Assembly: GCF_040529065.1 (NCBI RefSeq)
Contig: NZ_CP132343.1
Coordinates: forward strand, 2,914,001 to 2,978,000
DNA length: 64,000 nt
Source of the DNA: Xanthomonas sacchari
GTDB lineage: Bacteria; Pseudomonadota; Gammaproteobacteria; Xanthomonadales; Xanthomonadaceae
Direction: 5' to 3'
Under the pieces are notes generated by a model, which saw only the letters and a list, made by a program, of their open reading frames with translations, ran no database searches and had not been told where the DNA came from. This document shows, in pieces, positions 1-64,000 of the stretch. How positions within the stretch are numbered: the first letter of the stretch is position 1; every line of letters starts with the position of its first letter. A program made the translations under genes and the position numbers.

Positions 1-593
1 CCACCGGATTGTGCCCGCTCACCACCTTCGACGCGCAGCCGCTGTACCGGCCCGGCGCCGAACCCGACGCGACCGAGATCGACGCGCGCCGCACGCGCTG
101 GTTCACGCCCTACCACGCCGCACTGGACGCGGAGATCGCGCGCCTGCGCGCGCTGCACCCGGCGATCGTGGTGTACGACGCGCACTCGATCCGCTCGCGC
201 ATTCCGCACCTGTTCGACGGCGAGCTGCCGCAGTTCAACATCGGCAGCGCCGGTGCCTCCGGCGCGGTCGATAGCAGTTGCGCGGCGGCGCTGACCGACG
301 CGGTCGAACGCGTCTGCGCCGGCAGCGGCTTCAGCCACGTGCGCAACGGCCGCTTCAAGGGCGGCTGGAGCACCCGCCACCACGGCGCGCCGGCCAACGG
401 CGTGCACGCGATCCAGATGGAACTGGCCTGCCGCGGCTACATGCACGAGCCGGACACGGTCGACCAAAGCAACTGGCCCTCGCCGTGGCAACCCGACCAC
501 GCCGCGCCGCTGCGCGCGGTGCTGCAGCAGGTGCTGCAGGCCTGCCTCGATTTCGCCCGCCGCCCCGCCGCATCCGCCCGCGCCGCCGACTGA
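1..593 (+). CDS. hutG: N-formylglutamate deformylase, 3' part
   Basis: This is the C-terminal two thirds of N-formylglutamate deformylase, the zinc hydrolase that releases glutamate and formate in the last step of one histidine degradation route. The reading frame is already open at the left edge (codons start at base 3), so the beginning is cut by the window and not by a mutation. About 197 residues are visible, against roughly 270-290 for the family. The segments YDAHSIRS, FNIGSAGASGA and FKGGWSTRHHG are typical of HutG. It ends 51 bases before hutU on the same strand, as expected inside a hut operon. Confidence 0.9.
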   Translation, partial: TGLCPLTTFDAQPLYRPGAEPDATEIDARRTRWFTPYHAALDAEIARLRALHPAIVVYDAHSIRSRIPHLFDGELPQFNIGSAGASGAVDSSCAAALTDAVERVCAGSGFSHVRNGRFKGGWSTRHHGAPANGVHAIQMELACRGYMHEPDTVDQSNWPSPWQPDHAAPLRAVLQQVLQACLDFARRPAASARAAD

Positions 594-644
594 CGCGCGC
601 GCAGCGCGCTTTCGCCTTCCGCGCATCCACCTGAGGATTCCCGC

Positions 645-2312
<1,668 letters not shown>

Positions 2313-2452
2313 GGCCGACGCGGCCTCCGTCGCCTGGTGGCGGCGAGCGGCCCGCGAGGCGCCAAACCGGAACTGCGTCACCGCTCGCACGATGCACCCT
2401 CAAGATCGGCCGACGCACGCCGACAAGGGATGCATCGTTTCAAGGAGCCTGC

Positions 2453-3271
2453 ATGGGCATCCTGATCTACCTCACTCCTGCCGTGGCGCTGTGGGCTGCC
2501 GTTGCCACAGCGTTCGCGCATGGCTTGTTCCAGCGTCTGGGGCACGCCTATCGGCGCGACGCGACTGCGAAGGAGACCATCGCGCGGTATCAGGCGGCGC
2601 TGAGCCAACTGAAGGCGCAGGCCGCCGCCAGCGCGCAGGAACTGGAAACGCTGCGCCAGGACCACGAGCGCCTGCGCGCAACCCTCGAATACGAGGCGGC
2701 GCCCGCGGCAGCGGCGTCCGCCACCGCCGCGCCCGCCAATGCGCCTTCGCCGGCCGCAACGAGGGCGGCGCCTGCGCCGACCCCGGCCGCGCCGCCCTCG
2801 ACCATCGCCCTGGCGCAGATCGACATCGCCGACGAGGTCGGCACCCTGCTCGCGCACGTCGCGCGGGTGGCGCGCAGCATCCGCCGCTACAGCGCCTACA
2901 GCCGCGGCCACAACGGCCCGGAGCCGGCCAGCGCGCGCTACGACCTGCACTGGCTGTCCGACTGCCTGCACAACCTGGACCAGGTCGGCCACGCCCTGGC
3001 CCGCAACAACATGGAAACCCTCACCGCCGCCTGCACCGAGCTGCTGACCATGTACGAGCAGTACCTGCGCGACGGTTCCGGCTACAACAGCCGCGACACC
3101 TTCCAGCGGCTGAGCACCCAGGTGCCGCTGGCCGAGGTCACCGATGCGATCCGTTCCATCGCGGCCAAGGCCTCGCTGGCGCGGCAGGCGCAGGCCGCGC
3201 ACGAACAGGCCGCGCATGCGCACGAACGCATCGCCGACAGCCGCCAGGCCGACGCACTGTCGATGCTGTGA
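2453..3271 (+). CDS. membrane-anchored coiled-coil protein, unknown function
   Basis: I do not recognise this 272-residue protein. The start at 2453 is chosen because an AAGGAG site lies just upstream and the N-terminus then forms one membrane segment (about residues 4-27). A heptad-like coiled coil follows (about 35-80, rich in Ala, Gln, Leu and Glu), then an Ala/Pro-rich linker (about 82-120), then a helical C-terminal domain of about 150 residues with conserved-looking RRYSAYSRG and LHWLSDCLHNLDQ segments. The layout suggests an inner-membrane protein with a cytoplasmic helical domain. It lies alone between hutU and the acyl-CoA-binding protein gene. It could be family-specific; no function can be assigned. 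Confidence 0.75.
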   Translation: MGILIYLTPAVALWAAVATAFAHGLFQRLGHAYRRDATAKETIARYQAALSQLKAQAAASAQELETLRQDHERLRATLEYEAAPAAAASATAAPANAPSPAATRAAPAPTPAAPPSTIALAQIDIADEVGTLLAHVARVARSIRRYSAYSRGHNGPEPASARYDLHWLSDCLHNLDQVGHALARNNMETLTAACTELLTMYEQYLRDGSGYNSRDTFQRLSTQVPLAEVTDAIRSIAAKASLARQAQAAHEQAAHAHERIADSRQADALSML

Positions 3272-3364
3272 CGGCGCCATCCGCGCCGGCCGACTGCCGC
3301 GCCCCGCGTTGACCCGGCCCCGCGCCCGTGCTGTGATGCCTGCCGGTCAGGGCGGAGCGGGATC

Positions 3365-3622
3365 ATGGCAGACAGCAAGGCGGCCTTCGAGAAAGCGGTC
3401 CAGGACATCAAGCAACGGGCCGAGCGCCCCGACAACGACACGCTGTTGCGGCTCTATGCGCTGTACAAGCAAGGCTCGGAGGGCGACGTCAGCGGCGCCA
3501 AGCCGGGCTTCTTCGACTTCGTCGGCACCGCCAAGTACGAGGCCTGGGCCAAGCTCAAGGGCATGCCGCAAGCCGACGCGCAGAAGAAGTACGTGGACCT
3601 GGTGAAGAAGCTGCTGGCCTGA
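3365..3622 (+). CDS. acyl-CoA-binding protein
   Basis: This small soluble four-helix protein (85 residues, the standard length) binds long-chain acyl-CoA esters in the cytosol. The family segments LRLYALYKQGSEGD and KYEAWAKLKGM, with the conserved Tyr and Lys residues that contact the CoA, are present. Its stop codon shares a base with the start of the next gene (TGATG), so translation of the TetR regulator is probably coupled to it. The pairing suggests that the regulator governs or senses lipid metabolism, which is inference only. Confidence 0.93.
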   Translation: MADSKAAFEKAVQDIKQRAERPDNDTLLRLYALYKQGSEGDVSGAKPGFFDFVGTAKYEAWAKLKGMPQADAQKKYVDLVKKLLA

Positions 3623-4248
3623 TGGCCCGCGACACCCGGCGGCGCATCCTCGAGACCGCCCTGGCGATGTTCAACGCGCAGGGCGAGCCGCACGTCACCA
3701 CCAACCACATCGCCGATGAGCTGGAGATCAGCCCCGGCAACCTGTACTACCACTTCCGCAACAAGGACGACATCATCGAGCACCTGTTCGCGCGCTACGA
3801 GGAGCGCATGGACGCGGCGCTGGCGCTGCCGAGCGCGCGCCTGCCGGGGCTGGAGGACATCTGGCTGCAGTTGCACCTGGTGTTCGAGTGCATCTGGGAC
3901 TACCGCTTCCTGTACCGCGACCTGGTCGAGATCCTCAGCCGCAGCCGGCGCCTGCGCCTGCGCTTCGCGCGCATCCTGCGCCGCGCCGACGCCAGCGTGC
4001 AGGCGGTGTTCGAGGGCCTGGCGCAGACCGGGACAATGCGCGCCAGCGCCCAGGAAAGAAGCGGCGTGGCCACCAACGTGCTGGTGGTGGCCACGTTCTG
4101 GCTCAACTACGCGGCCGCGCGCGGCGAGAAGGACGAGCAAGTGGCGATCCGCCACGGCATCGTGCAGGTGATGCAATTGATCGCCCCGTTTCTGCGCGAG
4201 GCCGAACGCGCGCACCTAGCCGCACTGATGGACGCCTACCTGGATTGA
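3622..4248 (+). CDS. TetR family transcriptional regulator
   Basis: A 208-residue TetR-type repressor. The N-terminal helix-turn-helix is clear: TTNHIADELEISPGNLYYHF at about residues 31-50, followed by the usual K-D-D-I capping segment. The C-terminal ligand domain (about 70-208) is not one I can assign to a subfamily. The gene overlaps the acyl-CoA-binding protein stop by one base, so the two form an operon. A fatty-acid or acyl-CoA ligand would fit the neighbour but is inferred. The downstream gene is convergent. Confidence 0.88.
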   Translation: MARDTRRRILETALAMFNAQGEPHVTTNHIADELEISPGNLYYHFRNKDDIIEHLFARYEERMDAALALPSARLPGLEDIWLQLHLVFECIWDYRFLYRDLVEILSRSRRLRLRFARILRRADASVQAVFEGLAQTGTMRASAQERSGVATNVLVVATFWLNYAAARGEKDEQVAIRHGIVQVMQLIAPFLREAERAHLAALMDAYLD

Positions 4249-4269
4249 TGCACCCAGCCCTGCGCAGCG

Positions 4270-4788
4270 TCAGGCGCTTGCCCCGGTGGCGGTGTCGGCG
4301 GCTGCGCCGTCGAGCACGTAGACCTTGCACACCAGGCCCGGCGGCGTGCGGTAGGTGCGAAAGCCGATCGCCTCGTAGTACGCCTGCCCGAGTGCATTGT
4401 CGGCGGCGATGCTGGCGTCGATCCTGGTCAACCCGGCGCTGCGCGCCGCCGCGCAGGTGGCCCGGAACAGCGCGCTGCCGACGCCACGGCGCGCCGCGCG
4501 CGGGTCGACATGGGTACCGATGATGCCCCAGCCCTCGGCGACGTCGTAGGCATTGCCGGGACGTGCGATGCGCAGCGACTGGAAACCGAGGACGCGCCCG
4601 TCGGACGCCTCCGCCAGCACGCACTGCAAGCGATCGGGATGCTGCAGATAGGTCGCGCGCACCGTCGCCGGATCGGTCGGTGCCTTGCGCAGGCCGGCGG
4701 CGAAGATCGCGTTCTGCACCGCGACCATTGCCTCGGCGTCGTCGAGCGTCGCAGTCCGGATCTGCATGGCGTGGGCATCTCGGTTCAT
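4270..4788 (-). CDS. GNAT family N-acetyltransferase
   Basis: A 172-residue single-domain GNAT enzyme that would transfer an acetyl group from acetyl-CoA to an unknown amine. The acetyl-CoA loop is visible as VDPRAARRGVGSALF (motif A, R-x-x-G-x-G-like) and the C-terminal part has the YYEAIGF signature. The start is uncertain: the codon at 4788 gives eight extra residues before a second Met at 4767, and neither has a strong ribosome site. It converges with the TetR gene, whose stop is 21 bases away. Confidence 0.82.
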   Translation of the reverse strand: MNRDAHAMQIRTATLDDAEAMVAVQNAIFAAGLRKAPTDPATVRATYLQHPDRLQCVLAEASDGRVLGFQSLRIARPGNAYDVAEGWGIIGTHVDPRAARRGVGSALFRATCAAARSAGLTRIDASIAADNALGQAYYEAIGFRTYRTPPGLVCKVYVLDGAAADTATGASA

Positions 4789-4847
4789 AGAGCGAGCGGC
4801 GAGTATGCCCGAGCGCGGCCCTGCACCGTGGGTGTGGCCGCGCCGCG

Positions 4848-5237
4848 TCAGACGTGCGTGCGGCGCTTGCCTGGCGCACGCTTGGCTGCGGCCGTCTTGC
4901 CGCCGCGCTTGCTGGCGGCGGCCCGCTTGCGCGGCTGCGGACGCACCTGCAAGCCCAGCTTGACCAGCACCGGCTGCAGGCGCGCCTCGACCTCGGCGCT
5001 CAGCGGCTGCACCTGGCCACGCAGCGCCGCGGCGCCCTCGCGCACGCTGCTCTCGGCCTCGTCGGCCAGTTGCGTGGCCAGCGCCTTGAGCGTCGCCGCG
5101 CCCTGCGCGGCATCGGCGGCGGCCGCCAGCGCGCGCTTGCGGGTCAGCGCGACCACGCCCAGCCCGGCCAGCCACAGGTGCCGCGGGTTCAGCCGATCCG
5201 GCCGCAGCGCGGAAGTGGAACGCTTCTTGGTCGCCAT
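4848..5237 (-). CDS. phasin-like granule-associated protein
   Basis: A 129-residue protein resembling the PhaI/PhaF phasin group that coats polyhydroxyalkanoate granules. It has a short hydrophobic stretch (about residues 20-33), an amphipathic helical middle (about 35-95) rich in Ala, Leu, Gln and Glu, and a Lys/Arg/Ala-rich tail (about 103-129) like the DNA-binding tail of PhaF. The start at 5237 follows a GGAGA site; the longer open frame upstream looks non-coding. No polymer synthase gene is in the window, so the role is inferred. It could instead be a histone-like DNA-binding protein. Confidence 0.65.
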   Translation of the reverse strand: MATKKRSTSALRPDRLNPRHLWLAGLGVVALTRKRALAAAADAAQGAATLKALATQLADEAESSVREGAAALRGQVQPLSAEVEARLQPVLVKLGLQVRPQPRKRAAASKRGGKTAAAKRAPGKRRTHV

Positions 5238-5397
5238 CGCACGATCTCCAGAAGGGCCGGCAGTGGCCCCGATGCGTGCCATGCTGGCGCCGGCGGCTTG
5301 AGCAAACACACTATCCACGACCACCCTTGCCACGCGCCGGCGCCCGCGCCATGCTCGGCGCGGACGCCGTGGCCCGGCGCCGCACAGGGAGATCCGC

Positions 5398-6252
5398 ATG
5401 GCAGCAAAATCGGGCGCCTGGGCGCCGTTTCCGTACGACGCCAAGGCCTACGCCTATGCCGGCGATGCGCTGAAGAAAGCCTGGCCCAAGCTGCACGCCG
5501 GCGACCGCGAACCCTATCCGGACCCGGCGCGCGCGCAGGCGCTGCTGGATGCCGCCGGCAAGGCCGGCAAGGGGCACGACGCGCAGACCCTCTCGGCCGC
5601 GTTGATCGAGGCCTGGCGGGCCTTCCACCATGGGCAGTTCCAGCAGGCCTACGAGGCCGGCAAGGCGCTGGGCGTGTTCGGTGCCTCGGTCGCGGTCAAG
5701 GCGATCGGCATCCACGCCGGCTATCTGGTCGATGACGAAAAAGAGCAGTTGCAGCGGCTGCAGCAGGCCGCGGCACTGGCCGAAGCGGCGATCGCGACGC
5801 TGCCGGATGAGGCCAACAGCCACTACCGCCACGCCTTCGCGCTGGGCCGCTACAGTCAGGGATTGAGCATCGTCAAGGCGCTCAAGCAGGGCATCGCCAG
5901 CAAGGTGCGCACGTCGCTGGAAGCGGCGCTGGAACTGGAGCCCAAGCATGCCGAGGCGCACATGGCGCTGGCGCTGTACCACGCCGAGATCATCGGCAAG
6001 GTCGGCGCAATGATCGGCGGCCTCACCTACGGGGCCAAGGCGGCCACCGCCGAACAGCACATCCAGCAGGCGCTGAAACTGGTGCCGGACGCCCCGATCG
6101 CCCACGTCGAACACGCCAACGTGCTGCTGTTGCTGCATGGGGACAAGCGCGAGGACGCTGCCGCCGCGGCCTTCGAGAAAGCCGCCAAGCTCAAGCCGCG
6201 CGATGCGATGGAAGCCCTGGACGCGGCGTTCGCCCGGGATCAGTTGGAGTAG
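5398..6252 (+). CDS. TPR-repeat protein, unknown function
   Basis: A 284-residue cytoplasmic protein made almost entirely of helices. Segments such as LEAALELEPKHAEAHMALAL and the later IQQALKLVPDAPIAHVEHAN fit tetratricopeptide repeats (about residues 170-275). No signal peptide or membrane segment is present. Such proteins usually act as assembly or interaction scaffolds; no partner is evident. It is divergent from the phasin-like gene, with about 160 bases between them, and is followed by a REP pair. Confidence 0.75.
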   Translation: MAAKSGAWAPFPYDAKAYAYAGDALKKAWPKLHAGDREPYPDPARAQALLDAAGKAGKGHDAQTLSAALIEAWRAFHHGQFQQAYEAGKALGVFGASVAVKAIGIHAGYLVDDEKEQLQRLQQAAALAEAAIATLPDEANSHYRHAFALGRYSQGLSIVKALKQGIASKVRTSLEAALELEPKHAEAHMALALYHAEIIGKVGAMIGGLTYGAKAATAEQHIQQALKLVPDAPIAHVEHANVLLLLHGDKREDAAAAAFEKAAKLKPRDAMEALDAAFARDQLE

Positions 6253-6289
6253 GCGCCGTCGCAAGCTGAGGGTATCTCACCCCTACCCC

Positions 6290-6355
6290 GTAGGAGCGGC
6301 TTCAGCCGCGACAAGCCTTCACGGGAATGCCTGTCGCGGCTGAAGCCGCTCCTAC
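6290..6355. repeat. inverted pair of GTAG-headed REP hairpins
   Basis: Two 23-base arms (6290-6312 and 6333-6355) are perfect inverted copies separated by 20 bases. Each arm begins GTAGGA and contains its own small hairpin, GCGGCT-TC-AGCCGC. This is the architecture of GTAG-type REP sequences known from Stenotrophomonas and Xanthomonas, here as a head-to-head pair. It lies between the TPR gene and the end of gcd, where it may also act as a transcription end or RNA-stabilising hairpin. Confidence 0.9.
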
Positions 6356-6473
6356 GACGCATCGCACACCCGTGGTTGGACGCACGCAACGCGATGGGCG
6401 TGAGCGGCGACACCGCCTCCGCCACGCCCCGCCGCCGCTACGCCGCATCGCGACCTCGCAGCGGCAGCCCGCA

Positions 6474-8903
6474 TCAGTTTGCCGGCGGCAGCGCATAGGC
6501 GATCACGTAGTCGCCGCGCTTGGTCTCCATGAAGTGATGGCCGGCAGCGACGATGACCAGGTACTCGCGCCCGTCGACCGCGTACACCATCGGCGTGGCC
6601 TGGCCACCGGCGGGCAGCTTGGCCTGCCACAGGGTCTTGCCGCTGGCCAGGTCGATCGCGCGGATCATGTCGTCTGTGGCCGCGGCGATGAAGATCAGCC
6701 CGCTGGCGCTGACCACGGCGCCGCCGTTGTTGCGCGTGCCGATCTCGATCGGCAATCCGGAGTGGATGCCGAACGGGCCGTTGCCGCGCGCACTGCCGAA
6801 CGGACGGTCCCACAGCGTTTTGCCGCTGGCCAAATCGATCGCACGGATGCCGCCGTACGGCGGCTGCTTGCACAGCAGCCCGGTGAACGGCAGGCGCCAG
6901 CCGGCGTTGACGTTGATCGCGTACGGCGTGCCGGCCTGCGGATCGCCGGCGCCCTCGGCGCCGCCGCTGTCGCCGCGCACCTGGTCGCGCGGCGCCCAGC
7001 CCATCTTGTCGGCCTTGGCCCGCGGCACCAGCAGGTTGTAGTTGGGCATGTCGTTGTAGTTGGCGACGATCACACCCCGCCGCGGATCCACCGCCACGCT
7101 GCCCCAGTCCGAGCCGCCGTTGTAACCGGGGTACTCGATCGAATGGCGGTCGGCTTCCGGCGGCGTGTAGATGCCCTTGTAGCTGGCACTGCGGAACTGG
7201 ATGCGGCACACCAGTTGGTCGATCGGGGTCATGCCCCACATGTCGCGCTCGGTCAGGTCGCGCTTGCGCAGCGTGTGGTACAGCGAGAACGGCTGGGTCT
7301 TGGCGCGGCGCTGCGGCTCCACACCGCCGCCCGGCACCGCGCGTTCCTCGACCCCGACCAGCGGCGTGCCGGTGCGCCGGTCGAGCACGTACAGCTCGCC
7401 CTGCTTGCTCGGCAGCAGCACCGCCGGCACGGTGGTGCCGTCGTGCGGGAAATCCAGCAATGTCGGTTGCGACCCCAGGTCGTAGTCCCACACGTCGATG
7501 TGAGTGGTCTGGAAATTCCACACCGGCTTGCCGGTGGTGACGTCCAGCGCGACCAGCGAGGTCGCATAGCGGTCTTCCTGCGGAGTGCGCGAACTGCTCC
7601 AGTAGTCGGCCGAGGAATTGCCCATCGGCAGGTACACGTAGCCGAGTTGCTCATCGCCGGCCGCGCTGGTCCACATGTTGGGCGTACCACGGGTCCAGGT
7701 CTGCCCCGGCGGCGGCGCGCCGGTCCAGTCCGGATGGGTCATGTCCCAGGCCCAGCGCAGCGCACCGGTCACCGCATCGAAGCCCTGGATCACGCCGGAC
7801 GGCTCGTAACGCTTTTGTCCGTCCAGCACCTGGTGGCCGGTGACGACGACCCCGCGCACGATGGTCGGCGGCGAATTGATCGAGACGTAGCCCGGCGGCG
7901 TGGAGCCCATGCCGGCGGTGATGTCGACCTGGCCGTGCTGGCCGAAGTCTTCGCAGGGCTTGCCGTCGGCCGCATCGACCGCGATCAGGCGCCCGTCCAA
8001 AGTGCCTTCGATGATGCGCTGGCGGCAAGCCGTGGACGCCGAGGCCTGGGCGTCGGGCACCGCGTAATAGCTGACGCCGCGGCAGGCGGCGGTATACGGG
8101 ATCGCCTTGTCCGCCACCTTGGGATCGTAGCGCCAGCGTTCGCGGCCGCTGCGCGCATCCAGCGCGATCATCTGGTTGCGTGCGCTGCACAGGTACAGGC
8201 TGTCGCCGATCTTCAGCGGCGTGGTTTCCGCGCCCCAGCGCTTGTCCGGCAGGTCGCCGGTGCGGAAGGTCCAGGCGGTACGCAACTGCGCCACGTTGTC
8301 CGGGGCGATCTGCCGCAGCGGCGTATAGCGGCTGCCGGCGTTGTCGCGGCCGTAGGCGGCCCAGTCGGCATCGGCAGGCGCGTCGGCAGGCTGCGCGCCG
8401 GTGCGCGGGGTCGCCAGCGCCGCGGCCATGCCGGCCGCATGCGCCAGCGTGCCGTCGGCCTCGGTCACGCCGTACGGCAGGAACGCCAGCGCGAACGCGC
8501 CGACGAACACCAGTGCCAGCACCGCGGCGAGCGTGCGCGACAGCGTGCGCGAGAACGGCCGGTCCAGCCGCGGCAGCAGCAACGCCAGCAACAGCGCCAG
8601 GAACACCATCAGGCCCATGCGCGGCACCCAGCGCCAATAATCGGTGCCCGACTCCCATGCCGCCCACAGCAGCGACAGCAGGAAGGTCGCGGCGAACCAC
8701 AGCGCGCCGCTGCGCCGCGCGCGCCACAGCTGCACGCCGGAGATCGCCAGGCCGAGGCCGGCGACCAGGTAGTACCAGGAGCCGCCCAACGCCAGCAGCC
8801 AGGCGCCGCCAATCGTCAGCACTGCGCCGATCAGCGCGCAGACACCGCCGAGCAACCGCAGCGGCCAGCCGCCACGACGCTCGGTTCGTTCGAATTCGTT
8901 CAT
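6474..8903 (-). CDS. gcd: membrane-bound PQQ-dependent glucose dehydrogenase
   Basis: This quinoprotein oxidises glucose to gluconolactone on the periplasmic side and passes electrons to ubiquinone. The 809-residue protein has about five membrane helices in its first 150 residues. A PQQ beta-propeller follows, with repeated tryptophan-docking segments such as ALDARSGRERWRYDP and AIDLASGKTLW, and the GYNGGSDWGSVAVDPRRGV stretch seen in glucose dehydrogenases. The start at 8903 has a GAGGAG site and gives the family length. It is preceded by the gyrA terminator and appears monocistronic. Glucose, quinate or another sugar could be the real substrate. Confidence 0.93.
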   Translation of the reverse strand: MNEFERTERRGGWPLRLLGGVCALIGAVLTIGGAWLLALGGSWYYLVAGLGLAISGVQLWRARRSGALWFAATFLLSLLWAAWESGTDYWRWVPRMGLMVFLALLLALLLPRLDRPFSRTLSRTLAAVLALVFVGAFALAFLPYGVTEADGTLAHAAGMAAALATPRTGAQPADAPADADWAAYGRDNAGSRYTPLRQIAPDNVAQLRTAWTFRTGDLPDKRWGAETTPLKIGDSLYLCSARNQMIALDARSGRERWRYDPKVADKAIPYTAACRGVSYYAVPDAQASASTACRQRIIEGTLDGRLIAVDAADGKPCEDFGQHGQVDITAGMGSTPPGYVSINSPPTIVRGVVVTGHQVLDGQKRYEPSGVIQGFDAVTGALRWAWDMTHPDWTGAPPPGQTWTRGTPNMWTSAAGDEQLGYVYLPMGNSSADYWSSSRTPQEDRYATSLVALDVTTGKPVWNFQTTHIDVWDYDLGSQPTLLDFPHDGTTVPAVLLPSKQGELYVLDRRTGTPLVGVEERAVPGGGVEPQRRAKTQPFSLYHTLRKRDLTERDMWGMTPIDQLVCRIQFRSASYKGIYTPPEADRHSIEYPGYNGGSDWGSVAVDPRRGVIVANYNDMPNYNLLVPRAKADKMGWAPRDQVRGDSGGAEGAGDPQAGTPYAINVNAGWRLPFTGLLCKQPPYGGIRAIDLASGKTLWDRPFGSARGNGPFGIHSGLPIEIGTRNNGGAVVSASGLIFIAAATDDMIRAIDLASGKTLWQAKLPAGGQATPMVYAVDGREYLVIVAAGHHFMETKRGDYVIAYALPPAN

Positions 8904-9264
8904 TGCCACTCCTCGCAGGACACGGCCACGCGGAACATCCGCCGTGGCAGCGGCGCGTGCGCGCCGCCTCGCGTTTATCCCAGGCTGCAAGTGAACATCA
9001 CGCGTTTCCGGGCGACACACAGTGACACGCAATCTTGCGGTCTTCGTGATCCGGCGCCGACCTGGGCATCACACAGCATGTGCAGTGGAGAGCAGCGATT
9101 GCCCGAGGACATTGAGACAGGCGATGTGGCGCGGCGGCAGAACGCATGACTGTCGTGGCGCCGCCAGCGTGCACGCGCAGCAGGTCGCTAGCATCGTCAT
9201 GGTGGCCACTCCAAAAACGACGACGCCGGCACGAGGCCGGCGTCGTCGTTCGCTCAGGCGTGGA
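8904..9264. other. intergenic region between gcd and gyrA
   Basis: This 361-base stretch holds the gyrA transcription terminator (9213-9250) and must carry the gcd promoter and leader. Short open frames on both strands here do not resemble proteins. I see no other structured element. Confidence 0.6.
9213..9250 (-). terminator. Rho-independent terminator of gyrA
   Basis: Read on the minus strand just after the gyrA stop, the sequence forms a strong GC hairpin (arms CGACGACGCCGG and its complement) followed by a run of five T. Confidence 0.88.
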
Positions 9265-12081
9265 TCACGCCTGCGGCGGTGCTGCCTCGCCAGCGCCTTC
9301 GGCGGCGCCCTCCTCGCCCGGCAACCCGTCTTCCTCGACCAGCGAGCCGTCCAGGCGTTCCACCGCCTGCAGCTTCTCGCCCTTGGACAGGCGGATCAGG
9401 GTCACGCCCTGGGTGTTGCGGCCGACGCGGGAGATTTCCGAGGCGCGGGTCCGCACCAGGGTGCCGCCGTCGGAGATCAGCAGCACTTCGTCGCGGGTGC
9501 TCAGCAGCACCGCACCGACCAGCTTGCCGTTGCGCTCGCTGGTCTGGATGCCGATGACGCCCTGGGTGCCGCGGCCCTTGCGCGGATACTCGCCCAGCGG
9601 GGTGCGCTTGCCGTAGCCGTTCTCGGTCGCGGTTAGGATGTAGGCATCGGCCTCGTCGCCGTTGCGCGCCTCGGCCTCGACCTCGGTGTCGGCCGCGGCG
9701 TCGACGTCCTCGGCGTCCTCGTCCTGACCCACCGCCGGCTCGGCCACGATCAGGCTGACCACGTACTCGCTCTTGGCCAGGCGGATGCCGCGCACGCCGC
9801 GGCTGCTGCGTCCGGTCGGCTTGACCCCGCCACGGCTCTTGCGCCGCGCGCCGCGGGCGTCGTCGCCCTCCTCGCCACCGGCCTCGTCGTCGGCGACGGC
9901 GCCGTCGTCGGCAGCGGCCTCGTCGACGGCCGCATCATCGGTCTCGTCGTCCTTGGGCCGTTCGGAGAAGCGCACGGTCTTGCCGTTGGAGGCGAACAGC
10001 AGCACGTCGCGCTCGCCGTCGGTGAGCGCCACGCCGACCAGCGCGTCGCCCTCGTCCAGATTGATCGCGATCTTGCCGATCTTGCGCTGGAACGCGAACT
10101 CGCTCAGCGGGGTCTTCTTGACCATGCCGTTGCGGGTGGCGAAGAACACGTAGCGGCCTTCGGCGTACTCGCGCACCGGCAGCACCGCCTGCACGCGCTC
10201 GCCGTTCTCCAGCGGAATCCAGTTGACGATCGGGCGGCCGCGCGCATTCGGCCCGGCCTCCGGCAACTGGTGCACCGGCAGCCAGAACACCTTGCCGCTG
10301 CTGGTGAAGGTCAGCAGCGTGTCGTGGGTGTTGACCAGCCACAGCTGGTCGATGAAATCCTCTTCCTTGGTCGCCGCCGCGCTGCGGCCGCGGCCGCCAC
10401 GACGCTGCGCGCGGTAGGCGCTGACCGGCTGGCGCTTGGCGTAGCCGGCATGCGACAGGGTCACCACCACGTCTTCCGGCGCGATCAGGTCGAGGATGTC
10501 CAGGTCCTCTTCGCTGTGGCGGATCTCGGTGCGGCGCGCGTCGCCGTATTCCTCGCGGATGTTGACCAGTTCCTCGCGGATCACCTGCAGCAGCACGTCC
10601 GGGTTTTCCAGGATGCGGATCAGCCCGGCGATGGCCTCCAGCAGCTGCTTGTATTCCTCGGTCAGGCGCTCCTGCTCCAGGCCGGTCAGGCGGTGCAGGC
10701 GCATTTCCAGGATCTGCGTGGCCTGCACTTCGGTCAGCTGGTAGCCGCCGCCGACCAGACCGACGCCGCTGGGCAGGTCTTCCGGGCGCGAGGCCTCGGC
10801 GCCGGCCGCATTGAGCAGCGCGCCGACCAGGCCCGGCTGCCAGGTCTTGGCCAGCATGCGCTCGCGCGCTTCGTTCGGGTTCGCCGAGGTCTTGATCAGC
10901 TCGATCATCTCGTCGATGTTGGCGAGCGCGACGGTCAGGCCTTCCAGAATGTGCGCACGCGCGCGCGCCTTGCGCAGTTCGAAGATGGTGCGGCGAGTGA
11001 CCACTTCGCGACGGTGGCGGACGAACGCCTCCAGCATCTGCTTGAGGTTCAGCAGCTGCGGGCGGCCGTCGACCAGCGCCACCATGTTGATGCCGAACAC
11101 CGACTCCATCTGGGTCTGCTGGTACAGGTTGTTCAGCACCACGTCGGCGGCTTCGCCGCGCTTGACCTCGATGTAGATGCGCATGCCGTCCTTGTCGGAC
11201 TCGTCGCGCAGCTCGCTGATGCCCTCGAGCTTCTTTTCCTTGACCAGCTCGGCGATCTTCTCGATCAGCCGCGCCTTGTTGACCTGGTACGGAATCTCGG
11301 TGACCACGATCGCTTCGCGGCCGTTGTCCTGGATCTCGATCTCGGCCTTGGCGCGCATGCGCACGCGGCCGCGGCCGGTGCGGTAGCCGGCGACGATGCC
11401 GGTGGTGCCGTTGACGATGCCCGCGGTCGGGAAATCCGGGCCGGGGATGTGTTCCATCAGCCCGTCGACGTCGATCTGCGGGTTGTCGATCAGCGCCAGG
11501 CAGGCATTGATCGACTCGGTCAGGTTGTGCGGCGGAATGTTGGTGGCCATGCCCACCGCGATGCCGGCCGAGCCGTTGACCAGCAGGCTCGGGAAGCGCG
11601 TCGGCATCACCGACGGTTCCTGTTCCTTCTCGTCGTAGTTGGGCTGGAAATCGACGGTTTCCTTGTCGATGTCGGCCATCATCTCGTGCGCGAGCCGCGA
11701 CATGCGCGCCTCGGTGTAACGCATCGCCGCCGCGGAATCGCCGTCGACCGAGCCGAAGTTGCCCTGCCCGTCCACCATCATGTAGCGCAGCGAGAACGGC
11801 TGCGCCATGCGCACCAGGGTGTCGTACACCGACTGGTCGCCGTGCGGGTGGTACTTACCGATGACGTCGCCGACGATACGCGCCGACTTGTAGTAGGGCT
11901 TGTTGCTGTGCGCGCCCAACTCGTTCATCGCGAACAACACGCGGCGATGCACCGGCTTGAGGCCGTCGCGCGCATCCGGGAGGGCACGCCCCACGATCAC
12001 GCTCATGGCGTAATCGAGGTAGCTCTTGCGCATCTCGTCTTCCAGGTTGACCTGGATGATTTCCTTGGCGGATTCTGCCAT
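9265..12081 (-). CDS. gyrA: DNA gyrase subunit A
   Basis: GyrA cuts and rejoins DNA in the A2B2 gyrase that introduces negative supercoils. The 938-residue protein has the catalytic Tyr122 in [11 protein letters not shown], and the helix-4 segment [10 protein letters not shown] at residues 78-87. The C-terminal wrapping domain begins after about residue 520 with the GyrA box QRRGGRG. Compared with E. coli (875 residues) the C-terminal beta-pinwheel carries two acidic insertions, one rich in Asp, Ala and Glu followed by [10 protein letters not shown], the other rich in Asp, Ala and Glu near [11 protein letters not shown]. Position 83, Ser in E. coli and a quinolone contact, is Gln here. A clear terminator follows, and mtnA lies upstream on the same strand. 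Confidence 0.98.
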
Positions 12082-12253
12082 TCGGGTTCCGTAAGTCTGG
12101 TGGCGGATCGACCACGACGCCGGCCCGCGACAGGCGGGCCCGCCGCGGCCGCACGCCTAGGGCGCACGGCGGTCGATCGAACCGCCGGATTCTATCATGA
12201 CGGGCGCCCGATTGCCCGGTTTTGCCGGCGCGAACAAGCACTTGCGCGCCTTC

Positions 12254-12276
12254 GGCGGCGCCCGCCGGGCGCCGCC
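12254..12276 (-). terminator. strong hairpin after mtnA, possible terminator
   Basis: Ten-base perfect inverted arms (GGCGGCGCCC and its complement) with a three-base loop lie 14 bases after the mtnA stop. No T run follows, so this may be a Rho-dependent or RNA-stabilising structure and not an intrinsic terminator. Confidence 0.4.
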
Positions 12277-12289
12277 GCAGTGTCCCGGG

Positions 12290-13354
12290 TCAGCCGCCGA
12301 AGGCGGCGCGCATGCGCGGCAGGTCCGGGCGCTCGATGACCCCGCGCTCGGTGACGATGGCATCGATCAGGTCCGCTGGGGTCACGTCGAATACCGGATT
12401 CCAGGCGGCGATGCCGTCGGCCACGGTGCGGGTGCCGCCGACGCCGAACAGCTCGCCCGGATCGCGCTGCTCGATCTCGATCTGCGCGCCGTCGGCTGTG
12501 TCCATGTCCACCGTGGACGACGGCGCCACCACCATGAACCTGACGCCATGGTGGCGCGCGGCGATCGCCAGCTGGTAGGTGCCGATCTTGTTGGCGGTGT
12601 CGCCGTTGGCGCAGATGCGGTCGGCGCCGACGATCACCCACTGCACCGCGCCGGTCTTCATCAGGTGCGAGGCGGCCGAATCGGCGATCAGGGTGGCATC
12701 GATGCCATCCTGCTGCAGTTCCCACACGGTCAGCCGCGCGCCCTGCAGCCAGGGCCGGGTCTCGCCGGCGAACACCTTGGCGATGCGCTGCTGGGCGACG
12801 CCGGCACGGATCACACCCAACGCGGTGCCGAAGCCGGCGGTGGCCAGCGAGCCGGTGTTGCAATGGGTCAGCACGCCGCTGCCGGGCGCGATCAGGCCGG
12901 CGCCGAGCGCGCCCATGTGCCGGTTGGCGGCCAGATCCTCTTCGGCGATCGCCTGCGCCTCGCGCTCCAGCACCGAGCGCCAGTCGCTGCCGGCCGCGCC
13001 AAGCGCCGTGCGCATGCGCGCCAGCGCCCAGGCCAGGTTGACCGCGGTCGGCCGCGCGGCATTGAGCCGCTGCAAGGCCGGCTCCAGCTTCAGCAGCGCC
13101 TCGGCGCCGTCTTCGGCCTGCACCTCGCGTGCGGCCAGCACGGTGCCCCAGCCGGCGGCGATGCCGATCGCGGGCGCGCCACGCACGGCCAGGGCGTGGA
13201 TCGCCGCGGCGACCTGGTCGCTGTCGCTGCAGCGCACGTGTTCCACCGCGAACGGCAGCTTGCGCTGGTCCAGCAGTTCCAGCGCATCGCCGGTCCACAG
13301 GATCGGGCGGATATGGTCGTAGCGGGCGTAATCAATATCGAGGGCGGCGTTCAT
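12290..13354 (-). CDS. mtnA: methylthioribose-1-phosphate isomerase
   Basis: MtnA isomerises 5-methylthioribose 1-phosphate to the ribulose form in the methionine salvage pathway. The 354-residue protein has the active-site Cys165 in [20 protein letters not shown] and the catalytic Asp245 in [19 protein letters not shown], both in family positions. The related eIF2B-alpha proteins and ribose-1,5-bisphosphate isomerases are alternatives, but the Cys and Asp pair and the length favour MtnA. It ends about 200 bases before gyrA; the spacing suggests separate promoters. Confidence 0.95.
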
Positions 13355-13423
13355 CGCCCCATTGTAAACGCCGGCGATTGCGGATTGAGGACGTCGCGCG
13401 GCGTCGCAGCGCCGTGCCAGCGC

Positions 13424-14131
13424 TCAGTTGACGCTGAACTCGGCGCGACAGCCCTTGTCGACCCAGATGCCGTCGCGGTCCCAGCCCCAGCTGTCGTTCT
13501 GCACGCAAGGCGCGCCGGACAACTGCCGGCGCAGTTGCACATGGTCCTGGACACTGACGCCACAGCGGCGCCGCGCCTTGCCCTTGGATTCGCACAACAC
13601 CGGCCGTGGGCCGGCGGGAAACCCGGAGCCGTCGGCGGCGCCGATCTCGAACTCGCCGCGGCAGCCGCGCGCGACCCAAATCTCGTTGCGGCGCACGCCC
13701 CAGCTGCGCTCCTCGCGGCACGGCACCGACGACAACTGCCGCATCAACCGCACCGGCGCCCCGCGCAGCATCACCGGGCAACTCTCCAGGCGACCATCGG
13801 ACTCGCAGCGCAACACGCGGCGCATCGCGCTGCGCGGCGCTTCCACCGGATTGGGACGGAATTCGGCACGACAACCGAGGGTGACCCACACGCCGGTGGC
13901 GTCAGACCCCCACTCGCTGCCGCGGATGCAGTCGTTGTCGGAGAGTTGCCGCACCAGTTGCACGCCCTGGTCGGTGGACATCGGACAGTGCACCCAGGTC
14001 ATGTCGCGCGACTCGCAGCGGACCACCGCGGCATCGTACGCATCGGTGTCCTGCGCCGGCGACGGCGTTGGCCACACGCTTGCCGCCAACCCCAGCCAAC
14101 ACCAGCCACCGAGCCCGTACGCCCACTTCAT
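13424..14131 (-). CDS. secreted protein with three DUF3011 repeats
   Basis: A 235-residue exported protein of unknown function. An N-terminal signal peptide (about residues 1-26, ending near TPSPAQ) is followed by three copies of a module of about 55 residues. Each copy has the pattern CES ... C ... L-RQLS ... C ... SWG ... W-V--GCR-EF, which is the DUF3011 pattern, with probably paired cysteines in the periplasm. The third copy ends the protein. The gene stands alone between mtnA and epmA, separated by small gaps. Confidence 0.82.
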   Translation of the reverse strand: MKWAYGLGGWCWLGLAASVWPTPSPAQDTDAYDAAVVRCESRDMTWVHCPMSTDQGVQLVRQLSDNDCIRGSEWGSDATGVWVTLGCRAEFRPNPVEAPRSAMRRVLRCESDGRLESCPVMLRGAPVRLMRQLSSVPCREERSWGVRRNEIWVARGCRGEFEIGAADGSGFPAGPRPVLCESKGKARRRCGVSVQDHVQLRRQLSGAPCVQNDSWGWDRDGIWVDKGCRAEFSVN

Positions 14132-14267
14132 GCTTGGCTCTGCCCCTATGCCTAGAACCTGAACAACGAAGACCTGCTGGCGCGCGGCGTGCGCATGCCG
14201 TGCCCGATCAAACCATCATCGGTGTGGACAACGCAACAAGGCGCCGCGAAAACACGTGACGGCCGGT

Positions 14268-15217
14268 TCAGGCATGCGCGAAATCGTAGGCGAGCACGTC
14301 GCCGATCTGCGCGGTGCCGCGCATCGCCATCAGCAGCCGGTCCACGCCAACCGCCACGCCCGCGCAATCGGGCAAGGCAGGTAGCGCCTGCAGCAGGCGT
14401 TCGTCCAGCGGCGGCAGCACCGCGCCGCGCGCCTGGCGCAGCGCGTGGTCGCGCAGGAAACGCCGGCGCTGCTCGGCGGCATCGTTGAGCTCGTGGTAGC
14501 CGTTGGCCAGTTCATAGCTGCCCAGGTACAGCTCGAAGCGCTCGGCCACCGGCGGGTCGCCGTCGCGCACGCGCGCCAGCGCGCACTGGCTGGCCGGCCA
14601 GTCGTGGACCACGGTGAGGCGGTCGACCGGGAACGCCGGCTGCAGGCGATGGGTCATCAGCAGATCCAGCCAGTCGTCGCGGCCCAGGCCGTCGGCATCG
14701 ATGCGGATCTCGCGTAGCGGCTGCTGCAGCGCCTCCAACGGCGCAGTGAATGGATCCAGGCCCAGCCCCTGCAGGAACAGGTCGCGGTAGCTGAGCACCT
14801 GCAGCGTGGCGCTGCGCCCGACCAGCGCCAGCGCCGTGCGCACCAGCTCCACGGTCTCCTCGATCAGTTGCCGGTGATCCCAGCCGACCCGGTACCACTC
14901 GAGCATGGTGAACTCGGGATTGTGGCGGCCGCCGGCCTCGCCGTTGCGGAACACCCGCCCCAGTTCGTAGCAGTCGCCGATGCCCGCGGCGAGCAGCCGC
15001 TTCAGCGGATACTCCGGCGAGGTGCGCAGCCAGCGCAGCGCCGGACCGGCGTCGACATGGCCGCTGAAGCGGGTCTGGAAGCTGTCGATGTTCGGCTCGG
15101 TGTTGCCGGCCGCCGACAGCATCGGGGTTTCCACTTCCAGCACGCCGCGCGCGGCGAAGAAGCTGCGGATGGCGGCGTTGAGCCGGGCGCGCAACTGCAG
15201 GACGGACAGCAGGTCCA

Positions 15218-15218
<1 letters not shown>
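14268..15218 (-). CDS. epmA: elongation factor P--(R)-beta-lysine ligase
   Basis: EpmA (PoxA/GenX) is a truncated class II lysyl-tRNA-synthetase-like enzyme that attaches beta-lysine to a conserved Lys of EF-P. The 316-residue protein has no anticodon-binding domain. Motif 2 is seen in FRNGEAGGRHNPEFTMLEWY, and motif 3 in GVAVGVDRLLMA near the C-terminus. The start at 15218 overlaps the upstream acetyltransferase stop by one base (TGATG), indicating translational coupling in the ligA-GNAT-epmA run. Confidence 0.93.
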
Positions 15219-18530
<3,312 letters not shown>

Positions 18531-18640
18531 GCCTCAAGCCCATCCCGAAATCCCAAATCCCGAATCCCGCCCCCTCACACCCTTGCCGCGCCATTAACAC
18601 CTCGTTAACGTGACCTCCCCCGCCCGCTCTGGAGAGCCAC

Positions 18641-19771
18641 GTGTCGCTACCGGTCTCGCGCCGTTCCTTCCTGTCCCTGGCCACCTCCGGTCTGGCGCTC
18701 GGCGCCGTGGGCCTGTCCCCCGTTGCCGAGGCGGCGCGGCGCAAGGCAGCGGCCGCCGCAGCCGCGACACCCGGCGTGGCGCCGGCCGCCGGCACGGTCT
18801 ACCTCAACTTCAACGAATGCCCGCTGGGTCCGGCACCCGCCGCGCTGGCAGCCGCACAGGCGATCCTGCCGCGCAGCGGGCGCTATCTGTTCGAGCTGTC
18901 GGACGAACTGATCGCCGCCTTCGTCGGCCAGCAGCGCCTGCCGGCCGACCACGTGGCGGTGTATCCCGGCTCCAGCGAGCCGCTGGCGCGGGCCGCGCGC
19001 GCCTTCACCACGCCGCGCGCTGGCGTGGTGGTGGCCGATCCGACCTTCGAGGCGGTCGCCGACGTGGCCGCCGCGCATGGCGCGCCGGTGCGGCGGGTGC
19101 CGCTGCGCGCCGACGGCGCGCACGACGTCAAGACCATGGCCAGCGTCGACCCGAATGCCGGCCTGATCTACCTGTGCAATCCGAACAACCCGACCGGTTC
19201 GATCACCAAGCGCGCCGACATCGAATGGCTGCTGGCCAACAAGCCCGCCTCCAGCGTGCTGCTGGTCGACGAGGCCTACCTGCACTACAGCGAGGAGCCG
19301 TCGGTGATCGACCTGATCGGCCAGCGCCAGGACCTGCTGGTGCTGCGCACCTTCTCCAAGCTGTACGGCATGGCCGGGCTGCGCCTGGGCCTAGCGGTGG
19401 CCGCGCCGGGGCTGCAGACCAAGCTGGCCGCGTTCGGCGAGAATCCGGTGTCGGTGCCTGCGCTGGCCGCCGGCATCGCCAGCCTGCAGGACCTGCAACT
19501 GGTGCCGACCCGCCGCGCCGAGAACGCGCGCATCCGCGACGCCACCATCGCCTGGCTGCAGAGCAAGGGCTACAAGTGCCTGCCGTCGCAGGCCAACTGC
19601 TTCATGGTCGACGTCAAGCGCGACGGCGCCACGTTCGCCGCGGCGATGGCCAAGCAAGGCGTGATCGTCGGCCGCAGCTGGCCGATCTGGCCGAAGCTGG
19701 TGCGCGTCACCGTGGGCACCGAAGCGGAGATGCTGCGGTTTCGGGAGGCGTTTGGGAAGGCGCGCAAGTAG
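18641..19771 (+). CDS. Tat-exported class I/II aminotransferase, histidinol-phosphate aminotransferase-like
   Basis: A 376-residue PLP enzyme of the HisC-like fold type I group with an export signal. The N-terminus has a twin-arginine motif SRRSFLSLA (Arg7-Arg8), a hydrophobic stretch and AEA cleavage site near residue 31. PLP residues are visible: Asn183 in CNPNNPTGS, Asp210 in LLVDEAYLHY, and the Schiff-base Lys240 in FSKLYGMAGLRLG. GTG is the start, ten bases after GGAGAG. Tat export suits a protein that folds around its cofactor in the cytoplasm. Histidinol phosphate is an unlikely periplasmic substrate, so the true reaction is unknown. It is inverted between zipA and ligA and flanked by repeat elements. 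Confidence 0.88.
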   Translation: MSLPVSRRSFLSLATSGLALGAVGLSPVAEAARRKAAAAAAATPGVAPAAGTVYLNFNECPLGPAPAALAAAQAILPRSGRYLFELSDELIAAFVGQQRLPADHVAVYPGSSEPLARAARAFTTPRAGVVVADPTFEAVADVAAAHGAPVRRVPLRADGAHDVKTMASVDPNAGLIYLCNPNNPTGSITKRADIEWLLANKPASSVLLVDEAYLHYSEEPSVIDLIGQRQDLLVLRTFSKLYGMAGLRLGLAVAAPGLQTKLAAFGENPVSVPALAAGIASLQDLQLVPTRRAENARIRDATIAWLQSKGYKCLPSQANCFMVDVKRDGATFAAAMAKQGVIVGRSWPIWPKLVRVTVGTEAEMLRFREAFGKARK

Positions 19772-19779
19772 CTTGGGGG

Positions 19780-20106
19780 CCGGGAATCGGGAATGGAGAA
19801 TCGGGAATCGTAAAAGCGGGTTGTCGTGCGGCTGAGGCGTGCCTGGTTTTGCCCTGGCATTCACGTTGCGAATTCGCGATTCGCTAGCCTCGGCGCCAAC
19901 GCTCGATTGGCGGTGAGTCGGGATTCGGGAAGGGCACTGGGAATTCGCAACAGCCAAAGCTAGGGGCTTTGGCATCGGCGGCGGTCGCGCCCTCATCCGC
20001 CCCCTTCGGTGGCACCTTCTCCCGGTGGGAGAAGGGAAAAACGCACGGGGCAATCAGCACCAGGAAATCGCTTTTACGATTCCCCATTCCCGTTTCCCCA
20101 TTCCCG
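19780..20106. repeat. composite inverted-repeat element with GGGAATC-type arms
   Basis: Arms at about 19780-19818 and 20069-20106 are inverted copies matching at about 34 of 39 positions and both end toward the centre in TCGTAAAAGCG. The interior carries another dispersed motif, CCCTCATCCGCCCC with the hairpin CTTCTCCCGGTGGGAGAAG (19990-20037). The element fills the gap between the aminotransferase stop and the zipA stop. It has the same organisation as the element at 18301-18530. Confidence 0.82.
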
Positions 20107-20114
20107 GCACCAAA

Positions 20115-20852
20115 CTACCAGCGTGGTGCTTTCGTCAACGGCGGCGCCTGGTGCTGGCGGTCGTAGGCGCGCAGGTCGTCGCGGATGTGGGCGATGCGCT
20201 GGCGGCCCAGGGCGTTGCGGCTGTCGTCCAGGACCACGCCGTCGAGCAGTTCGCCCATGCGCTGCACGGTCGGCAGCATCTTCTCCCAGGCGTCGAGCGC
20301 GGTCATCGGCGCCGGCAACGTCAGGAAGAAGGCGATCGCCGGGGTCTCCATCTCGCGGATGTGCGCCATGTCGAAGCTGCCCGGCTTCATGATGCTGGCC
20401 ATGCTGAAGATCGGGCCGCGCTCTGGATGCCCCTCGACCAGGCGGTGGAACACGTTCATGTGGCCGAAGGTCAGGCCGGTCTTCTCCGCCGCCACCACGA
20501 TGTCCTCGCCGCGCAGCACCTGCCCGGCGCGGGCGGCGACGTACAGCGAGACGATCTTGTCGAAATCCTGGCTCGGGCGCTTGCCGAGTTCGGCGCCCGG
20601 CGCCTCCGCGGCGGGCAGGCCCAGTTCGGGCTGGCGCGCGTCGCCGTCGACACCATCGGCGGCCAGCGCGTCATCGCCGACCGCCGGGGCGGCGTCGCCC
20701 AGCGAGGGTTCGCGGCGCGGCGCGGCCGGATCGGCCGGCTCCACGCGCCGGCCCTGGCTCGGTTTCTTGGGGCGGCCGAACAGGAAGATCGCCGCAATCA
20801 ACAGCAAGCCGGCGGCGAGGATGCCGATGCGTAGCATTGCCATGTCGGACAT
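20115..20852 (-). CDS. zipA: cell division protein ZipA
   Basis: ZipA tethers FtsZ to the inner membrane at the division site. The 245-residue protein has an N-terminal membrane anchor (about residues 6-24), a charged linker rich in Pro, Ala and Asp (about 28-105), and the globular FtsZ-binding domain (about 110-235) with LTFGHMNVFHRL and MASIMKPGSFD segments as in the family. A second in-frame Met at 20843 could serve as start. It follows smc by 111 bases on the same strand, as in other xanthomonads; the next same-strand gene is ligA. Confidence 0.93.
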   Translation of the reverse strand: MSDMAMLRIGILAAGLLLIAAIFLFGRPKKPSQGRRVEPADPAAPRREPSLGDAAPAVGDDALAADGVDGDARQPELGLPAAEAPGAELGKRPSQDFDKIVSLYVAARAGQVLRGEDIVVAAEKTGLTFGHMNVFHRLVEGHPERGPIFSMASIMKPGSFDMAHIREMETPAIAFFLTLPAPMTALDAWEKMLPTVQRMGELLDGVVLDDSRNALGRQRIAHIRDDLRAYDRQHQAPPLTKAPRW

Positions 20853-20963
20853 TCAGGGGTTACTCCGGCAAGGGTACACAGGGGAAACGTAGCTGCTTGC
20901 GCACGAGGTCTGTCCCTACAGCGACAGCGCCTCGACGCGCATCACGCCCTTTAGCATGTCACG

Positions 20964-23900
20964 TCAGGCCGCGCCCGCCAAACGCGCGGCCTCCTCCAGG
21001 TCCACGCTGACCAGGCGGCTGACGCCCGGTTCGCGCATGGTGACGCCGCTGAGCTGGTGCGCCGCCTCCATCGTCGCCTTGTTGTGGCTGACGAACAGGA
21101 ACTGCACTTTCTCGCTCATTTCCTTGACCATCGCCGCCAGGCGGCCGACGTTGGCCTCGTCCAGCGGCGCGTCCACCTCGTCGAGCAGGCAGAACGGTGC
21201 CGGGTTGAGCTGGAAGATCGCGAACACCAGCGCCACCGCGGTCATCGCCTTTTCGCCGCCGGACAGCAGCGAGATGCTGGACACGCGCTTGCCGGGGGGC
21301 CGCGCCATGATCGCCACGCCGGTGTCCAGCAGGTCCTCGCCCGTCAGTTCCAGGTAGGCGTGGCCGCCGCCGAACAGGCGCGGATACAGCGCCTGCACGC
21401 CGGAGTTGACCCGGTCGAAGGTGTCCTTGAAGCGGCCGCGGGTTTCGCGGTCGATCTTGCGGATGGCGTCTTCCAGGGTCTCCAGCGCGGTATTGAGGTC
21501 GACGTCCTGCGCTTCCAGGTACTCGGCGCGCTGCGCGGCCTCGCCGTACTCGCTGATCGCCGCCAGATTGACCGGCTCCAGCCGGCGCATGCGCGCGTCG
21601 ATCTGCTGCACTGCCTGCTCCCACTCGGCCGGGTCGGCGTGCTCGGGCAGGCCGTTGATCACGTCCTCGAGCACGAAGCCGGCCTTGACCACCGCCGCCG
21701 ACAGCTGCTCGGCGCTGAGCACCAGCGCCTGCTGGTCGAGCCGGCGCTGGGCGATGCGTTCGCGCTGCGCCAGCGCCTGCTCGTCGCGCTGCTGGCGGGT
21801 CTGCTCCAGCGCGCGCAGTTCGTTGTCGATGCCGTCCAGCAGCGCGCGCGCCTCGCCGAGTGCGCGATCGGTGCGCACGCGCTCGCTGAGCGCAGCCTGG
21901 TGCTCGGCCTCCAGCGCCAGCACCGGCGAGTCGCCCTCGTTCAACTGCGCGCTGAGCTCGCCCAGGCGCGCGTCCAGTTGCCCGCGCTGGTTGCCCATGC
22001 GCTCCAGCGCCTGGCTCAGCGAGGCGATCTGGGTGCGCTGCGACTCCAGGGTCAGGGCCAGCGCGTGCGAGGCTTCGCGCACCCGCCGCGCAGCGTCGCG
22101 GGCCAGGTCGCGCGCTTCGGTGAGCTGGCGACGTTCGCTTTCCAGCGCGTGCCGCACCGACTCCAGGTCGCCCATGCTGGTGACCGCGTCTTCCAGCTTG
22201 GAGCGCGCCTCGCGCGCCTGCTCGCGGCTGCTGTCCAAGGTCTCCAGCAGCTGCGCGACCTCCAGCTCGATGCGCTCGATGCGGGTGCGCGCGGCGTCGA
22301 CCTTGCCCTGCTGGCTCTGCAACTGTCCGGCCAGTTCGGAGGCGCTGCGGTGCGCCTGGTACAGCTGCCGCTGCGCGTCCTCGCGCTGCTGCTCGCCGGC
22401 CAGCAACTGCGCGCGCATCTCGCCGAGGCGGTGTTCGAGGTCGGCCTCGCGCTCCTGCAGCGTCTCGATCTGCCCGCGCAGGCTCTGGATCTCGCGCTCG
22501 CGCAGCAGCGCGCCCTGCTTGGCCGCGCCGGAGCGCGACACCCGCAACCAGCCCTGGCCCAGGCGCGCGCCGTCGCGGGTGACGATGGAGTCGCCCTCGC
22601 CCAGCTGCGGCAGCAGCGCCCGCGCGGCAGCCAGGTCCTCGGCCGCGTGCAGCCGCGCCAGCAGCCGGCGGATCGCGATCGGCCCCTGCACTTTGGCCGC
22701 CAGCGAGGTCGGCGCGAAGGTCTCGGCCGCCTCCTCGCCGCTGACCAGGGCGATGCGGCCTTCGCCGAGTTCGCCCAGCGCATCGACCAGTTGTTCCGGC
22801 GCCTCCACCAGCACGCCTTCGATCAACTGCCCGAGCGCGCCTTCGACGGCGTTCTCCCAGCCGCTCTCGACGTTGAGCCGTTCGCCGACGCGCGCCGCCG
22901 AATCCAGCCCGCGCGCCTGCAGCCAGGCCACTGCCGCGCCCTGCTCCTGGCCGAGCGCAGCCTGCTGCAGGGTTTCCAGCGACGACAGCCGCCCGCGCGC
23001 GGCCTGCGCCTGCTTGCGCACGTCGGCCAGTTCGGCCTGCGCGGTGCGCTGCTGGTCCTGCAGCGCCGCCACCGCCTGCTTGCGCGCCTCGACCTGCTCG
23101 GTCAGGCCGTCCAGCGCGGCGCGCTGGGTCTCGTGCTGCAGTTCCAGTTGCGCGAACGCCTCGGCCAGCGCGTCCAGGTCCAGCCCGGCGCGCTCGGCCA
23201 GCAGCGCCTCGCGGCGGCGCTCGGCCTCCAGCGACTGCCGGTCCAGGTAATCGACGCGGGTGCGCTCCACTTCGCCGGCACGCGAGGCTTCGGCGGTGTT
23301 GCGCTGATGCGATTCCCAGCGCTGCTGCCAGTCGGCCAGGCGCGCCTCGGCCTCGCGCAGCGCTTCCTGCTTGTATTCGTTGTCTTCCTGCAACTGCTCC
23401 AACTGCGGGCCGGCAACGTCCACCGATTCGCGCAGCAGCGCCAGCTTGGCCTCGTCGGTGCCGATGTGCTGGCCAAGTTCGGCCAGCGCCGTTTGCGTCT
23501 CGTCGCGCGCCTTGTGCAGGCGCTGCGACAGGTCGCGCTGGTGCTGGATCTGCTGCTCGATCCGGGCCAGGGTGCTGCCGACCTTGTAGACCTCGGCCTG
23601 CGCGGTGCTGAGCGCCTCGGCGGCCTCCTCGCGGCGCACGCGGCCGGTCTCGATGCGCGCCTCGGCATCGCGCTGTTCGGCGATCAGCTGCTGCAGGCGC
23701 GTCTCTTCCTGGCCCAGCGCCTCGCGCAGGCCCTGCAGGCGCCCGTCCAGGCCGCGGTATTCCAGCGCCTTCCACTGCGCGTCCTTGATCCGCCGTTCTT
23801 CCTGCAGCGCCTGGTACTGCTCGGCTTGGCGCGCCTGGCGCTTGAGGTGCTCGAGCTGCTTGCCGATCTCCTCGCGCAAATCGCCCAGACGCTCCAGGTT

Positions 23901-24467
23901 CTCGCGGGTATGGCGGATGCGGGTCTCGGTCTCCTTGCGCCGCTCCTTGTACTTGGAGATGCCGGCGGCCTCTTCCAGGTACACGCGCAGGTCTTCCGGG
24001 CGCGCCTCGATGATCTGGCTGATCATGCCCTGCTCGATGATCGAGTAGCTGCGCGGGCCCAGGCCGGTGCCCAGGAACAGATCGGTGATGTCGCGGCGCC
24101 GGCACTTGGTGCCGTTGAGGTAGTAGCTGCTGCTGCCGTCGCGGCTGACCTGGCGCTTGACCGAGATCTCGTTGAACGAGGCGTACTCGCCCGCGATGGT
24201 GTGGTCGGTGTTGTCGAAGATCAGTTCCACCGTGGCCTGCGACACCGGCTTGCGCGCCGAGGAACCGGAGAAGATCACGTCCGTCAGCGAATCGCCGCGC
24301 AACCGGCTGGCCGAACTTTCGCCCATCACCCAGCGCACCGCGTCGATGATGTTCGACTTGCCGCAGCCGTTCGGACCGACGATGCCGGTCATGTTGGTCG
24401 GCAGGTGCAGCGTGGTCGGATCGACGAAGGACTTGAAGCCGGACAGCTTGATGGTCGACAGGCGCAT
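20964..24467 (-). CDS. smc: chromosome segregation protein SMC
   Basis: SMC is the ATPase of the bacterial condensin that organises and separates chromosomes. The 1167-residue protein has Walker A GPNGCGKS at residues 31-38, two long coiled coils rich in Glu, Gln, Arg and Ala flanking a hinge (about 500-650), and the C-terminal signature LLSGGEKAMTAVALV with Walker B in FCLLDEVDAPLDEANV. The long Ala/Arg/Gln composition of the coils is typical in high-GC genomes. It heads the smc-zipA gene run. Confidence 0.97.
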   Translation of the reverse strand: MRLSTIKLSGFKSFVDPTTLHLPTNMTGIVGPNGCGKSNIIDAVRWVMGESSASRLRGDSLTDVIFSGSSARKPVSQATVELIFDNTDHTIAGEYASFNEISVKRQVSRDGSSSYYLNGTKCRRRDITDLFLGTGLGPRSYSIIEQGMISQIIEARPEDLRVYLEEAAGISKYKERRKETETRIRHTRENLERLGDLREEIGKQLEHLKRQARQAEQYQALQEERRIKDAQWKALEYRGLDGRLQGLREALGQEETRLQQLIAEQRDAEARIETGRVRREEAAEALSTAQAEVYKVGSTLARIEQQIQHQRDLSQRLHKARDETQTALAELGQHIGTDEAKLALLRESVDVAGPQLEQLQEDNEYKQEALREAEARLADWQQRWESHQRNTAEASRAGEVERTRVDYLDRQSLEAERRREALLAERAGLDLDALAEAFAQLELQHETQRAALDGLTEQVEARKQAVAALQDQQRTAQAELADVRKQAQAARGRLSSLETLQQAALGQEQGAAVAWLQARGLDSAARVGERLNVESGWENAVEGALGQLIEGVLVEAPEQLVDALGELGEGRIALVSGEEAAETFAPTSLAAKVQGPIAIRRLLARLHAAEDLAAARALLPQLGEGDSIVTRDGARLGQGWLRVSRSGAAKQGALLREREIQSLRGQIETLQEREADLEHRLGEMRAQLLAGEQQREDAQRQLYQAHRSASELAGQLQSQQGKVDAARTRIERIELEVAQLLETLDSSREQAREARSKLEDAVTSMGDLESVRHALESERRQLTEARDLARDAARRVREASHALALTLESQRTQIASLSQALERMGNQRGQLDARLGELSAQLNEGDSPVLALEAEHQAALSERVRTDRALGEARALLDGIDNELRALEQTRQQRDEQALAQRERIAQRRLDQQALVLSAEQLSAAVVKAGFVLEDVINGLPEHADPAEWEQAVQQIDARMRRLEPVNLAAISEYGEAAQRAEYLEAQDVDLNTALETLEDAIRKIDRETRGRFKDTFDRVNSGVQALYPRLFGGGHAYLELTGEDLLDTGVAIMARPPGKRVSSISLLSGGEKAMTAVALVFAIFQLNPAPFCLLDEVDAPLDEANVGRLAAMVKEMSEKVQFLFVSHNKATMEAAHQLSGVTMREPGVSRLVSVDLEEAARLAGAA

Positions 24468-24786
24468 GGTGCGGGCAATCCATGGCAGACGCCGCCGGCA
24501 TTCCGAGCTGCGCTGCCGCTAATGAAGATCCAGGTGAGGTCCTGCGTCCAACCCATTGATGCGGCTACACCGCTGGGCCGACATCGGACACGAGTCGCTG
24601 AGTATAGCGGCCCCCGCGCGGCACTGGGGCGGCCGGCGCCGGGCGGCGGCGATGCGACGGCGGTCGCATACGCGGGCGACCGCGACCCACCGGCCAGGGC
24701 AGCACGGCACACTCAGGTGGCGCAGGTCGGCAAAAACGACACGGGCACCTTGCGGTGCCCGTGTCGGTACAGCGATGACGCAGGGA
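24468..24786. other. intergenic region between smc and rplI
   Basis: This 319-base stretch holds the rplI terminator near its right end and must contain the smc promoter. I see no gene or repeat in the rest. Confidence 0.6.
24732..24766 (-). terminator. Rho-independent terminator of the rpsF-rpsR-rplI operon
   Basis: On the minus strand a 13-base perfect stem (arms CGACACGGGCACC and its complement, loop of four) lies 20 bases after the rplI stop and is followed by five T. Confidence 0.92.
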
Positions 24787-25236
24787 TCAGGCGTCGGCTT
24801 CGACCACGACCTTGACCGTGGTTTCCACGTCGGCGTGCAGGCGCACCAGCACCTCGTACTCGCCGATGTTGCGGAACGCGCCTTCGCCCAGCACCACTTC
24901 GCCCTTCTCCAGCGGCATGCCGGCGGCGGTGAAGGCCTCGGCGATGTCGCGCGGGCCGACCGAGCCGTACAGCTTGCCTTCGGTGGAGGCGTTGGCCTTG
25001 ACGGTCACGCTGGCACCTTCCAGCTTGGCGGCGCGGGCTTCGGCGTCGTCGTGGATCGACTTGGCCTTGGCTTCGTACTCGGCGCGCTTGGCTTCGAACT
25101 CGGCGATGTTGGCGGCGGTGGCCGGCACGGCCTTGCCCTGCGGCACCAGGTAGTTGCGGCCGTAGCCCGGCTTGACGTCGACCTTGTCGCCGAGGCCGCC
25201 CAGGTTGGTCACTTTCTGCAGAAGAATCAGTTGCAT
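24787..25236 (-). CDS. rplI: 50S ribosomal protein L9
   Basis: L9 binds 23S rRNA near the L1 stalk and helps maintain reading fidelity. The 149-residue sequence begins [20 protein letters not shown], the standard N-terminal domain with [13 protein letters not shown], followed by the long connecting helix and C-terminal domain. It is the last gene of the rpsF-rpsR-rplI operon and is followed by a strong terminator. Confidence 0.98.
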
Positions 25237-25305
25237 GGTCTTGCTCCGTTATTCGTTAGCGTCGGCACGCGGCCGCCGCAACGGGTGCTGTCCGAATAGG
25301 AGAAG

Positions 25306-25336
25306 CCGGGATTGGGGATGGGGAATCGGGATTGCG
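25306..25336. repeat. solitary GGGGATT-type repeat arm
   Basis: The stretch CCGGGATTGGGGATGGGG and the following AATCGGGATTG matches the arms of the inverted elements seen elsewhere in the window, but no convincing inverted partner is close by. It sits in the rpsR-rplI gap of the ribosomal operon. Confidence 0.6.
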
Positions 25337-25381
25337 CCCGATCGACACCGCACTTTTCTAATCGCCAGACTTCGCTTGAAT

Positions 25382-25403
25382 GCCCGCACCGGAGGGTGCG
25401 GGC
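25382..25403 (-). other. hairpin between rpsR and rplI
   Basis: Inverted arms GCCCGCACC and its complement with a four-base loop lie about 25 bases after the rpsR stop. There is no T run, so it is more likely an RNA-processing or stabilising hairpin within the operon than a terminator. Confidence 0.5.
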
Positions 25404-25427
25404 CGTATCGCTCCGGGAAACCCGGAA

Positions 25428-25658
25428 TTAAACGTCGTGGTTGTCCGTGTACGGGATCAGCGCCAGGAAACGCGCGCGCTTGACGGCCGTGGCCAGCTGA
25501 CGCTGGTACTTGGACTTGGTGCCGGTCACGCGGCTCGGCACGATCTTGCCGTTCTCGGTGAGGTACTGGCGCAGGGTGTTGAGATCCTTGTAATCGATCT
25601 CCTTGACGCCCTCGGCGGTGAACTTGCAGAACTTGCGACGACGGAAGAACTTGGACAT
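25428..25658 (-). CDS. rpsR: 30S ribosomal protein S18
   Basis: S18 forms a heterodimer with S6 on the platform of the 30S subunit. The 76-residue protein starts [14 protein letters not shown] and ends YTDNHDV. The start at 25658 is preferred to the Met two codons upstream because AAGGAG then lies at normal spacing and the length matches the family. It follows rpsF by 11 bases. Confidence 0.98.
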
Positions 25659-25669
25659 GAGCATGCTCC

Positions 25670-26104
25670 TTAGGCGGCTTCGGCGGCGTCGCCGTCGGTT
25701 TCGGTGGCGGCGGCGGGCGCATCGCCCTCTTCGTCGTCGCGACGACGGCGCTCACCGCGCTCGGGCTTGTCGGCCTTCTCGTCCTTGCTCTTCATGATCA
25801 GCGACTGCTCGGTGTCGGCGCCGTCGCGCTTGATCACCAGGTGGCGCAGCACTGCGTCGTTGAAGCGGAAGCTCTCGACCAGCTCGCTCAGCACGGCCTG
25901 GTCCACTTCGATGTTCAGCATGACGTAGTGGGCCTTCACCAGGTTCTGGATCGGGTACGCCAGCTGGCGGCGGCCCCAGTCTTCCAGACGGTGGATGGTG
26001 CCCTTGCCGTTCTCGACCAGCGACTTGTAGCGCTCGATCATGGCCGGGACCTGCTCGCTCTGGTCCGGGTGGACCAGGAACACGATTTCGTAATGACGAC
26101 TCAT
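25670..26104 (-). CDS. rpsF: 30S ribosomal protein S6
   Basis: S6 binds S18 and the central domain of 16S rRNA. The 144-residue protein begins [19 protein letters not shown] and has [21 protein letters not shown], typical of S6. An acidic, Ala-rich tail of about 40 residues ([14 protein letters not shown] onwards) extends beyond the folded domain; such tails are common and in E. coli receive glutamates. It is the first gene of the operon, with a structured leader just upstream. Confidence 0.98.
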
Positions 26105-26118
26105 GGTGTGTACCTTTC

Positions 26119-26144
26119 GGATGTGGCCTTGCGGCCGGACAGCC
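26119..26144 (-). promoter_or_regulatory. candidate S6:S18 autoregulatory hairpin in the rpsF leader
   Basis: About 14 bases before the rpsF start the leader RNA can fold as GGCC-GCAA-GGCC (a GNRA-capped stem) with a CC or CCG bulge on the 5' side and an outer helix GGCUGU with ACAUCC containing one mismatch. A CCG bulge above a short helix is the known recognition feature of S6:S18 on its own mRNA. The match is by eye only. Confidence 0.42.
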
Positions 26145-26289
26145 CCCCGCGGTGCGACGGCGGTGGGGCAAGGACTCCTGCCGGGAAGGCAGGAAGCCGC
26201 ACATTATGACCGAGATGCCCACTCACCGACAAGCCAGCCATCCCCGGTGCGGGACAGGGACGCCACTGCAGCGGACGAAACCAATCGAA

Positions 26290-26540
26290 TCAACGGCTTA
26301 GATCAGTCCATGTGCATACAGGCGATGCTGGCTGCCCTGCAGGCAGCGGAACAGGCAGCCAACGGGCCGCGCGGCCGTCGGCAATACACCAGGGACACAC
26401 AGACTGCGGGGCGACGCCGGCGCAGTAGAACGGTCCCTGGTAGCACATGCGCGGGTTTCACCGCAGCAGTCGCAGACGCCGTCTCCCTGCGCGAAGCACA
26501 GCGCAGAGGCGCTTGGGTGATGAAGGAACTGAGGCAGTTG
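26290..26540 (-). pseudogene. frameshifted remnant of a CbrC (UPF0167) family gene
   Basis: Read on the minus strand from about 26540, one frame gives LPQFLHHPSASALCFAQGDG then VCDCCGETRA, and a second frame then gives CYQGPFYCAGV with VCPWCIADGRAAR, ending in a stop at 26290-26292. Together these follow the CbrC family order LP-F-YHP, C-CC, Y-GP-Y, CPWCIADG. The frame changes by two extra bases (or one lost) after ETRA, near 26450. No start codon with a ribosome site is evident, and after GRAAR the similarity fades. This is a decayed gene of about 80 codons in a gap otherwise without genes. Confidence 0.68.
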
Positions 26541-26607
26541 AATACGAACCGATGCCGCCCTGCCCTGCGCCCTCCTGGAGGAGGCCGCCTGGCCGCAGCG
26601 GCGACGC

Positions 26608-26955
26608 TCAGGGTGCGCCGGCGTGCGCGGCGTCGGTGGTGAAGCTCTCGCCGCAGCCGCATTCGGCGGTGGCGTTCGGGTTGCGGAACACGAAGGTCTC
26701 GCCCAGGCCCTGCTTGGCGAAGTCGATCTCGGTGCCGTCCACCAGCGGCAGGCTGGTCGCATCGACGTAGATGCGCACGCCGTCCTGCTCGAACACTGCA
26801 TCGTCCGCACGCGCCTCGCGCGCCAGGTCGGTGACGTGGCCCCAGCCGGAACAACCGGTGCGCTCGACGCCGAAGCGCAATCCCAGGGCGCCTGGCGTCT
26901 GCGCGACGAAGCGCTGCACGCGGGCGTGGGCGACGGGGGTGAGACGGATGGCCAT
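26608..26955 (-). CDS. A-type iron-sulfur carrier protein, IscA/HesB family
   Basis: A 115-residue cytoplasmic protein that would carry an Fe-S cluster or iron to target proteins. The three conserved cysteines are present: one in the TGCSGW segment near residue 35 and two in ECGCGESF near the C-terminus. The fold segments VDATSLPLVDGTEIDF also match. No isc or suf genes are adjacent, so I do not choose between iscA and erpA. The remnant CbrC-like sequence lies downstream, and asnS is divergent. Confidence 0.9.
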   Translation of the reverse strand: MAIRLTPVAHARVQRFVAQTPGALGLRFGVERTGCSGWGHVTDLAREARADDAVFEQDGVRIYVDATSLPLVDGTEIDFAKQGLGETFVFRNPNATAECGCGESFTTDAAHAGAP

Positions 26956-27088
26956 GACGAACTCCGGCGACTGCGAACGGACATTATAGGAAGGACGGCG
27001 ACCGATCGCCGCATGCCTCGCAAGCGCCGCGCTTCAGCCAGTACACTTGCCCCTTCCATATCGAGTCGCTGCGGCGAGGATTCAAGTC

Positions 27089-28483
<1,395 letters not shown>

Positions 28484-28505
28484 GGCAAGCCGGGGAGCGC
28501 ACGCC

Positions 28506-28811
28506 ATGATCCTGTTTTTCGCGCTGTGCTTCGTCGGCGTGGCGATCGCCGGCGCCAGCGCGTTCCTGATCTTCTGGCCGCTGACCCTGGTGCATATCCG
28601 CGACCGCCATCCACCGCTGGTGGCGGCGTTCGGGCCGGGCGCCTTCCTCAAGCCGGTCGCGCTGGGCTGGCTGCTGGCGCGGCGCTACCGTCCGCTCGGC
28701 GACCGCGGGCTGTCCGGCCTGGCGACGCCGGCCTGGCTGTCGCTGCTGACCATCTTTTTCGGCCTGGGCATGGCCGCCCTGCTCTGGCTGCTTTCCCTGG
28801 TGATTCCATGA
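28506..28811 (+). CDS. small inner-membrane protein, unknown
   Basis: A 101-residue protein with two hydrophobic segments, about residues 2-28 and 76-100, separated by a polar loop containing HIRDRHPPLV and RRYRPLGDRGLSG. No known family is recognised. It follows asnS closely and overlaps the next gene by an ATGA, so the three are probably cotranscribed. Confidence 0.8.
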   Translation: MILFFALCFVGVAIAGASAFLIFWPLTLVHIRDRHPPLVAAFGPGAFLKPVALGWLLARRYRPLGDRGLSGLATPAWLSLLTIFFGLGMAALLWLLSLVIP

Positions 28812-29122
28812 CTTCAGATTCTCCCGCCCACGATCAGTGGTACCTGGCCAGCCTCGGCCGCCTGCTGGTATGGGCGCGCCTGCGCGTGCGCGCCGCCGGC
28901 ACCGCCGAGGTGCTGGACAGCGATGGCAACACCCTCAGCTACGACAGCGAGGACACCGCCCGCGCGGCCCTGTTCGACGCCGAGTTCGTCGCCTTCGACG
29001 GCCTGGACGAGGACGATGCGCGGGCGCGCGGCTTTTCGCTGGGCGAGGTGTCGCCGCCGCAGGCCGACGACGATGCCGGCCTGCGCGGGCGCATGACCCA
29101 GACCCTGGGCGCGCGCGCCTGA
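28808..29122 (+). CDS. small acidic cytoplasmic protein, unknown
   Basis: A 104-residue protein without signal or membrane segment and with a strongly acidic middle (FDGLDEDDARARGFSLGE). The start at 28808 overlaps the upstream stop (ATGA), and the resulting protein is compact. It sits seven bases before the PaiB-like gene. I cannot assign a family; the coupling with a small membrane protein suggests that the two act together, which is inference. Confidence 0.75.
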   Translation: MTSDSPAHDQWYLASLGRLLVWARLRVRAAGTAEVLDSDGNTLSYDSEDTARAALFDAEFVAFDGLDEDDARARGFSLGEVSPPQADDDAGLRGRMTQTLGARA

Positions 29123-29129
29123 TCCGGCG

Positions 29130-29750
29130 ATGCACGTTCCACCCGCCTTCGCCGAACGCGACCTGGGCGCGCTCGATGCGCTGATCGCCGACAACCCGTT
29201 CGCCACCCTGGTCACCGTCGCCGACGGCCTGCCCTGCGCCACGCCGTTGCCGGTGCTGTACCGGCGCGACGGTGAACGCATCCTGGTCGAAGGCCATTGG
29301 TCGCGCGCCAACCCGCAGGCGCGGCACGCCGGGCCGGCCTTGCTGATCGTGCACGGCCCGCACGCCTACGTCTCGCCAAGCTGGTACCCGGACAAGGAGG
29401 CGATGGCGCGGGTGCCGACCTGGAACTACGCCACCGCGCACCTGCACGGGCAGTTGCACGCCAGCGACGACGAAGCGCTGCTGGCCGATGTGGTGGCGCG
29501 GCTGAGCGAACGCCACGAGCGCGCGCTGGGCAGCGACTGGCGCTACGAGCCGGACAACGACGCGCACCGACGCCAGTTGCGCGGCATCGTCGGTTTCCGT
29601 TTCCAGGTCGAGCGGGTCGAGCTGAAGTTCAAGCTCAGCCAGAACCATCCGCCGGCGAACCAGGCTGCGGTGCGGGAGGCGTTGCAGGCCCAGGAAAACT
29701 CCGGCGCGCAAGCCGTCGCGGCGCTGATGCGCGCGCGTCGCCCGGACTGA
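29130..29750 (+). CDS. FMN-binding negative regulator, PaiB family
   Basis: A 206-residue member of the PaiB family, split-barrel flavin-binding proteins first described as regulators of sporulation and protease genes in Bacillus. Diagnostic segments are GPHAYVSPSWYPDKEAMARV with VPTWNYATAHLHG, and the C-terminal LRGIVGFRFQVERVELKFKLSQN. Whether it acts on transcription or as a flavin-dependent enzyme here cannot be told. It is last in the asnS gene run. Confidence 0.92.
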   Translation: MHVPPAFAERDLGALDALIADNPFATLVTVADGLPCATPLPVLYRRDGERILVEGHWSRANPQARHAGPALLIVHGPHAYVSPSWYPDKEAMARVPTWNYATAHLHGQLHASDDEALLADVVARLSERHERALGSDWRYEPDNDAHRRQLRGIVGFRFQVERVELKFKLSQNHPPANQAAVREALQAQENSGAQAVAALMRARRPD

Positions 29751-29824
29751 CCCCACGTCGCCACGTAGCGTGGCCGACGGGAACGCGCGTCGTCGCCGGC
29801 TACGCCGCCATGGCGCGCGTCGCC

Positions 29825-30535
29825 TCACCCACAACGGCTGGCCGGCCCCTGACGGTCGCGCTCGGCACGACGCGCACTGGCCCTGCCGCCTTCCAGCGGC
29901 GACAGGCCTTCGCGGATCGCATAGCGCGTCAATTGCGCGATGCTCTGCATGCCCAGCTTGAGCATGATGTGCTCGCGATGGGTGCCGATGGTCTTGACGC
30001 TGATGTGCAGGCGCGCGGCGATCTCCTTGGTCGACAGCCCCTCGGACAGCAACTGCACGATCTCGCGTTCGCGCGAGGTCAGCAGCGTGTAGGCCGAGAC
30101 CGCATCGCCGGGCGGACAGCGGTACTCGCTGACCAGCGACTGCGACAGCTGAGGACTGATGTACAACTGGTCGTTGCCGACCTGCTGGATCGCGCGCAGC
30201 AATTCGTGGAAGGTGCTGTTGCGCGCCAGGTAGCCCTTGGCGCCGGCATCGATGACCGCGCGCACGTTGGCCGCGGCGTCGGAGGCGGCGATGCAGATCG
30301 CCTTGCTGCGCGGGCTGCGCTGCAGCAGCCGGCGGGTGGCCTCGATACCGTTGAGGCCCGGCAGCATCACGTCCATCAGCACGACGTCCGGCTGCCGTCG
30401 GGTCACCAGTTGCACGCACTCCAATCCGTCGACCGCGTGGCCGACCACTTCGATGCCCGACGTGTTGTTCAACAGGGCGACCATGCCCTCCAGCACGATG
30501 CTGCGTTCGGCGGCAATCACGATACGTGTGTTCAT
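29825..30535 (-). CDS. NarL/FixJ-type response regulator with degenerate receiver
   Basis: A 236-residue regulator with an N-terminal receiver and a C-terminal LuxR-type helix-turn-helix (LTSREREIVQLLSEGLSTKE onwards, about residues 152-210). The phosphoacceptor Asp55 is kept in VVLMDVMLPGLNG. However, the acidic pair that binds magnesium is Ala9-Glu10, the switch Ser/Thr is Ala83, and the conserved Lys is Arg105 (GYLARNS). Phosphorylation may therefore be weak or absent. No histidine kinase gene is near. A basic tail of about 20 residues follows the HTH. It lies downstream of the DUF2589/GH108 operon but is separated by 493 bases. Confidence 0.92.
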   Translation of the reverse strand: MNTRIVIAAERSIVLEGMVALLNNTSGIEVVGHAVDGLECVQLVTRRQPDVVLMDVMLPGLNGIEATRRLLQRSPRSKAICIAASDAAANVRAVIDAGAKGYLARNSTFHELLRAIQQVGNDQLYISPQLSQSLVSEYRCPPGDAVSAYTLLTSREREIVQLLSEGLSTKEIAARLHISVKTIGTHREHIMLKLGMQSIAQLTRYAIREGLSPLEGGRASARRAERDRQGPASRCG

Positions 30536-31028
30536 TCTCTACCTGTGTTCGCAATGGATCTCCAACGCGCGACCGCGCGGTAACCCGCGTCCCATGCAGC
30601 GCGACGCGCCCCTTTTCTTCAACCGATGCGACAGCGCTGAACCCGCGCTTGCGTTGCGCCCCCAGCTTGTCACGCTGCGCGATGGCAGCCATCGGGTTCA
30701 GGCTGATATGGGCGAGGAGGACAGCTGAAATTGTGCGAATTACCGCATTCGTCCAGTTTCGTAGACAGAATCTCGTGCTAGCGCGCTCGGCCTGTGACGC
30801 AGACCGAAGTCCTGCGCCGCGATCGATGCTGAGGGCGCGTGCGGTGCGGACGCCACGCGAGTGCCATCCGGGCACGTCCAACGCCCGGCTTCGCCGCGCG
30901 ACACGAGGTCTTGTGGAGCGGCGCGCGTCCAGTTCTGCGGGATCCGCCGCGATGGAGCTGCCCGGCCACGCCGGTCGCGGCTACACGCCGTTCCTGCGTG
31001 TGGTCCGGTTCGCGAGGAGAGGCGCGCT
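30536..31028. other. intergenic region without recognisable gene
   Basis: This 493-base stretch must carry the response-regulator promoter on the minus strand and the end of the upstream operon. Open frames on both strands are Arg/Ser/Ala-rich and look like high-GC shadows. I see no hairpin with a T run and no known repeat. Confidence 0.55.
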
Positions 31029-32069
31029 TCAGTCGGACGACGCTGATGGGGGCGGCAGCCGCGCGGCTTCCACCTGCAGCATCGCGCGGGCGAACTCGGC
31101 GAGACGTTGCTGGACCGCCGCTGGCGGCGTGCCCGCCTCGATCGACTGTTGCAGCGCCATCAGTTGCGCGGCCAGTTCGCCCTGCCAGCGCATGCGCTCG
31201 GTGTCGTTGCTGGCACGCTGTACCTCGAGCGAGGCCTGCGCCTGCGCCGAGGTGTCGCCGCGCACCAGCGTTTCCATGGCATCGACCAGGCGTTGCAGCA
31301 GGCGGTACACCGCCGTGGCGGAAAAGCCACCCAGCATCGCCAGGGTCGGCTTGCCGAAGCTGCGCATGCTGCCGGTCTCGAACAGGTCCGGCGGCAGCAC
31401 TTCGACCAGGATCAGGCCGGCGATCAGGCCCAGGATCATGCGCGCGCCATAGGAGGCGTCGTACTTGGGGTCGTAGCTGGCGTCGGCGACGTAGCGGTGC
31501 ACCTGGAACAGCGAGGAGAACGAGGCGCCCAGGCCGGCGCAGAACAACAGAAACAGCGCGTTCCACAGCAGCACGCTGCCGGACGAATCCAGGAATCCCA
31601 GGCGCACGTTGTCCGCACTGACTTTGCTGGACAACGCCGTGGCCACCACCAGGAACAGGAACACGAGCGAGGTGGCAGTGAGCGCGCGCACCAGCGGCAG
31701 CGGACCGAGGAAGATCGCCCAGTGCGGGCGGCGGCGCTCGGCATCGAGCAGGAACACCGCCTGCGGTGTCGCCGGGCGGATCAGTTGCGCCAGCCGCCGA
31801 TGGGTCACCGCCAGTTCGTGCGCGCGCGGCTCGATGTCGCTGTCGCCGGCCGCGCCCTCCGCTGAACCGACGCTCACCAGCACCGACAGGCGCGCGATCA
31901 GTTCCGGCGGCACCGCCAAGCCGTGCTCCAGCGCATAGCGCGCCATCGCTTCGCACTCGGCGAGCAACTGCGGCAGGATGCCCGGCGGCGGCAACCGCGG
32001 CACGCCACTGCGGGCCGCGGTCAGCCGGCGCCGCAACGCGCCGGCCAGTGTCTTGATCCAGACGTTCAT
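31029..32069 (-). CDS. multi-pass membrane protein in DUF2589/GH108 operon, unknown
   Basis: A 346-residue protein I do not recognise. Residues 1-125 are cytoplasmic-like and helical. Four membrane segments follow in the middle: about 128-150 (LVRALTATSLVFLFLVVATA), 170-192 (LLWNALFLLFCAGLGASF), 212-230 (RMILGLIAGLILVEVL) and 243-262 (LAMLGGFSATAVYRLLQRLV). A polar loop with VHRYVADASYDPKYDASYG lies between the second and third. The C-terminal 80 residues are helical and charged. It is the last gene of the operon, 48 bases after the secreted two-repeat protein. A pore or anchor role would fit but is not shown. Confidence 0.82.
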   Translation of the reverse strand: MNVWIKTLAGALRRRLTAARSGVPRLPPPGILPQLLAECEAMARYALEHGLAVPPELIARLSVLVSVGSAEGAAGDSDIEPRAHELAVTHRRLAQLIRPATPQAVFLLDAERRRPHWAIFLGPLPLVRALTATSLVFLFLVVATALSSKVSADNVRLGFLDSSGSVLLWNALFLLFCAGLGASFSSLFQVHRYVADASYDPKYDASYGARMILGLIAGLILVEVLPPDLFETGSMRSFGKPTLAMLGGFSATAVYRLLQRLVDAMETLVRGDTSAQAQASLEVQRASNDTERMRWQGELAAQLMALQQSIEAGTPPAAVQQRLAEFARAMLQVEAARLPPPSASSD

Positions 32070-32117
32070 TGCTTCACTCCTGGACGGAAACGACGGCCGG
32101 CGCGCATGCGCCACGGA

Positions 32118-32915
32118 TTACCGGCTGGCGGACACGCGCTTCAGCGGCACGACGTGTGGGGACTTCCCGGCCTTGCCGGCGATCTGGAGACTGACGCCCC
32201 CGTCCGGCGTTGCACGCAAGACCAGACGGCCGTCGCTCAGTTCCGCGCAGTGCCCCTGGTCGTTCATGTCCAGCGAATACACCGCCGCATCCGCGCGCAT
32301 GCCAACGTAGCGCGCCTGCACCTTGCAGCCCCAGGGCGTGCCGTAGTGCAGCTCCACCGTGGGACTGCCTGGCGCCTGCGGGCTGGACGAGACCGTCACC
32401 TCCAGGGTCGGCTTTTCGAGGATCTTTCCGCCGGAGTCCAGCCCCTGCCATGTGCCCGTCAGCGGACTGGGCCGACCAGGATCGGTGTGCAGCACCACCA
32501 GCAGGGCCTTACCGTCGACGAACAGCCGCAGGTCGTCGCCACTGCGCTGCACGCGCAGCGGCTTGCCCATCAACTTGTCGCAGTAGGCTCCCCCGTTGAT
32601 CGAGTCCAGGACGAAGCCGCCAGCCCTCTGCGACTTGACCAGCGCGTTGCAGTTCAGCGGCGAGCCGAAGGCGAGCCTGGCTTGGCCGCTGCCCTGGATC
32701 AGGCGCAGCGCGACCAGATTCTCCGCACCGGGCGGTTGTGCCTCCAGCGTCAGGGTGCCGCTCCACTGGCCAGCCGGCAGCGCCTCGGCGTTGGCCGCCG
32801 CGCCCGGCTTGGCCGCAGTGCCCGCCTGCGGCGCGGCGTCGGCAGCGGATGGCAAGGCCAGGCACAGCGCCAGCCAAAGCGGGAAATGTGCAACACCACG
32901 CGAACGGATACGCAT
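32118..32915 (-). CDS. secreted two-repeat protein with paired cysteines, unknown
   Basis: A 265-residue exported protein. The signal peptide is clear (FPLWLALCLALPSAADA, ending near residue 28). The mature part consists of two related halves of about 100 residues. The first has LAFGSPLNC ... FVLDSINGGAYC ... LRVQRSGDDLRLFVDG; the second has LHYGTPWGC ... YSLDMNDQGHC ... LVLRATPDGGVSLQIAG. Each half keeps two cysteines at equal spacing, consistent with one disulfide per repeat in the periplasm. A GAGGAG site precedes the ATG. In a cluster with a muramidase it could be a periplasmic binding or inhibitor protein; that is inference. Confidence 0.82.
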   Translation of the reverse strand: MRIRSRGVAHFPLWLALCLALPSAADAAPQAGTAAKPGAAANAEALPAGQWSGTLTLEAQPPGAENLVALRLIQGSGQARLAFGSPLNCNALVKSQRAGGFVLDSINGGAYCDKLMGKPLRVQRSGDDLRLFVDGKALLVVLHTDPGRPSPLTGTWQGLDSGGKILEKPTLEVTVSSSPQAPGSPTVELHYGTPWGCKVQARYVGMRADAAVYSLDMNDQGHCAELSDGRLVLRATPDGGVSLQIAGKAGKSPHVVPLKRVSASR

Positions 32916-32958
32916 GCGACTCTCCTCTGGAAATACGAAAGGGAAACGAACGGTGCGG

Positions 32959-33147
32959 TCAGTGCAGGCCGAACCAGACCAGCGCCACCACGGCCGCCGC
33001 CAGCAACAGGGCCGCAAGCAGCCACAGCGCCCGCCGTCGACGCCGGCGCAAGCGCTGCGCGCGGGCCAGCGAGCGCAGGTCGATGTGCAGCTCTCGGCAC
33101 CACAGGTCGGTGTCGTGCCGCGACAGCAGAAAGCCGTGTCTACGCAT
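32959..33147 (-). CDS. 62-residue tail-anchored membrane protein, unknown
   Basis: A very small protein with a basic N-terminal part, an RRRRRR cluster before residue 40, and a single C-terminal membrane segment (LWLLAALLLAAAVVALVWFG, about 41-60). Its ATG lies inside the end of the upstream gene, overlapping by eight bases, which favours real coupled translation. The topology would leave the basic domain in the cytoplasm. Size and layout recall small holin- or anchor-like proteins but no homology is recognised. Confidence 0.65.
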   Translation of the reverse strand: MRRHGFLLSRHDTDLWCRELHIDLRSLARAQRLRRRRRRALWLLAALLLAAAVVALVWFGLH

Positions 33148-33598
33148 GCGCCGTCTCCTGGTCGGGGTCGTGCGGGGTGGCCGGTTCGGACAGGTGCCAC
33201 AGCTTCAGTTGCTGCCCGTCGAACAGCACCTCGCCGACCGGGGTATGGGTGCCGCGGAACAGGATCTGCAGGCGGTGGCCGGGCCGGCGCGGCCTTCGCG
33301 GCGACACCTGCAGCAGCAGGCGCGGCGCCTCGTCCGGCATCTCCACCACCTCCAGCTCCACATCGAAGGACAGGGCCAGTTCGCCGATCTGCGGCAGTTG
33401 CCACGCACGCAGTTCCCACAGCGGGATCTGCAACGCCGGCGGCTCGGCCTCCTCCGTCACCACCTGCACGGTCTCGGCGGCGCCGAAGCATGCGCGCAGC
33501 GCCCGCTCGTGGCGCGCCCGGCAGCGCCGCTGCGCATCCAGCAAGGCCGCCGACAATCCCTGCAGCAGCAGGTCGAAGTCGCAACGCAGCCTGGCCAT
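33140..33598 (-). CDS. divergent DUF2589-like protein
   Basis: A 152-residue cytoplasmic protein with no obvious annotation, but it shares the pattern of the two DUF2589-type proteins upstream. The N-terminal helix DLLLQGLSAALLDAQRR parallels DLIEALAGAVIEAQDR in the 192-residue protein. The strand segment IPLWELRAWQLPQIGELALS with FDVELE parallels APLLPLVSTNVLRIKDVEIS with FDAQLG. I therefore read it as a third, shorter paralogue with a polar C-terminal tail. The start at 33598 overlaps the upstream stop (TGATG). Confidence 0.75.
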   Translation of the reverse strand: MARLRCDFDLLLQGLSAALLDAQRRCRARHERALRACFGAAETVQVVTEEAEPPALQIPLWELRAWQLPQIGELALSFDVELEVVEMPDEAPRLLLQVSPRRPRRPGHRLQILFRGTHTPVGEVLFDGQQLKLWHLSEPATPHDPDQETAHA

Positions 33599-33858
33599 CA
33601 GTCGTCCGTCAGCCAGCCGGGCTTGCGCGGGAAGCCCACGTGGTAGCACAGCCACTGCATCACCACCTGGTGCTCGCCGATCTGCAGCACGGCGAAATTC
33701 TTCTCGGTGCCGATGATCGCACCCTTGGGCGAATCGCTCAGACATCGGTTGAGCAGGGCCCGGGCCGCTTCGATCTGCTCGGGCGTTTGCATCTGCGTCG
33801 GGTTGTCGCTACCGACCACGACCCGCTTGACGAACTTGACTTCAGTGAGGTCGAACAT
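33598..33858 (-). CDS. 86-residue protein in DUF2589/GH108 operon, unknown
   Basis: A small cytoplasmic protein of mixed fold (MFDLTEVKFVKRVVVGSDNP at the N-terminus; hydrophobic strand FAVLQIGEHQVVMQWLCYHV in the C-terminal half; ends KPGWLTDD). There is no signal or membrane segment and no recognised family. It has a GGGGGA ribosome site, starts 46 bases after the 208-residue DUF2589 gene, and its stop overlaps the next ATG. Retention between two related paralogues suggests a shared complex. Confidence 0.78.
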   Translation of the reverse strand: MFDLTEVKFVKRVVVGSDNPTQMQTPEQIEAARALLNRCLSDSPKGAIIGTEKNFAVLQIGEHQVVMQWLCYHVGFPRKPGWLTDD

Positions 33859-33904
33859 GGTTGACGAGTCCCCCGACGAGATGGTTCAACGGATCGCTAG
33901 CGGA

Positions 33905-34531
33905 TTACGGGGTGACCGCAACCGGCTTGCCGACCTTGCGCGGGGCCACCGCGGTCTGCAGGATGTCCAGCACCCGCGCCAGACCTTCCGGCGGCCCTTT
34001 GTCCGCGGCATGCACCGAGACGTGGTACTTGGCCGAGTTGTCCGAGCTGCGCGTGTTCTCCTTGCTCGTGGCCACCGAGCCCTGGATGTGCACCTTGGCC
34101 TTGAACAGGCCGAAGCCGTATTCCACGTCCGCCGACATCGACGCCGACGCATCGGTCTTTTCCTTCGAGGAGAAGGACGACTTCACTTCCATGTCGAAGG
34201 TGACGTCCACGGTCTGGATGCTCAGGCTGGGCACGTTGACGATGGCCAGCAGCGGTACTTCCAGCTCGACCTCTTCCTCGGCGATGCCGCCGGCATTGTC
34301 CGGATCGTCGACCGGCCGCTTGAAGCGGAAGCTGGCGGTGCGGGTCGCGCCGGTGCCCTGCGGATCCTTGGGATCGGTCGGGGGCAGGAAGCCGATGACG
34401 CGGATGAAATCGGCGGTGGCGCGGGCCAGCTTGACCTGCGCGTCGCAGGCCGCATCCAGCGGTCCGCCGATCAGGTCGCCCATGGGCAGACCCTTGAATT
34501 GACTTGACATGTTGACGAGTTCGTCAGCCAT
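33905..34531 (-). CDS. DUF2589 domain-containing protein
   Basis: A 208-residue protein of the DUF2589 family, whose function is unknown. The N-terminal motif GDLIGGPLDAACDAQVKLAR leading to ADFIRVIGF is diagnostic. A beta-rich central domain with VPLLAIVNVPSLSIQTVDVT then FDMEVK follows, and the C-terminus has the segment PPEGLARVLDILQTAV. No signal peptide or membrane helix is present. It starts 12 bases after its 192-residue paralogue and has an AAGGAG site. It may form a structural or scaffold protein, which is inference from its beta-rich composition. Confidence 0.88.
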   Translation of the reverse strand: MADELVNMSSQFKGLPMGDLIGGPLDAACDAQVKLARATADFIRVIGFLPPTDPKDPQGTGATRTASFRFKRPVDDPDNAGGIAEEEVELEVPLLAIVNVPSLSIQTVDVTFDMEVKSSFSSKEKTDASASMSADVEYGFGLFKAKVHIQGSVATSKENTRSSDNSAKYHVSVHAADKGPPEGLARVLDILQTAVAPRKVGKPVAVTP

Positions 34532-34543
34532 TGCAGTGACTCC

Positions 34544-35122
34544 TTAGTTGGTGGGATTGGTTACATCGTCCGTGCCCGCGACGTCCGGCTTGTCGGCCAT
34601 GACCGTCTTGAACACGCCCTGCGTCTGCGCCAGATGGTTGAGCAATCTGGCCGCTCCGTCAGTCGGTTCGGTGCCTTCCACGCGCAACACGACGTGGACG
34701 GCACTCTGGCGCTGGCTCCGCGCGCTGGCGCTGGTATCCACGCGCACGCTGGAACGGGTGGCGGTGCGCTTGGCCTGCCAGGCCGCCTGCGGGCCGGGCG
34801 ATTCCGGCGCGAAGAAGCCGTCGGCGGACTGCAGGCCGCCGAGGTCGCCGAGCTGCGCATCGAAGCTGATCTCCACGTCCTTGATCCGCAGCACGTTGGT
34901 CGAGACCAGCGGCAGCAGCGGCGCGCGGTAGTAGTCCTCGTCGCCCTCGGCCGCCTGCGGGTGCTGCGACGGCAGGCGGATGATCACGCTCTTGGGCCGG
35001 TGGAACTCGTCGAAGTAGTCGCCGAGGTTGGCCATCTGGTGCTGCTCGATGCGGTCCTGCGCCTCGATCACCGCGCCGGCCAGCGCTTCGATCAGGTCGT
35101 TCAATGCGGTCGGTCCAGCCAT
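34544..35122 (-). CDS. DUF2589-like protein, second paralogue
   Basis: A 192-residue cytoplasmic protein related to the 208-residue DUF2589 protein beside it. Shared parts are the N-terminal helix LNDLIEALAGAVIEAQDRIE, the strand APLLPLVSTNVLRIKDVEIS with FDAQLG, and the C-terminal PTDGAARLLNHLAQTQ that mirrors PPEGLARVLDILQ. An additional DYFDEFHRPKSVIIRLPSQ segment lies between helix and barrel. The ribosome site GGAG precedes the start. It is second in the operon after the muramidase gene. Confidence 0.82.
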   Translation of the reverse strand: MAGPTALNDLIEALAGAVIEAQDRIEQHQMANLGDYFDEFHRPKSVIIRLPSQHPQAAEGDEDYYRAPLLPLVSTNVLRIKDVEISFDAQLGDLGGLQSADGFFAPESPGPQAAWQAKRTATRSSVRVDTSASARSQRQSAVHVVLRVEGTEPTDGAARLLNHLAQTQGVFKTVMADKPDVAGTDDVTNPTN

Positions 35123-35192
35123 GGTCGCTCCGGGAGAAGGAAGGCCACCGTCGGCGACGGCGGCGGATCGGCGGCGCGCGCCGGGCGCGCTC

Positions 35193-35217
35193 GCTCAGGT
35201 CAGCTCAGGTCAGGTCA
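35193..35217. repeat. short tandem repeat at the end of the GH108 gene
   Basis: Two exact copies of GCTCAGGTCA followed by GGTCA lie across the stop codon of the muramidase gene and into the 82-base gap. This is a small direct repeat only. Confidence 0.6.
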
Positions 35218-35744
35218 GGAAAGGAGTCGGTGCGCGCCAGCCAGCCCTTGAGGAACTTGCCCAGCGGCGGCTTGGCCGCGACCAGGCGCTGGTAGTAGTC
35301 GCGCCGGCCCTGCTTGTAGCGTGCGTACAGATCGCGCTGGTCGGCGGCCTTCAGCGCCGCCAGGGTGGCCGAACCGAACTTGCCGTCCTCCGGCAGCTTC
35401 AGCGCCGGCGTCTGCGCGTTGAGCACGCGCTGCAGCAGCTTGATGGCGTTGTTGCCGGCGTTGACCTGGAAGTCGAACAGGATGTTGGCCAGCGGCTGCA
35501 GCGCGATCTCGTCGCCATGCACCGCATTCCAGTAGCAGGTCTTGTAGATCACCCCGGCCTGCGCGTCGGTGAGCGCACGCAGATTGTCAAGGGTCGGCTC
35601 CAGTTGCAGCAGGCTTTTGGCGTACAGGCGAAACGTGGCCATGGTGACGCCCTTGTTGGTGGCACCGCCCGGGTCCACCGGATCGTTGACGAAGCCACCC
35701 TCGTGCTTGAGCAGGGTCGGAAAGAATGCGTTGAAGTCGGCCAT
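35205..35744 (-). CDS. GH108 family muramidase with peptidoglycan-binding domain
   Basis: A 179-residue lysozyme-like enzyme of glycoside hydrolase family 108 (ZliS type), predicted to cut the glycan chain of peptidoglycan. The catalytic Glu15 lies in KHEGGFVNDPVDPGGATNKG, the family hallmark. The C-terminal half has a PG-binding type 3 domain (LLQRVLNAQ ... LPEDGKFGSATLAALKA). There is no signal peptide, so it needs a holin, lysis or secretion route to reach the wall. It has a GGAGG site, is the first gene of the operon, and is divergent from the carbonic anhydrase gene across 193 bases. No phage structural genes are near. Confidence 0.93.
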   Translation of the reverse strand: MADFNAFFPTLLKHEGGFVNDPVDPGGATNKGVTMATFRLYAKSLLQLEPTLDNLRALTDAQAGVIYKTCYWNAVHGDEIALQPLANILFDFQVNAGNNAIKLLQRVLNAQTPALKLPEDGKFGSATLAALKAADQRDLYARYKQGRRDYYQRLVAAKPPLGKFLKGWLARTDSFPDLT

Positions 35745-35937
35745 GGGATCCTCCGCTGATGCCCGGTGTGGGCGTGGAGGAAGTCTGCGCAGCGGCCCGC
35801 GTCGGCGGGATCGGCAAAAGCCCGATCCGGCGGCGCCTGCGCACTGAGCCGCCGCGCGCATCCGCAAGCCAGGCATGCAGGCGCTGCATGGGCGCGGGCC
35901 GCGCGCCGGCCGCGGGCTTCTGGGATAATGGCCGGCA

Positions 35938-36600
35938 ATGAGCAAAATCGCCGAACTCCTGCGCAACAATCGCGCCTGGTCCGATCGCATCAGCCGCGAA
36001 GACCCGGATTTCTTCAGCCGTCTGTCCAAGCAACAGACGCCGGAATACCTGTGGATCGGCTGCTCCGATTCGCGGGTGCCGGCGAACCAGATCATCGACA
36101 TGGCACCGGGCGAGGTGTTCGTCCACCGCAACATCGCCAACGTGGTCGTGCACACCGACCTGAACTGCCTGTCGGTGATCCAGTTCGCAGTGGAGGTGCT
36201 GAAGGTGCGGCACATCCTGGTCGTGGGCCACTACGGCTGCGGCGGCGTGCACGCGGGCCTGACCCGCGCGCGGCTGGGCCTGGTCGACAACTGGATCCGC
36301 CACGTCACCGACGTGGCCGAGAAGCACGAGCAGTGCCTGCAGCAGGCCGGCGACCTCAACGTGCAGCATGCGCGCCTGTGCGAGCTCAACGTGCTCGAGC
36401 AGGTGGTCAACGTCAGCCGGACCTCGATCGTGCTCGACGCCTGGGCGCGCGGCCAGGAACTGACCGTGCACGGCTGGGTCTACAGCCTGCGCGACGGCCG
36501 CGTGCACGACCTGGGCATGGAACTGGACCGCATCGAGGACCTGGTCCCGCGCTACGACGCCGCCCTGGCGCGGATCGGCCAGGACCGCGAGGACCGCTGA
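35938..36600 (+). CDS. can: beta-carbonic anhydrase
   Basis: Interconverts CO2 and bicarbonate in the cytoplasm. The 220-residue beta-class enzyme has its zinc ligands in place: Cys42 and the Asp44-Arg46 dyad in [10 protein letters not shown], His98 and Cys101 in VVGHYGCGG. The length and C-terminal [19 protein letters not shown] match the Can subgroup. It precedes nbaC by 38 bases and may be cotranscribed with the kynurenine genes. Confidence 0.97.
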
Positions 36601-36638
36601 GCGGTCCGCCGCTCCGCCCCTTTCCGCAAGGAACCCGC

Positions 36639-37160
36639 ATGCTGCCTGGCCCGCTCAACCTGCACGCCTGGATCGACGCCCACCGCCACCTGCTCAAGCC
36701 GCCGGTGGGCAACAAGTGCCTGTATGCCGGTGACTTCATCGTCATGGTGGTCGGCGGGCCGAACGCGCGCAGCGACTACCACTACGACGAAGGCCCGGAG
36801 TGGTTCTACCAACTCGAAGGCGAGATGGTGCTGAAGATCCAGGAAGACGGCGCGGTGCGCGAGATCCCGATCCGCGCCGGCGAGACCTTCCTGCTGCCGC
36901 CGAAGGTGCCGCACTCGCCGCAGCGCGGGCCCGACTCGGTCGGCCTGGTGATCGAGCGGCGACGCCTGCCGCACGAGCAGGACGGCCTGCTGTGGTTCTG
37001 CGAGCGCTGCAACCACCTGCTGCACGAAGCCTACTTCCCGCTGCAGGACATCGAGACCGACTTCCCACCGGTGTTCGCGCGCTTCTATGCTTCCGAAGCG
37101 CTGCGCACCTGCGCCCGCTGCGGCCACGTGCATCCGCTGCCGGCGGCCGCCGCGCCGTGA
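36639..37160 (+). CDS. nbaC: 3-hydroxyanthranilate 3,4-dioxygenase
   Basis: Opens the ring of 3-hydroxyanthranilate to a semialdehyde that cyclises to quinolinate, the NAD precursor. The 173-residue cupin has the iron ligands His48, Glu54 and His92 ([16 protein letters not shown] and [12 protein letters not shown]). Bacterial-type rubredoxin-like cysteines lie at 121, 124, 158 and 161 (WFCERCNH and TCARCGH). The start at 36639 follows AAGGAA. With kynU and kmo downstream it makes up the eukaryote-like route to NAD known in xanthomonads. Confidence 0.96.
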
Positions 37161-37191
37161 TCGCCTGGCGCCCGCGCCTCTCGGGACCGCA

Positions 37192-39336
37192 ATGCTGCGC
37201 AGCCTGATCGCGCTCAAGCCGCGCGACGTGCCGGTGCGCGTGGCTCTGCGCAACACCGCCGCGGTGGTCGCGCCGCTGGCGCTGGGCGTGGCCGCCGGCC
37301 ATGCCGAGCTGGGCCTGGCGGTGTCCACCGGCGCGCTCAACACCATGTTTTCCGACCAGCCCGGCCCGTACCGGGCGCGGATGCAGCGCATGCTGATGGC
37401 GGCGCTGGCGGCCGGCATCGCCGCGCTGCTCGGCATGCTGATCGGTGCGCATACCGTGGCGCTGGCGCTGTGCGCGCTGCTGCTCGGCCTCGGCGGCGGC
37501 CTGCTGGTGGCGCTGGGCCCGGTGGCCGCGCGGGTCGGGCTGACCAGCATGATCCTGCTGGTGGTCAGTGCCGACGTGCGCCTGCCGCCGTTGCAGAGCG
37601 TGGGCGTGGCCACGCTGATCTTCGCCGGCGGCGTGCTGCAGATGCTGATGGCGCTGGCGGCCTGGCCGCTGCAGCGCTACCGCCCGGAGCGCTTCGCGCT
37701 GGCCGACCTGATGCGGCAACTGGCCGGCATCGCCCGCCAGCGGCCGAGCGCGACCGCGGCGCCGCCGGCCACCGAGGCGGTGCTCGAGGCGATGGTGATG
37801 CTGCACGGCGAACACCGCTCGCGTGGGCGTGCGGTGCAGGCGTTTCGGGTCATCGCCGAATTGTGCGAACGCGCGCGGCTGGAACTGCTGACCTTGGCCG
37901 ACCTGCACGGACGCCTGGAGCCGGCGTCGCCGGCGCGGCTGCCGATCGAACGCGTGCTCGAGCGCAGCGCGGTGGTGCTGGACCAGCTCGCGCACGCACT
38001 GGACAGCGCCGAGGACCCGGACGCGGCCACTGCGTCGATGACCGGATTCGACGATCTGGTGGACGCGCTGGCGCAAGTGCAGGCGCAGGCCGAGGACACC
38101 CGCGAACGCCGCCTGCTGCGCATCGCGGTGGCACGCGCGCAGGGCCTGGGCGGCCAGCTGCGCGCGCTGGCACGCAATGGCCGCTGGGCCAGCAGCCGCG
38201 GCGAGATCCAGGCCGAACTGGCCGAAGCGCAGTTGCCGGCGGCACTGCGCCCGCTGGCGCCGCTGCAGACCTTGCGGGCGAACCTGAATCTGTCCTCGGT
38301 GGCGTTCCGCCACGCGCTGCGCTGCGGGGTATGCCTGGCGCTGGCGGTTCTGTTCGCGCGCTGGCAGGCGATCCCGCACGGCTACTGGATCCCGATGACC
38401 ACTGCGATCGTGCTCAAGCCGGATTTCGGCGGCACCCTCAGCTTCGGCGCGCTACGCGTGGCCGGCACCTTCGCCGGGCTGCTGCTGGCCACCGTGCTGG
38501 CCCACTTCGTGATGGATGGGGCGGTGGTCCGGCTGCTGTTGCTGACCGTGTTCTGCCTGGGGTTTCGCCTGCTGACTCAGGTCAACTACGGGCTCGGCGT
38601 GGCGTCGCTGACCGGCATGCTGGTGCTGTTGCTGTCGTTCGAAGGCATGGCCCCGGGCGAGGCGATCGGCGAGCGCATCCAGGCCACCGTGCTCGGCAGC
38701 GCGCTGGCGCTGGCCGCCTACGCGCTGTGGCCGACCTGGGAGCGCAAGCACATCCGCGCGATCCTGGCGCAGTTGCTGCTCGCCTACCGCGACCATCTCG
38801 ACGCGGTGCTGGAAGGCCGCCTGCAGGCGCTGCCGGAGACCCGCGCGGCCTCGCGCACCGCGCGCACCAACGCGCAGGCCTCGATCGAACGCCTGCGCGG
38901 CGAGCCGCGGCGCAAGCGCAACCTGCGCGAACTGACCCTGGCCGAATCGGTGCTGGCCAACGGCAACCGGCTGATCCGCGCCTCGCTGGCGATGGAGGCG
39001 GTGCTGCGCGATGCGCCGCCACCGCCGCCGCTGCCGGAACTGCGGCACTTCCGGCAGCAGGCGCATGCCGCTCTGACCGAACTGGCCGAGGGCCTGCGCA
39101 GCGGCACGCCACCGCCGCAGGCCAGCCTGCGCGCGGACGAGCGGCGCCTGGCCGAGGCGCTGGCCGCGCAGCCGCAGGACGGCAGCGACGGCGGCGCCCT
39201 GTCCGCACTGGGCGACACCAGCGACCGCGTCGCCGACAGCATCGGCACCCTCACCCACCTGGTCCGCAGTGCGCTGCTGCCGGCGACCGCGGCCAACAAG
39301 GAACATCCACCGGCGACCGCGCACCGCAGCGGGTGA
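37192..39336 (+). CDS. FUSC family membrane protein, putative aromatic-acid exporter
   Basis: A 714-residue inner-membrane protein with two clusters of membrane segments, about residues 18-165 and 365-515, each followed by a helical cytoplasmic domain. The arrangement and the segment HGYWIPMTTAIVLKPDFGGTL are those of fusaric-acid-resistance (FUSC/YccS) proteins, which often export aromatic acids. The start at 37192 is chosen because it puts the first hydrophobic region near the N-terminus, 31 bases after nbaC. Its place inside the kynurenine gene set suggests export of a pathway intermediate such as 3-hydroxyanthranilate; that is inferred. Confidence 0.85.
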   Translation: MLRSLIALKPRDVPVRVALRNTAAVVAPLALGVAAGHAELGLAVSTGALNTMFSDQPGPYRARMQRMLMAALAAGIAALLGMLIGAHTVALALCALLLGLGGGLLVALGPVAARVGLTSMILLVVSADVRLPPLQSVGVATLIFAGGVLQMLMALAAWPLQRYRPERFALADLMRQLAGIARQRPSATAAPPATEAVLEAMVMLHGEHRSRGRAVQAFRVIAELCERARLELLTLADLHGRLEPASPARLPIERVLERSAVVLDQLAHALDSAEDPDAATASMTGFDDLVDALAQVQAQAEDTRERRLLRIAVARAQGLGGQLRALARNGRWASSRGEIQAELAEAQLPAALRPLAPLQTLRANLNLSSVAFRHALRCGVCLALAVLFARWQAIPHGYWIPMTTAIVLKPDFGGTLSFGALRVAGTFAGLLLATVLAHFVMDGAVVRLLLLTVFCLGFRLLTQVNYGLGVASLTGMLVLLLSFEGMAPGEAIGERIQATVLGSALALAAYALWPTWERKHIRAILAQLLLAYRDHLDAVLEGRLQALPETRAASRTARTNAQASIERLRGEPRRKRNLRELTLAESVLANGNRLIRASLAMEAVLRDAPPPPPLPELRHFRQQAHAALTELAEGLRSGTPPPQASLRADERRLAEALAAQPQDGSDGGALSALGDTSDRVADSIGTLTHLVRSALLPATAANKEHPPATAHRSG

Positions 39337-39460
39337 ACACCGACGCGGCCTGCGCGCTCGGCAAGGCCCGCGCGGCAGCGCCCGCCCACGCCGCCCGGCA
39401 GTCACCTCACGTCGTCCCTCACGCTCTAGACTCTCGCCCTGCTTCCCGGAACCAATGCCG

Positions 39461-40732
39461 ATGAACGAGATCCTGTCCCGCCAGCACGCCATCGCCCTCG
39501 ACGCCGCCGATCCGCTGCGCGCCCTGCGCCAGGAGTTCCTGTTCCCGCAGCACCAGGGCGCGGACCAGGCCTATTTCGTCGGCAACTCGCTGGGCCTGCA
39601 GCCGCGCGGCGCGCGCGCCGCGGTGCAGGAGGTGCTGGACAAGTGGTCGTCGCTGGCGGTGGAAGGCCATTTCAACGGCGATACGCAGTGGATGACCTAC
39701 CACGAACTGCTGGCCGCGCCGCTGGCGCGGCTGGTCGGCGCGCATCCGCACGAAGTGGTGGCGATGAACACGCTGACGGTGAACCTGCACCTGCTGATGG
39801 TCAGCTTCTACCGGCCCACGCGCGAGCGCCCGGCGATCCTGATCGAGGCCGGCGCGTTCCCCTCCGACCAGCACGCGGTGGCCTCGCAGATCCGCTTCCA
39901 CGGCTTCGACCCGGCCACCGACCTGATCGAAGTGCAGCCCGACGGCGCCGACGGCACCGTGTCGCTGGCGGCGATCGAACGCGCCATCGCCGAGCACGGC
40001 CCGCGCCTGGCGCTGGTGCTGTGGCCGGGCGTGCAGTACCGCACCGGCCAGGCCTTCGACCTGGCCGCGGTGGCGCGGCTGGCACGTGCGGCCGGCGCCG
40101 CGGTCGGCTTCGATCTGGCCCACGCCATTGGCAACGTGCCGCTGCAGTTGCACGATGCGGCCCCGGACTTCGCGGTGTGGTGCCACTACAAATACCTCAA
40201 CGCCGGCCCCGGCGCGGTCGCCGGCGCGTTCGTGCATGAGCGCCATGGCCACGGCGACACCCCGCGCTTCGCCGGCTGGTGGGGCCACGACAAGCGCACC
40301 CGCTTCCGCATGGCGCCCGAGTTCGTCGCCGCGCCCGGCGCCGACGGCTGGCAGCTGAGCAATCCGCCGATCCTGAGCATGGCGCCGCTGCGCGCCTCGC
40401 TGGACCTGTTCGAGCGCGCCGGGGCGGACGCGCTGCGGCAGAAGTCGCAGCAGCTCACCGGCTACCTGGAGACGCTGATCCGCGCCCGCCTGGCCGATAC
40501 CCTGCAGATCATCACCCCGTCCGACCCGGCGCAACGCGGCTGCCAGCTGTCGCTGCGCGTGGCCGGCGGCCGCGAGCGCGGCCGCGCCCTGTTCGAGTAC
40601 CTGCAATCGGTCGGCGTGCTCGGCGACTGGCGCGAGCCGGACGTGATCCGGATCAGCCCGGTGCCGCTGTACAACCGCTACCGCGACGTCTACCGCTTCG
40701 TCGAGGAAGTGGAAACCTGGGCCGGCGTCTGA
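39461..40732 (+). CDS. kynU: kynureninase
   Basis: Cleaves kynurenine or 3-hydroxykynurenine to anthranilate or 3-hydroxyanthranilate plus alanine. The 423-residue PLP enzyme has the Schiff-base Lys244 in WCHYKYLNAGPG and FFLIAGAF-like phosphate-binding residues around SDQHAVASQIRFHG. The start is uncertain by two codons: Met at 39455 or 39461; the latter gives the common length. It lies 124 bases after the FUSC gene and directly before kmo. Confidence 0.97.
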   Translation: MNEILSRQHAIALDAADPLRALRQEFLFPQHQGADQAYFVGNSLGLQPRGARAAVQEVLDKWSSLAVEGHFNGDTQWMTYHELLAAPLARLVGAHPHEVVAMNTLTVNLHLLMVSFYRPTRERPAILIEAGAFPSDQHAVASQIRFHGFDPATDLIEVQPDGADGTVSLAAIERAIAEHGPRLALVLWPGVQYRTGQAFDLAAVARLARAAGAAVGFDLAHAIGNVPLQLHDAAPDFAVWCHYKYLNAGPGAVAGAFVHERHGHGDTPRFAGWWGHDKRTRFRMAPEFVAAPGADGWQLSNPPILSMAPLRASLDLFERAGADALRQKSQQLTGYLETLIRARLADTLQIITPSDPAQRGCQLSLRVAGGRERGRALFEYLQSVGVLGDWREPDVIRISPVPLYNRYRDVYRFVEEVETWAGV

Positions 40733-40778
40733 GCCGCCTTCTTCGCGCGGCCAGCGGCCGCGTCTTCCGGACACCGCA

Positions 40779-42143
40779 TTGAACGCATCCCCCCGCAGCA
40801 TCACCCTGATCGGCGCCGGCCTGGCCGGCTCCCTGCTCGCCATCCTGCTTTCGCGCCAGGGCTGGCAGGTCACCGTCTACGAGCGCCGCGGCGACCCGCG
40901 GGTGCACGACTACGAGCGCGGCCGCTCGATCAACCTGGCCCTGGCCGAGCGCGGCCTGCACGTGCTGCGCCAGGCCGGCGCCGATGCCGCGGTGATGGCC
41001 AAGGCGGTGATGATGCGCGGGCGCATGGTGCATTTCGCCGACGGCCAGCAGCAGCTGCAGCGCTATGGCCGCGACGACAGCGAGGTGACCTGGTCGGTAC
41101 ACCGCAACGACCTCAACATCACCCTGCTGCAACTGGCCGAGCAGGCCGGCGCGCGCATCCATTTCTACCGGCGCCTGCACACGGTGGATTTCGACGCCGG
41201 CTATGCGCGTTTCATCGACGACCGTGACGACCAGCCGCACGACATCCGCTTCGACAGCATGATCGGCGCCGACGGCGCAGGCTCGGCGCTGCGCGCGGCG
41301 ATGCAGCGCAAGGCGCCGATGGCCGAGCACATCGAGTTCCTCGACCACTCGTACAAGGAACTGGAGATCCCGCCTGGCGCCGACGGCGGCTTCCGCATCG
41401 AGCCCAACGCCCTGCACATCTGGCCGCGCGGGCACTACATGTGCATCGCCCTGCCCAATCACGAAGGCACCTTCACCGTCACCCTGTTCCTGCCAAACAA
41501 GGGCGAGCCCAGCTTCGCCACCGTGCGCAACGGCGAGGAGGCGCTGGCGCTGTTCGCGCGCGATTTCGCCGATGCGCTGCCGCTGATGCCGCAACTGGCC
41601 GAGCACTGGGAGCAGCACCCACCGGGCCTGCTCGGCACCCTGCGCCTGGAGCGCTGGCACCTGGGCGGCCGCGCGGTGCTGCTGGGTGACGCCGCGCACG
41701 CGATGGTGCCGTTCCATGGGCAAGGCATGAACTGCGCGTTCGAGGATTGCGCCGCGCTGGCCGCGCACCTGCAGCGCGAGCCGGACCTGGCCCGTGCCTA
41801 TGCCGCCTTCGAGGCCGAGCGCAAGCCCAATGCCGGCGCCATCCAGCAGATGGCGCTGGAGAACTACGTGGAAATGCGCGACCGCGTCGGCGATGCCGGC
41901 TTCCTGCTGCAGCGCGAACTCGGCCAGGCGCTGCAGGCGCGGCATCCCACCCGCTTCGTGCCGCACTACACCATGGTCACCTTCCTGCGCACGCCATACG
42001 CGCAGGCGCTGGAACGCAGCGAGGTGCAGCGCGACATCCTGGTCCAGGCCACGCAGGGCCACAGCGATCTGTCGCGGATCGACTGGCAGTGGCTGGAGCG
42101 CATCGTGCATGCGCGGCTGGAACCGCTGGAGGGGGCGCATTGA
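40779..42143 (+). CDS. kmo: kynurenine 3-monooxygenase
   Basis: This FAD-dependent enzyme hydroxylates kynurenine at position 3. The 454-residue protein has the FAD-binding GAGLAG at residues 12-17 and the GDAAHAMVPFHGQGMNCAFED motif. It starts with TTG: no ATG or GTG lies close enough, and the dinucleotide fold begins at once. The C-terminal region has hydrophobic and basic parts as in other KMOs. It is last in the nbaC-FUSC-kynU-kmo gene run. Confidence 0.96.
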   Translation: MNASPRSITLIGAGLAGSLLAILLSRQGWQVTVYERRGDPRVHDYERGRSINLALAERGLHVLRQAGADAAVMAKAVMMRGRMVHFADGQQQLQRYGRDDSEVTWSVHRNDLNITLLQLAEQAGARIHFYRRLHTVDFDAGYARFIDDRDDQPHDIRFDSMIGADGAGSALRAAMQRKAPMAEHIEFLDHSYKELEIPPGADGGFRIEPNALHIWPRGHYMCIALPNHEGTFTVTLFLPNKGEPSFATVRNGEEALALFARDFADALPLMPQLAEHWEQHPPGLLGTLRLERWHLGGRAVLLGDAAHAMVPFHGQGMNCAFEDCAALAAHLQREPDLARAYAAFEAERKPNAGAIQQMALENYVEMRDRVGDAGFLLQRELGQALQARHPTRFVPHYTMVTFLRTPYAQALERSEVQRDILVQATQGHSDLSRIDWQWLERIVHARLEPLEGAH

Positions 42144-42226
42144 ACCGGCGTAGCCTATCCGGACACCCGCTCCTACACGCATTCCCACGCTCCTAGCCTC
42201 GCCTGCCTCGCACCATTCGATTCGTC

Positions 42227-43666
42227 ATGCCCGACAGCTTCCTCTTCTACGACCTGGAAACCTTCGGCGCCGATCCGCGGCGTACGCGCATCGCGCAGTT
42301 CGCCGCGGTGCGCACCGACGCCGAGCTGAACGTGATCGAGGAGCCGATCAGTTTCTTCGTCAAGCCGGCCGACGACCTGCTGCCCTCGCCGGTCGCCACC
42401 CTCATCACCGGCATCGCCCCGCAGCAGGCCTTACGCGAGGGCGTCAGCGAAGCCGAGGCCTTCGCGCGCATCGCCGAGCAGATGGCGCGGCCGCAGACCT
42501 GCACGCTGGGCTACAACTCGCTGCGCTTCGACGACGAGTTCGTGCGCCACGGCCTGTTCCGCAACTTCTACGATCCCTACGAACGCGAGTGGCGCAACGG
42601 CAACTCGCGCTGGGACCTGCTGGACATGCTGCGGCTGATGCACGCGCTGCGCCCGGAAGGCATCGTCTGGCCGCAGCGCGAGGACGGCGCCACCTCGTTC
42701 AAGCTGGAGCAACTGGCGCTGGCCAACGGCGTGCGCGACGGCGATGCACACGAGGCCCTGTCCGACGTGTACGCCACCATCGGCATGGCCCGGCATTTCC
42801 GCCGCAGCCAGCCGCGGTTGTGGGAGTACGCGCTGAAGCTGCGCGACAAGCGCTTCTGCGGCAGCCTGCTCGACGCGGTGGCGATGCAGCCGGTGCTGCA
42901 CGTGTCGATGCGCTATCCGGCCGCGCGCCTGTGCGCGGCGCCGGTGCTGCCGTTGGCGCGGCACCCGCGCATCGACAGCCGGGTGCTGGTGTTCGACCTG
43001 GAAGGCGACATCGAGCCATTGCTGCGCTATTCGCCGGAACAGATCGCCGACCGCCTGTACACCCCGCAGGCCGACCTGCCCGAGGGCGAACAGCGCATCC
43101 CGCTCAAGGAAGTGCATCTGAACAAGGCGCCCGCACTGGTCGCCTGGGCGCACCTGCGCGAAGCGGATTTCGCCCGGCTGCGGCTGGACCCCGCGCACCT
43201 CCTGACCAAGGCAGAGCGCCTGCGCGAGGCCGGCCCGGCGCTGGCGGAGAAGGTGCGGCGGGTGTTCGCCAGCGAGCGCGCCGCGGTACCGGCGGATGCC
43301 GACGCGTCGTTGTACGACGGCTTCCTGGCCGATGGCGACAAGCGCACGATGGCCCAGGTCCGCGCCACCCCACCGGCGCAACTGGCCGCGCTCGAAGGCC
43401 AGTTCCGCGATCCGCGCCTGCCCGAACTGCTGTTCCGCTACCGCGCGCGCAACTGGCCGCAGAGCCTGTCCATCGCCGAGCAGTCGCGTTGGGACGACTA
43501 CCGGCGGCAGCGCCTGCAGCAGGACAGCGGCCTGTCCGAACTGAACTTCGACACCTTCTACGCGGAACTGGCCGGTTTACGCCTGGCTCACCCGCAGGAT
43601 GCTACCAAGCAAGCCCTGCTCGACCAGTTGGCCGCCTGGGGCCACGACCTGCAACGCAGCCTATGA
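42227..43666 (+). CDS. sbcB: exodeoxyribonuclease I
   Basis: Digests single-stranded DNA from the 3' end and takes part in recombination and mismatch repair. The 479-residue DnaQ-superfamily protein has its first acidic motif in FYDLETFGADPRRTRIAQFA (Asp9, Glu11), then TLGYNSLRFDDEFVRH, and the SH3-like and C-terminal helical parts of ExoI. The stop overlaps the start of the next gene (ATGA). Confidence 0.96.
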   Translation: MPDSFLFYDLETFGADPRRTRIAQFAAVRTDAELNVIEEPISFFVKPADDLLPSPVATLITGIAPQQALREGVSEAEAFARIAEQMARPQTCTLGYNSLRFDDEFVRHGLFRNFYDPYEREWRNGNSRWDLLDMLRLMHALRPEGIVWPQREDGATSFKLEQLALANGVRDGDAHEALSDVYATIGMARHFRRSQPRLWEYALKLRDKRFCGSLLDAVAMQPVLHVSMRYPAARLCAAPVLPLARHPRIDSRVLVFDLEGDIEPLLRYSPEQIADRLYTPQADLPEGEQRIPLKEVHLNKAPALVAWAHLREADFARLRLDPAHLLTKAERLREAGPALAEKVRRVFASERAAVPADADASLYDGFLADGDKRTMAQVRATPPAQLAALEGQFRDPRLPELLFRYRARNWPQSLSIAEQSRWDDYRRQRLQQDSGLSELNFDTFYAELAGLRLAHPQDATKQALLDQLAAWGHDLQRSL

Positions 43667-44349
43667 CCAGCTATTTCAGCGACGCCAGTTTCAAGTTCCT
43701 GCGTGCCCTGGCGCGGCACAACGACAAGGCCTGGTTCAACGACAACCGGCACAAGTACGAAGAGCACGTGCGCCAGCCGTTCCTGCGCCTGATCACTGAC
43801 CTGCAGCCGGACCTGGCCCAGGTCAGCGAGCACTTCCGCGCCGATCCGCGCGGGGTCGGCGGCTCGCTGTTCCGCATCCACCGCGACGCGCGCTTCTCGC
43901 ACGACAAGTCGCCGTACAAGACCTGGCAGGGCGCGCGCCTGTTCCACGAGCGGCGCAAGCAGGTGCCGGCGCCGTCGTTCTACATCCACCTGCAGCCGGG
44001 CGAGAGCTTCGTCGGCGCCGGGCTGTGGCATCCGGAGCCGGACACCCAGCGCAAGGTGCGCCAGTTCATCTTCGACAATCCCGGCAGTTGGAAGGCCGCC
44101 GCGCATGCGCCGGCGCTGCGCCGCCGCTTCGACTTCGAGGAAAGCGAGATGCTGGTGCGCCCGCCGCGCGGTTTCCCGGCCGACTTCGAGTGCATCGACG
44201 ACCTCAAGCACAAGAACTGGGTGTTCTGGCGCCAGCTCGACGACGCCACCATGACCGGCCCACGGCTGCGCACGCAGATCGCCGCCGACCTGCAGACGCT
44301 GGCCCCGTTCGTGGACTATCTGTGCGCTGCGCTGGACTTGGAGTTCTGA
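43663..44349 (+). CDS. DUF2461 domain-containing protein
   Basis: A 228-residue protein of the DUF2461 (TIGR02453) family, of unknown function. Typical segments are FLRALARHNDKAWFNDNRHKYE at the start, FRIHRDARFSHDKSPYKTWQGARL, and FYIHLQPGESFVGAGLW. The family occurs widely in bacteria and some fungi. It is translationally coupled to sbcB by an ATGA overlap, which might connect it with DNA metabolism. Confidence 0.9.
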   Translation: MTSYFSDASFKFLRALARHNDKAWFNDNRHKYEEHVRQPFLRLITDLQPDLAQVSEHFRADPRGVGGSLFRIHRDARFSHDKSPYKTWQGARLFHERRKQVPAPSFYIHLQPGESFVGAGLWHPEPDTQRKVRQFIFDNPGSWKAAAHAPALRRRFDFEESEMLVRPPRGFPADFECIDDLKHKNWVFWRQLDDATMTGPRLRTQIAADLQTLAPFVDYLCAALDLEF

Positions 44350-44394
44350 AACGACAGCGCTTCGCCTACGCGACGGGCGTCATGGGTCGCGTCG

Positions 44395-44417
44395 GTCGCG
44401 GCTGAAGCCGCTCCTAC
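44395..44417. repeat. single GTAG-type REP
   Basis: A solitary 23-base copy of the REP unit (here ending in GCTCCTAC) with the hairpin GCGGCT-GA-AGCCGC, in the gap between the DUF2461 and DUF2939 genes. Confidence 0.85.
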
Positions 44418-44452
44418 AACCACGAGAACCCGCTCCGAACCGAGGGCATCCC

Positions 44453-44989
44453 ATGAAGAAATGGCTGGCATTGCTGTTCCTCGCCCTGTTCGCCCTCGGC
44501 GGCTACGTCGTGGCCGGGCCGTACCTGGCCATCCGCGGCATCGACCAGGCGCTGCGCGAGCGCGATGCGGCTGCGTTGGAGCGCTATGTCGACTTCCCCA
44601 CGCTGCGGGTGAACCTGAAGGCCCAGGTGGACGATGCGCTGGTGCGCCGCGCCGGACCCGACCTGCAGTCCAGCCTGTTCGGCGGCGCACTGCTGTCGCT
44701 GGCCGGTGGCCTCGGTGGGATGAGCGTGGATGCGCTGGTCACCCCGGCCGGCATCGGCGCGCTGATGCAGGGCGACGCGCTGTGGAAACGCGCCAGCGGC
44801 GACACCATCGGCGGCGATACCTACGCCGCACCGCGGCCGCCGCAACCGCTGCGCCAGGCCGAACACCGCTTCGAATCGACCACGCGCTTCGTCGCCACCG
44901 TGCACACCGCCGATGGCACCGCGGTGCCGTTCGTGTTCACCCGCGACGGCCTGCGCTGGAAGCTCAGCAACATCCTGCTGCCGCTGTAG
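44453..44989 (+). CDS. DUF2939 domain-containing membrane-anchored protein
   Basis: A 178-residue protein with an N-terminal hydrophobic segment (about residues 4-24) that may be a signal anchor. It continues as PYLAIRGIDQALRERDAAALERYVDFPTLRVNLK, the DUF2939 pattern; the C-terminus ends in FTRDGLRWKLSNILLPL. It is likely periplasmic and membrane-tethered. The function of the family is unknown. It stands alone between repeat sequences. Confidence 0.88.
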   Translation: MKKWLALLFLALFALGGYVVAGPYLAIRGIDQALRERDAAALERYVDFPTLRVNLKAQVDDALVRRAGPDLQSSLFGGALLSLAGGLGGMSVDALVTPAGIGALMQGDALWKRASGDTIGGDTYAAPRPPQPLRQAEHRFESTTRFVATVHTADGTAVPFVFTRDGLRWKLSNILLPL

Positions 44990-45078
44990 GCGATGGCGGC
45001 GGCTTGCGGCTGGGCTAGGCTGGGATCACCTTTCAGAACATCTCCAACAACCCGTTTTGCCTGGCATCGTCCTGTCTA

Positions 45079-45144
45079 GTAGGAGCGGCTTCAGCCGCGA
45101 CGAGGCAGCCCGTGCGTGGCTGTCGCGGCTGAAGCCGCTCCTAC
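45079..45144. repeat. inverted pair of GTAG-headed REP hairpins
   Basis: Perfect inverted 23-base arms at 45079-45101 and 45122-45144 with a 20-base centre, identical in arm sequence to the pair at 6290-6355. It lies in the 369-base gap 44990-45358, which holds this pair and the two variant units that follow but no recognisable gene. Confidence 0.9.
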
Positions 45145-45160
45145 GGGTGCGCCCTGTCTT

Positions 45161-45244
45161 GATCAGAGGCGACCTTCAGTCGCGACGATCGAAACGCGGA
45201 TGTCTCATCAGGCAGTATGCAGTCGGGACTGAAGTCCCTCCCAC
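45161..45244. repeat. two variant REP units
   Basis: 45161-45190 is a decayed unit with GCGACCTTCAGTCGC; 45222-45244 is a second-type unit, the inverse of GTGGGAGGGACTTCAGTCCC plus GAC, with stem GGGACT-TC-AGTCCC. The second matches the unit at 61016-61038. The stem sequences changed in both arms together, so pairing is kept. Confidence 0.75.
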
Positions 45245-45358
45245 AAGAGGCACATCTGGCCGCCCTGCCCTTCGTTGTCTGCAGGGCTGATCAACCGTTC
45301 GACTAGGCGCACACAGGTAGTTCTCCAGCGTTGCCTGCCTGGCCTCGCCACGTGAGAA

Positions 45359-46390
45359 TCACCACAGCTGAAGGCAAATCAACCCGGACACTTCCGGATC
45401 GCCGGCGCTACGCCACAGGCTTCGGGTGGCGAACGCGCATCCGGCGTCCGGGAACATCAGCGCGATCTCGAACGCCGGCGGCGCCTGCACCGAGCGGTGT
45501 GGCTCCCATTCTTCGGTGCGGAAGGACGCGACACCCGTCTGGACATGCCGCGCTTGCTCGCCCGTCGTCGCCGTGGTGGCGGCCACCGACAGCATGCGGC
45601 CATCGCGAGCGACCGCGATGTTCCAGAAGTCGGTGCCGAGGTCGATCTCTGTCACCGACGTGTACGGCGGGTCCATGAAGCCGGCGCTCGCGGTCGGTGC
45701 CGCCCAGGACACGCGGTTGCCGTCGACGATGCGGCCGGGTCCGAGCGAGAGCCACAGGCGGCCGTGTCCGTCCATCGCCGAGTGGCAGATCGGCGGTATC
45801 CGCGCGATGCGCTTGGGCGGCTGCGGCAGACCCGGCTCAGCCAACCACACGCTGCCCTCGGCCGCTACCGCCAGGATCTTTCCATCGGGCGTCGCGTGCA
45901 GTTGCAATTCCTCTGCCAGCGCCCTGCGCCGCACGCTGCCATCCGCCAGACTGATGGCGCTGAGCTGTGCGGAGCGGGCATTGACCGCATGCACATGGCC
46001 ACCGAGCGGCAGCAGGCGATCGATATACCGCGGAATGCGCGACGTCCACTTTTCCGCGACGCGCAGCGTGCCGGCCTCGAGCCGGAACAGCTTGGTATCG
46101 GTGGCCACCAGCACGCTGCCCTCGCCATCGCTGGCGAAGGCCCGCGCCTGGTTGCCGAGGGCGACCGACGCCACTTCGTCGCCTGTCGCCATGGACAGCG
46201 CGCGCACCCGCAGCGCGCCGAAGCTCACGCCCCATCCATCCGCGACCAGCACCTGCCCGGTCCGCTCATCCAGCCAGAGTCGATGGGCGGCCACGCCGGG
46301 CACGGTGGTCTGCCACAGAGTCGTGGCAGCCTCGGGATCTGCGCTCGCGTGCGCAGGCGGGGACACAGCTGACTCGTGTTGCGGACGCAT
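45359..46390 (-). CDS. beta-propeller-like hypothetical protein
   Basis: A 343-residue protein I do not recognise. It appears to consist of repeated four-strand blades: recurring patterns such as GQVLVADGWG, GSVLVATDTKLFRLEAG, GHVHAVNARSAQLSAISLAD, GKILAVAAEGSVWLAEPG and GRLWLSLGPGRIVDG suggest a six- or seven-bladed propeller. No signal peptide is visible from the Met at 46390; a TTG about 36 codons upstream is an alternative start. It ends in LICLQLW. It is on the same strand as the spermidine-synthase-like gene but 151 bases away. Confidence 0.65.
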   Translation of the reverse strand: MRPQHESAVSPPAHASADPEAATTLWQTTVPGVAAHRLWLDERTGQVLVADGWGVSFGALRVRALSMATGDEVASVALGNQARAFASDGEGSVLVATDTKLFRLEAGTLRVAEKWTSRIPRYIDRLLPLGGHVHAVNARSAQLSAISLADGSVRRRALAEELQLHATPDGKILAVAAEGSVWLAEPGLPQPPKRIARIPPICHSAMDGHGRLWLSLGPGRIVDGNRVSWAAPTASAGFMDPPYTSVTEIDLGTDFWNIAVARDGRMLSVAATTATTGEQARHVQTGVASFRTEEWEPHRSVQAPPAFEIALMFPDAGCAFATRSLWRSAGDPEVSGLICLQLW

Positions 46391-46541
46391 CGATGCGCGG
46401 ACTCTTCCATCAAACGAGCGGGAATTCTTGCAAATCGCACCTGAGCGCAACGTGTTGCCAGCAATGGCGTGCAACGTCAGGCAGGCGCCGTGTGCGAACG
46501 ATACAGGCGCAACCCAGTGACCCGATACCGCCAGTCCTCGC

Positions 46542-47354
46542 CTAGCGCGGCGCGCCCGACCCCGTCCTGCCCGCCAGCGCCTGCTGCACGCGCCGGAACG
46601 GCGTGCGCAGTTGCCAGCGTGCCGACCACGGCAGGCGTGCCAGGGCCGCGTGCGCGTCCAGAGCCGGCAGCGCGCCGGTCCAGGCGAACACCACGTGGTT
46701 GTCCATCTGCGGCTCGTCCAGGCGCAGCACGCGGCCGCCGAACAGCGCACGCAGATGCGTCAGATGGCGGCGGGTGTCGGTATCGTACAGGTTCACCGCC
46801 AGCACCCCACCCGGTACCAGCGCCGCGTGGCAGTCCTTGTAGAAGCCGCGGCTGAGCAGCGCGGCCGGGATGCCGTCGGCGTCGTAGGCGTCGAGCAGCA
46901 GCAGGTCGTAGCGGTCGCGCCGTTGCCGCAGCAACCGCGCGCCGTCGCCGTGCACGGCCTCGAAGCGCGCGTCGTCGTCCGGAATGCGGAACGCCGCGCG
47001 CAGGGCCAGCACGTCGGCATCGGCCTCGATCGCCTCGATCCGCGCCTGCGGCAGGTGCCGATAGCAGAACTTGGCCTGCGAACCGCCGCCGAGGCCGACG
47101 ATGCCGATCCGCCGCGGATCCGGGCGCAGCAGCAGCGCGCCAAGCATGCTGCGGGTGTAGCCGACCTGCAGCACGTCCGGCCACCAGGTGTACATGCGGC
47201 TCTGGGTCACTTCGCCCTTGAACTGCAGGCTGGTGTAGCGCCAGCCATGACGCACGTAGGGTTGTCCGGGACGCAGGTCGGCAGGCGCGTCCGCTCCCTG
47301 CCGCAGCAGGCGGCGCAGCGCGGCCCAGCGGCCGCCGCCGGGCGCCGCACTCAC
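46542..47354 (-). CDS. spermidine synthase-like protein
   Basis: A 270-residue protein of the spermidine synthase superfamily (Rossmann methyltransferase fold). GIVGLGGGSQAKFCYRHLP is the nucleotide-binding loop, with Glu-Ala-Asp further on, and LLLDAYDADGIPAALLSRGF matches the catalytic region. Such stand-alone proteins often do not make spermidine, so aminopropyl transfer is uncertain. The ATG overlaps the stop of the upstream 5'-nucleotidase (ATGA). Confidence 0.85.
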   Translation of the reverse strand: MSAAPGGGRWAALRRLLRQGADAPADLRPGQPYVRHGWRYTSLQFKGEVTQSRMYTWWPDVLQVGYTRSMLGALLLRPDPRRIGIVGLGGGSQAKFCYRHLPQARIEAIEADADVLALRAAFRIPDDDARFEAVHGDGARLLRQRRDRYDLLLLDAYDADGIPAALLSRGFYKDCHAALVPGGVLAVNLYDTDTRRHLTHLRALFGGRVLRLDEPQMDNHVVFAWTGALPALDAHAALARLPWSARWQLRTPFRRVQQALAGRTGSGAPR

Positions 47355-48316
47355 GGCTTGGCGATGTCGTTGGCGACCCCGTGCGGCACATGCCCGGCGG
47401 CGACGCGCTCGCGGGCAGCGCTGTCGATGTTGTGCTGCGAATCGTCGAAGAAGATGTCAGCGCCGAACGCCTGCAGGAACGGGCCCTTGTGGCGGCCGCC
47501 GAGGAACAGCGCCTCGTCCAGGCGCACGCCCCATTCGCGCAGGGTGCGGATCACCCGCTCGTGCGCCGGCGCCGAGCGTGCGGTGACAAGCGCGGTGCGG
47601 ATCGGCGAGGCTTCGCCGGCCGGAAACGCGGACTGCAGCGCATGCAGTGCCGACAGGAAATTGCGGAACGGCCCGCCGGTCAGCGGCTCGCGCGCGTTCT
47701 CGCGTTCGTAGCGACCGAACGCCTCCACGCCCTGCTCGCGCGAGAACCGCTCGCCCTCGTCGCCGAAGATCACCGCATCGCCGTCGAAGGCGATGCGCAG
47801 CTGCGTGGACAGGCGGTCGGCGTCGATCGCGCCAGCCGCCGCGGCCGCTTCCTGCGCGTGCTCGCCGGGCGGCTTGGGCAGGATGGTCGCCGCGGCGATG
47901 CCATGGCTGAGCGCGCGCCGCACCGACTCCGGGTTGGCCGACAGGAACAGGTCGGTGCCGAACGGCTTGACGTAGGGCCAGGTCGCCTCGCCGGAGGTGA
48001 AGGTGGCACGCACGATGCCCAGGCCGTAGTGCTGGATCGAATTGAAGATGCGCAGCCCGGTGTCGGCGGAATTGCGCGAGAGCAGGATCACCTCCACCGG
48101 CGGCGTCTCCGGCGGCGTGCCCTGGTTCAGCGCCAGCAGCTTGCGCACCACCGGAAACGCCACCCCGGGCGTCAGCACATCGTCCTCGCGCTCGCGCTGA
48201 TACGCGCTGTACGCCTCCACCCCCTCCCGCTCGAACAGGGCATGGCCCTCTTCCAGATCGAACAAGGCGCGCGAGGTGACCGCGACGGTGAGCAGACGGG
48301 GGGAGTTGTCGGACAT
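47351..48316 (-). CDS. 5'-nucleotidase, cytosolic type I family
   Basis: A 321-residue protein of the 5'-nucleotidase family (PF06189) that removes phosphate from nucleoside monophosphates. Segments LTVAVTSRALFDLEEGHALF, EVILLSRNSADTGLRIFNSI and IAFDGDAVIFGDEGERF, which carries the acidic HAD-like motif, are present, as is FDDSQHN near the C-terminus. It is coupled to the spermidine-synthase-like gene. A GGGGATT-type element separates it from nadK. Confidence 0.88.
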   Translation of the reverse strand: MSDNSPRLLTVAVTSRALFDLEEGHALFEREGVEAYSAYQREREDDVLTPGVAFPVVRKLLALNQGTPPETPPVEVILLSRNSADTGLRIFNSIQHYGLGIVRATFTSGEATWPYVKPFGTDLFLSANPESVRRALSHGIAAATILPKPPGEHAQEAAAAAGAIDADRLSTQLRIAFDGDAVIFGDEGERFSREQGVEAFGRYERENAREPLTGGPFRNFLSALHALQSAFPAGEASPIRTALVTARSAPAHERVIRTLREWGVRLDEALFLGGRHKGPFLQAFGADIFFDDSQHNIDSAARERVAAGHVPHGVANDIAKP

Positions 48317-48320
48317 GAGA

Positions 48321-48445
48321 GCAGGGATTCGGCAGTGGGGATTGGGGATTGGCAAAAGCGGGCAAAGGGATCGGAAGGTGCACAGAGGAATCAGAGAAAG
48401 CGGTGCGCTGTTACGAATCCCCAATCCCGACTCCCGAATCCCCGC
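48321..48445. repeat. inverted-repeat element with GGGGATT-type arms
   Basis: Two 40-base arms (48321-48360 and 48406-48445) match as inverted copies at about 34 of 40 positions, sharing GGGATTCGG and TGGGGATTGGGGATT with inner ends in AAAAGCG or AACAGCG. The element completely fills the gap between nadK and the 5'-nucleotidase gene. Confidence 0.85.
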
Positions 48446-48447
48446 CC

Positions 48448-49233
48448 CTACACCATAAATTGCTCGCTCAAGATCCGCTCCTCCAGGTTGTGCTCCGGAT
48501 CGAACAGCAGGGTGACCAGGCGGTCGCGGGATTCGCGGATGGTGACTTCGACCACGTCGCGGGTCTCGTGCGAGTCGGCGGTGACGCTGACCGGGCGCTT
48601 GTACGGGTCCAGCACGCGGAAGCGCACTTCGATGTCGGCCTTGAGGATCGCGCCACGCCAGCGCCGCGGCCGGTACGGGGCGATCGGGGTCAGCGCCAGG
48701 GTGTGCGAGCCCAGCGGCAGGATCGGTCCGTGCGCGGAGGAGTTGTAGGCGGTGCTGCCGGCCGGGGTGGACACCAGCACGCCGTCGCAGATCAGTTCGT
48801 CCACGCGGGTCTGGCCGTTGAGGTCGATGCTCACGTGCGCGGCCTGGCGGGTCTGCCGCAGCAGCGAAACCTCGTTGTAGGCCAGCGAGCCGGTGGTGGC
48901 GCCGGATTCGGTCTGCGCGAGCATTTCCAGCGGCCGCAGCTTGGCCGGTTCGGCCAGCGCCAGGCGCGCGACCAGGTCGTCGTCGCGGAACTGGTTCATC
49001 AGGAAACCGACCGTGCCCAGCTTCATGCCGAACACCGGCTTGCCCAGGCTGCCGTGGCGATGCAGGGTCTGCAGCATGAAGCCGTCGCCGCCGAGCGCGC
49101 ACAGCACGTCGGCGTCGGCCGGCTCGCAGTCGCCGTAGCGTGTCACCAACTGTTCGCGCGCGTGCTGCGCCTCCGGCGCGACGCTGGCGAGGAAACAGAT
49201 GCGGGGCGAGGACGGCAGGACGGAAGCATTCAT
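48448..49233 (-). CDS. nadK: NAD kinase
   Basis: Phosphorylates NAD to NADP in the cytoplasm. The 261-residue protein has the GGDG motif at residues 48-51 ([16 protein letters not shown]) and the [22 protein letters not shown] nucleotide-binding stretch. The start at 49233 is preferred to a Met four codons upstream because the length then fits the family and a GGGG site precedes it. It is followed directly by the repeat element. Confidence 0.96.
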
Positions 49234-49443
49234 GGCCCCGATCATACCCGCGGCGCCATGACTGGCGCGCGCAAGCGTACCGGCGACACCTATTTGCGGT
49301 CGCAGCGATGGCGCTGTCTGCGCTCGCCGCGGATGGCGCGTGCGCCTGCGCTGCGCTTGCGATCGTCCCCTGCGCCAGAACGCGTCCGCAGTCCCGGCGA
49401 TTGCGAACCGGGCCTGCGACCGGGCCTTGTCGCGCGGTCCGGC

Positions 49444-50070
49444 CTATCTGCCGGACAGGTAATCGTCGCGCGCGGTGCGCGCGGCCTGCTCCTGCGTCGC
49501 CTGGCGCACCGGCGCCGGCACCAGCGGGGTCAGATGCGCCCGCACCTGCTGCGCCAGTTCCACCGACCTGATCTCGCCCATACCCTCCTGCTTGCGCGCA
49601 TCGGCCAGGCACAGCCAGTACCAGGCGCGTGCCTCGTCCCGGCACGCCTGCGGGCCGCAGGCCTGGATCCAGGCAAGTTCGGGCTCCCAGCCAGCGCCCG
49701 CGCACCAGCCGGGACGGCTCCATTCGGCCAGCAGCGCGGCGTGGTCAGGCGTGGCGCCCACGCCCAGAAAACGACGACGGCCATACTCGCGCAAGGCCAC
49801 GCTGCAGCCACAGATGTCCAGCCAGGTGCGGGCATGCACCGCGCGCTTCAGTGCGGCCAGCGCCGCGGCCTGCTCGCCCTGGGCGTCCAGCTGCAGAAAC
49901 AGCGCATAGGCCGCATCGCCAACGGATGCCCTGGACAGGGCGCGCAAGCGCCTCAGGTCGCCCTGTCGCGCCTGCTGCATTGCCTGTTGCAGCCGCACCT
50001 CCAGCGGGGGCTGCCGTGCCTGGATGACGATCCACAACAGGATCAGCGCGGGGATGGCCAGGAACCACAT
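49444..50070 (-). CDS. membrane-anchored protein with helical repeats, unknown
   Basis: A 208-residue protein with a single N-terminal membrane segment (WFLAIPALILLWIVI) and a periplasmic helical part containing Sel1/TPR-like units: RQGDLRRLRALSRASVGDAA, then QGEQAAALAALKRAV. Several cysteines (ICGCS, WCAGAG, ACGPQAC, WLCLA) could form disulfides. The start at 50070 follows a weak GAGACG site. No homologue is recognised. Confidence 0.68.
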   Translation of the reverse strand: MWFLAIPALILLWIVIQARQPPLEVRLQQAMQQARQGDLRRLRALSRASVGDAAYALFLQLDAQGEQAAALAALKRAVHARTWLDICGCSVALREYGRRRFLGVGATPDHAALLAEWSRPGWCAGAGWEPELAWIQACGPQACRDEARAWYWLCLADARKQEGMGEIRSVELAQQVRAHLTPLVPAPVRQATQEQAARTARDDYLSGR

Positions 50071-50346
50071 GATGCGTCTCGAAAGAAGGCGCTGCGGGCG
50101 AATGCGCGCCGCATGACACGGATGGGATCGGCTAGCTTTACAGAATCGCCCTGCCGTGCGCAGCGCGGTCGACAGCAGCGGGGTGTTGCCGATCTGGCAA
50201 TCGACGCGAGCAACAGCGCAATGCGGCGCATCCGACAAGGGCGTGTCGCCGCGGACGCAGGCGACCCGCCAGGCGGTACCACGCGATGACGCAGTACCGC
50301 CGTGGGCCAGGTCCGCGAGCGCGGACCTGGCCATCGACACACGACC

Positions 50347-53300
50347 TCAGACGCCGTGCGCCGCCAACTGGCCCAACCGCTGCACCGCCACCGACACCGT
50401 CGGGTAGTCCAGGGTCTTCTGCGCGGCCAGCTCCTGCAGCATGCTCAGGGTGAAACGCAGGCTGCTGTCGTCGCGCTGCAGCCAGTGCTGCACCTTGGCC
50501 TCGGCGGTGCCGCCCGGCAGGCTCAGCGCCTGGCCGGCCAGCGCGCTGTGGTGCTTGGCCAGTTCGTCGCGCAGCACGCCGCGGGCCACCGCATGCCAGC
50601 GGCCGTTGACCTCCAGCGCGTCGATCTGCTCGAACAGCCACGGCAACTGCAGCGCCTCGCCCAGGCGGAAGTGCACCTTGGACACTTCCACCGGCTTGAG
50701 CTTACGGGTGCGCGCCATTTCGATGATGTCGAACGCCGGCTCCAGGAAGCGCAGTTCCGACAGCTGCTGCGCCAGTGCCGGCGGCAGGCCCTTGTCCTGC
50801 CACTCCTGCACCAGGGCCTCGTAGCGCGGACGCTGCGAATCGGGCAGCACGCCGGAGGCGACGCGGATGTCGTTGAACGGCTCGTAGTAGCGCTCCACCG
50901 CCGCGGTGATGCCCGGCATCGGGCCCGGACGGAACAACAGCCAGCGCACGAAGGCGCGCTGCAGCGTCCAGATCACTTCCAGCGCGTCGATCTGCACCGA
51001 CTCGGGCACCTTGCCGTCCAGCGCGTCGATCTGGGTCCACAGCGCGCGCGCATCCAGCGTCTCGCGGCTGATGGTGTAGGCCTTGGCGACCTCGGCGATG
51101 CTGCGGCCGGTGTCTTCCTGCATGCGCATCAGGAAGGTGGCGCCCATGCGGTTGATGGTGGTGTTGGTCACCGCGGTGGCGATGATCTCGCGCTTGAGGC
51201 GGTGCCGCTCCATCGCGTCGGCGTACTTCTTCTGCAGCGGCTGCGGGAAGTAGCGCTGCAGTTCCTTGGACAGGTAGGGGTCCTCGGGGATGTCCGATTC
51301 CAGCAACTGCTGGAACGCCACCAGCTTGGAGTAGGACAGCAGCACCGCCAGTTCCGGCCGGGTCAGGCCCTGGCCACGCGCCTTGCGCGCGGAGATCTCC
51401 GCGTCCGAGGGCAGGTATTCGATCTGCCGGTCGAGCAGGCCCTGCGCTTCCAGGGTGCGGATGAAGTGCTGCTTGGAGCCCAGGCGCTTGACGCTCATCC
51501 GCTCCATCAGGCTCAGCGCCTGGTTCTGGCGGATGTTGTCCCACAGCACCAGCTCGGCGACCTCGTCGGTCATCGACGCCAGCAGCTTGTTGCGCGCCTC
51601 CAGGGTCAGCTTCTTGGCCTGCACCACGTCGTTGAGCAGGATCTTGATGTTGACCTCGTGGTCGGAGGTGTCCACGCCGGCCGAGTTGTCGATGAAGTCG
51701 GTGTTGAGCAGCACGCCGACCTGCGCGGCCTCGATGCGGCCGAGTTGGGTCAGGCCGAGGTTGCCGCCCTCGCCCACGATCTTGCAGCGCAGTTCGCCGC
51801 CGTTGACGCGCAGGCCGTTGTTGGCGCGGTCGCCGACGTCGCCGTGGGTTTCGCTGGCGGCCTTGACGTAGGTGCCGATGCCGCCGTTCCAGAACAGGTC
51901 CACCGGCGCCTTGAGGATGGCGTTCATCAGGTCGTTCGGCGAGAGCTGCTTGACGCCCGGCTCCAGGCCCAGCGCCTCGCGCACCGGCGCGCTGATCTCG
52001 ATCGACTTGAGCGTGCGCGGATAGATGCCGCCGCCAGCGCTGATCAGCTTGGCGTCGTAGTCGGCCCAGCTGGAGCGCGGCAGCTTGAACAGGCGCTCGC
52101 GCTCGGCGAAGGACGCCGCCGCGTCCGGGTTCGGGTCCAGGAAGATGTGGCGGTGGTCGAACGCGGCCAGCAGGCGGATATGGCGCGACAGCAGCATGCC
52201 GTTGCCGAACACGTCGCCGGACATGTCGCCGATACCCACGCAGGTGAAGTCCTCGTTCTGGCAGTCGCGGCCCAGCGCGCGGAAATGGCGCTTGACCGAC
52301 TCCCAGGCGCCACGCGCGGTGATGCCCATGCCCTTGTGGTCGTAGCCGACCGAGCCGCCGGAGGCGAACGCATCGCCCAGCCAGAAGCCGTGGTCCAGCG
52401 CCAGGCCGTTGGCGATGTCGGAGAAGGTGGCCGTGCCCTTGTCGGCGGCGACCACCAGGTACGGGTCGTCCTGGTCGTGGCGCACCACCTGCGGCGGCGG
52501 CACGATCTTGCCGCCGACGATGTTGTCGGTGATGTCCAGCAGGCCCTGGATGAACAGCTTGTAGCAGGCGATGCCCTCGGCCAGCACCGCATCGCGGTCG
52601 CCGCCGACCGGCGGGCGCTTGCAGAAGAAGCCGCCCTTGGCGCCGACCGGCACGATCACCGTGTTCTTGACCATCTGCGCCTTGACCAGGCCCAGCACCT
52701 CGGTACGGAAGTCCTCGCGCCGGTCGGACCAGCGCAGGCCGCCACGCGCCACCGCACCGAAGCGCAGGTGCACGCCCTCCACGCGCGGGCCATACACGAA
52801 GATCTCGCGGTACGGACGCGGCTTGGGCAGGTCCGGCACTTTGGCCGAATCCAGCTTGAAGCTGATGCAGTGGCCCAGCCCGCCGTCGGCGCTGCGCTGG
52901 TAGTGGCTGGTGCGCAGGGTCGCCTCGATCACGCCCTTGAAGCTGCGCAGGATGCGGTCCTCGTCCAGGCTCGCCACCTGGTCGAACAGCTTCAGCAGCG
53001 CCGCCGAGACCGCCTCCAGCTGCGCCTCGCGATTGCCGCTGCGCGCATCGATCACCGGCTGCAGCGCCTTCAGCGCGGCTTCGTCGCCGTTGGCCAGCAG
53101 GCGCAGCTGCGCCGCCAGCGCGGCCTGGCCCTCGGCGATCTGCGCCTTGCTCTCGCTGCCGGTGGCCGGGTCGAAGCGCGCCTCGAACAGTTCCACCAGC
53201 AGCCGCGCCAGCAGCGGATAGCGGTTGCAGGTTTCTTCCACGTAGGCCTGCGAGAACGGCACGCCGGTCTGCAGCAGGTACTTGCAGTAGCCGCGCAGCA

Positions 53301-55464
53301 CCGCGACCTGGCGCCAGCTCAGGCTGGCGCCGACGATCAGGCGGTTGAAGCCGTCGTTCTCGGCATCGCCGCGCCAGATCCGCACGAAGGCCTCGCACAG
53401 CGGCGCGTCGGCGGCCTCCACGTCGATGCTGCCGGCCAGCGGCTCGACCTCGAAATCCTGGATCGACAGCGGCGTGCCATCCACCACCAACCGGTACGGG
53501 CGCTCGGAGATCACCCGCAGGCCCAGGTTTTCCATCATCGGCAGCACGTCCGACAGCGGCAGGTCGTCATGCTGGCGGTACAGCTTCAGGCGCAGGCTGT
53601 CGGCGCCGTCGCGGCGCAGGGCCTGCAGACTCAGGTGCAGGTCTTCCGGACCGCGCAGCGCGGCCAGGCGCTCGACGTCGCGCGCGGCGATCTGCGCGGT
53701 CGACTCCTCGATGTAGCCGGCCGGCAGCGCGCGGCCATAGCCGGCGGCCAGGCGCAGGCCGTCGCGCTCGCCGCGGCTGGCCACCAGCGCCTCGCGCAGG
53801 TCGTCGTGCCAGTTGCGCAGCAGGTGCGCCAGGCGCGATTCCAGTTCGGTGGTGTCGAACTCCAGCGCCTCGCCGGGCTTGGGCCGCACGATCATGTGCA
53901 GCTGCGCCAGCGGCGACTCGCCCAGCACCACGTTGGAATCGATGTACTCGCCGTGCAGCGCGTCCTTCAGCAAGGCCTCGATGCGCAGGCGCACGTCGGT
54001 GTTGAAGCGCTCGCGCGGGATGTACACCAGCGCGGAAATGAAGCGGCCGTACTTGTCGCGGCGCAGGAACAGGCGGCTGCGCACCCGCTCCTGCAGGCCG
54101 AGGATGCCCATCGCGGTGCGGTACAGCTCGTCCTCGTTGGACTGGAACAGTTCCTCGCGCGGCAGCGTCTCCAGGATGTGGCGCAGCGCCTTGCCGCTGT
54201 GGCTGCTCGGGGTCAGCTCGGACTTGCGCATGACCGAGTCGAAGCGCTCGCGCACCAACGGGATCTCCCACGGGCGGCGGTTGTAGGCACTGGAGGTGAA
54301 CAGGCCGAGGAAGCGCTGCTCGGCGACGATGCGGCCCTTGGCGTCGAACTCCAGCACGCCGATGTAGTCCATGTAGCCGCTGCGGTGCACCCGCGAGCGC
54401 GCGTTGGTCTTGGTCAGGATCAGCGCTTCCTTGGTGCCGGACTCGCTGAGGCCATGCGCGGCCAGCGTGCGCACCGGCCGCGCCGGCGACTTGTCCTGCC
54501 CTCGCAGCAGGCCCAGGCCGCTGTCCTCCAGCGGCGCCAGCACGTCTTCGCCGCCCTGCTTCTCCACCCGATATTCGCGGTAGCCGAAGAAGGTGAAATG
54601 GTCGGCCGCGGCCCAGCGCAGGAATTCCTGCGCCTCGCGCCGGCCCTTGTCGTCCACCGGCAGGCGCCGCGTGGTCAGGTCGTCGGCCAGCGCCAGCATC
54701 TTCTCGCGCATGCTGCTCCAGTCGCGCACGATGTTGCGCACCTCGCCGAGGATGCGTCGGATCGCCGCTTCCACCTGCGCCATGTCCTCCGGCGGCTGGC
54801 GGTCGATCTCCAGCGCCATCAGCGACTCCGGCTTGCCCTCGCCCACGCTTTCCAGCGTGCCGCCCTTGTCGCGCTGCATGCGCAGCACCGGGTGGCCCAG
54901 CACGTGCACGCCGATGCCCAGTTCCGCCAGCGCCATGCTCACCGAGTCGACCAGGAACGGCATGTCGTCGTTGACGATCTGCAGCACCGTGTGCGACGAC
55001 TCCCAGCCGTCGTCCTTCAGGTTCGGATTGAACACCCGCACGTTGACCGTGCCCGGCTTGCGCTTGCGCGCGAATTCCAGCATCGACGCGGCCAGCGCCG
55101 CCCACTCCTGCGCGCTGTGGTGGGGGAACTCGTCCTCCTCCATGCGCTTGTAGAACTCCTCGGCGAACGTCTGCGCCTCGTCCTGGCGCGCGGCCGGATA
55201 GCGCTTGCGCAGCGCCGCGAACACCGGGGTCAGGCTGAAACCGCTAGCGACCGGCGCCGCGTCGATCACCTTGGCCGTGGCCGGAACGGTCGCGGCCAGC
55301 TTGGGCGGCGTCGCGGCCTTGCGCGGGGCGGCGGGCTTGGCTGCAGGCTTGGCGGCCGCCTTGGTCTTGGCAGGCGCCTTGGCCGGCTTGGTGGCGGACG
55401 GGGTCGCGGAGGTGCGGGTGGCGGCCGAGGATTTGGAACGGGAAGCGGCGTGTTTGGGTTTCAT
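50347..55464 (-). CDS. gdhB: NAD-specific glutamate dehydrogenase, large type
   Basis: This very large GDH interconverts glutamate and 2-oxoglutarate plus ammonia with NAD. The 1705-residue protein has a long N-terminal regulatory region and the catalytic dehydrogenase core in its C-terminal half, with segments GGLRWSDRREDFRTEVLGL, QMVKNTVIVPVGAKGGF (catalytic Lys) and WNGGIGTYVKAA. The first 70 residues are Ala/Lys/Pro-rich and disordered (for example KAPAKTKAAAKPAAKPAAP), which is a lineage-specific extension. The start at 55464 is the ATG before MKPKHAASRSK; no good ribosome site is visible. It is alone on the minus strand. Confidence 0.95.
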   Translation of the reverse strand: MKPKHAASRSKSSAATRTSATPSATKPAKAPAKTKAAAKPAAKPAAPRKAATPPKLAATVPATAKVIDAAPVASGFSLTPVFAALRKRYPAARQDEAQTFAEEFYKRMEEDEFPHHSAQEWAALAASMLEFARKRKPGTVNVRVFNPNLKDDGWESSHTVLQIVNDDMPFLVDSVSMALAELGIGVHVLGHPVLRMQRDKGGTLESVGEGKPESLMALEIDRQPPEDMAQVEAAIRRILGEVRNIVRDWSSMREKMLALADDLTTRRLPVDDKGRREAQEFLRWAAADHFTFFGYREYRVEKQGGEDVLAPLEDSGLGLLRGQDKSPARPVRTLAAHGLSESGTKEALILTKTNARSRVHRSGYMDYIGVLEFDAKGRIVAEQRFLGLFTSSAYNRRPWEIPLVRERFDSVMRKSELTPSSHSGKALRHILETLPREELFQSNEDELYRTAMGILGLQERVRSRLFLRRDKYGRFISALVYIPRERFNTDVRLRIEALLKDALHGEYIDSNVVLGESPLAQLHMIVRPKPGEALEFDTTELESRLAHLLRNWHDDLREALVASRGERDGLRLAAGYGRALPAGYIEESTAQIAARDVERLAALRGPEDLHLSLQALRRDGADSLRLKLYRQHDDLPLSDVLPMMENLGLRVISERPYRLVVDGTPLSIQDFEVEPLAGSIDVEAADAPLCEAFVRIWRGDAENDGFNRLIVGASLSWRQVAVLRGYCKYLLQTGVPFSQAYVEETCNRYPLLARLLVELFEARFDPATGSESKAQIAEGQAALAAQLRLLANGDEAALKALQPVIDARSGNREAQLEAVSAALLKLFDQVASLDEDRILRSFKGVIEATLRTSHYQRSADGGLGHCISFKLDSAKVPDLPKPRPYREIFVYGPRVEGVHLRFGAVARGGLRWSDRREDFRTEVLGLVKAQMVKNTVIVPVGAKGGFFCKRPPVGGDRDAVLAEGIACYKLFIQGLLDITDNIVGGKIVPPPQVVRHDQDDPYLVVAADKGTATFSDIANGLALDHGFWLGDAFASGGSVGYDHKGMGITARGAWESVKRHFRALGRDCQNEDFTCVGIGDMSGDVFGNGMLLSRHIRLLAAFDHRHIFLDPNPDAAASFAERERLFKLPRSSWADYDAKLISAGGGIYPRTLKSIEISAPVREALGLEPGVKQLSPNDLMNAILKAPVDLFWNGGIGTYVKAASETHGDVGDRANNGLRVNGGELRCKIVGEGGNLGLTQLGRIEAAQVGVLLNTDFIDNSAGVDTSDHEVNIKILLNDVVQAKKLTLEARNKLLASMTDEVAELVLWDNIRQNQALSLMERMSVKRLGSKQHFIRTLEAQGLLDRQIEYLPSDAEISARKARGQGLTRPELAVLLSYSKLVAFQQLLESDIPEDPYLSKELQRYFPQPLQKKYADAMERHRLKREIIATAVTNTTINRMGATFLMRMQEDTGRSIAEVAKAYTISRETLDARALWTQIDALDGKVPESVQIDALEVIWTLQRAFVRWLLFRPGPMPGITAAVERYYEPFNDIRVASGVLPDSQRPRYEALVQEWQDKGLPPALAQQLSELRFLEPAFDIIEMARTRKLKPVEVSKVHFRLGEALQLPWLFEQIDALEVNGRWHAVARGVLRDELAKHHSALAGQALSLPGGTAEAKVQHWLQRDDSSLRFTLSMLQELAAQKTLDYPTVSVAVQRLGQLAAHGV

Positions 55465-55685
55465 GACGGAGAGCAGCAGCGATGCTCGATGGGAAAGCGC
55501 GAATTGTACCGGTGCCTCGTTCAACTACCTTGCTGCATCGCAAACCGAGGGCGTGGCGAAGACGACGCGCCAGATCACGCAAAGTGTCTACAAACATCGT
55601 CGTCACGCGGCGGTCACCATGCTTTCCCTGACCGGGCTGTTGTCAACAAGAACGCGCCGGTGTCAAGGCTGTTCCAATTCTAAAC

Positions 55686-55701
55686 TGGACGGTATAGTCC
55701 A
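55686..55701. promoter_or_regulatory. candidate TetR operator upstream of the efflux operon
   Basis: TGGACGGTATAGTCCA has five-base inverted arms TGGAC and GTCCA around a six-base centre and ends seven bases before the TetR start codon. A TATAGT that could be a -10 box lies inside. Position and symmetry fit autorepression by the adjacent TetR protein. Confidence 0.62.
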
Positions 55702-55707
55702 CAATCG

Positions 55708-56361
55708 ATGAACACCCCCCTCGCCTCTGCCGCACAGCGCCAAGCGCGCGACCAGCGCGTGTACGCCGCCGTGCGCGAGCTGCTGGCCGAGGAAGGCATG
55801 GGCCTGAGCATGGAGGCGGTGGCCGCACGCGCCGGCTGCTCCAAGCAGACCCTGTACAGCCGCTACCGCAGCAAGCAGGGCCTGCTGCGGCGGGCGATGC
55901 AGGATCACCTGGACCTGGCCACCGCGCACCTGGAGCCGGTGCAGGACGACCTGCGCGGCAGCCTGCTGCGCTTCGCCTGCGAATACCTGGAGCAGTTGTC
56001 GGAACCGCGAGTGCTGCAGAGTTGCCAGCTGATCGCCGCCGAGTCGCGGCACTTCCCCGACGAAGCGCGCGCCATGTTCCGCGACAGCGCCGGTGCGCTG
56101 ATGCAGCGCCTGGGCGAATGCCTGCGCGGCGCCATGGCCCGCGACCAGCTCCGGCATGACGATCCGCACTTCATGGCCGAACTGCTGTTGAGCATGATCG
56201 TCGGCATGGATTTCGAGCGTCAGCGCTTCCACAGCGCGCATCGCGGCGACGCCGCCGCACAGCGCGCCTGGGCCGAGTTCGCCGTGGACGGCTTTTTGCG
56301 CGCGTTCGCCGCCACCCCTTCCCTTCCTTCTACAAAACCAGACCGGAGTACCACCCGATGA
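55708..56361 (+). CDS. TetR family repressor of the RND operon
   Basis: A 217-residue TetR-type regulator. The HTH is clear: MEAVAARAGCSKQTLYSRYR followed by SKQGLLRRAM. The C-terminal domain has LSEPRVLQSCQLIAAESRHFPD, as in regulators of AcrAB-type pumps. It is the first gene of the operon and overlaps the adaptor gene (ATGA), so it most likely represses the pump and itself. The inducer is unknown. Confidence 0.9.
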   Translation: MNTPLASAAQRQARDQRVYAAVRELLAEEGMGLSMEAVAARAGCSKQTLYSRYRSKQGLLRRAMQDHLDLATAHLEPVQDDLRGSLLRFACEYLEQLSEPRVLQSCQLIAAESRHFPDEARAMFRDSAGALMQRLGECLRGAMARDQLRHDDPHFMAELLLSMIVGMDFERQRFHSAHRGDAAAQRAWAEFAVDGFLRAFAATPSLPSTKPDRSTTR

Positions 56362-57641
56362 CCTCCCCGTTGCGTTCTCTCGCCCTGGCCTGCGCCGTCG
56401 TGGTGGTGTTGGCGTCCTGCAAGAAACAGGAGCAGCAGCAGGCCATGCCGCCGCCGGAAGTGGGCGTGCTGCAGGCACAGCCGCAGACCGTCCCGCTGCA
56501 GCGCGACCTGGTCGGCCGCCTGTCCGCGTTCCGCAGCGCCGATGTGCGCGCCCGCGTGGCCGGCGTGCTGGAAAAGCGCCTGTACACCGAAGGCACCGAC
56601 GTCAAGGAAGGCCAGCCGCTGTTCCAGATCGACCCGGCGCCGCTGCGGGCGACCCTGGCCTCGGCACAGGGCCAGCTGGCCGCGGCCGAAGCCACCTACG
56701 CCAATGCCAAGGCCGCCGCCGCCCGCGCGCGCAGCCTGGCGCCGCAGGCCTACGTGTCCAAGTCCGACCTGGACAACGCCGAGGCCACCGAGCGCAGCTC
56801 CGCCGCCTCGGTGCAGCAGGCCCGTGCGGCGGTCGAAACCGCGCGCATCAACCTCGGCTACGCCACCGTCACCGCGCCCATCGCCGGCCGCGCCGGCAAG
56901 CAGCAGGTCACCGAGGGCGCGCTGGTCGGCCAGGGCGACAGCACCCTGCTGACCACCATCGACCAGCTCGACCCGCTGTACGTCAACTTCTCGATGAGCG
57001 CCGACGAACTGGCGCAGCTGCGCCAGGCGCAGACCGAGGGCAACGTCGCCCTCAACGCCGAGGACAAGTCCACCGTGCAGATCAAGCTCGGCGACGGCAG
57101 CACCTATGCGCATGCCGGCACCCTGGACTTCTCCGGCGCCGCGGTCGACCCGAGCACCGGCTCGGTGACGCTGCGCGCGTTGCTGCCGAACCCGGACCGG
57201 GTGCTGCTGCCGGGCGCCTTCGTCAGCTTTGCGGCCAATCTGGGCGAGCGCAAGGACGTGTACCTGATCCCGCAGGCGGCCGTGCTGCGCGACGCCAAGG
57301 GCCCCTACGCCATGGTGGTGGGCAAGGACGGCAAGGTGGTGCGCAAGGACCTGACCACGGCCGGCCAGCAGGGCGACAAGTGGATCGTCAGCGGCGGCCT
57401 GCAGAGCGGCGACCAGGTCGTGGTCAGCGGCCTGCCCAAGGTCAAGGAAGGCGCACCGGCCGTGGCCAAGCCGTGGGACCCGAACGCCGCCGCCCAGGGC
57501 CAGGGCCCGGGTGCCGGCGCGGCTCCCGGCCAGGGCGCGCAAGGCGCCGCGGCGCCGGCCAAGGGCGCCGCCCCGGCGCAGGGCGCAGCGCACGGCGACA
57601 CGCCGGACGCCGCCTCGCATTCCGACCAGCCGAAGCAGTAA
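56358..57641 (+). CDS. RND efflux periplasmic adaptor lipoprotein
   Basis: The adaptor (AcrA/MexA/SmeD-like) connects the inner-membrane pump to an outer-membrane channel. The 427-residue protein has a lipoprotein signal with lipobox LASC (Cys21), a barrel-sandwich and alpha-hairpin region (FQIDPAPLRATLASAQGQLA), and the beta-barrel segment VTAPIAGRAGKQQVTEGALV. After about residue 370 it has a low-complexity tail rich in Ala, Gly, Gln and Pro that exceeds the usual length. It overlaps the TetR gene and is 12 bases before the pump gene. Confidence 0.94.
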   Translation: MTSPLRSLALACAVVVVLASCKKQEQQQAMPPPEVGVLQAQPQTVPLQRDLVGRLSAFRSADVRARVAGVLEKRLYTEGTDVKEGQPLFQIDPAPLRATLASAQGQLAAAEATYANAKAAAARARSLAPQAYVSKSDLDNAEATERSSAASVQQARAAVETARINLGYATVTAPIAGRAGKQQVTEGALVGQGDSTLLTTIDQLDPLYVNFSMSADELAQLRQAQTEGNVALNAEDKSTVQIKLGDGSTYAHAGTLDFSGAAVDPSTGSVTLRALLPNPDRVLLPGAFVSFAANLGERKDVYLIPQAAVLRDAKGPYAMVVGKDGKVVRKDLTTAGQQGDKWIVSGGLQSGDQVVVSGLPKVKEGAPAVAKPWDPNAAAQGQGPGAGAAPGQGAQGAAAPAKGAAPAQGAAHGDTPDAASHSDQPKQ

Positions 57642-57653
57642 CGGACTCCCCCC

Positions 57654-60600
57654 ATGCCTAAGTTCTTCATCGAACACCCGGTCTTCGCCTGGGTGGTGGC
57701 GATCCTGATCTCGCTCAGCGGCGTGATCGCCATCCTCAATCTCGGCGTCGAGTCGTATCCCTCGATCGCCCCGCCCCAGGTCACCGTCACCGCCACCTAT
57801 CCCGGCGCCAGCGCCAGCACCACCGAACGCTCGGTCACCCAGGTGATCGAGCAGCAGCTGACCGGCATCGATCACCTGCTGTACTTCAGCTCGTCGTCGT
57901 CCTCCAGCGGCACCGCCACCATCACCCTGACCTTCGAGACCGGCACCGACGCGGACATCGCCCAGGTGCAGGTGCAGAACAAGGTGTCGCTGGCCACCCC
58001 GCGCCTGCCCTCGGAAGTGACCGCGCAGGGCGTGGTGGTGGCCAAGGCCAACGCCGGCTTCCTCAGCGTGATCGCGCTGCGTTCGGACAACCCGTCGATC
58101 GACCGCGACGCGCTCAACGACATCGTCGGGTCGCGCGTGCTGGAGCAGATCTCGCGCGTGCCCGGCGTCGGCAGCACCCAGCAGTTCGGTGCCGAATACG
58201 CCATGGACATCTGGCTGAACCCTGAGAAGCTGCAGGGTTACCACATGTCCGCCAACGACGTGTACACCGCGATCCGCGCGCAGAACGTGCAGTTCGCGGC
58301 CGGTTCGCTGGGTTCGGATCCGGCGCCGCAGGGCCAGTCGTTCACCGCCACGGTCAGCGCCGAGGGCCGCTTCACCTCGCCCGAGCAGTTCGAGAACATC
58401 ATCCTGCGCGCCGACGGCAACGGCACCGTGGTGCGGCTGAAGGACGTGGCCCGGGTCGCGTTCGGCCCGACCAACTTCGGTTTCGACACCCAGTACAACG
58501 GCAAGCCCACCGGCGCCTTCGCCATCCAGCTGCTGCCGGGCGCCAACGCACTGAACGTGTCGGCGGCGGTCAAGGCCAAGATGGACGAGCTGCAGCCCAG
58601 CTTCCCGCAGGGCGTCACCTGGTTCACGCCGTACGAGAGCACCACCTTCGTCAAGATCTCGATCGAGGAAGTGGTCAAGACCCTGGCCGAGGCGATCGTG
58701 CTGGTGTTCCTGGTGATGCTGGTGTTCCTGCAGAACTTCCGCGCCACCATCATCCCCACCCTGGTCATCCCGGTGGCGCTGCTGGGCACCTTCCTGGGCA
58801 TGTGGGCGATCGGCTTCACCATCAACCAGCTGACCCTGTTCGCGATGGTGCTGGCGATCGGCATCGTGGTCGACGACGCGATCGTGGTGATCGAGAACGT
58901 CGAACGCATCATGTCCGAGGAGCACCTGGCACCGAAGGCGGCCACGCACAAGGCGATGACCCAGATCACCGGCGCGGTGGTGGCGATCACCGTGGTGCTG
59001 GCGGCGGTGTTCATCCCCTCGGCGATGCAGCCGGGCGCGGCCGGCGCGATCTACAAGCAGTTCGCGATCACCATCGCCATGTCGATGGCGTTCTCGGCGT
59101 TCCTGGCGCTGAGCTTCACCCCGGCGCTGTGTGCGGCGTTCCTCAAGCCCACCCACAACGACAACCCGAACTGGGTCTACCGCACCTTCAACAAGTACTA
59201 CGACAAGCTGTCGCATCGCTACGTCGGCGCGGTCGGCAGCACCATCCGCCGCGCGCCGCGCTGGATGGCGGTGTTCGCGCTGCTGTTGGTGCTGTGCGGC
59301 TTCCTGTTCACGCGCATGCCGGGCAGCTTCCTGCCGGAAGAGGACCAGGGCTTCGCGCTGGCGATCGTGCAGTTGCCGCCGGGTGCGACCAAGACCCGCA
59401 CCAACGAGGTGTTCGCGCAGATGCGCGGCGTGCTGCAGCAGCAGAAGGCGGTCGAAGGCATGCTGCAGGTGGCCGGCTTCAGCTTCCTGGGCCGCGGCGA
59501 GAACGTGGGCATGGGCTTCATCCGGCTCAAGCCCTGGGACGAGCGCGACATCGCCGCAGGCGACCTGATCCAGCAGTTGAACGGCATGTTCTACGGGATC
59601 AAGGACGCGCAGATCTTCGTGGTCAACCTGCCGACCGTGCAGGGCCTGGGCCAGTTCGGCGGCTTCGACATGTGGCTGCAGGACCGCAGCGGCCAGGGCG
59701 AGGAAGCCCTGCTGCAGGCGCGCAACATCGTGCTCGGCAAGGCCGCGCAGCGCCAGAACGCGCTGGCCGGCGTGCGTCCGAACGGCCTGGAGAACTCGCC
59801 GCAGCTGCAGCTGAAGGTGGACCGCGTGCAGGCGCAGTCGATGGGCCTGTCGGTGAGCGACATTTATCAGTCGATCCAGCTGATGCTGGCGCCGGTGTAC
59901 GTCAACGACTTCTTCTACGAAGGCCGCATCAAGCGCGTCAACATGCAGGCCGACGCGCCGTTCCGCACCGGTCCGGAGTCGCTGCGCAACTTCTACGTGC
60001 CCAGCAGTACGTCCACCGACAGCAGCGGCCTGCCGCAGATGATCCCGCTGAGCACGGTGGTGAGTTCGGACTGGATCTACAGCTCGCCCTCGCTGAGCCG
60101 CTACAACGGCTACTCGGCGGTCAACATCGTCGGCAACCCGGCGCCGGGCGGCAGCTCCGGCCAGGCGATGAGCGCGATGGAGGACATCGTCAACAACGAC
60201 CTGCCGCCGGGCTTCGGTTTCGACTGGAGCGGCATGTCGTACCAGGAAATCATCGCCGGCAATACCGCGACGCTGCTGCTGGTGCTGTCGATCGTGGTGG
60301 TGTTCCTGTGCCTGGCTGCGCTGTACGAAAGCTGGTCGATCCCGGTGTCGGTGCTGCTGGTGGTGCCGATCGGCGTGCTCGGCGCGGTGGCGTTCTCGCT
60401 GCTGCGCGGCCTGCCCAACGACATCTACTTCAAGATCGGCCTGATCACGGTGATCGGCCTGGCGGCCAAGAACGCGATCCTGATCGTCGAGTTCGCGGTG
60501 GAGCAGCGGGCGATGGGCAAGACCCTGCGCGAGGCCGCGGCCGAAGCGGCGCACCTGCGCTTCCGCCCGATCCTGATGACCTCGTTCGCGTTCATCCTCG

Positions 60601-60827
60601 GCGTGCTGCCGATGGCGATCTCCACCGGCGCCGGCGCCAACGCCCGCCACGCCATCGGTACCGGCGTGATCGGCGGCATGCTGTTCGCCACCGTGCTGGG
60701 CGTGCTGTTCATCCCGCTGTTCTTCGTGATGGTGCGGCGCATGCTCGGCGACAAGCTGGACGAGCCGTCGAAGGAGTTCACGCAGATGCAGGAAGCGGGC
60801 CTGTCGCGGCATCAGCCGGATCGCTGA
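57654..60827 (+). CDS. RND multidrug efflux pump, inner-membrane permease
   Basis: A 1057-residue hydrophobe/amphiphile efflux transporter of the AcrB/MexB/SmeE type driven by protons. It has 12 membrane segments in two halves with large periplasmic loops; the proton relay pair DD lies in GIVVDDAIVVIENVERIM in the fourth segment, and the matching Lys is in GLAAKNAILIVEF in the second half. The N-terminus MPKFFIEHPVFAWVVAILIS is standard. No outer-membrane channel gene follows: the operon ends at a strong terminator, so a TolC-like protein must be encoded elsewhere. Confidence 0.97.
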   Translation: MPKFFIEHPVFAWVVAILISLSGVIAILNLGVESYPSIAPPQVTVTATYPGASASTTERSVTQVIEQQLTGIDHLLYFSSSSSSSGTATITLTFETGTDADIAQVQVQNKVSLATPRLPSEVTAQGVVVAKANAGFLSVIALRSDNPSIDRDALNDIVGSRVLEQISRVPGVGSTQQFGAEYAMDIWLNPEKLQGYHMSANDVYTAIRAQNVQFAAGSLGSDPAPQGQSFTATVSAEGRFTSPEQFENIILRADGNGTVVRLKDVARVAFGPTNFGFDTQYNGKPTGAFAIQLLPGANALNVSAAVKAKMDELQPSFPQGVTWFTPYESTTFVKISIEEVVKTLAEAIVLVFLVMLVFLQNFRATIIPTLVIPVALLGTFLGMWAIGFTINQLTLFAMVLAIGIVVDDAIVVIENVERIMSEEHLAPKAATHKAMTQITGAVVAITVVLAAVFIPSAMQPGAAGAIYKQFAITIAMSMAFSAFLALSFTPALCAAFLKPTHNDNPNWVYRTFNKYYDKLSHRYVGAVGSTIRRAPRWMAVFALLLVLCGFLFTRMPGSFLPEEDQGFALAIVQLPPGATKTRTNEVFAQMRGVLQQQKAVEGMLQVAGFSFLGRGENVGMGFIRLKPWDERDIAAGDLIQQLNGMFYGIKDAQIFVVNLPTVQGLGQFGGFDMWLQDRSGQGEEALLQARNIVLGKAAQRQNALAGVRPNGLENSPQLQLKVDRVQAQSMGLSVSDIYQSIQLMLAPVYVNDFFYEGRIKRVNMQADAPFRTGPESLRNFYVPSSTSTDSSGLPQMIPLSTVVSSDWIYSSPSLSRYNGYSAVNIVGNPAPGGSSGQAMSAMEDIVNNDLPPGFGFDWSGMSYQEIIAGNTATLLLVLSIVVVFLCLAALYESWSIPVSVLLVVPIGVLGAVAFSLLRGLPNDIYFKIGLITVIGLAAKNAILIVEFAVEQRAMGKTLREAAAEAAHLRFRPILMTSFAFILGVLPMAISTGAGANARHAIGTGVIGGMLFATVLGVLFIPLFFVMVRRMLGDKLDEPSKEFTQMQEAGLSRHQPDR

Positions 60828-60830
60828 GGG

Positions 60831-60868
60831 GCGGGAATTGGGGATTCGGGAGTGGGGATTCGTAAGGC
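60831..60868. repeat. GGGGATT-type repeat arm
   Basis: One arm of the element family, GGCGGGAATTGGGGATTCGG continuing to GGATTCGTAAGGCGAG, lies right after the pump stop. A short inverse stretch near 61128-61153 (CCCGACTCCCGACTC) may be a distant or decayed partner. The 333-base gap 60828-61160 also holds both gene terminators and a REP unit, but no gene. Confidence 0.65.
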
Positions 60869-60910
60869 GAGCCCCACTCCCGGTCCTGATGCCTCTCTGT
60901 AGAAACAAAC

Positions 60911-60936
60911 AAAAGCGGCCGCAAGGCCGCTTTTTT
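60911..60936 (+). terminator. Rho-independent terminator of the efflux operon
   Basis: Stem AAAAGCGGCC with GGCCGC and T run (TTTTTT) around a GCAA loop. The sequence is nearly symmetrical and could also stop transcription on the other strand. Confidence 0.93.
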
Positions 60937-60985
60937 GTTGTCCGGGAATCTGGTCGGGAAGCGCGACCCAACACCCCATGCAGGC

Positions 60986-61013
60986 GGAGCGCTCATTGAA
61001 GGCTGAGCGCTCC
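60986..61013. repeat. short inverted repeat
   Basis: Perfect ten-base arms GGAGCGCTCA and TGAGCGCTCC with an eight-base loop. Not part of the neighbouring terminators; its role is unknown. Confidence 0.65.
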
Positions 61014-61015
61014 TT

Positions 61016-61038
61016 GTGGGAGGGACTTCAGTCCCGAC
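61016..61038. repeat. variant REP unit
   Basis: GTGGGAGGGACTTCAGTCCC plus GAC, with hairpin GGGACT-TC-AGTCCC, the same variant as at 45222-45244 in the opposite orientation. Confidence 0.8.
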
Positions 61039-61075
61039 GCATTGCAGCCCGAACGCCGCTCATCCCTTTTCCGCG

Positions 61076-61103
61076 AAAAGAAAAAGCGGCCTCGCGGCCG
61101 CTT
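61076..61103 (-). terminator. Rho-independent terminator of the acyl-CoA dehydrogenase gene
   Basis: On the minus strand AAGCGGCC-GCGA-GGCCGCTT is followed by TTTCTTTT. It lies about 60 bases after the acyl-CoA dehydrogenase stop. Confidence 0.88.
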
Positions 61104-61160
61104 CTCCTGATCCCTCAACCGATTCGGGAACCGGCAAATCCCGACTCCCGACTCACGGCT

Positions 61161-62309
61161 TCACCGCAGCCCAGTCTCGTTGCGCGCGATCACCAAGCGC
61201 TGGATCTCGCTGGTGCCTTCGTAGATCTCGGTGATCTTGGCATCGCGGAAGTAACGCTCCAGCGGCATCTCCTTGGAATAGCCCATGCCGCCGTGGATCT
61301 GCACCGCCTGGTGGGTGATCCACATCGCCGCCTCGGAGGCAGTCAGCTTGGCCACCGAGGCCTCGGTGGTGAAGCGCTGGCCCTGCCCCTTCAGCCAGGC
61401 CGCGCGCAAGGTCAGCAGCAGCGCCGCGTCCAGCTTGCACTTCATGTCGGCGATCTTGGCCTGGGTCATCTGGAACGCGCCGATCGGCGAACCGAACGCC
61501 TTGCGCTCCTTCACGTACTCCAGGGTCGCCTCGTAGGCGGCGCGGGCCAGGCCGATCGCCTGCGAGGCGATGCCGATGCGGCCGGCGTCGAGCACGCTCA
61601 TCGCGATCTTGAAGCCCTCGCCCGGCGTGCCAAGCACCTCGTCGGCGCTGGCCACGTAGTCCTGGAACTCGATCTCGCAGGTGGCCGAGGCGCGGATGCC
61701 CAGCTTGGGCTCGGTCTTGCCGCGGTGGAAGCCCGGCTTGTCGGTGTCGACGACGAAGGCGGTGATGCCGCGCGCGCCCTTGTCCGGCTCGCTCATCGCG
61801 AACAGCACGATGTACTTGGCGACCGGGCCGGAGGTGATCCAGCTCTTCTTGCCGTTGATGACGAAGCTGCCGTCGTCCTGCCGCACCGCGCGGCACCGCA
61901 TCGCGGTGGCGTCGGAGCCGGACTGCGGCTCGGTCAGCGCGAAGGCGCCGATCTCGCGGCCCTCGGCGATGGCGCGCACGTATTTCTGCTTCTGCTCCTC
62001 GTTGCCGTTCTTGAGGATGCCGGCGCAGAACAGCGAGTTGTTGACCGACATGATGGTCGAATGGGCGGCATCGCCTGCGGCGATCTCGACCATCGCCAGC
62101 ACGTAGGCGATCGGGTCCATGCCGGCACCGCCGTATTCCTCCGGCACTTCGATGCCCATCAGCCCGTTCTCGCCCAGCAGGCGGATGTTCTCCAGCGGGA
62201 ATTCGCCGGTACGGTCGTGGTGCTCGGCGCTGGGGGCGATCCGCTCCTGGGCGATGCGCCGCGCCACGTCCTGGATCATCAATTGCTCTTCGGTAAAGCT
62301 GAAATCCAC
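61161..62309 (-). CDS. acyl-CoA dehydrogenase
   Basis: A 382-residue FAD enzyme that introduces a trans-2 double bond into an acyl-CoA. Segments FALTEPQSGSDATAM (FAD/substrate loop), VQIHGGMGYSKEMPLERYFRDAK and IYEGTSEIQRLVIAR, with the catalytic-region Glu, are those of short-chain or butyryl-type enzymes. GTG is the start, with GGAGGGG upstream. It is divergent from the ArsR-methyltransferase gene across 126 bases. The substrate (short-chain or branched acyl-CoA) cannot be fixed. Confidence 0.94.
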   Translation of the reverse strand: MDFSFTEEQLMIQDVARRIAQERIAPSAEHHDRTGEFPLENIRLLGENGLMGIEVPEEYGGAGMDPIAYVLAMVEIAAGDAAHSTIMSVNNSLFCAGILKNGNEEQKQKYVRAIAEGREIGAFALTEPQSGSDATAMRCRAVRQDDGSFVINGKKSWITSGPVAKYIVLFAMSEPDKGARGITAFVVDTDKPGFHRGKTEPKLGIRASATCEIEFQDYVASADEVLGTPGEGFKIAMSVLDAGRIGIASQAIGLARAAYEATLEYVKERKAFGSPIGAFQMTQAKIADMKCKLDAALLLTLRAAWLKGQGQRFTTEASVAKLTASEAAMWITHQAVQIHGGMGYSKEMPLERYFRDAKITEIYEGTSEIQRLVIARNETGLR

Positions 62310-62405
62310 GTCGAACCCCTCCCGGGCTTGTTGGTGCGGCCATTGTAGCCGTGCCGACCATACGCTGGCGTGTGCAACTTGACCGGAACCGCCGCCCGGA
62401 CCAAA

Positions 62406-62433
62406 ATATCTCTATATCGCGATAGGAAGATAT
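62406..62433. promoter_or_regulatory. candidate ArsR-type operator before the regulator gene
   Basis: A 28-base dyad with a single centre: outer arms ATATCT (62406-62411) and AGATAT (62428-62433) enclose a ten-base palindrome TATCGCGATA (62415-62424). It ends two bases before the regulator ATG and covers its AGGAAG ribosome site, so binding would block expression of the regulator-metH operon. It may also serve the divergent acyl-CoA dehydrogenase gene. The AT-rich sequence stands out in high-GC surroundings. Confidence 0.75.
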
Positions 62434-62435
62434 TT

Positions 62436-63425
62436 ATGGATCTGGAGGACTGGTCGTCCCGGCTGAAGGTCTTCGCCGACGCCACCCGCGTGCGCCTGCT
62501 GGCGCTGCTGGAGCAGGAGGAGCTGACCGTGGCCGAGCTGTCGGCCATCACCCGCCTGGCGCAGCCGCGGGTCTCGACCCACCTGGCCAAACTCAAGGAA
62601 GCCGGGCTGGTGCGCGACCGCCGCGCCGGCGTGTCGGCCTATTATCGCTTCGACGAGACCCTGCTGGACCCGGCCCAGCGTGCGCTGTGGCTGGCGCTGA
62701 GCACAGGCAGCGACGACCCGCTGCTGCGCCAGGACGCCGAGCGCGTGGCCGCGGTGCTGGCCAACCGCGCCGCCGACCAGAACTGGGCCGACTCGGTGGC
62801 CGGCGACATGGAACGCCACTATTCGCCCGGCCGCACCTGGGAAGCGCTGGCGCGCACGGCCCTGCCGCTGCTGGAAACCGGCGACGTGCTCGACATCGCC
62901 TCCGGCGACGGCGTGCTGGCCGAACTGGTGGCGCCGCACGCGCGCCGCTACGTCTGCATCGACACCAGCGCGCGGGTGGTGGCCGCGGCCAGCGAGCGCC
63001 TGCGCCGGCTCGGCAACGTGGAAGTGCGCGAGGGCGACATGCACGCCCTGCCCTTCGCCGACGCCAGCTTCGACCTGGTGGTGATGATGCACGCCCTGAC
63101 CTACGCCACCAAGCCGGCGCAGGCGGTGTGCGAATCGGCGCGGGTGCTGCGCCCGGGCGGGCGCCTACTGCTGTGCAGTTTGGCGCGCCACGAACACAAG
63201 GCCGCGGTGCAGGCCTACGGCCACGTCAACCTCGGCTTTTCGGCCAAGGAACTGCGCAAGTTCGTCGGCAAGGCCGGGCTCGAGGTCTCCAGCCTGGAAA
63301 CCGTGACCCGCGAGAAGCGCCCGCCGCACTTCGAAGTGATTTCGTTGATTGCTGGGAAGCCGGGAATCGGGAATGGGGATTCGGGAGTGGAGAAGGCAAA
63401 AGCCAAGGCGGAGGCCGGAGCATGA
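62436..63425 (+). CDS. ArsR family regulator fused to SAM-dependent methyltransferase
   Basis: A 329-residue two-domain protein. Residues about 1-90 form an ArsR winged helix ([20 protein letters not shown] as recognition region). Residues about 140-300 form a class I methyltransferase with SAM motif [16 protein letters not shown], then [10 protein letters not shown] and [10 protein letters not shown]. The last 20 or so residues ([20 protein letters not shown] onwards) are encoded by a GGGAATC-type repeat arm. Such ArsR proteins next to metH are reported as regulators of the methionine cycle responding to S-adenosylhomocysteine (SahR type); assigning this one is by context. The start at 62436 follows AGGAAG; the stop overlaps metH (ATGA). 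Confidence 0.9.
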
Positions 63426-63474
63426 GTGGCGCGGCGGTTTCACCAATCCCCAATCCCCAATCCCCACTCCCGGG
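63360..63474. repeat. GGGGATT-type inverted element inside coding sequence
   Basis: Left arm at about 63360-63404 and inverted right arm at about 63433-63474 flank the overlap of the regulator gene and metH. The left arm is read as the C-terminal tail of the regulator; the right arm (CACCAATCCCCAATCCCC onwards) is read as residues 7-16 of MetH ([10 protein letters not shown]). Both reading frames stay open through the element. Confidence 0.8.
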
Positions 63475-64000
63475 CCTGCCCTGGCTGAACCCGGAGCGCA
63501 CGCAGAAACTGCTGCAGGCCCTCTCCAAGCGCATCCTGATCATCGATGGCGCGATGGGCACGATGATCCAGCGCCATGGGCTGCAGGAAGCCGACTATCG
63601 CGGCGAGCGCTTCGCCGAGGGCTACGACGCGCAGGCCGGGCACGTGCACGGCCCTGGCTGCGACCACGCGCCGCAGGGCCACGACCTGAAGGGCAACAAC
63701 GACCTGTTGCTGCTGACCCGGCCGGAGGTGATCGCCGAGATCCACCGTGCCTACCTCGATGCTGGCGCCGACCTGCTCGAAACCAATACCTTCAACGCGA
63801 CGTCGATCAGCCAGGCCGACTACCACCTGGAACACCTGGTCTACGAACTCAACAAGGCCGGCGCGCAGGTCGCGCGCGCCTGCTGCGACGCGGTCGAAGC
63901 GCTGACGCCGGACAAGCCGCGGTTCGTGATCGGCGTGCTCGGCCCGACCAGCCGCACCGCCTCGATCAGCCCGGACGTCAACGACCCCGGTTTCCGCAAC
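63422..64000 (+). CDS. metH: methionine synthase, homocysteine-binding part, 5' end
   Basis: The first 193 codons of cobalamin-dependent methionine synthase are visible; the gene runs out of the window. The homocysteine methyltransferase domain begins with [20 protein letters not shown] and continues through [20 protein letters not shown] and [14 protein letters not shown]. An extra N-terminal segment of about 25 residues ([20 protein letters not shown]) comes from a repeat arm. The ATG overlaps the regulator stop (ATGA), so metH is probably translated by coupling and controlled by the operator at 62406-62433. In xanthomonads metH may be split into two genes; that cannot be judged here. Confidence 0.95.

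Follow-up and report, generated by a model that had tools for sequence, protein, structure and literature searches.

A nine-gene cassette of Xanthomonas sacchari couples a GH108 muramidase with DUF2589 proteins and may serve endolysin-dependent release

Introduction

What might a muramidase without a signal sequence do beside proteins of DUF2589, a family hardly mentioned in the literature searched, where no description of its function was found? The question is raised by the 64,000-nucleotide stretch of Xanthomonas sacchari DNA analysed here (the window), in which a cell-wall-cutting enzyme is coupled with this little-studied family; some related cassettes use quite different phage-type enzymes. 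A preliminary description had proposed a set of eight genes, possibly one envelope-acting machine, with three DUF2589-like paralogues and no phage genes to account for the muramidase.

Results

Extent of the cassette

An ORF check of the window recovered all eight ORFs on the minus strand between 31029 and 35744, together with the gaps of 82, 12 and 46 bases and the overlaps first described. All eight genes of the original set are real, with corrections to starts and a ninth member added: the response-regulator gene at 29825-30535 belongs to the cassette, because it is gained and lost together with the other eight. As listed (201 aa), p201 overlaps p86 in a different frame; its start is probably ATG 33598, giving 152 aa and overlapping the p86 stop by one base. 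For sec the start is ATG 32915, and for mem it is probably ATG 32069. The features are as follows.

mur, 35205..35744, minus strand: signal-less GH108 muramidase with a PG_binding_3 domain and Glu15
dufA, 34544..35122, minus strand: DUF2589 protein of 192 aa (Pfam PF11655)
dufB, 33905..34531, minus strand: DUF2589 protein of 208 aa (Pfam PF11655)
p86, 33598..33858, minus strand: small protein without a Pfam match
p201, 33140..33598, minus strand: 152 aa with the start at ATG 33598, may be distantly DUF2589-like
p62, 32959..33147, minus strand: 62 aa, one C-terminal TM segment by hydropathy, candidate holin or anchor
sec, 32118..32915, minus strand: rapidly evolving protein with two repeats and Cys pairs, probably exported, signal peptide by eye
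mem, 31029..32069, minus strand: multi-TM membrane protein
RR, 29825..30535, minus strand: LuxR/NarL-type response regulator, the ninth gene
dyad ATCGG-N7-CCGAT, 35810..35826, minus strand: conserved, upstream of mur, candidate operator

Of 20 genomes from the genus, 10 have all nine genes, 8 lack them at the site and 2 retain decayed copies, always between the same two neighbour genes. This all-or-nothing inheritance at one site supports the nine genes being one functional unit; homologues are not scattered, forming a single block in the genus, and a dufA-dufB-p86 core recurs distantly. RR, which matched NCBIfam response-regulator models below their equivalog cut-offs, is collinear with the rest of the cluster in the genus and was not found at E 1e-60 in the 10 genomes without an intact cluster. 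The dyad is conserved in alignment across 10 species and the G017 remnant, with one site in the window against 0.03 expected. Base composition is ordinary (68.2% GC in the cluster, 69.5% in the window), and a genomic-island reading on that basis was rejected.

The nine proteins

The mur product matched Glyco_hydro_108 (90.1 bits against a Pfam cut-off of 21.2) and PG_binding_3 (49 bits), carries the N-terminal Glu15 that marks the GH108 catalytic domain, and showed no TM segment in a hydropathy scan, bearing out its first description as a signal-less muramidase. It matched the PHROG endolysin family phrog_315 (144 bits), its relatives among PDB sequences include the TtsA homologue Sen1395 (6v3z, E 3e-9), and it reached 98 of the 240 bits set as cut-off for the NCBIfam holin-associated muramidase. 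The enzyme is GH108 in each of the 10 congeners with the cluster (82-97% identity). As mur alone of the eight proteins scanned matched a PHROG, the set does not look like a prophage remnant.

Of the three DUF2589-like paralogues proposed, dufA and dufB proved clear members of PF11655 (97.5 and 169.5 bits, Pfam cut-off 23 bits). The third, p201, was not confirmed, because it matched no Pfam family and its alignment with the DUF2589 profile was in register but weak (hhalign E 0.09, probability 0.6%). The profile had no matches among PDB sequences, and some DUF2589 proteins bear Ig-like Big_1 tails scoring under the Pfam cut-off. With tblastn, 7 of the 105 loci searched yielded relatives of p86, at 39-60% identity; outside the window they were confined to loci of the dufA/dufB type.

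The hydropathy scan placed a single C-terminal TM segment in p62, in agreement with a tail-anchored protein and making it, on sequence grounds, a candidate holin or anchor. TM segments were likewise present in mem, where this simple scan shows at least three of the four helices originally assigned; the class draw, with its 368 other genomes, gave no mem outside the genus, and the mem profile had no matches among PDB sequences. The start of sec looks signal-peptide-like by eye, as suits the secreted two-repeat protein proposed. It is the fastest-evolving gene of the cassette (dN/dS of 0.34-1.04 against nine relatives, compared with 0.04-0.6 for the other genes), and no relatives of it were found in the other DUF2589 loci searched. 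A match of sec to CFA/I fimbrial fusions in the PDB profile search (E 0.0012) was distrusted, and a fimbrial relationship was rejected. None of the eight proteins matched a holin or spanin family in Pfam or PHROG; spanins diverge widely.

DUF2589 loci elsewhere

DUF2589 has a sparse distribution that takes in many bacterial phyla, plasmids and a small number of phages. The dufA-dufB-p86 core is common to close relatives in other proteobacteria and on plasmids, at seven distant loci. Wall enzymes were recognised in these p86 loci by computed match in L180 and L189 and by eye only on two Vibrio plasmids (MltF-like proteins); none was recognised in the DNA fetched for L177 (partly masked), L178 and L179. 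The plasmid of Deltaproteobacterium Smac51 carries a LuxR-type HTH gene, dufA, dufB, p86, a small protein and two exported proteins, then a RelE-like gene and an endolysin-type muramidase (HTH, export and RelE labels assigned by eye).

Across DUF2589 cassettes the wall enzymes come from unrelated families, namely GH108 in the window and GH46, GH19, Amidase_2, Amidase_3, M15, M74, a LysM enzyme and an endolysin-type muramidase elsewhere. These nine families lie in ten independent loci, three of which come from a separate draw of 8. Seven of the families are similar to phage endolysins. PHROG lysis matches were obtained for GH108, GH19, M15, Amidase_3, Amidase_2 and the LysM enzyme, and the muramidases of L189 and L194 match solved endolysins; the transglycosylase-like call in L116 was made by eye, without a PDB match. 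In a matched control the difference was borderline: 4 of the 42 adjacent genes coded for wall enzymes and none of the 47 distant genes did (p about 0.046, one-sided, hand-computed). Most of the 58 independent groups had no recognised wall enzyme beside the DUF2589 module. Unrelated endolysin-type enzymes in other cassettes support the earlier suggestion that the set would act on the envelope, though most cassettes have no recognised one.

Lipases or proteases replace the wall enzyme in some cassettes: patatin in Chryseobacterium (13 of 13 loci) and Crocosphaera, and the protease-type Peptidase_C1, M35 and zincin; L180 has a T6SS_Tle1-like protein (234 bits) beside its Amidase_3. Enzyme labels on the tree required 11 changes for 11 groups (minimum 10; 11.8 on average after shuffling, with 39 of 200 shuffles giving as low a count), a test that says little, most labels being single-row and the Vibrio dufB being left out. 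When same-strand TM genes were scanned in 12 other loci, a separate membrane gene was plausible in L072 only; L180 and L053 also have short TM-like ORFs, which share their DNA with larger genes. No relative of the holin-like 128-aa protein from L072 turned up in viral_contigs, and the partner protein C1 of other hosts gave chance-level matches only among PDB sequences.

That phage genes are missing holds for the eight proteins themselves, but a few phage contigs also contain DUF2589 pairs. Two small contigs have dufA-dufB next to fibre-, tail- and tape-measure-like genes (labels by eye), and another phage pair sits among RecA-, nuclease- and clamp-like genes. The tail labels of L187 and L195 stay by eye, because phage records gave no match for the two tail-module proteins tried from L187 and one weak match for the fibre-like protein of L195. 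Phages seldom carry DUF2589, which occurred in 1 of 50,697 phage records, and neither dufA nor dufB matched a PHROG.

Discussion

Our preferred but tentative explanation is a cassette for regulated, endolysin-dependent release, similar to a type 10 secretion system; its likely cargo is a DUF2589 complex. The regulator would switch the operon on, perhaps via the dyad upstream of mur, and DufA, DufB, p86 and p201 would assemble into a cytoplasmic complex. A holin-like p62, mem or both may pass the muramidase across the inner membrane, whereupon it could open the peptidoglycan and let the complex exit the cell, whether the cell lyses or not. In the periplasm, sec may act as an inhibitor, partner or exit aid. 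The block-wise inheritance in the genus favours release, as do the layout repeated with a different wall enzyme on the Smac51 plasmid (a near relative), the phage-endolysin type of the enzymes, the dufA-dufB pairs of phage contigs and the Big_1 tails. Counting against it are the want of a holin or spanin match and of separate membrane genes beyond L072, the groups (and three of seven p86 loci) without a recognised wall enzyme, the scarcity of DUF2589 in phages and among PHROGs, and the borderline control. To our knowledge, archaea lack murein. DUF2589-related genes occur in Archaeoglobus, according to the available part of PMC3949148, which also speaks against release.

A possible but rather doubtful reading is that the DUF2589 proteins, with p86 and p201 here and with partners C1 and C3 in other hosts, form an as yet undescribed structure, either a phage-related particle or a machine that crosses the envelope, and that the enzyme it uses for exit or attack is swapped between unrelated hydrolase families. 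If true, bacteria would have in it a distinct class of export or weapon system.

It is unlikely that the hydrolase is a weapon which the DUF2589 proteins carry, anchor or insert into rivals, sec and perhaps mem protecting the producer. The lipases and proteases fit such a payload better than release, since enzyme targets range over peptidoglycan, phospholipid (patatin, the T6SS_Tle1-like protein) and protein, and sec evolves as an immunity or specificity factor might; yet the enzyme is constant within groups, be it GH108 in the 10 congeners or patatin in Chryseobacterium, no delivery machine was recognised, and sec lacks relatives in the other loci searched. More improbable is a role for DUF2589 inside the cell, unrelated to the envelope, with the wall enzymes as chance or loose neighbours: the many groups without such an enzyme, the slender control difference and the phage pair among RecA-like genes lean that way, against which stand nine wall-enzyme families in ten independent loci and strict co-inheritance in the genus. 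Most improbable is a suicide or defence module that senses infection or stress and lyses the cell through the hydrolase, as the patchy distribution, plasmid copies, nearby regulator genes and a Chryseobacterium patatin close to the PADLOC phospholipase effector profile (200 bits) might suggest, for PADLOC models matched none of five window proteins (the eight less p86, p62 and sec) nor two other core proteins, and DUF2589 pairs occur in phage contigs themselves.

Because the family is repeatedly paired with different endolysin-type enzymes, DUF2589 gains its first testable role, and a concrete hypothesis of release or attack through the envelope. If the release reading is right, the cassette adds a new core to endolysin-dependent export.

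With GH108 muramidases and phage endolysins mur has in common the domain, Glu15 and PG_binding_3, whereas the other seven cassette proteins have no phage-family match and mur stays under the holin-associated cut-off. TtsA and ChiP are labelled GH108. In the available parts of the sources, these signal-less muramidases of Salmonella drive type 10 export (PMC13284979, PMC6996933) and group with coliphage N4 Gp61 (PMC13284979), and regulators adjoin type 10 cassettes (PMC10847048). Like such systems (Salmonella TtsA and ChiH/ChiP, Serratia ChiWXYZ, the Yersinia entomophaga lytic cassette), the window cassette has a regulator nearby and, as predicted from mur, a phage-type peptidoglycan hydrolase without a signal sequence. 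It differs in lacking a recognised holin or spanin family, spanins belonging to the Serratia and Yersinia systems, and in possessing a conserved DUF2589/p86 core that the available parts of PMC13284979, PMC6996933 and PMC10847048 do not mention for those systems.

Gene content of the unit

The preliminary description placed eight genes on the minus strand at 31029-35744, and all of them were borne out; with a response-regulator gene nearby the features are as follows.

35205..35744, minus strand: mur, muramidase (Pfam Glyco_hydro_108 and PG_binding_3)
34544..35122, minus strand: dufA, DUF2589 (Pfam, 97 bits)
33905..34531, minus strand: dufB, DUF2589 (Pfam, 170 bits)
33598..33858, minus strand: p86
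33140..33598, minus strand: p201, 152 aa from the probable start ATG at 33598, sharing one base with the p86 stop
32959..33147, minus strand: p62, one transmembrane segment by hydropathy
32118..32915, minus strand: sec, probably exported, two-repeat protein
31029..32069, minus strand: mem, membrane protein
29825..30535, minus strand: response regulator

No Pfam match over the cut-off was found for p86, p201, p62, sec or mem, no transmembrane segment was seen by hydropathy in mur, dufA, dufB, p86 or p201, and mur alone among the eight proteins matched PHROGs, as an endolysin. The membrane segment described for the 62-residue protein was recovered, and the four-helix protein, mem, is indeed multi-spanning, with at least three segments by hydropathy. 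Of three proposed DUF2589 paralogues, dufA and dufB are sure, and p201 (listed as 201 aa, of which about 50 codons overlap p86) is counted only as a possible third because its alignment to the profile, though in register, is weak (E 0.09). The window's own genome has no DUF2589 gene beyond dufA and dufB.

Conservation within the genus

Across 20 genomes of the genus, the window included, all eight genes and the response-regulator gene were kept in order in 10 (the window and nine relatives), with an in-frame stop in one copy of mem and one p62 match spanning 27 residues only. The block was missing from this site in eight genomes, where the outer neighbours, a carbonic-anhydrase-like and a PaiB-like gene (named by eye), lie 147-217 bases apart in six and 679 and 1172 bases apart in the remaining two. 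None of the 10 genomes lacking an intact cluster had the response regulator at E 1e-60, and nine of them had no DUF2589 anywhere. As the regulator is present or absent together with the other eight genes, the unit is one of nine genes, one more than the eight first supposed. Remnants in two genomes, G011 and G017, suggest loss of the block rather than recent gain. Ten species and the G017 remnant all conserve an inverted repeat 5' of mur (ATCGG-N7-CCGAT, 35810..35826). Simple codon counting between the window and the nine relatives gave a dN/dS of 0.34-1.04 for sec and 0.04-0.6 for the other eight genes; in its faster evolution sec might resemble an immunity or specificity protein.

Spread and layouts of DUF2589 loci

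The distribution of DUF2589 is patchy: a class draw had it in 2 of 368 other genomes, a phylum draw in 8 of 368 others and a draw around a Streptomyces in 0 of 365 others. A scan of genome contigs gave 143 relatives, from which 80 loci were kept. Two layouts are common, DUF2589-C1-C3 and DUF2589-C1-DUF2589 followed by a small zinc-ribbon-like protein (ribbon by eye), the partner C1 being itself a relative of DUF2589 (hhalign E 7.7e-6, probability 84%). The window has the third, dufA-dufB-p86. A search of 105 loci recovered p86 in seven (L177, L178, L179, L180, L189, L190, L191) and did not find it in the phage contigs. In a tree of 76 DUF2589 proteins, a supported group of eight (98/90) joins the window's dufB to L177, L178, L179, L180, L189 and two phage contigs, L185 and L187, although the places of L185, L187 and L179 are unsure because their branches are long.

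Several neighbours were noted. A protein of about 240 aa, alike by eye, follows DUF2589-C1-C3 in Desulfotignum (L065:2636-3358, no Pfam match) and Geopsychrobacter (L095:2685-3401), and a 286-aa protein with an HHIIP motif, exported by eye and with no Pfam match, adjoins the dufA-dufB-p86 locus at L178:10401-11261. Mor-type transcription activators lie near three loci, called by Pfam at L183:4493-4876 and by similarity on Vibrio plasmids at L190:8419-8838 and L191:10667-11035. L191:1-5276 (Vibrio sp. 16 plasmid), near a DUF2589 pair, is annotated with a TcdA/TcdB-type glycosyltransferase-domain protein, an HlyD-family adaptor and a peptidase-domain ABC transporter.

Phage links

On L185, a 100-kb viral contig, a dufA-dufB pair (dufB 55% identical to that of the window) lies among RecA-like, nuclease- and clamp-like genes, the RecA-like gene having matches in 797 phage records; the 77-kb contig L186 gave the same match, gene surroundings being described for L185 only. 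Two small contigs carry dufA-dufB between a fibre-like gene and tail-completion-, tail-tube- and tape-measure-like genes (by eye). Burkholderia and Crocosphaera DUF2589 proteins have Ig-like tails of the Big_1 type, scoring under the Pfam cut-off; phage virions, too, are decorated with domains of this kind. Against a phage link, DUF2589 occurred in 1 of 50,697 phage records, the only viral_contigs relative in one search was a Chryseobacterium-like copy, and dufA and dufB had no PHROG match.

Hydrolases beside DUF2589

Wall-cutting or wall-binding enzymes of nine families were found at ten independent loci.

Wall enzymes and other hydrolases in DUF2589 cassettes (family; locus; basis where given)
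GH108; window; computed match
GH46 + PG_binding_1; L110; computed match
Peptidase_M74 + PG_binding_1; L064, Streptomyces; computed match
Amidase_2; L072; computed match
LysM; L058; computed match
Amidase_3; L180; computed match
GH19; L182; computed match
M15-type endolysin; L184; PDB E 4.5e-5, PHROG 91 bits, no Pfam match
Endolysin-type muramidase; L189 plasmid and L194 (an entry of 4 kb, labelled as unverified bacteriophage); PDB E 2e-34 to 2e-50
Patatin; Chryseobacterium, Crocosphaera
Tle1-like lipase; L180
Peptidase_C1; L060
Zincin; L082
M35; L183
DUF922; L181
Penicillin-amidase piece; L069

The catalytic part is tied to endolysins by PHROG or PDB in seven of the nine families, GH46 and M74 having PHROG matches through the wall-binding domain only. 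The muramidase type of L189 and L194 sits on two separate tree branches, and two Vibrio plasmids have, next to the core, proteins that look MltF-like by eye and share 40% identity. At L072 (KSB1 genome) Amidase_2 is followed by a 128-aa protein with a strong transmembrane segment (9960-10346), holin-like by eye and with no relative in viral_contigs. Close to the GH46-DUF2589 operon is a LodA-type lysine oxidase gene (L110:354-2537; Pfam LodA_N, LodA_C), which adjoins a gene that by eye is tyrosinase-like.

A neighbour control took one locus from each of 58 groups. The adjacent set was 42 same-strand genes next to the module (Pfam limits E 0.01 for 15 and 1e-5 for 26, a Chryseobacterium patatin being scanned against PADLOC only), and the distant set was 47 genes from beyond 2.5 kb, a single one for each locus (limit 1e-5). 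Among the matches listed, outside which stand 11 weaker families in the adjacent 1e-5 scan and 7 in the distant set, wall-enzyme or wall-binding domains occurred in 4 of 42 adjacent genes, all below E 1e-6, versus wall-enzyme families in 0 of 47 distant ones (one-sided Fisher p ~0.046), a borderline excess beside the module. The control covers the 58-group set; separate from it are L194, an eight-locus draw with wall enzymes in 3/8, and five plasmid records with one in 1/5 by computed match. Most of the 58 groups had no recognised enzyme adjoining the module, nor had three of the seven p86 loci a recognised wall enzyme, which counts against a fixed DUF2589-enzyme partnership.

Candidate function and comparison with known systems

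We tentatively favour reading the unit as a regulated cassette that would release a DUF2589 complex as its cargo, since the signal-less muramidase, regulator and membrane proteins resemble endolysin-dependent export. Against this, Pfam and PHROGs gave no holin or spanin match among the eight proteins, and a plausible separate membrane gene was present in only 1 of 12 other loci scanned. A payload model ranks second and is rather doubtful; that enzyme and DUF2589 are neighbours only is less probable again, and a suicide or defence module is the least likely of the four.

In the texts searched, which mostly exclude subscription papers, DUF2589 is named in one of 5.39 million papers, PF11655 in none, and an association of DUF2589 with wall enzymes is not described; the one paper mentioning DUF2589 reports that Archaeoglobus AF0414-AF0417 are up-regulated on lactate (PMC3949148). 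ChiP and TtsA of Salmonella are signal-less and need a holin (PMC13284979; PMC6996933), and in Yersinia a cassette that combines an endolysin with a holin and spanins, next to a regulator, acts by lysis (PMC10847048). The unit is like the Salmonella export systems in having a signal-less muramidase of this type near a regulator and membrane proteins, with no recognised holin or spanin. We file the unit, in its proposed working mode, as a variant of endolysin-dependent release rather than assign it to the type 10 family.
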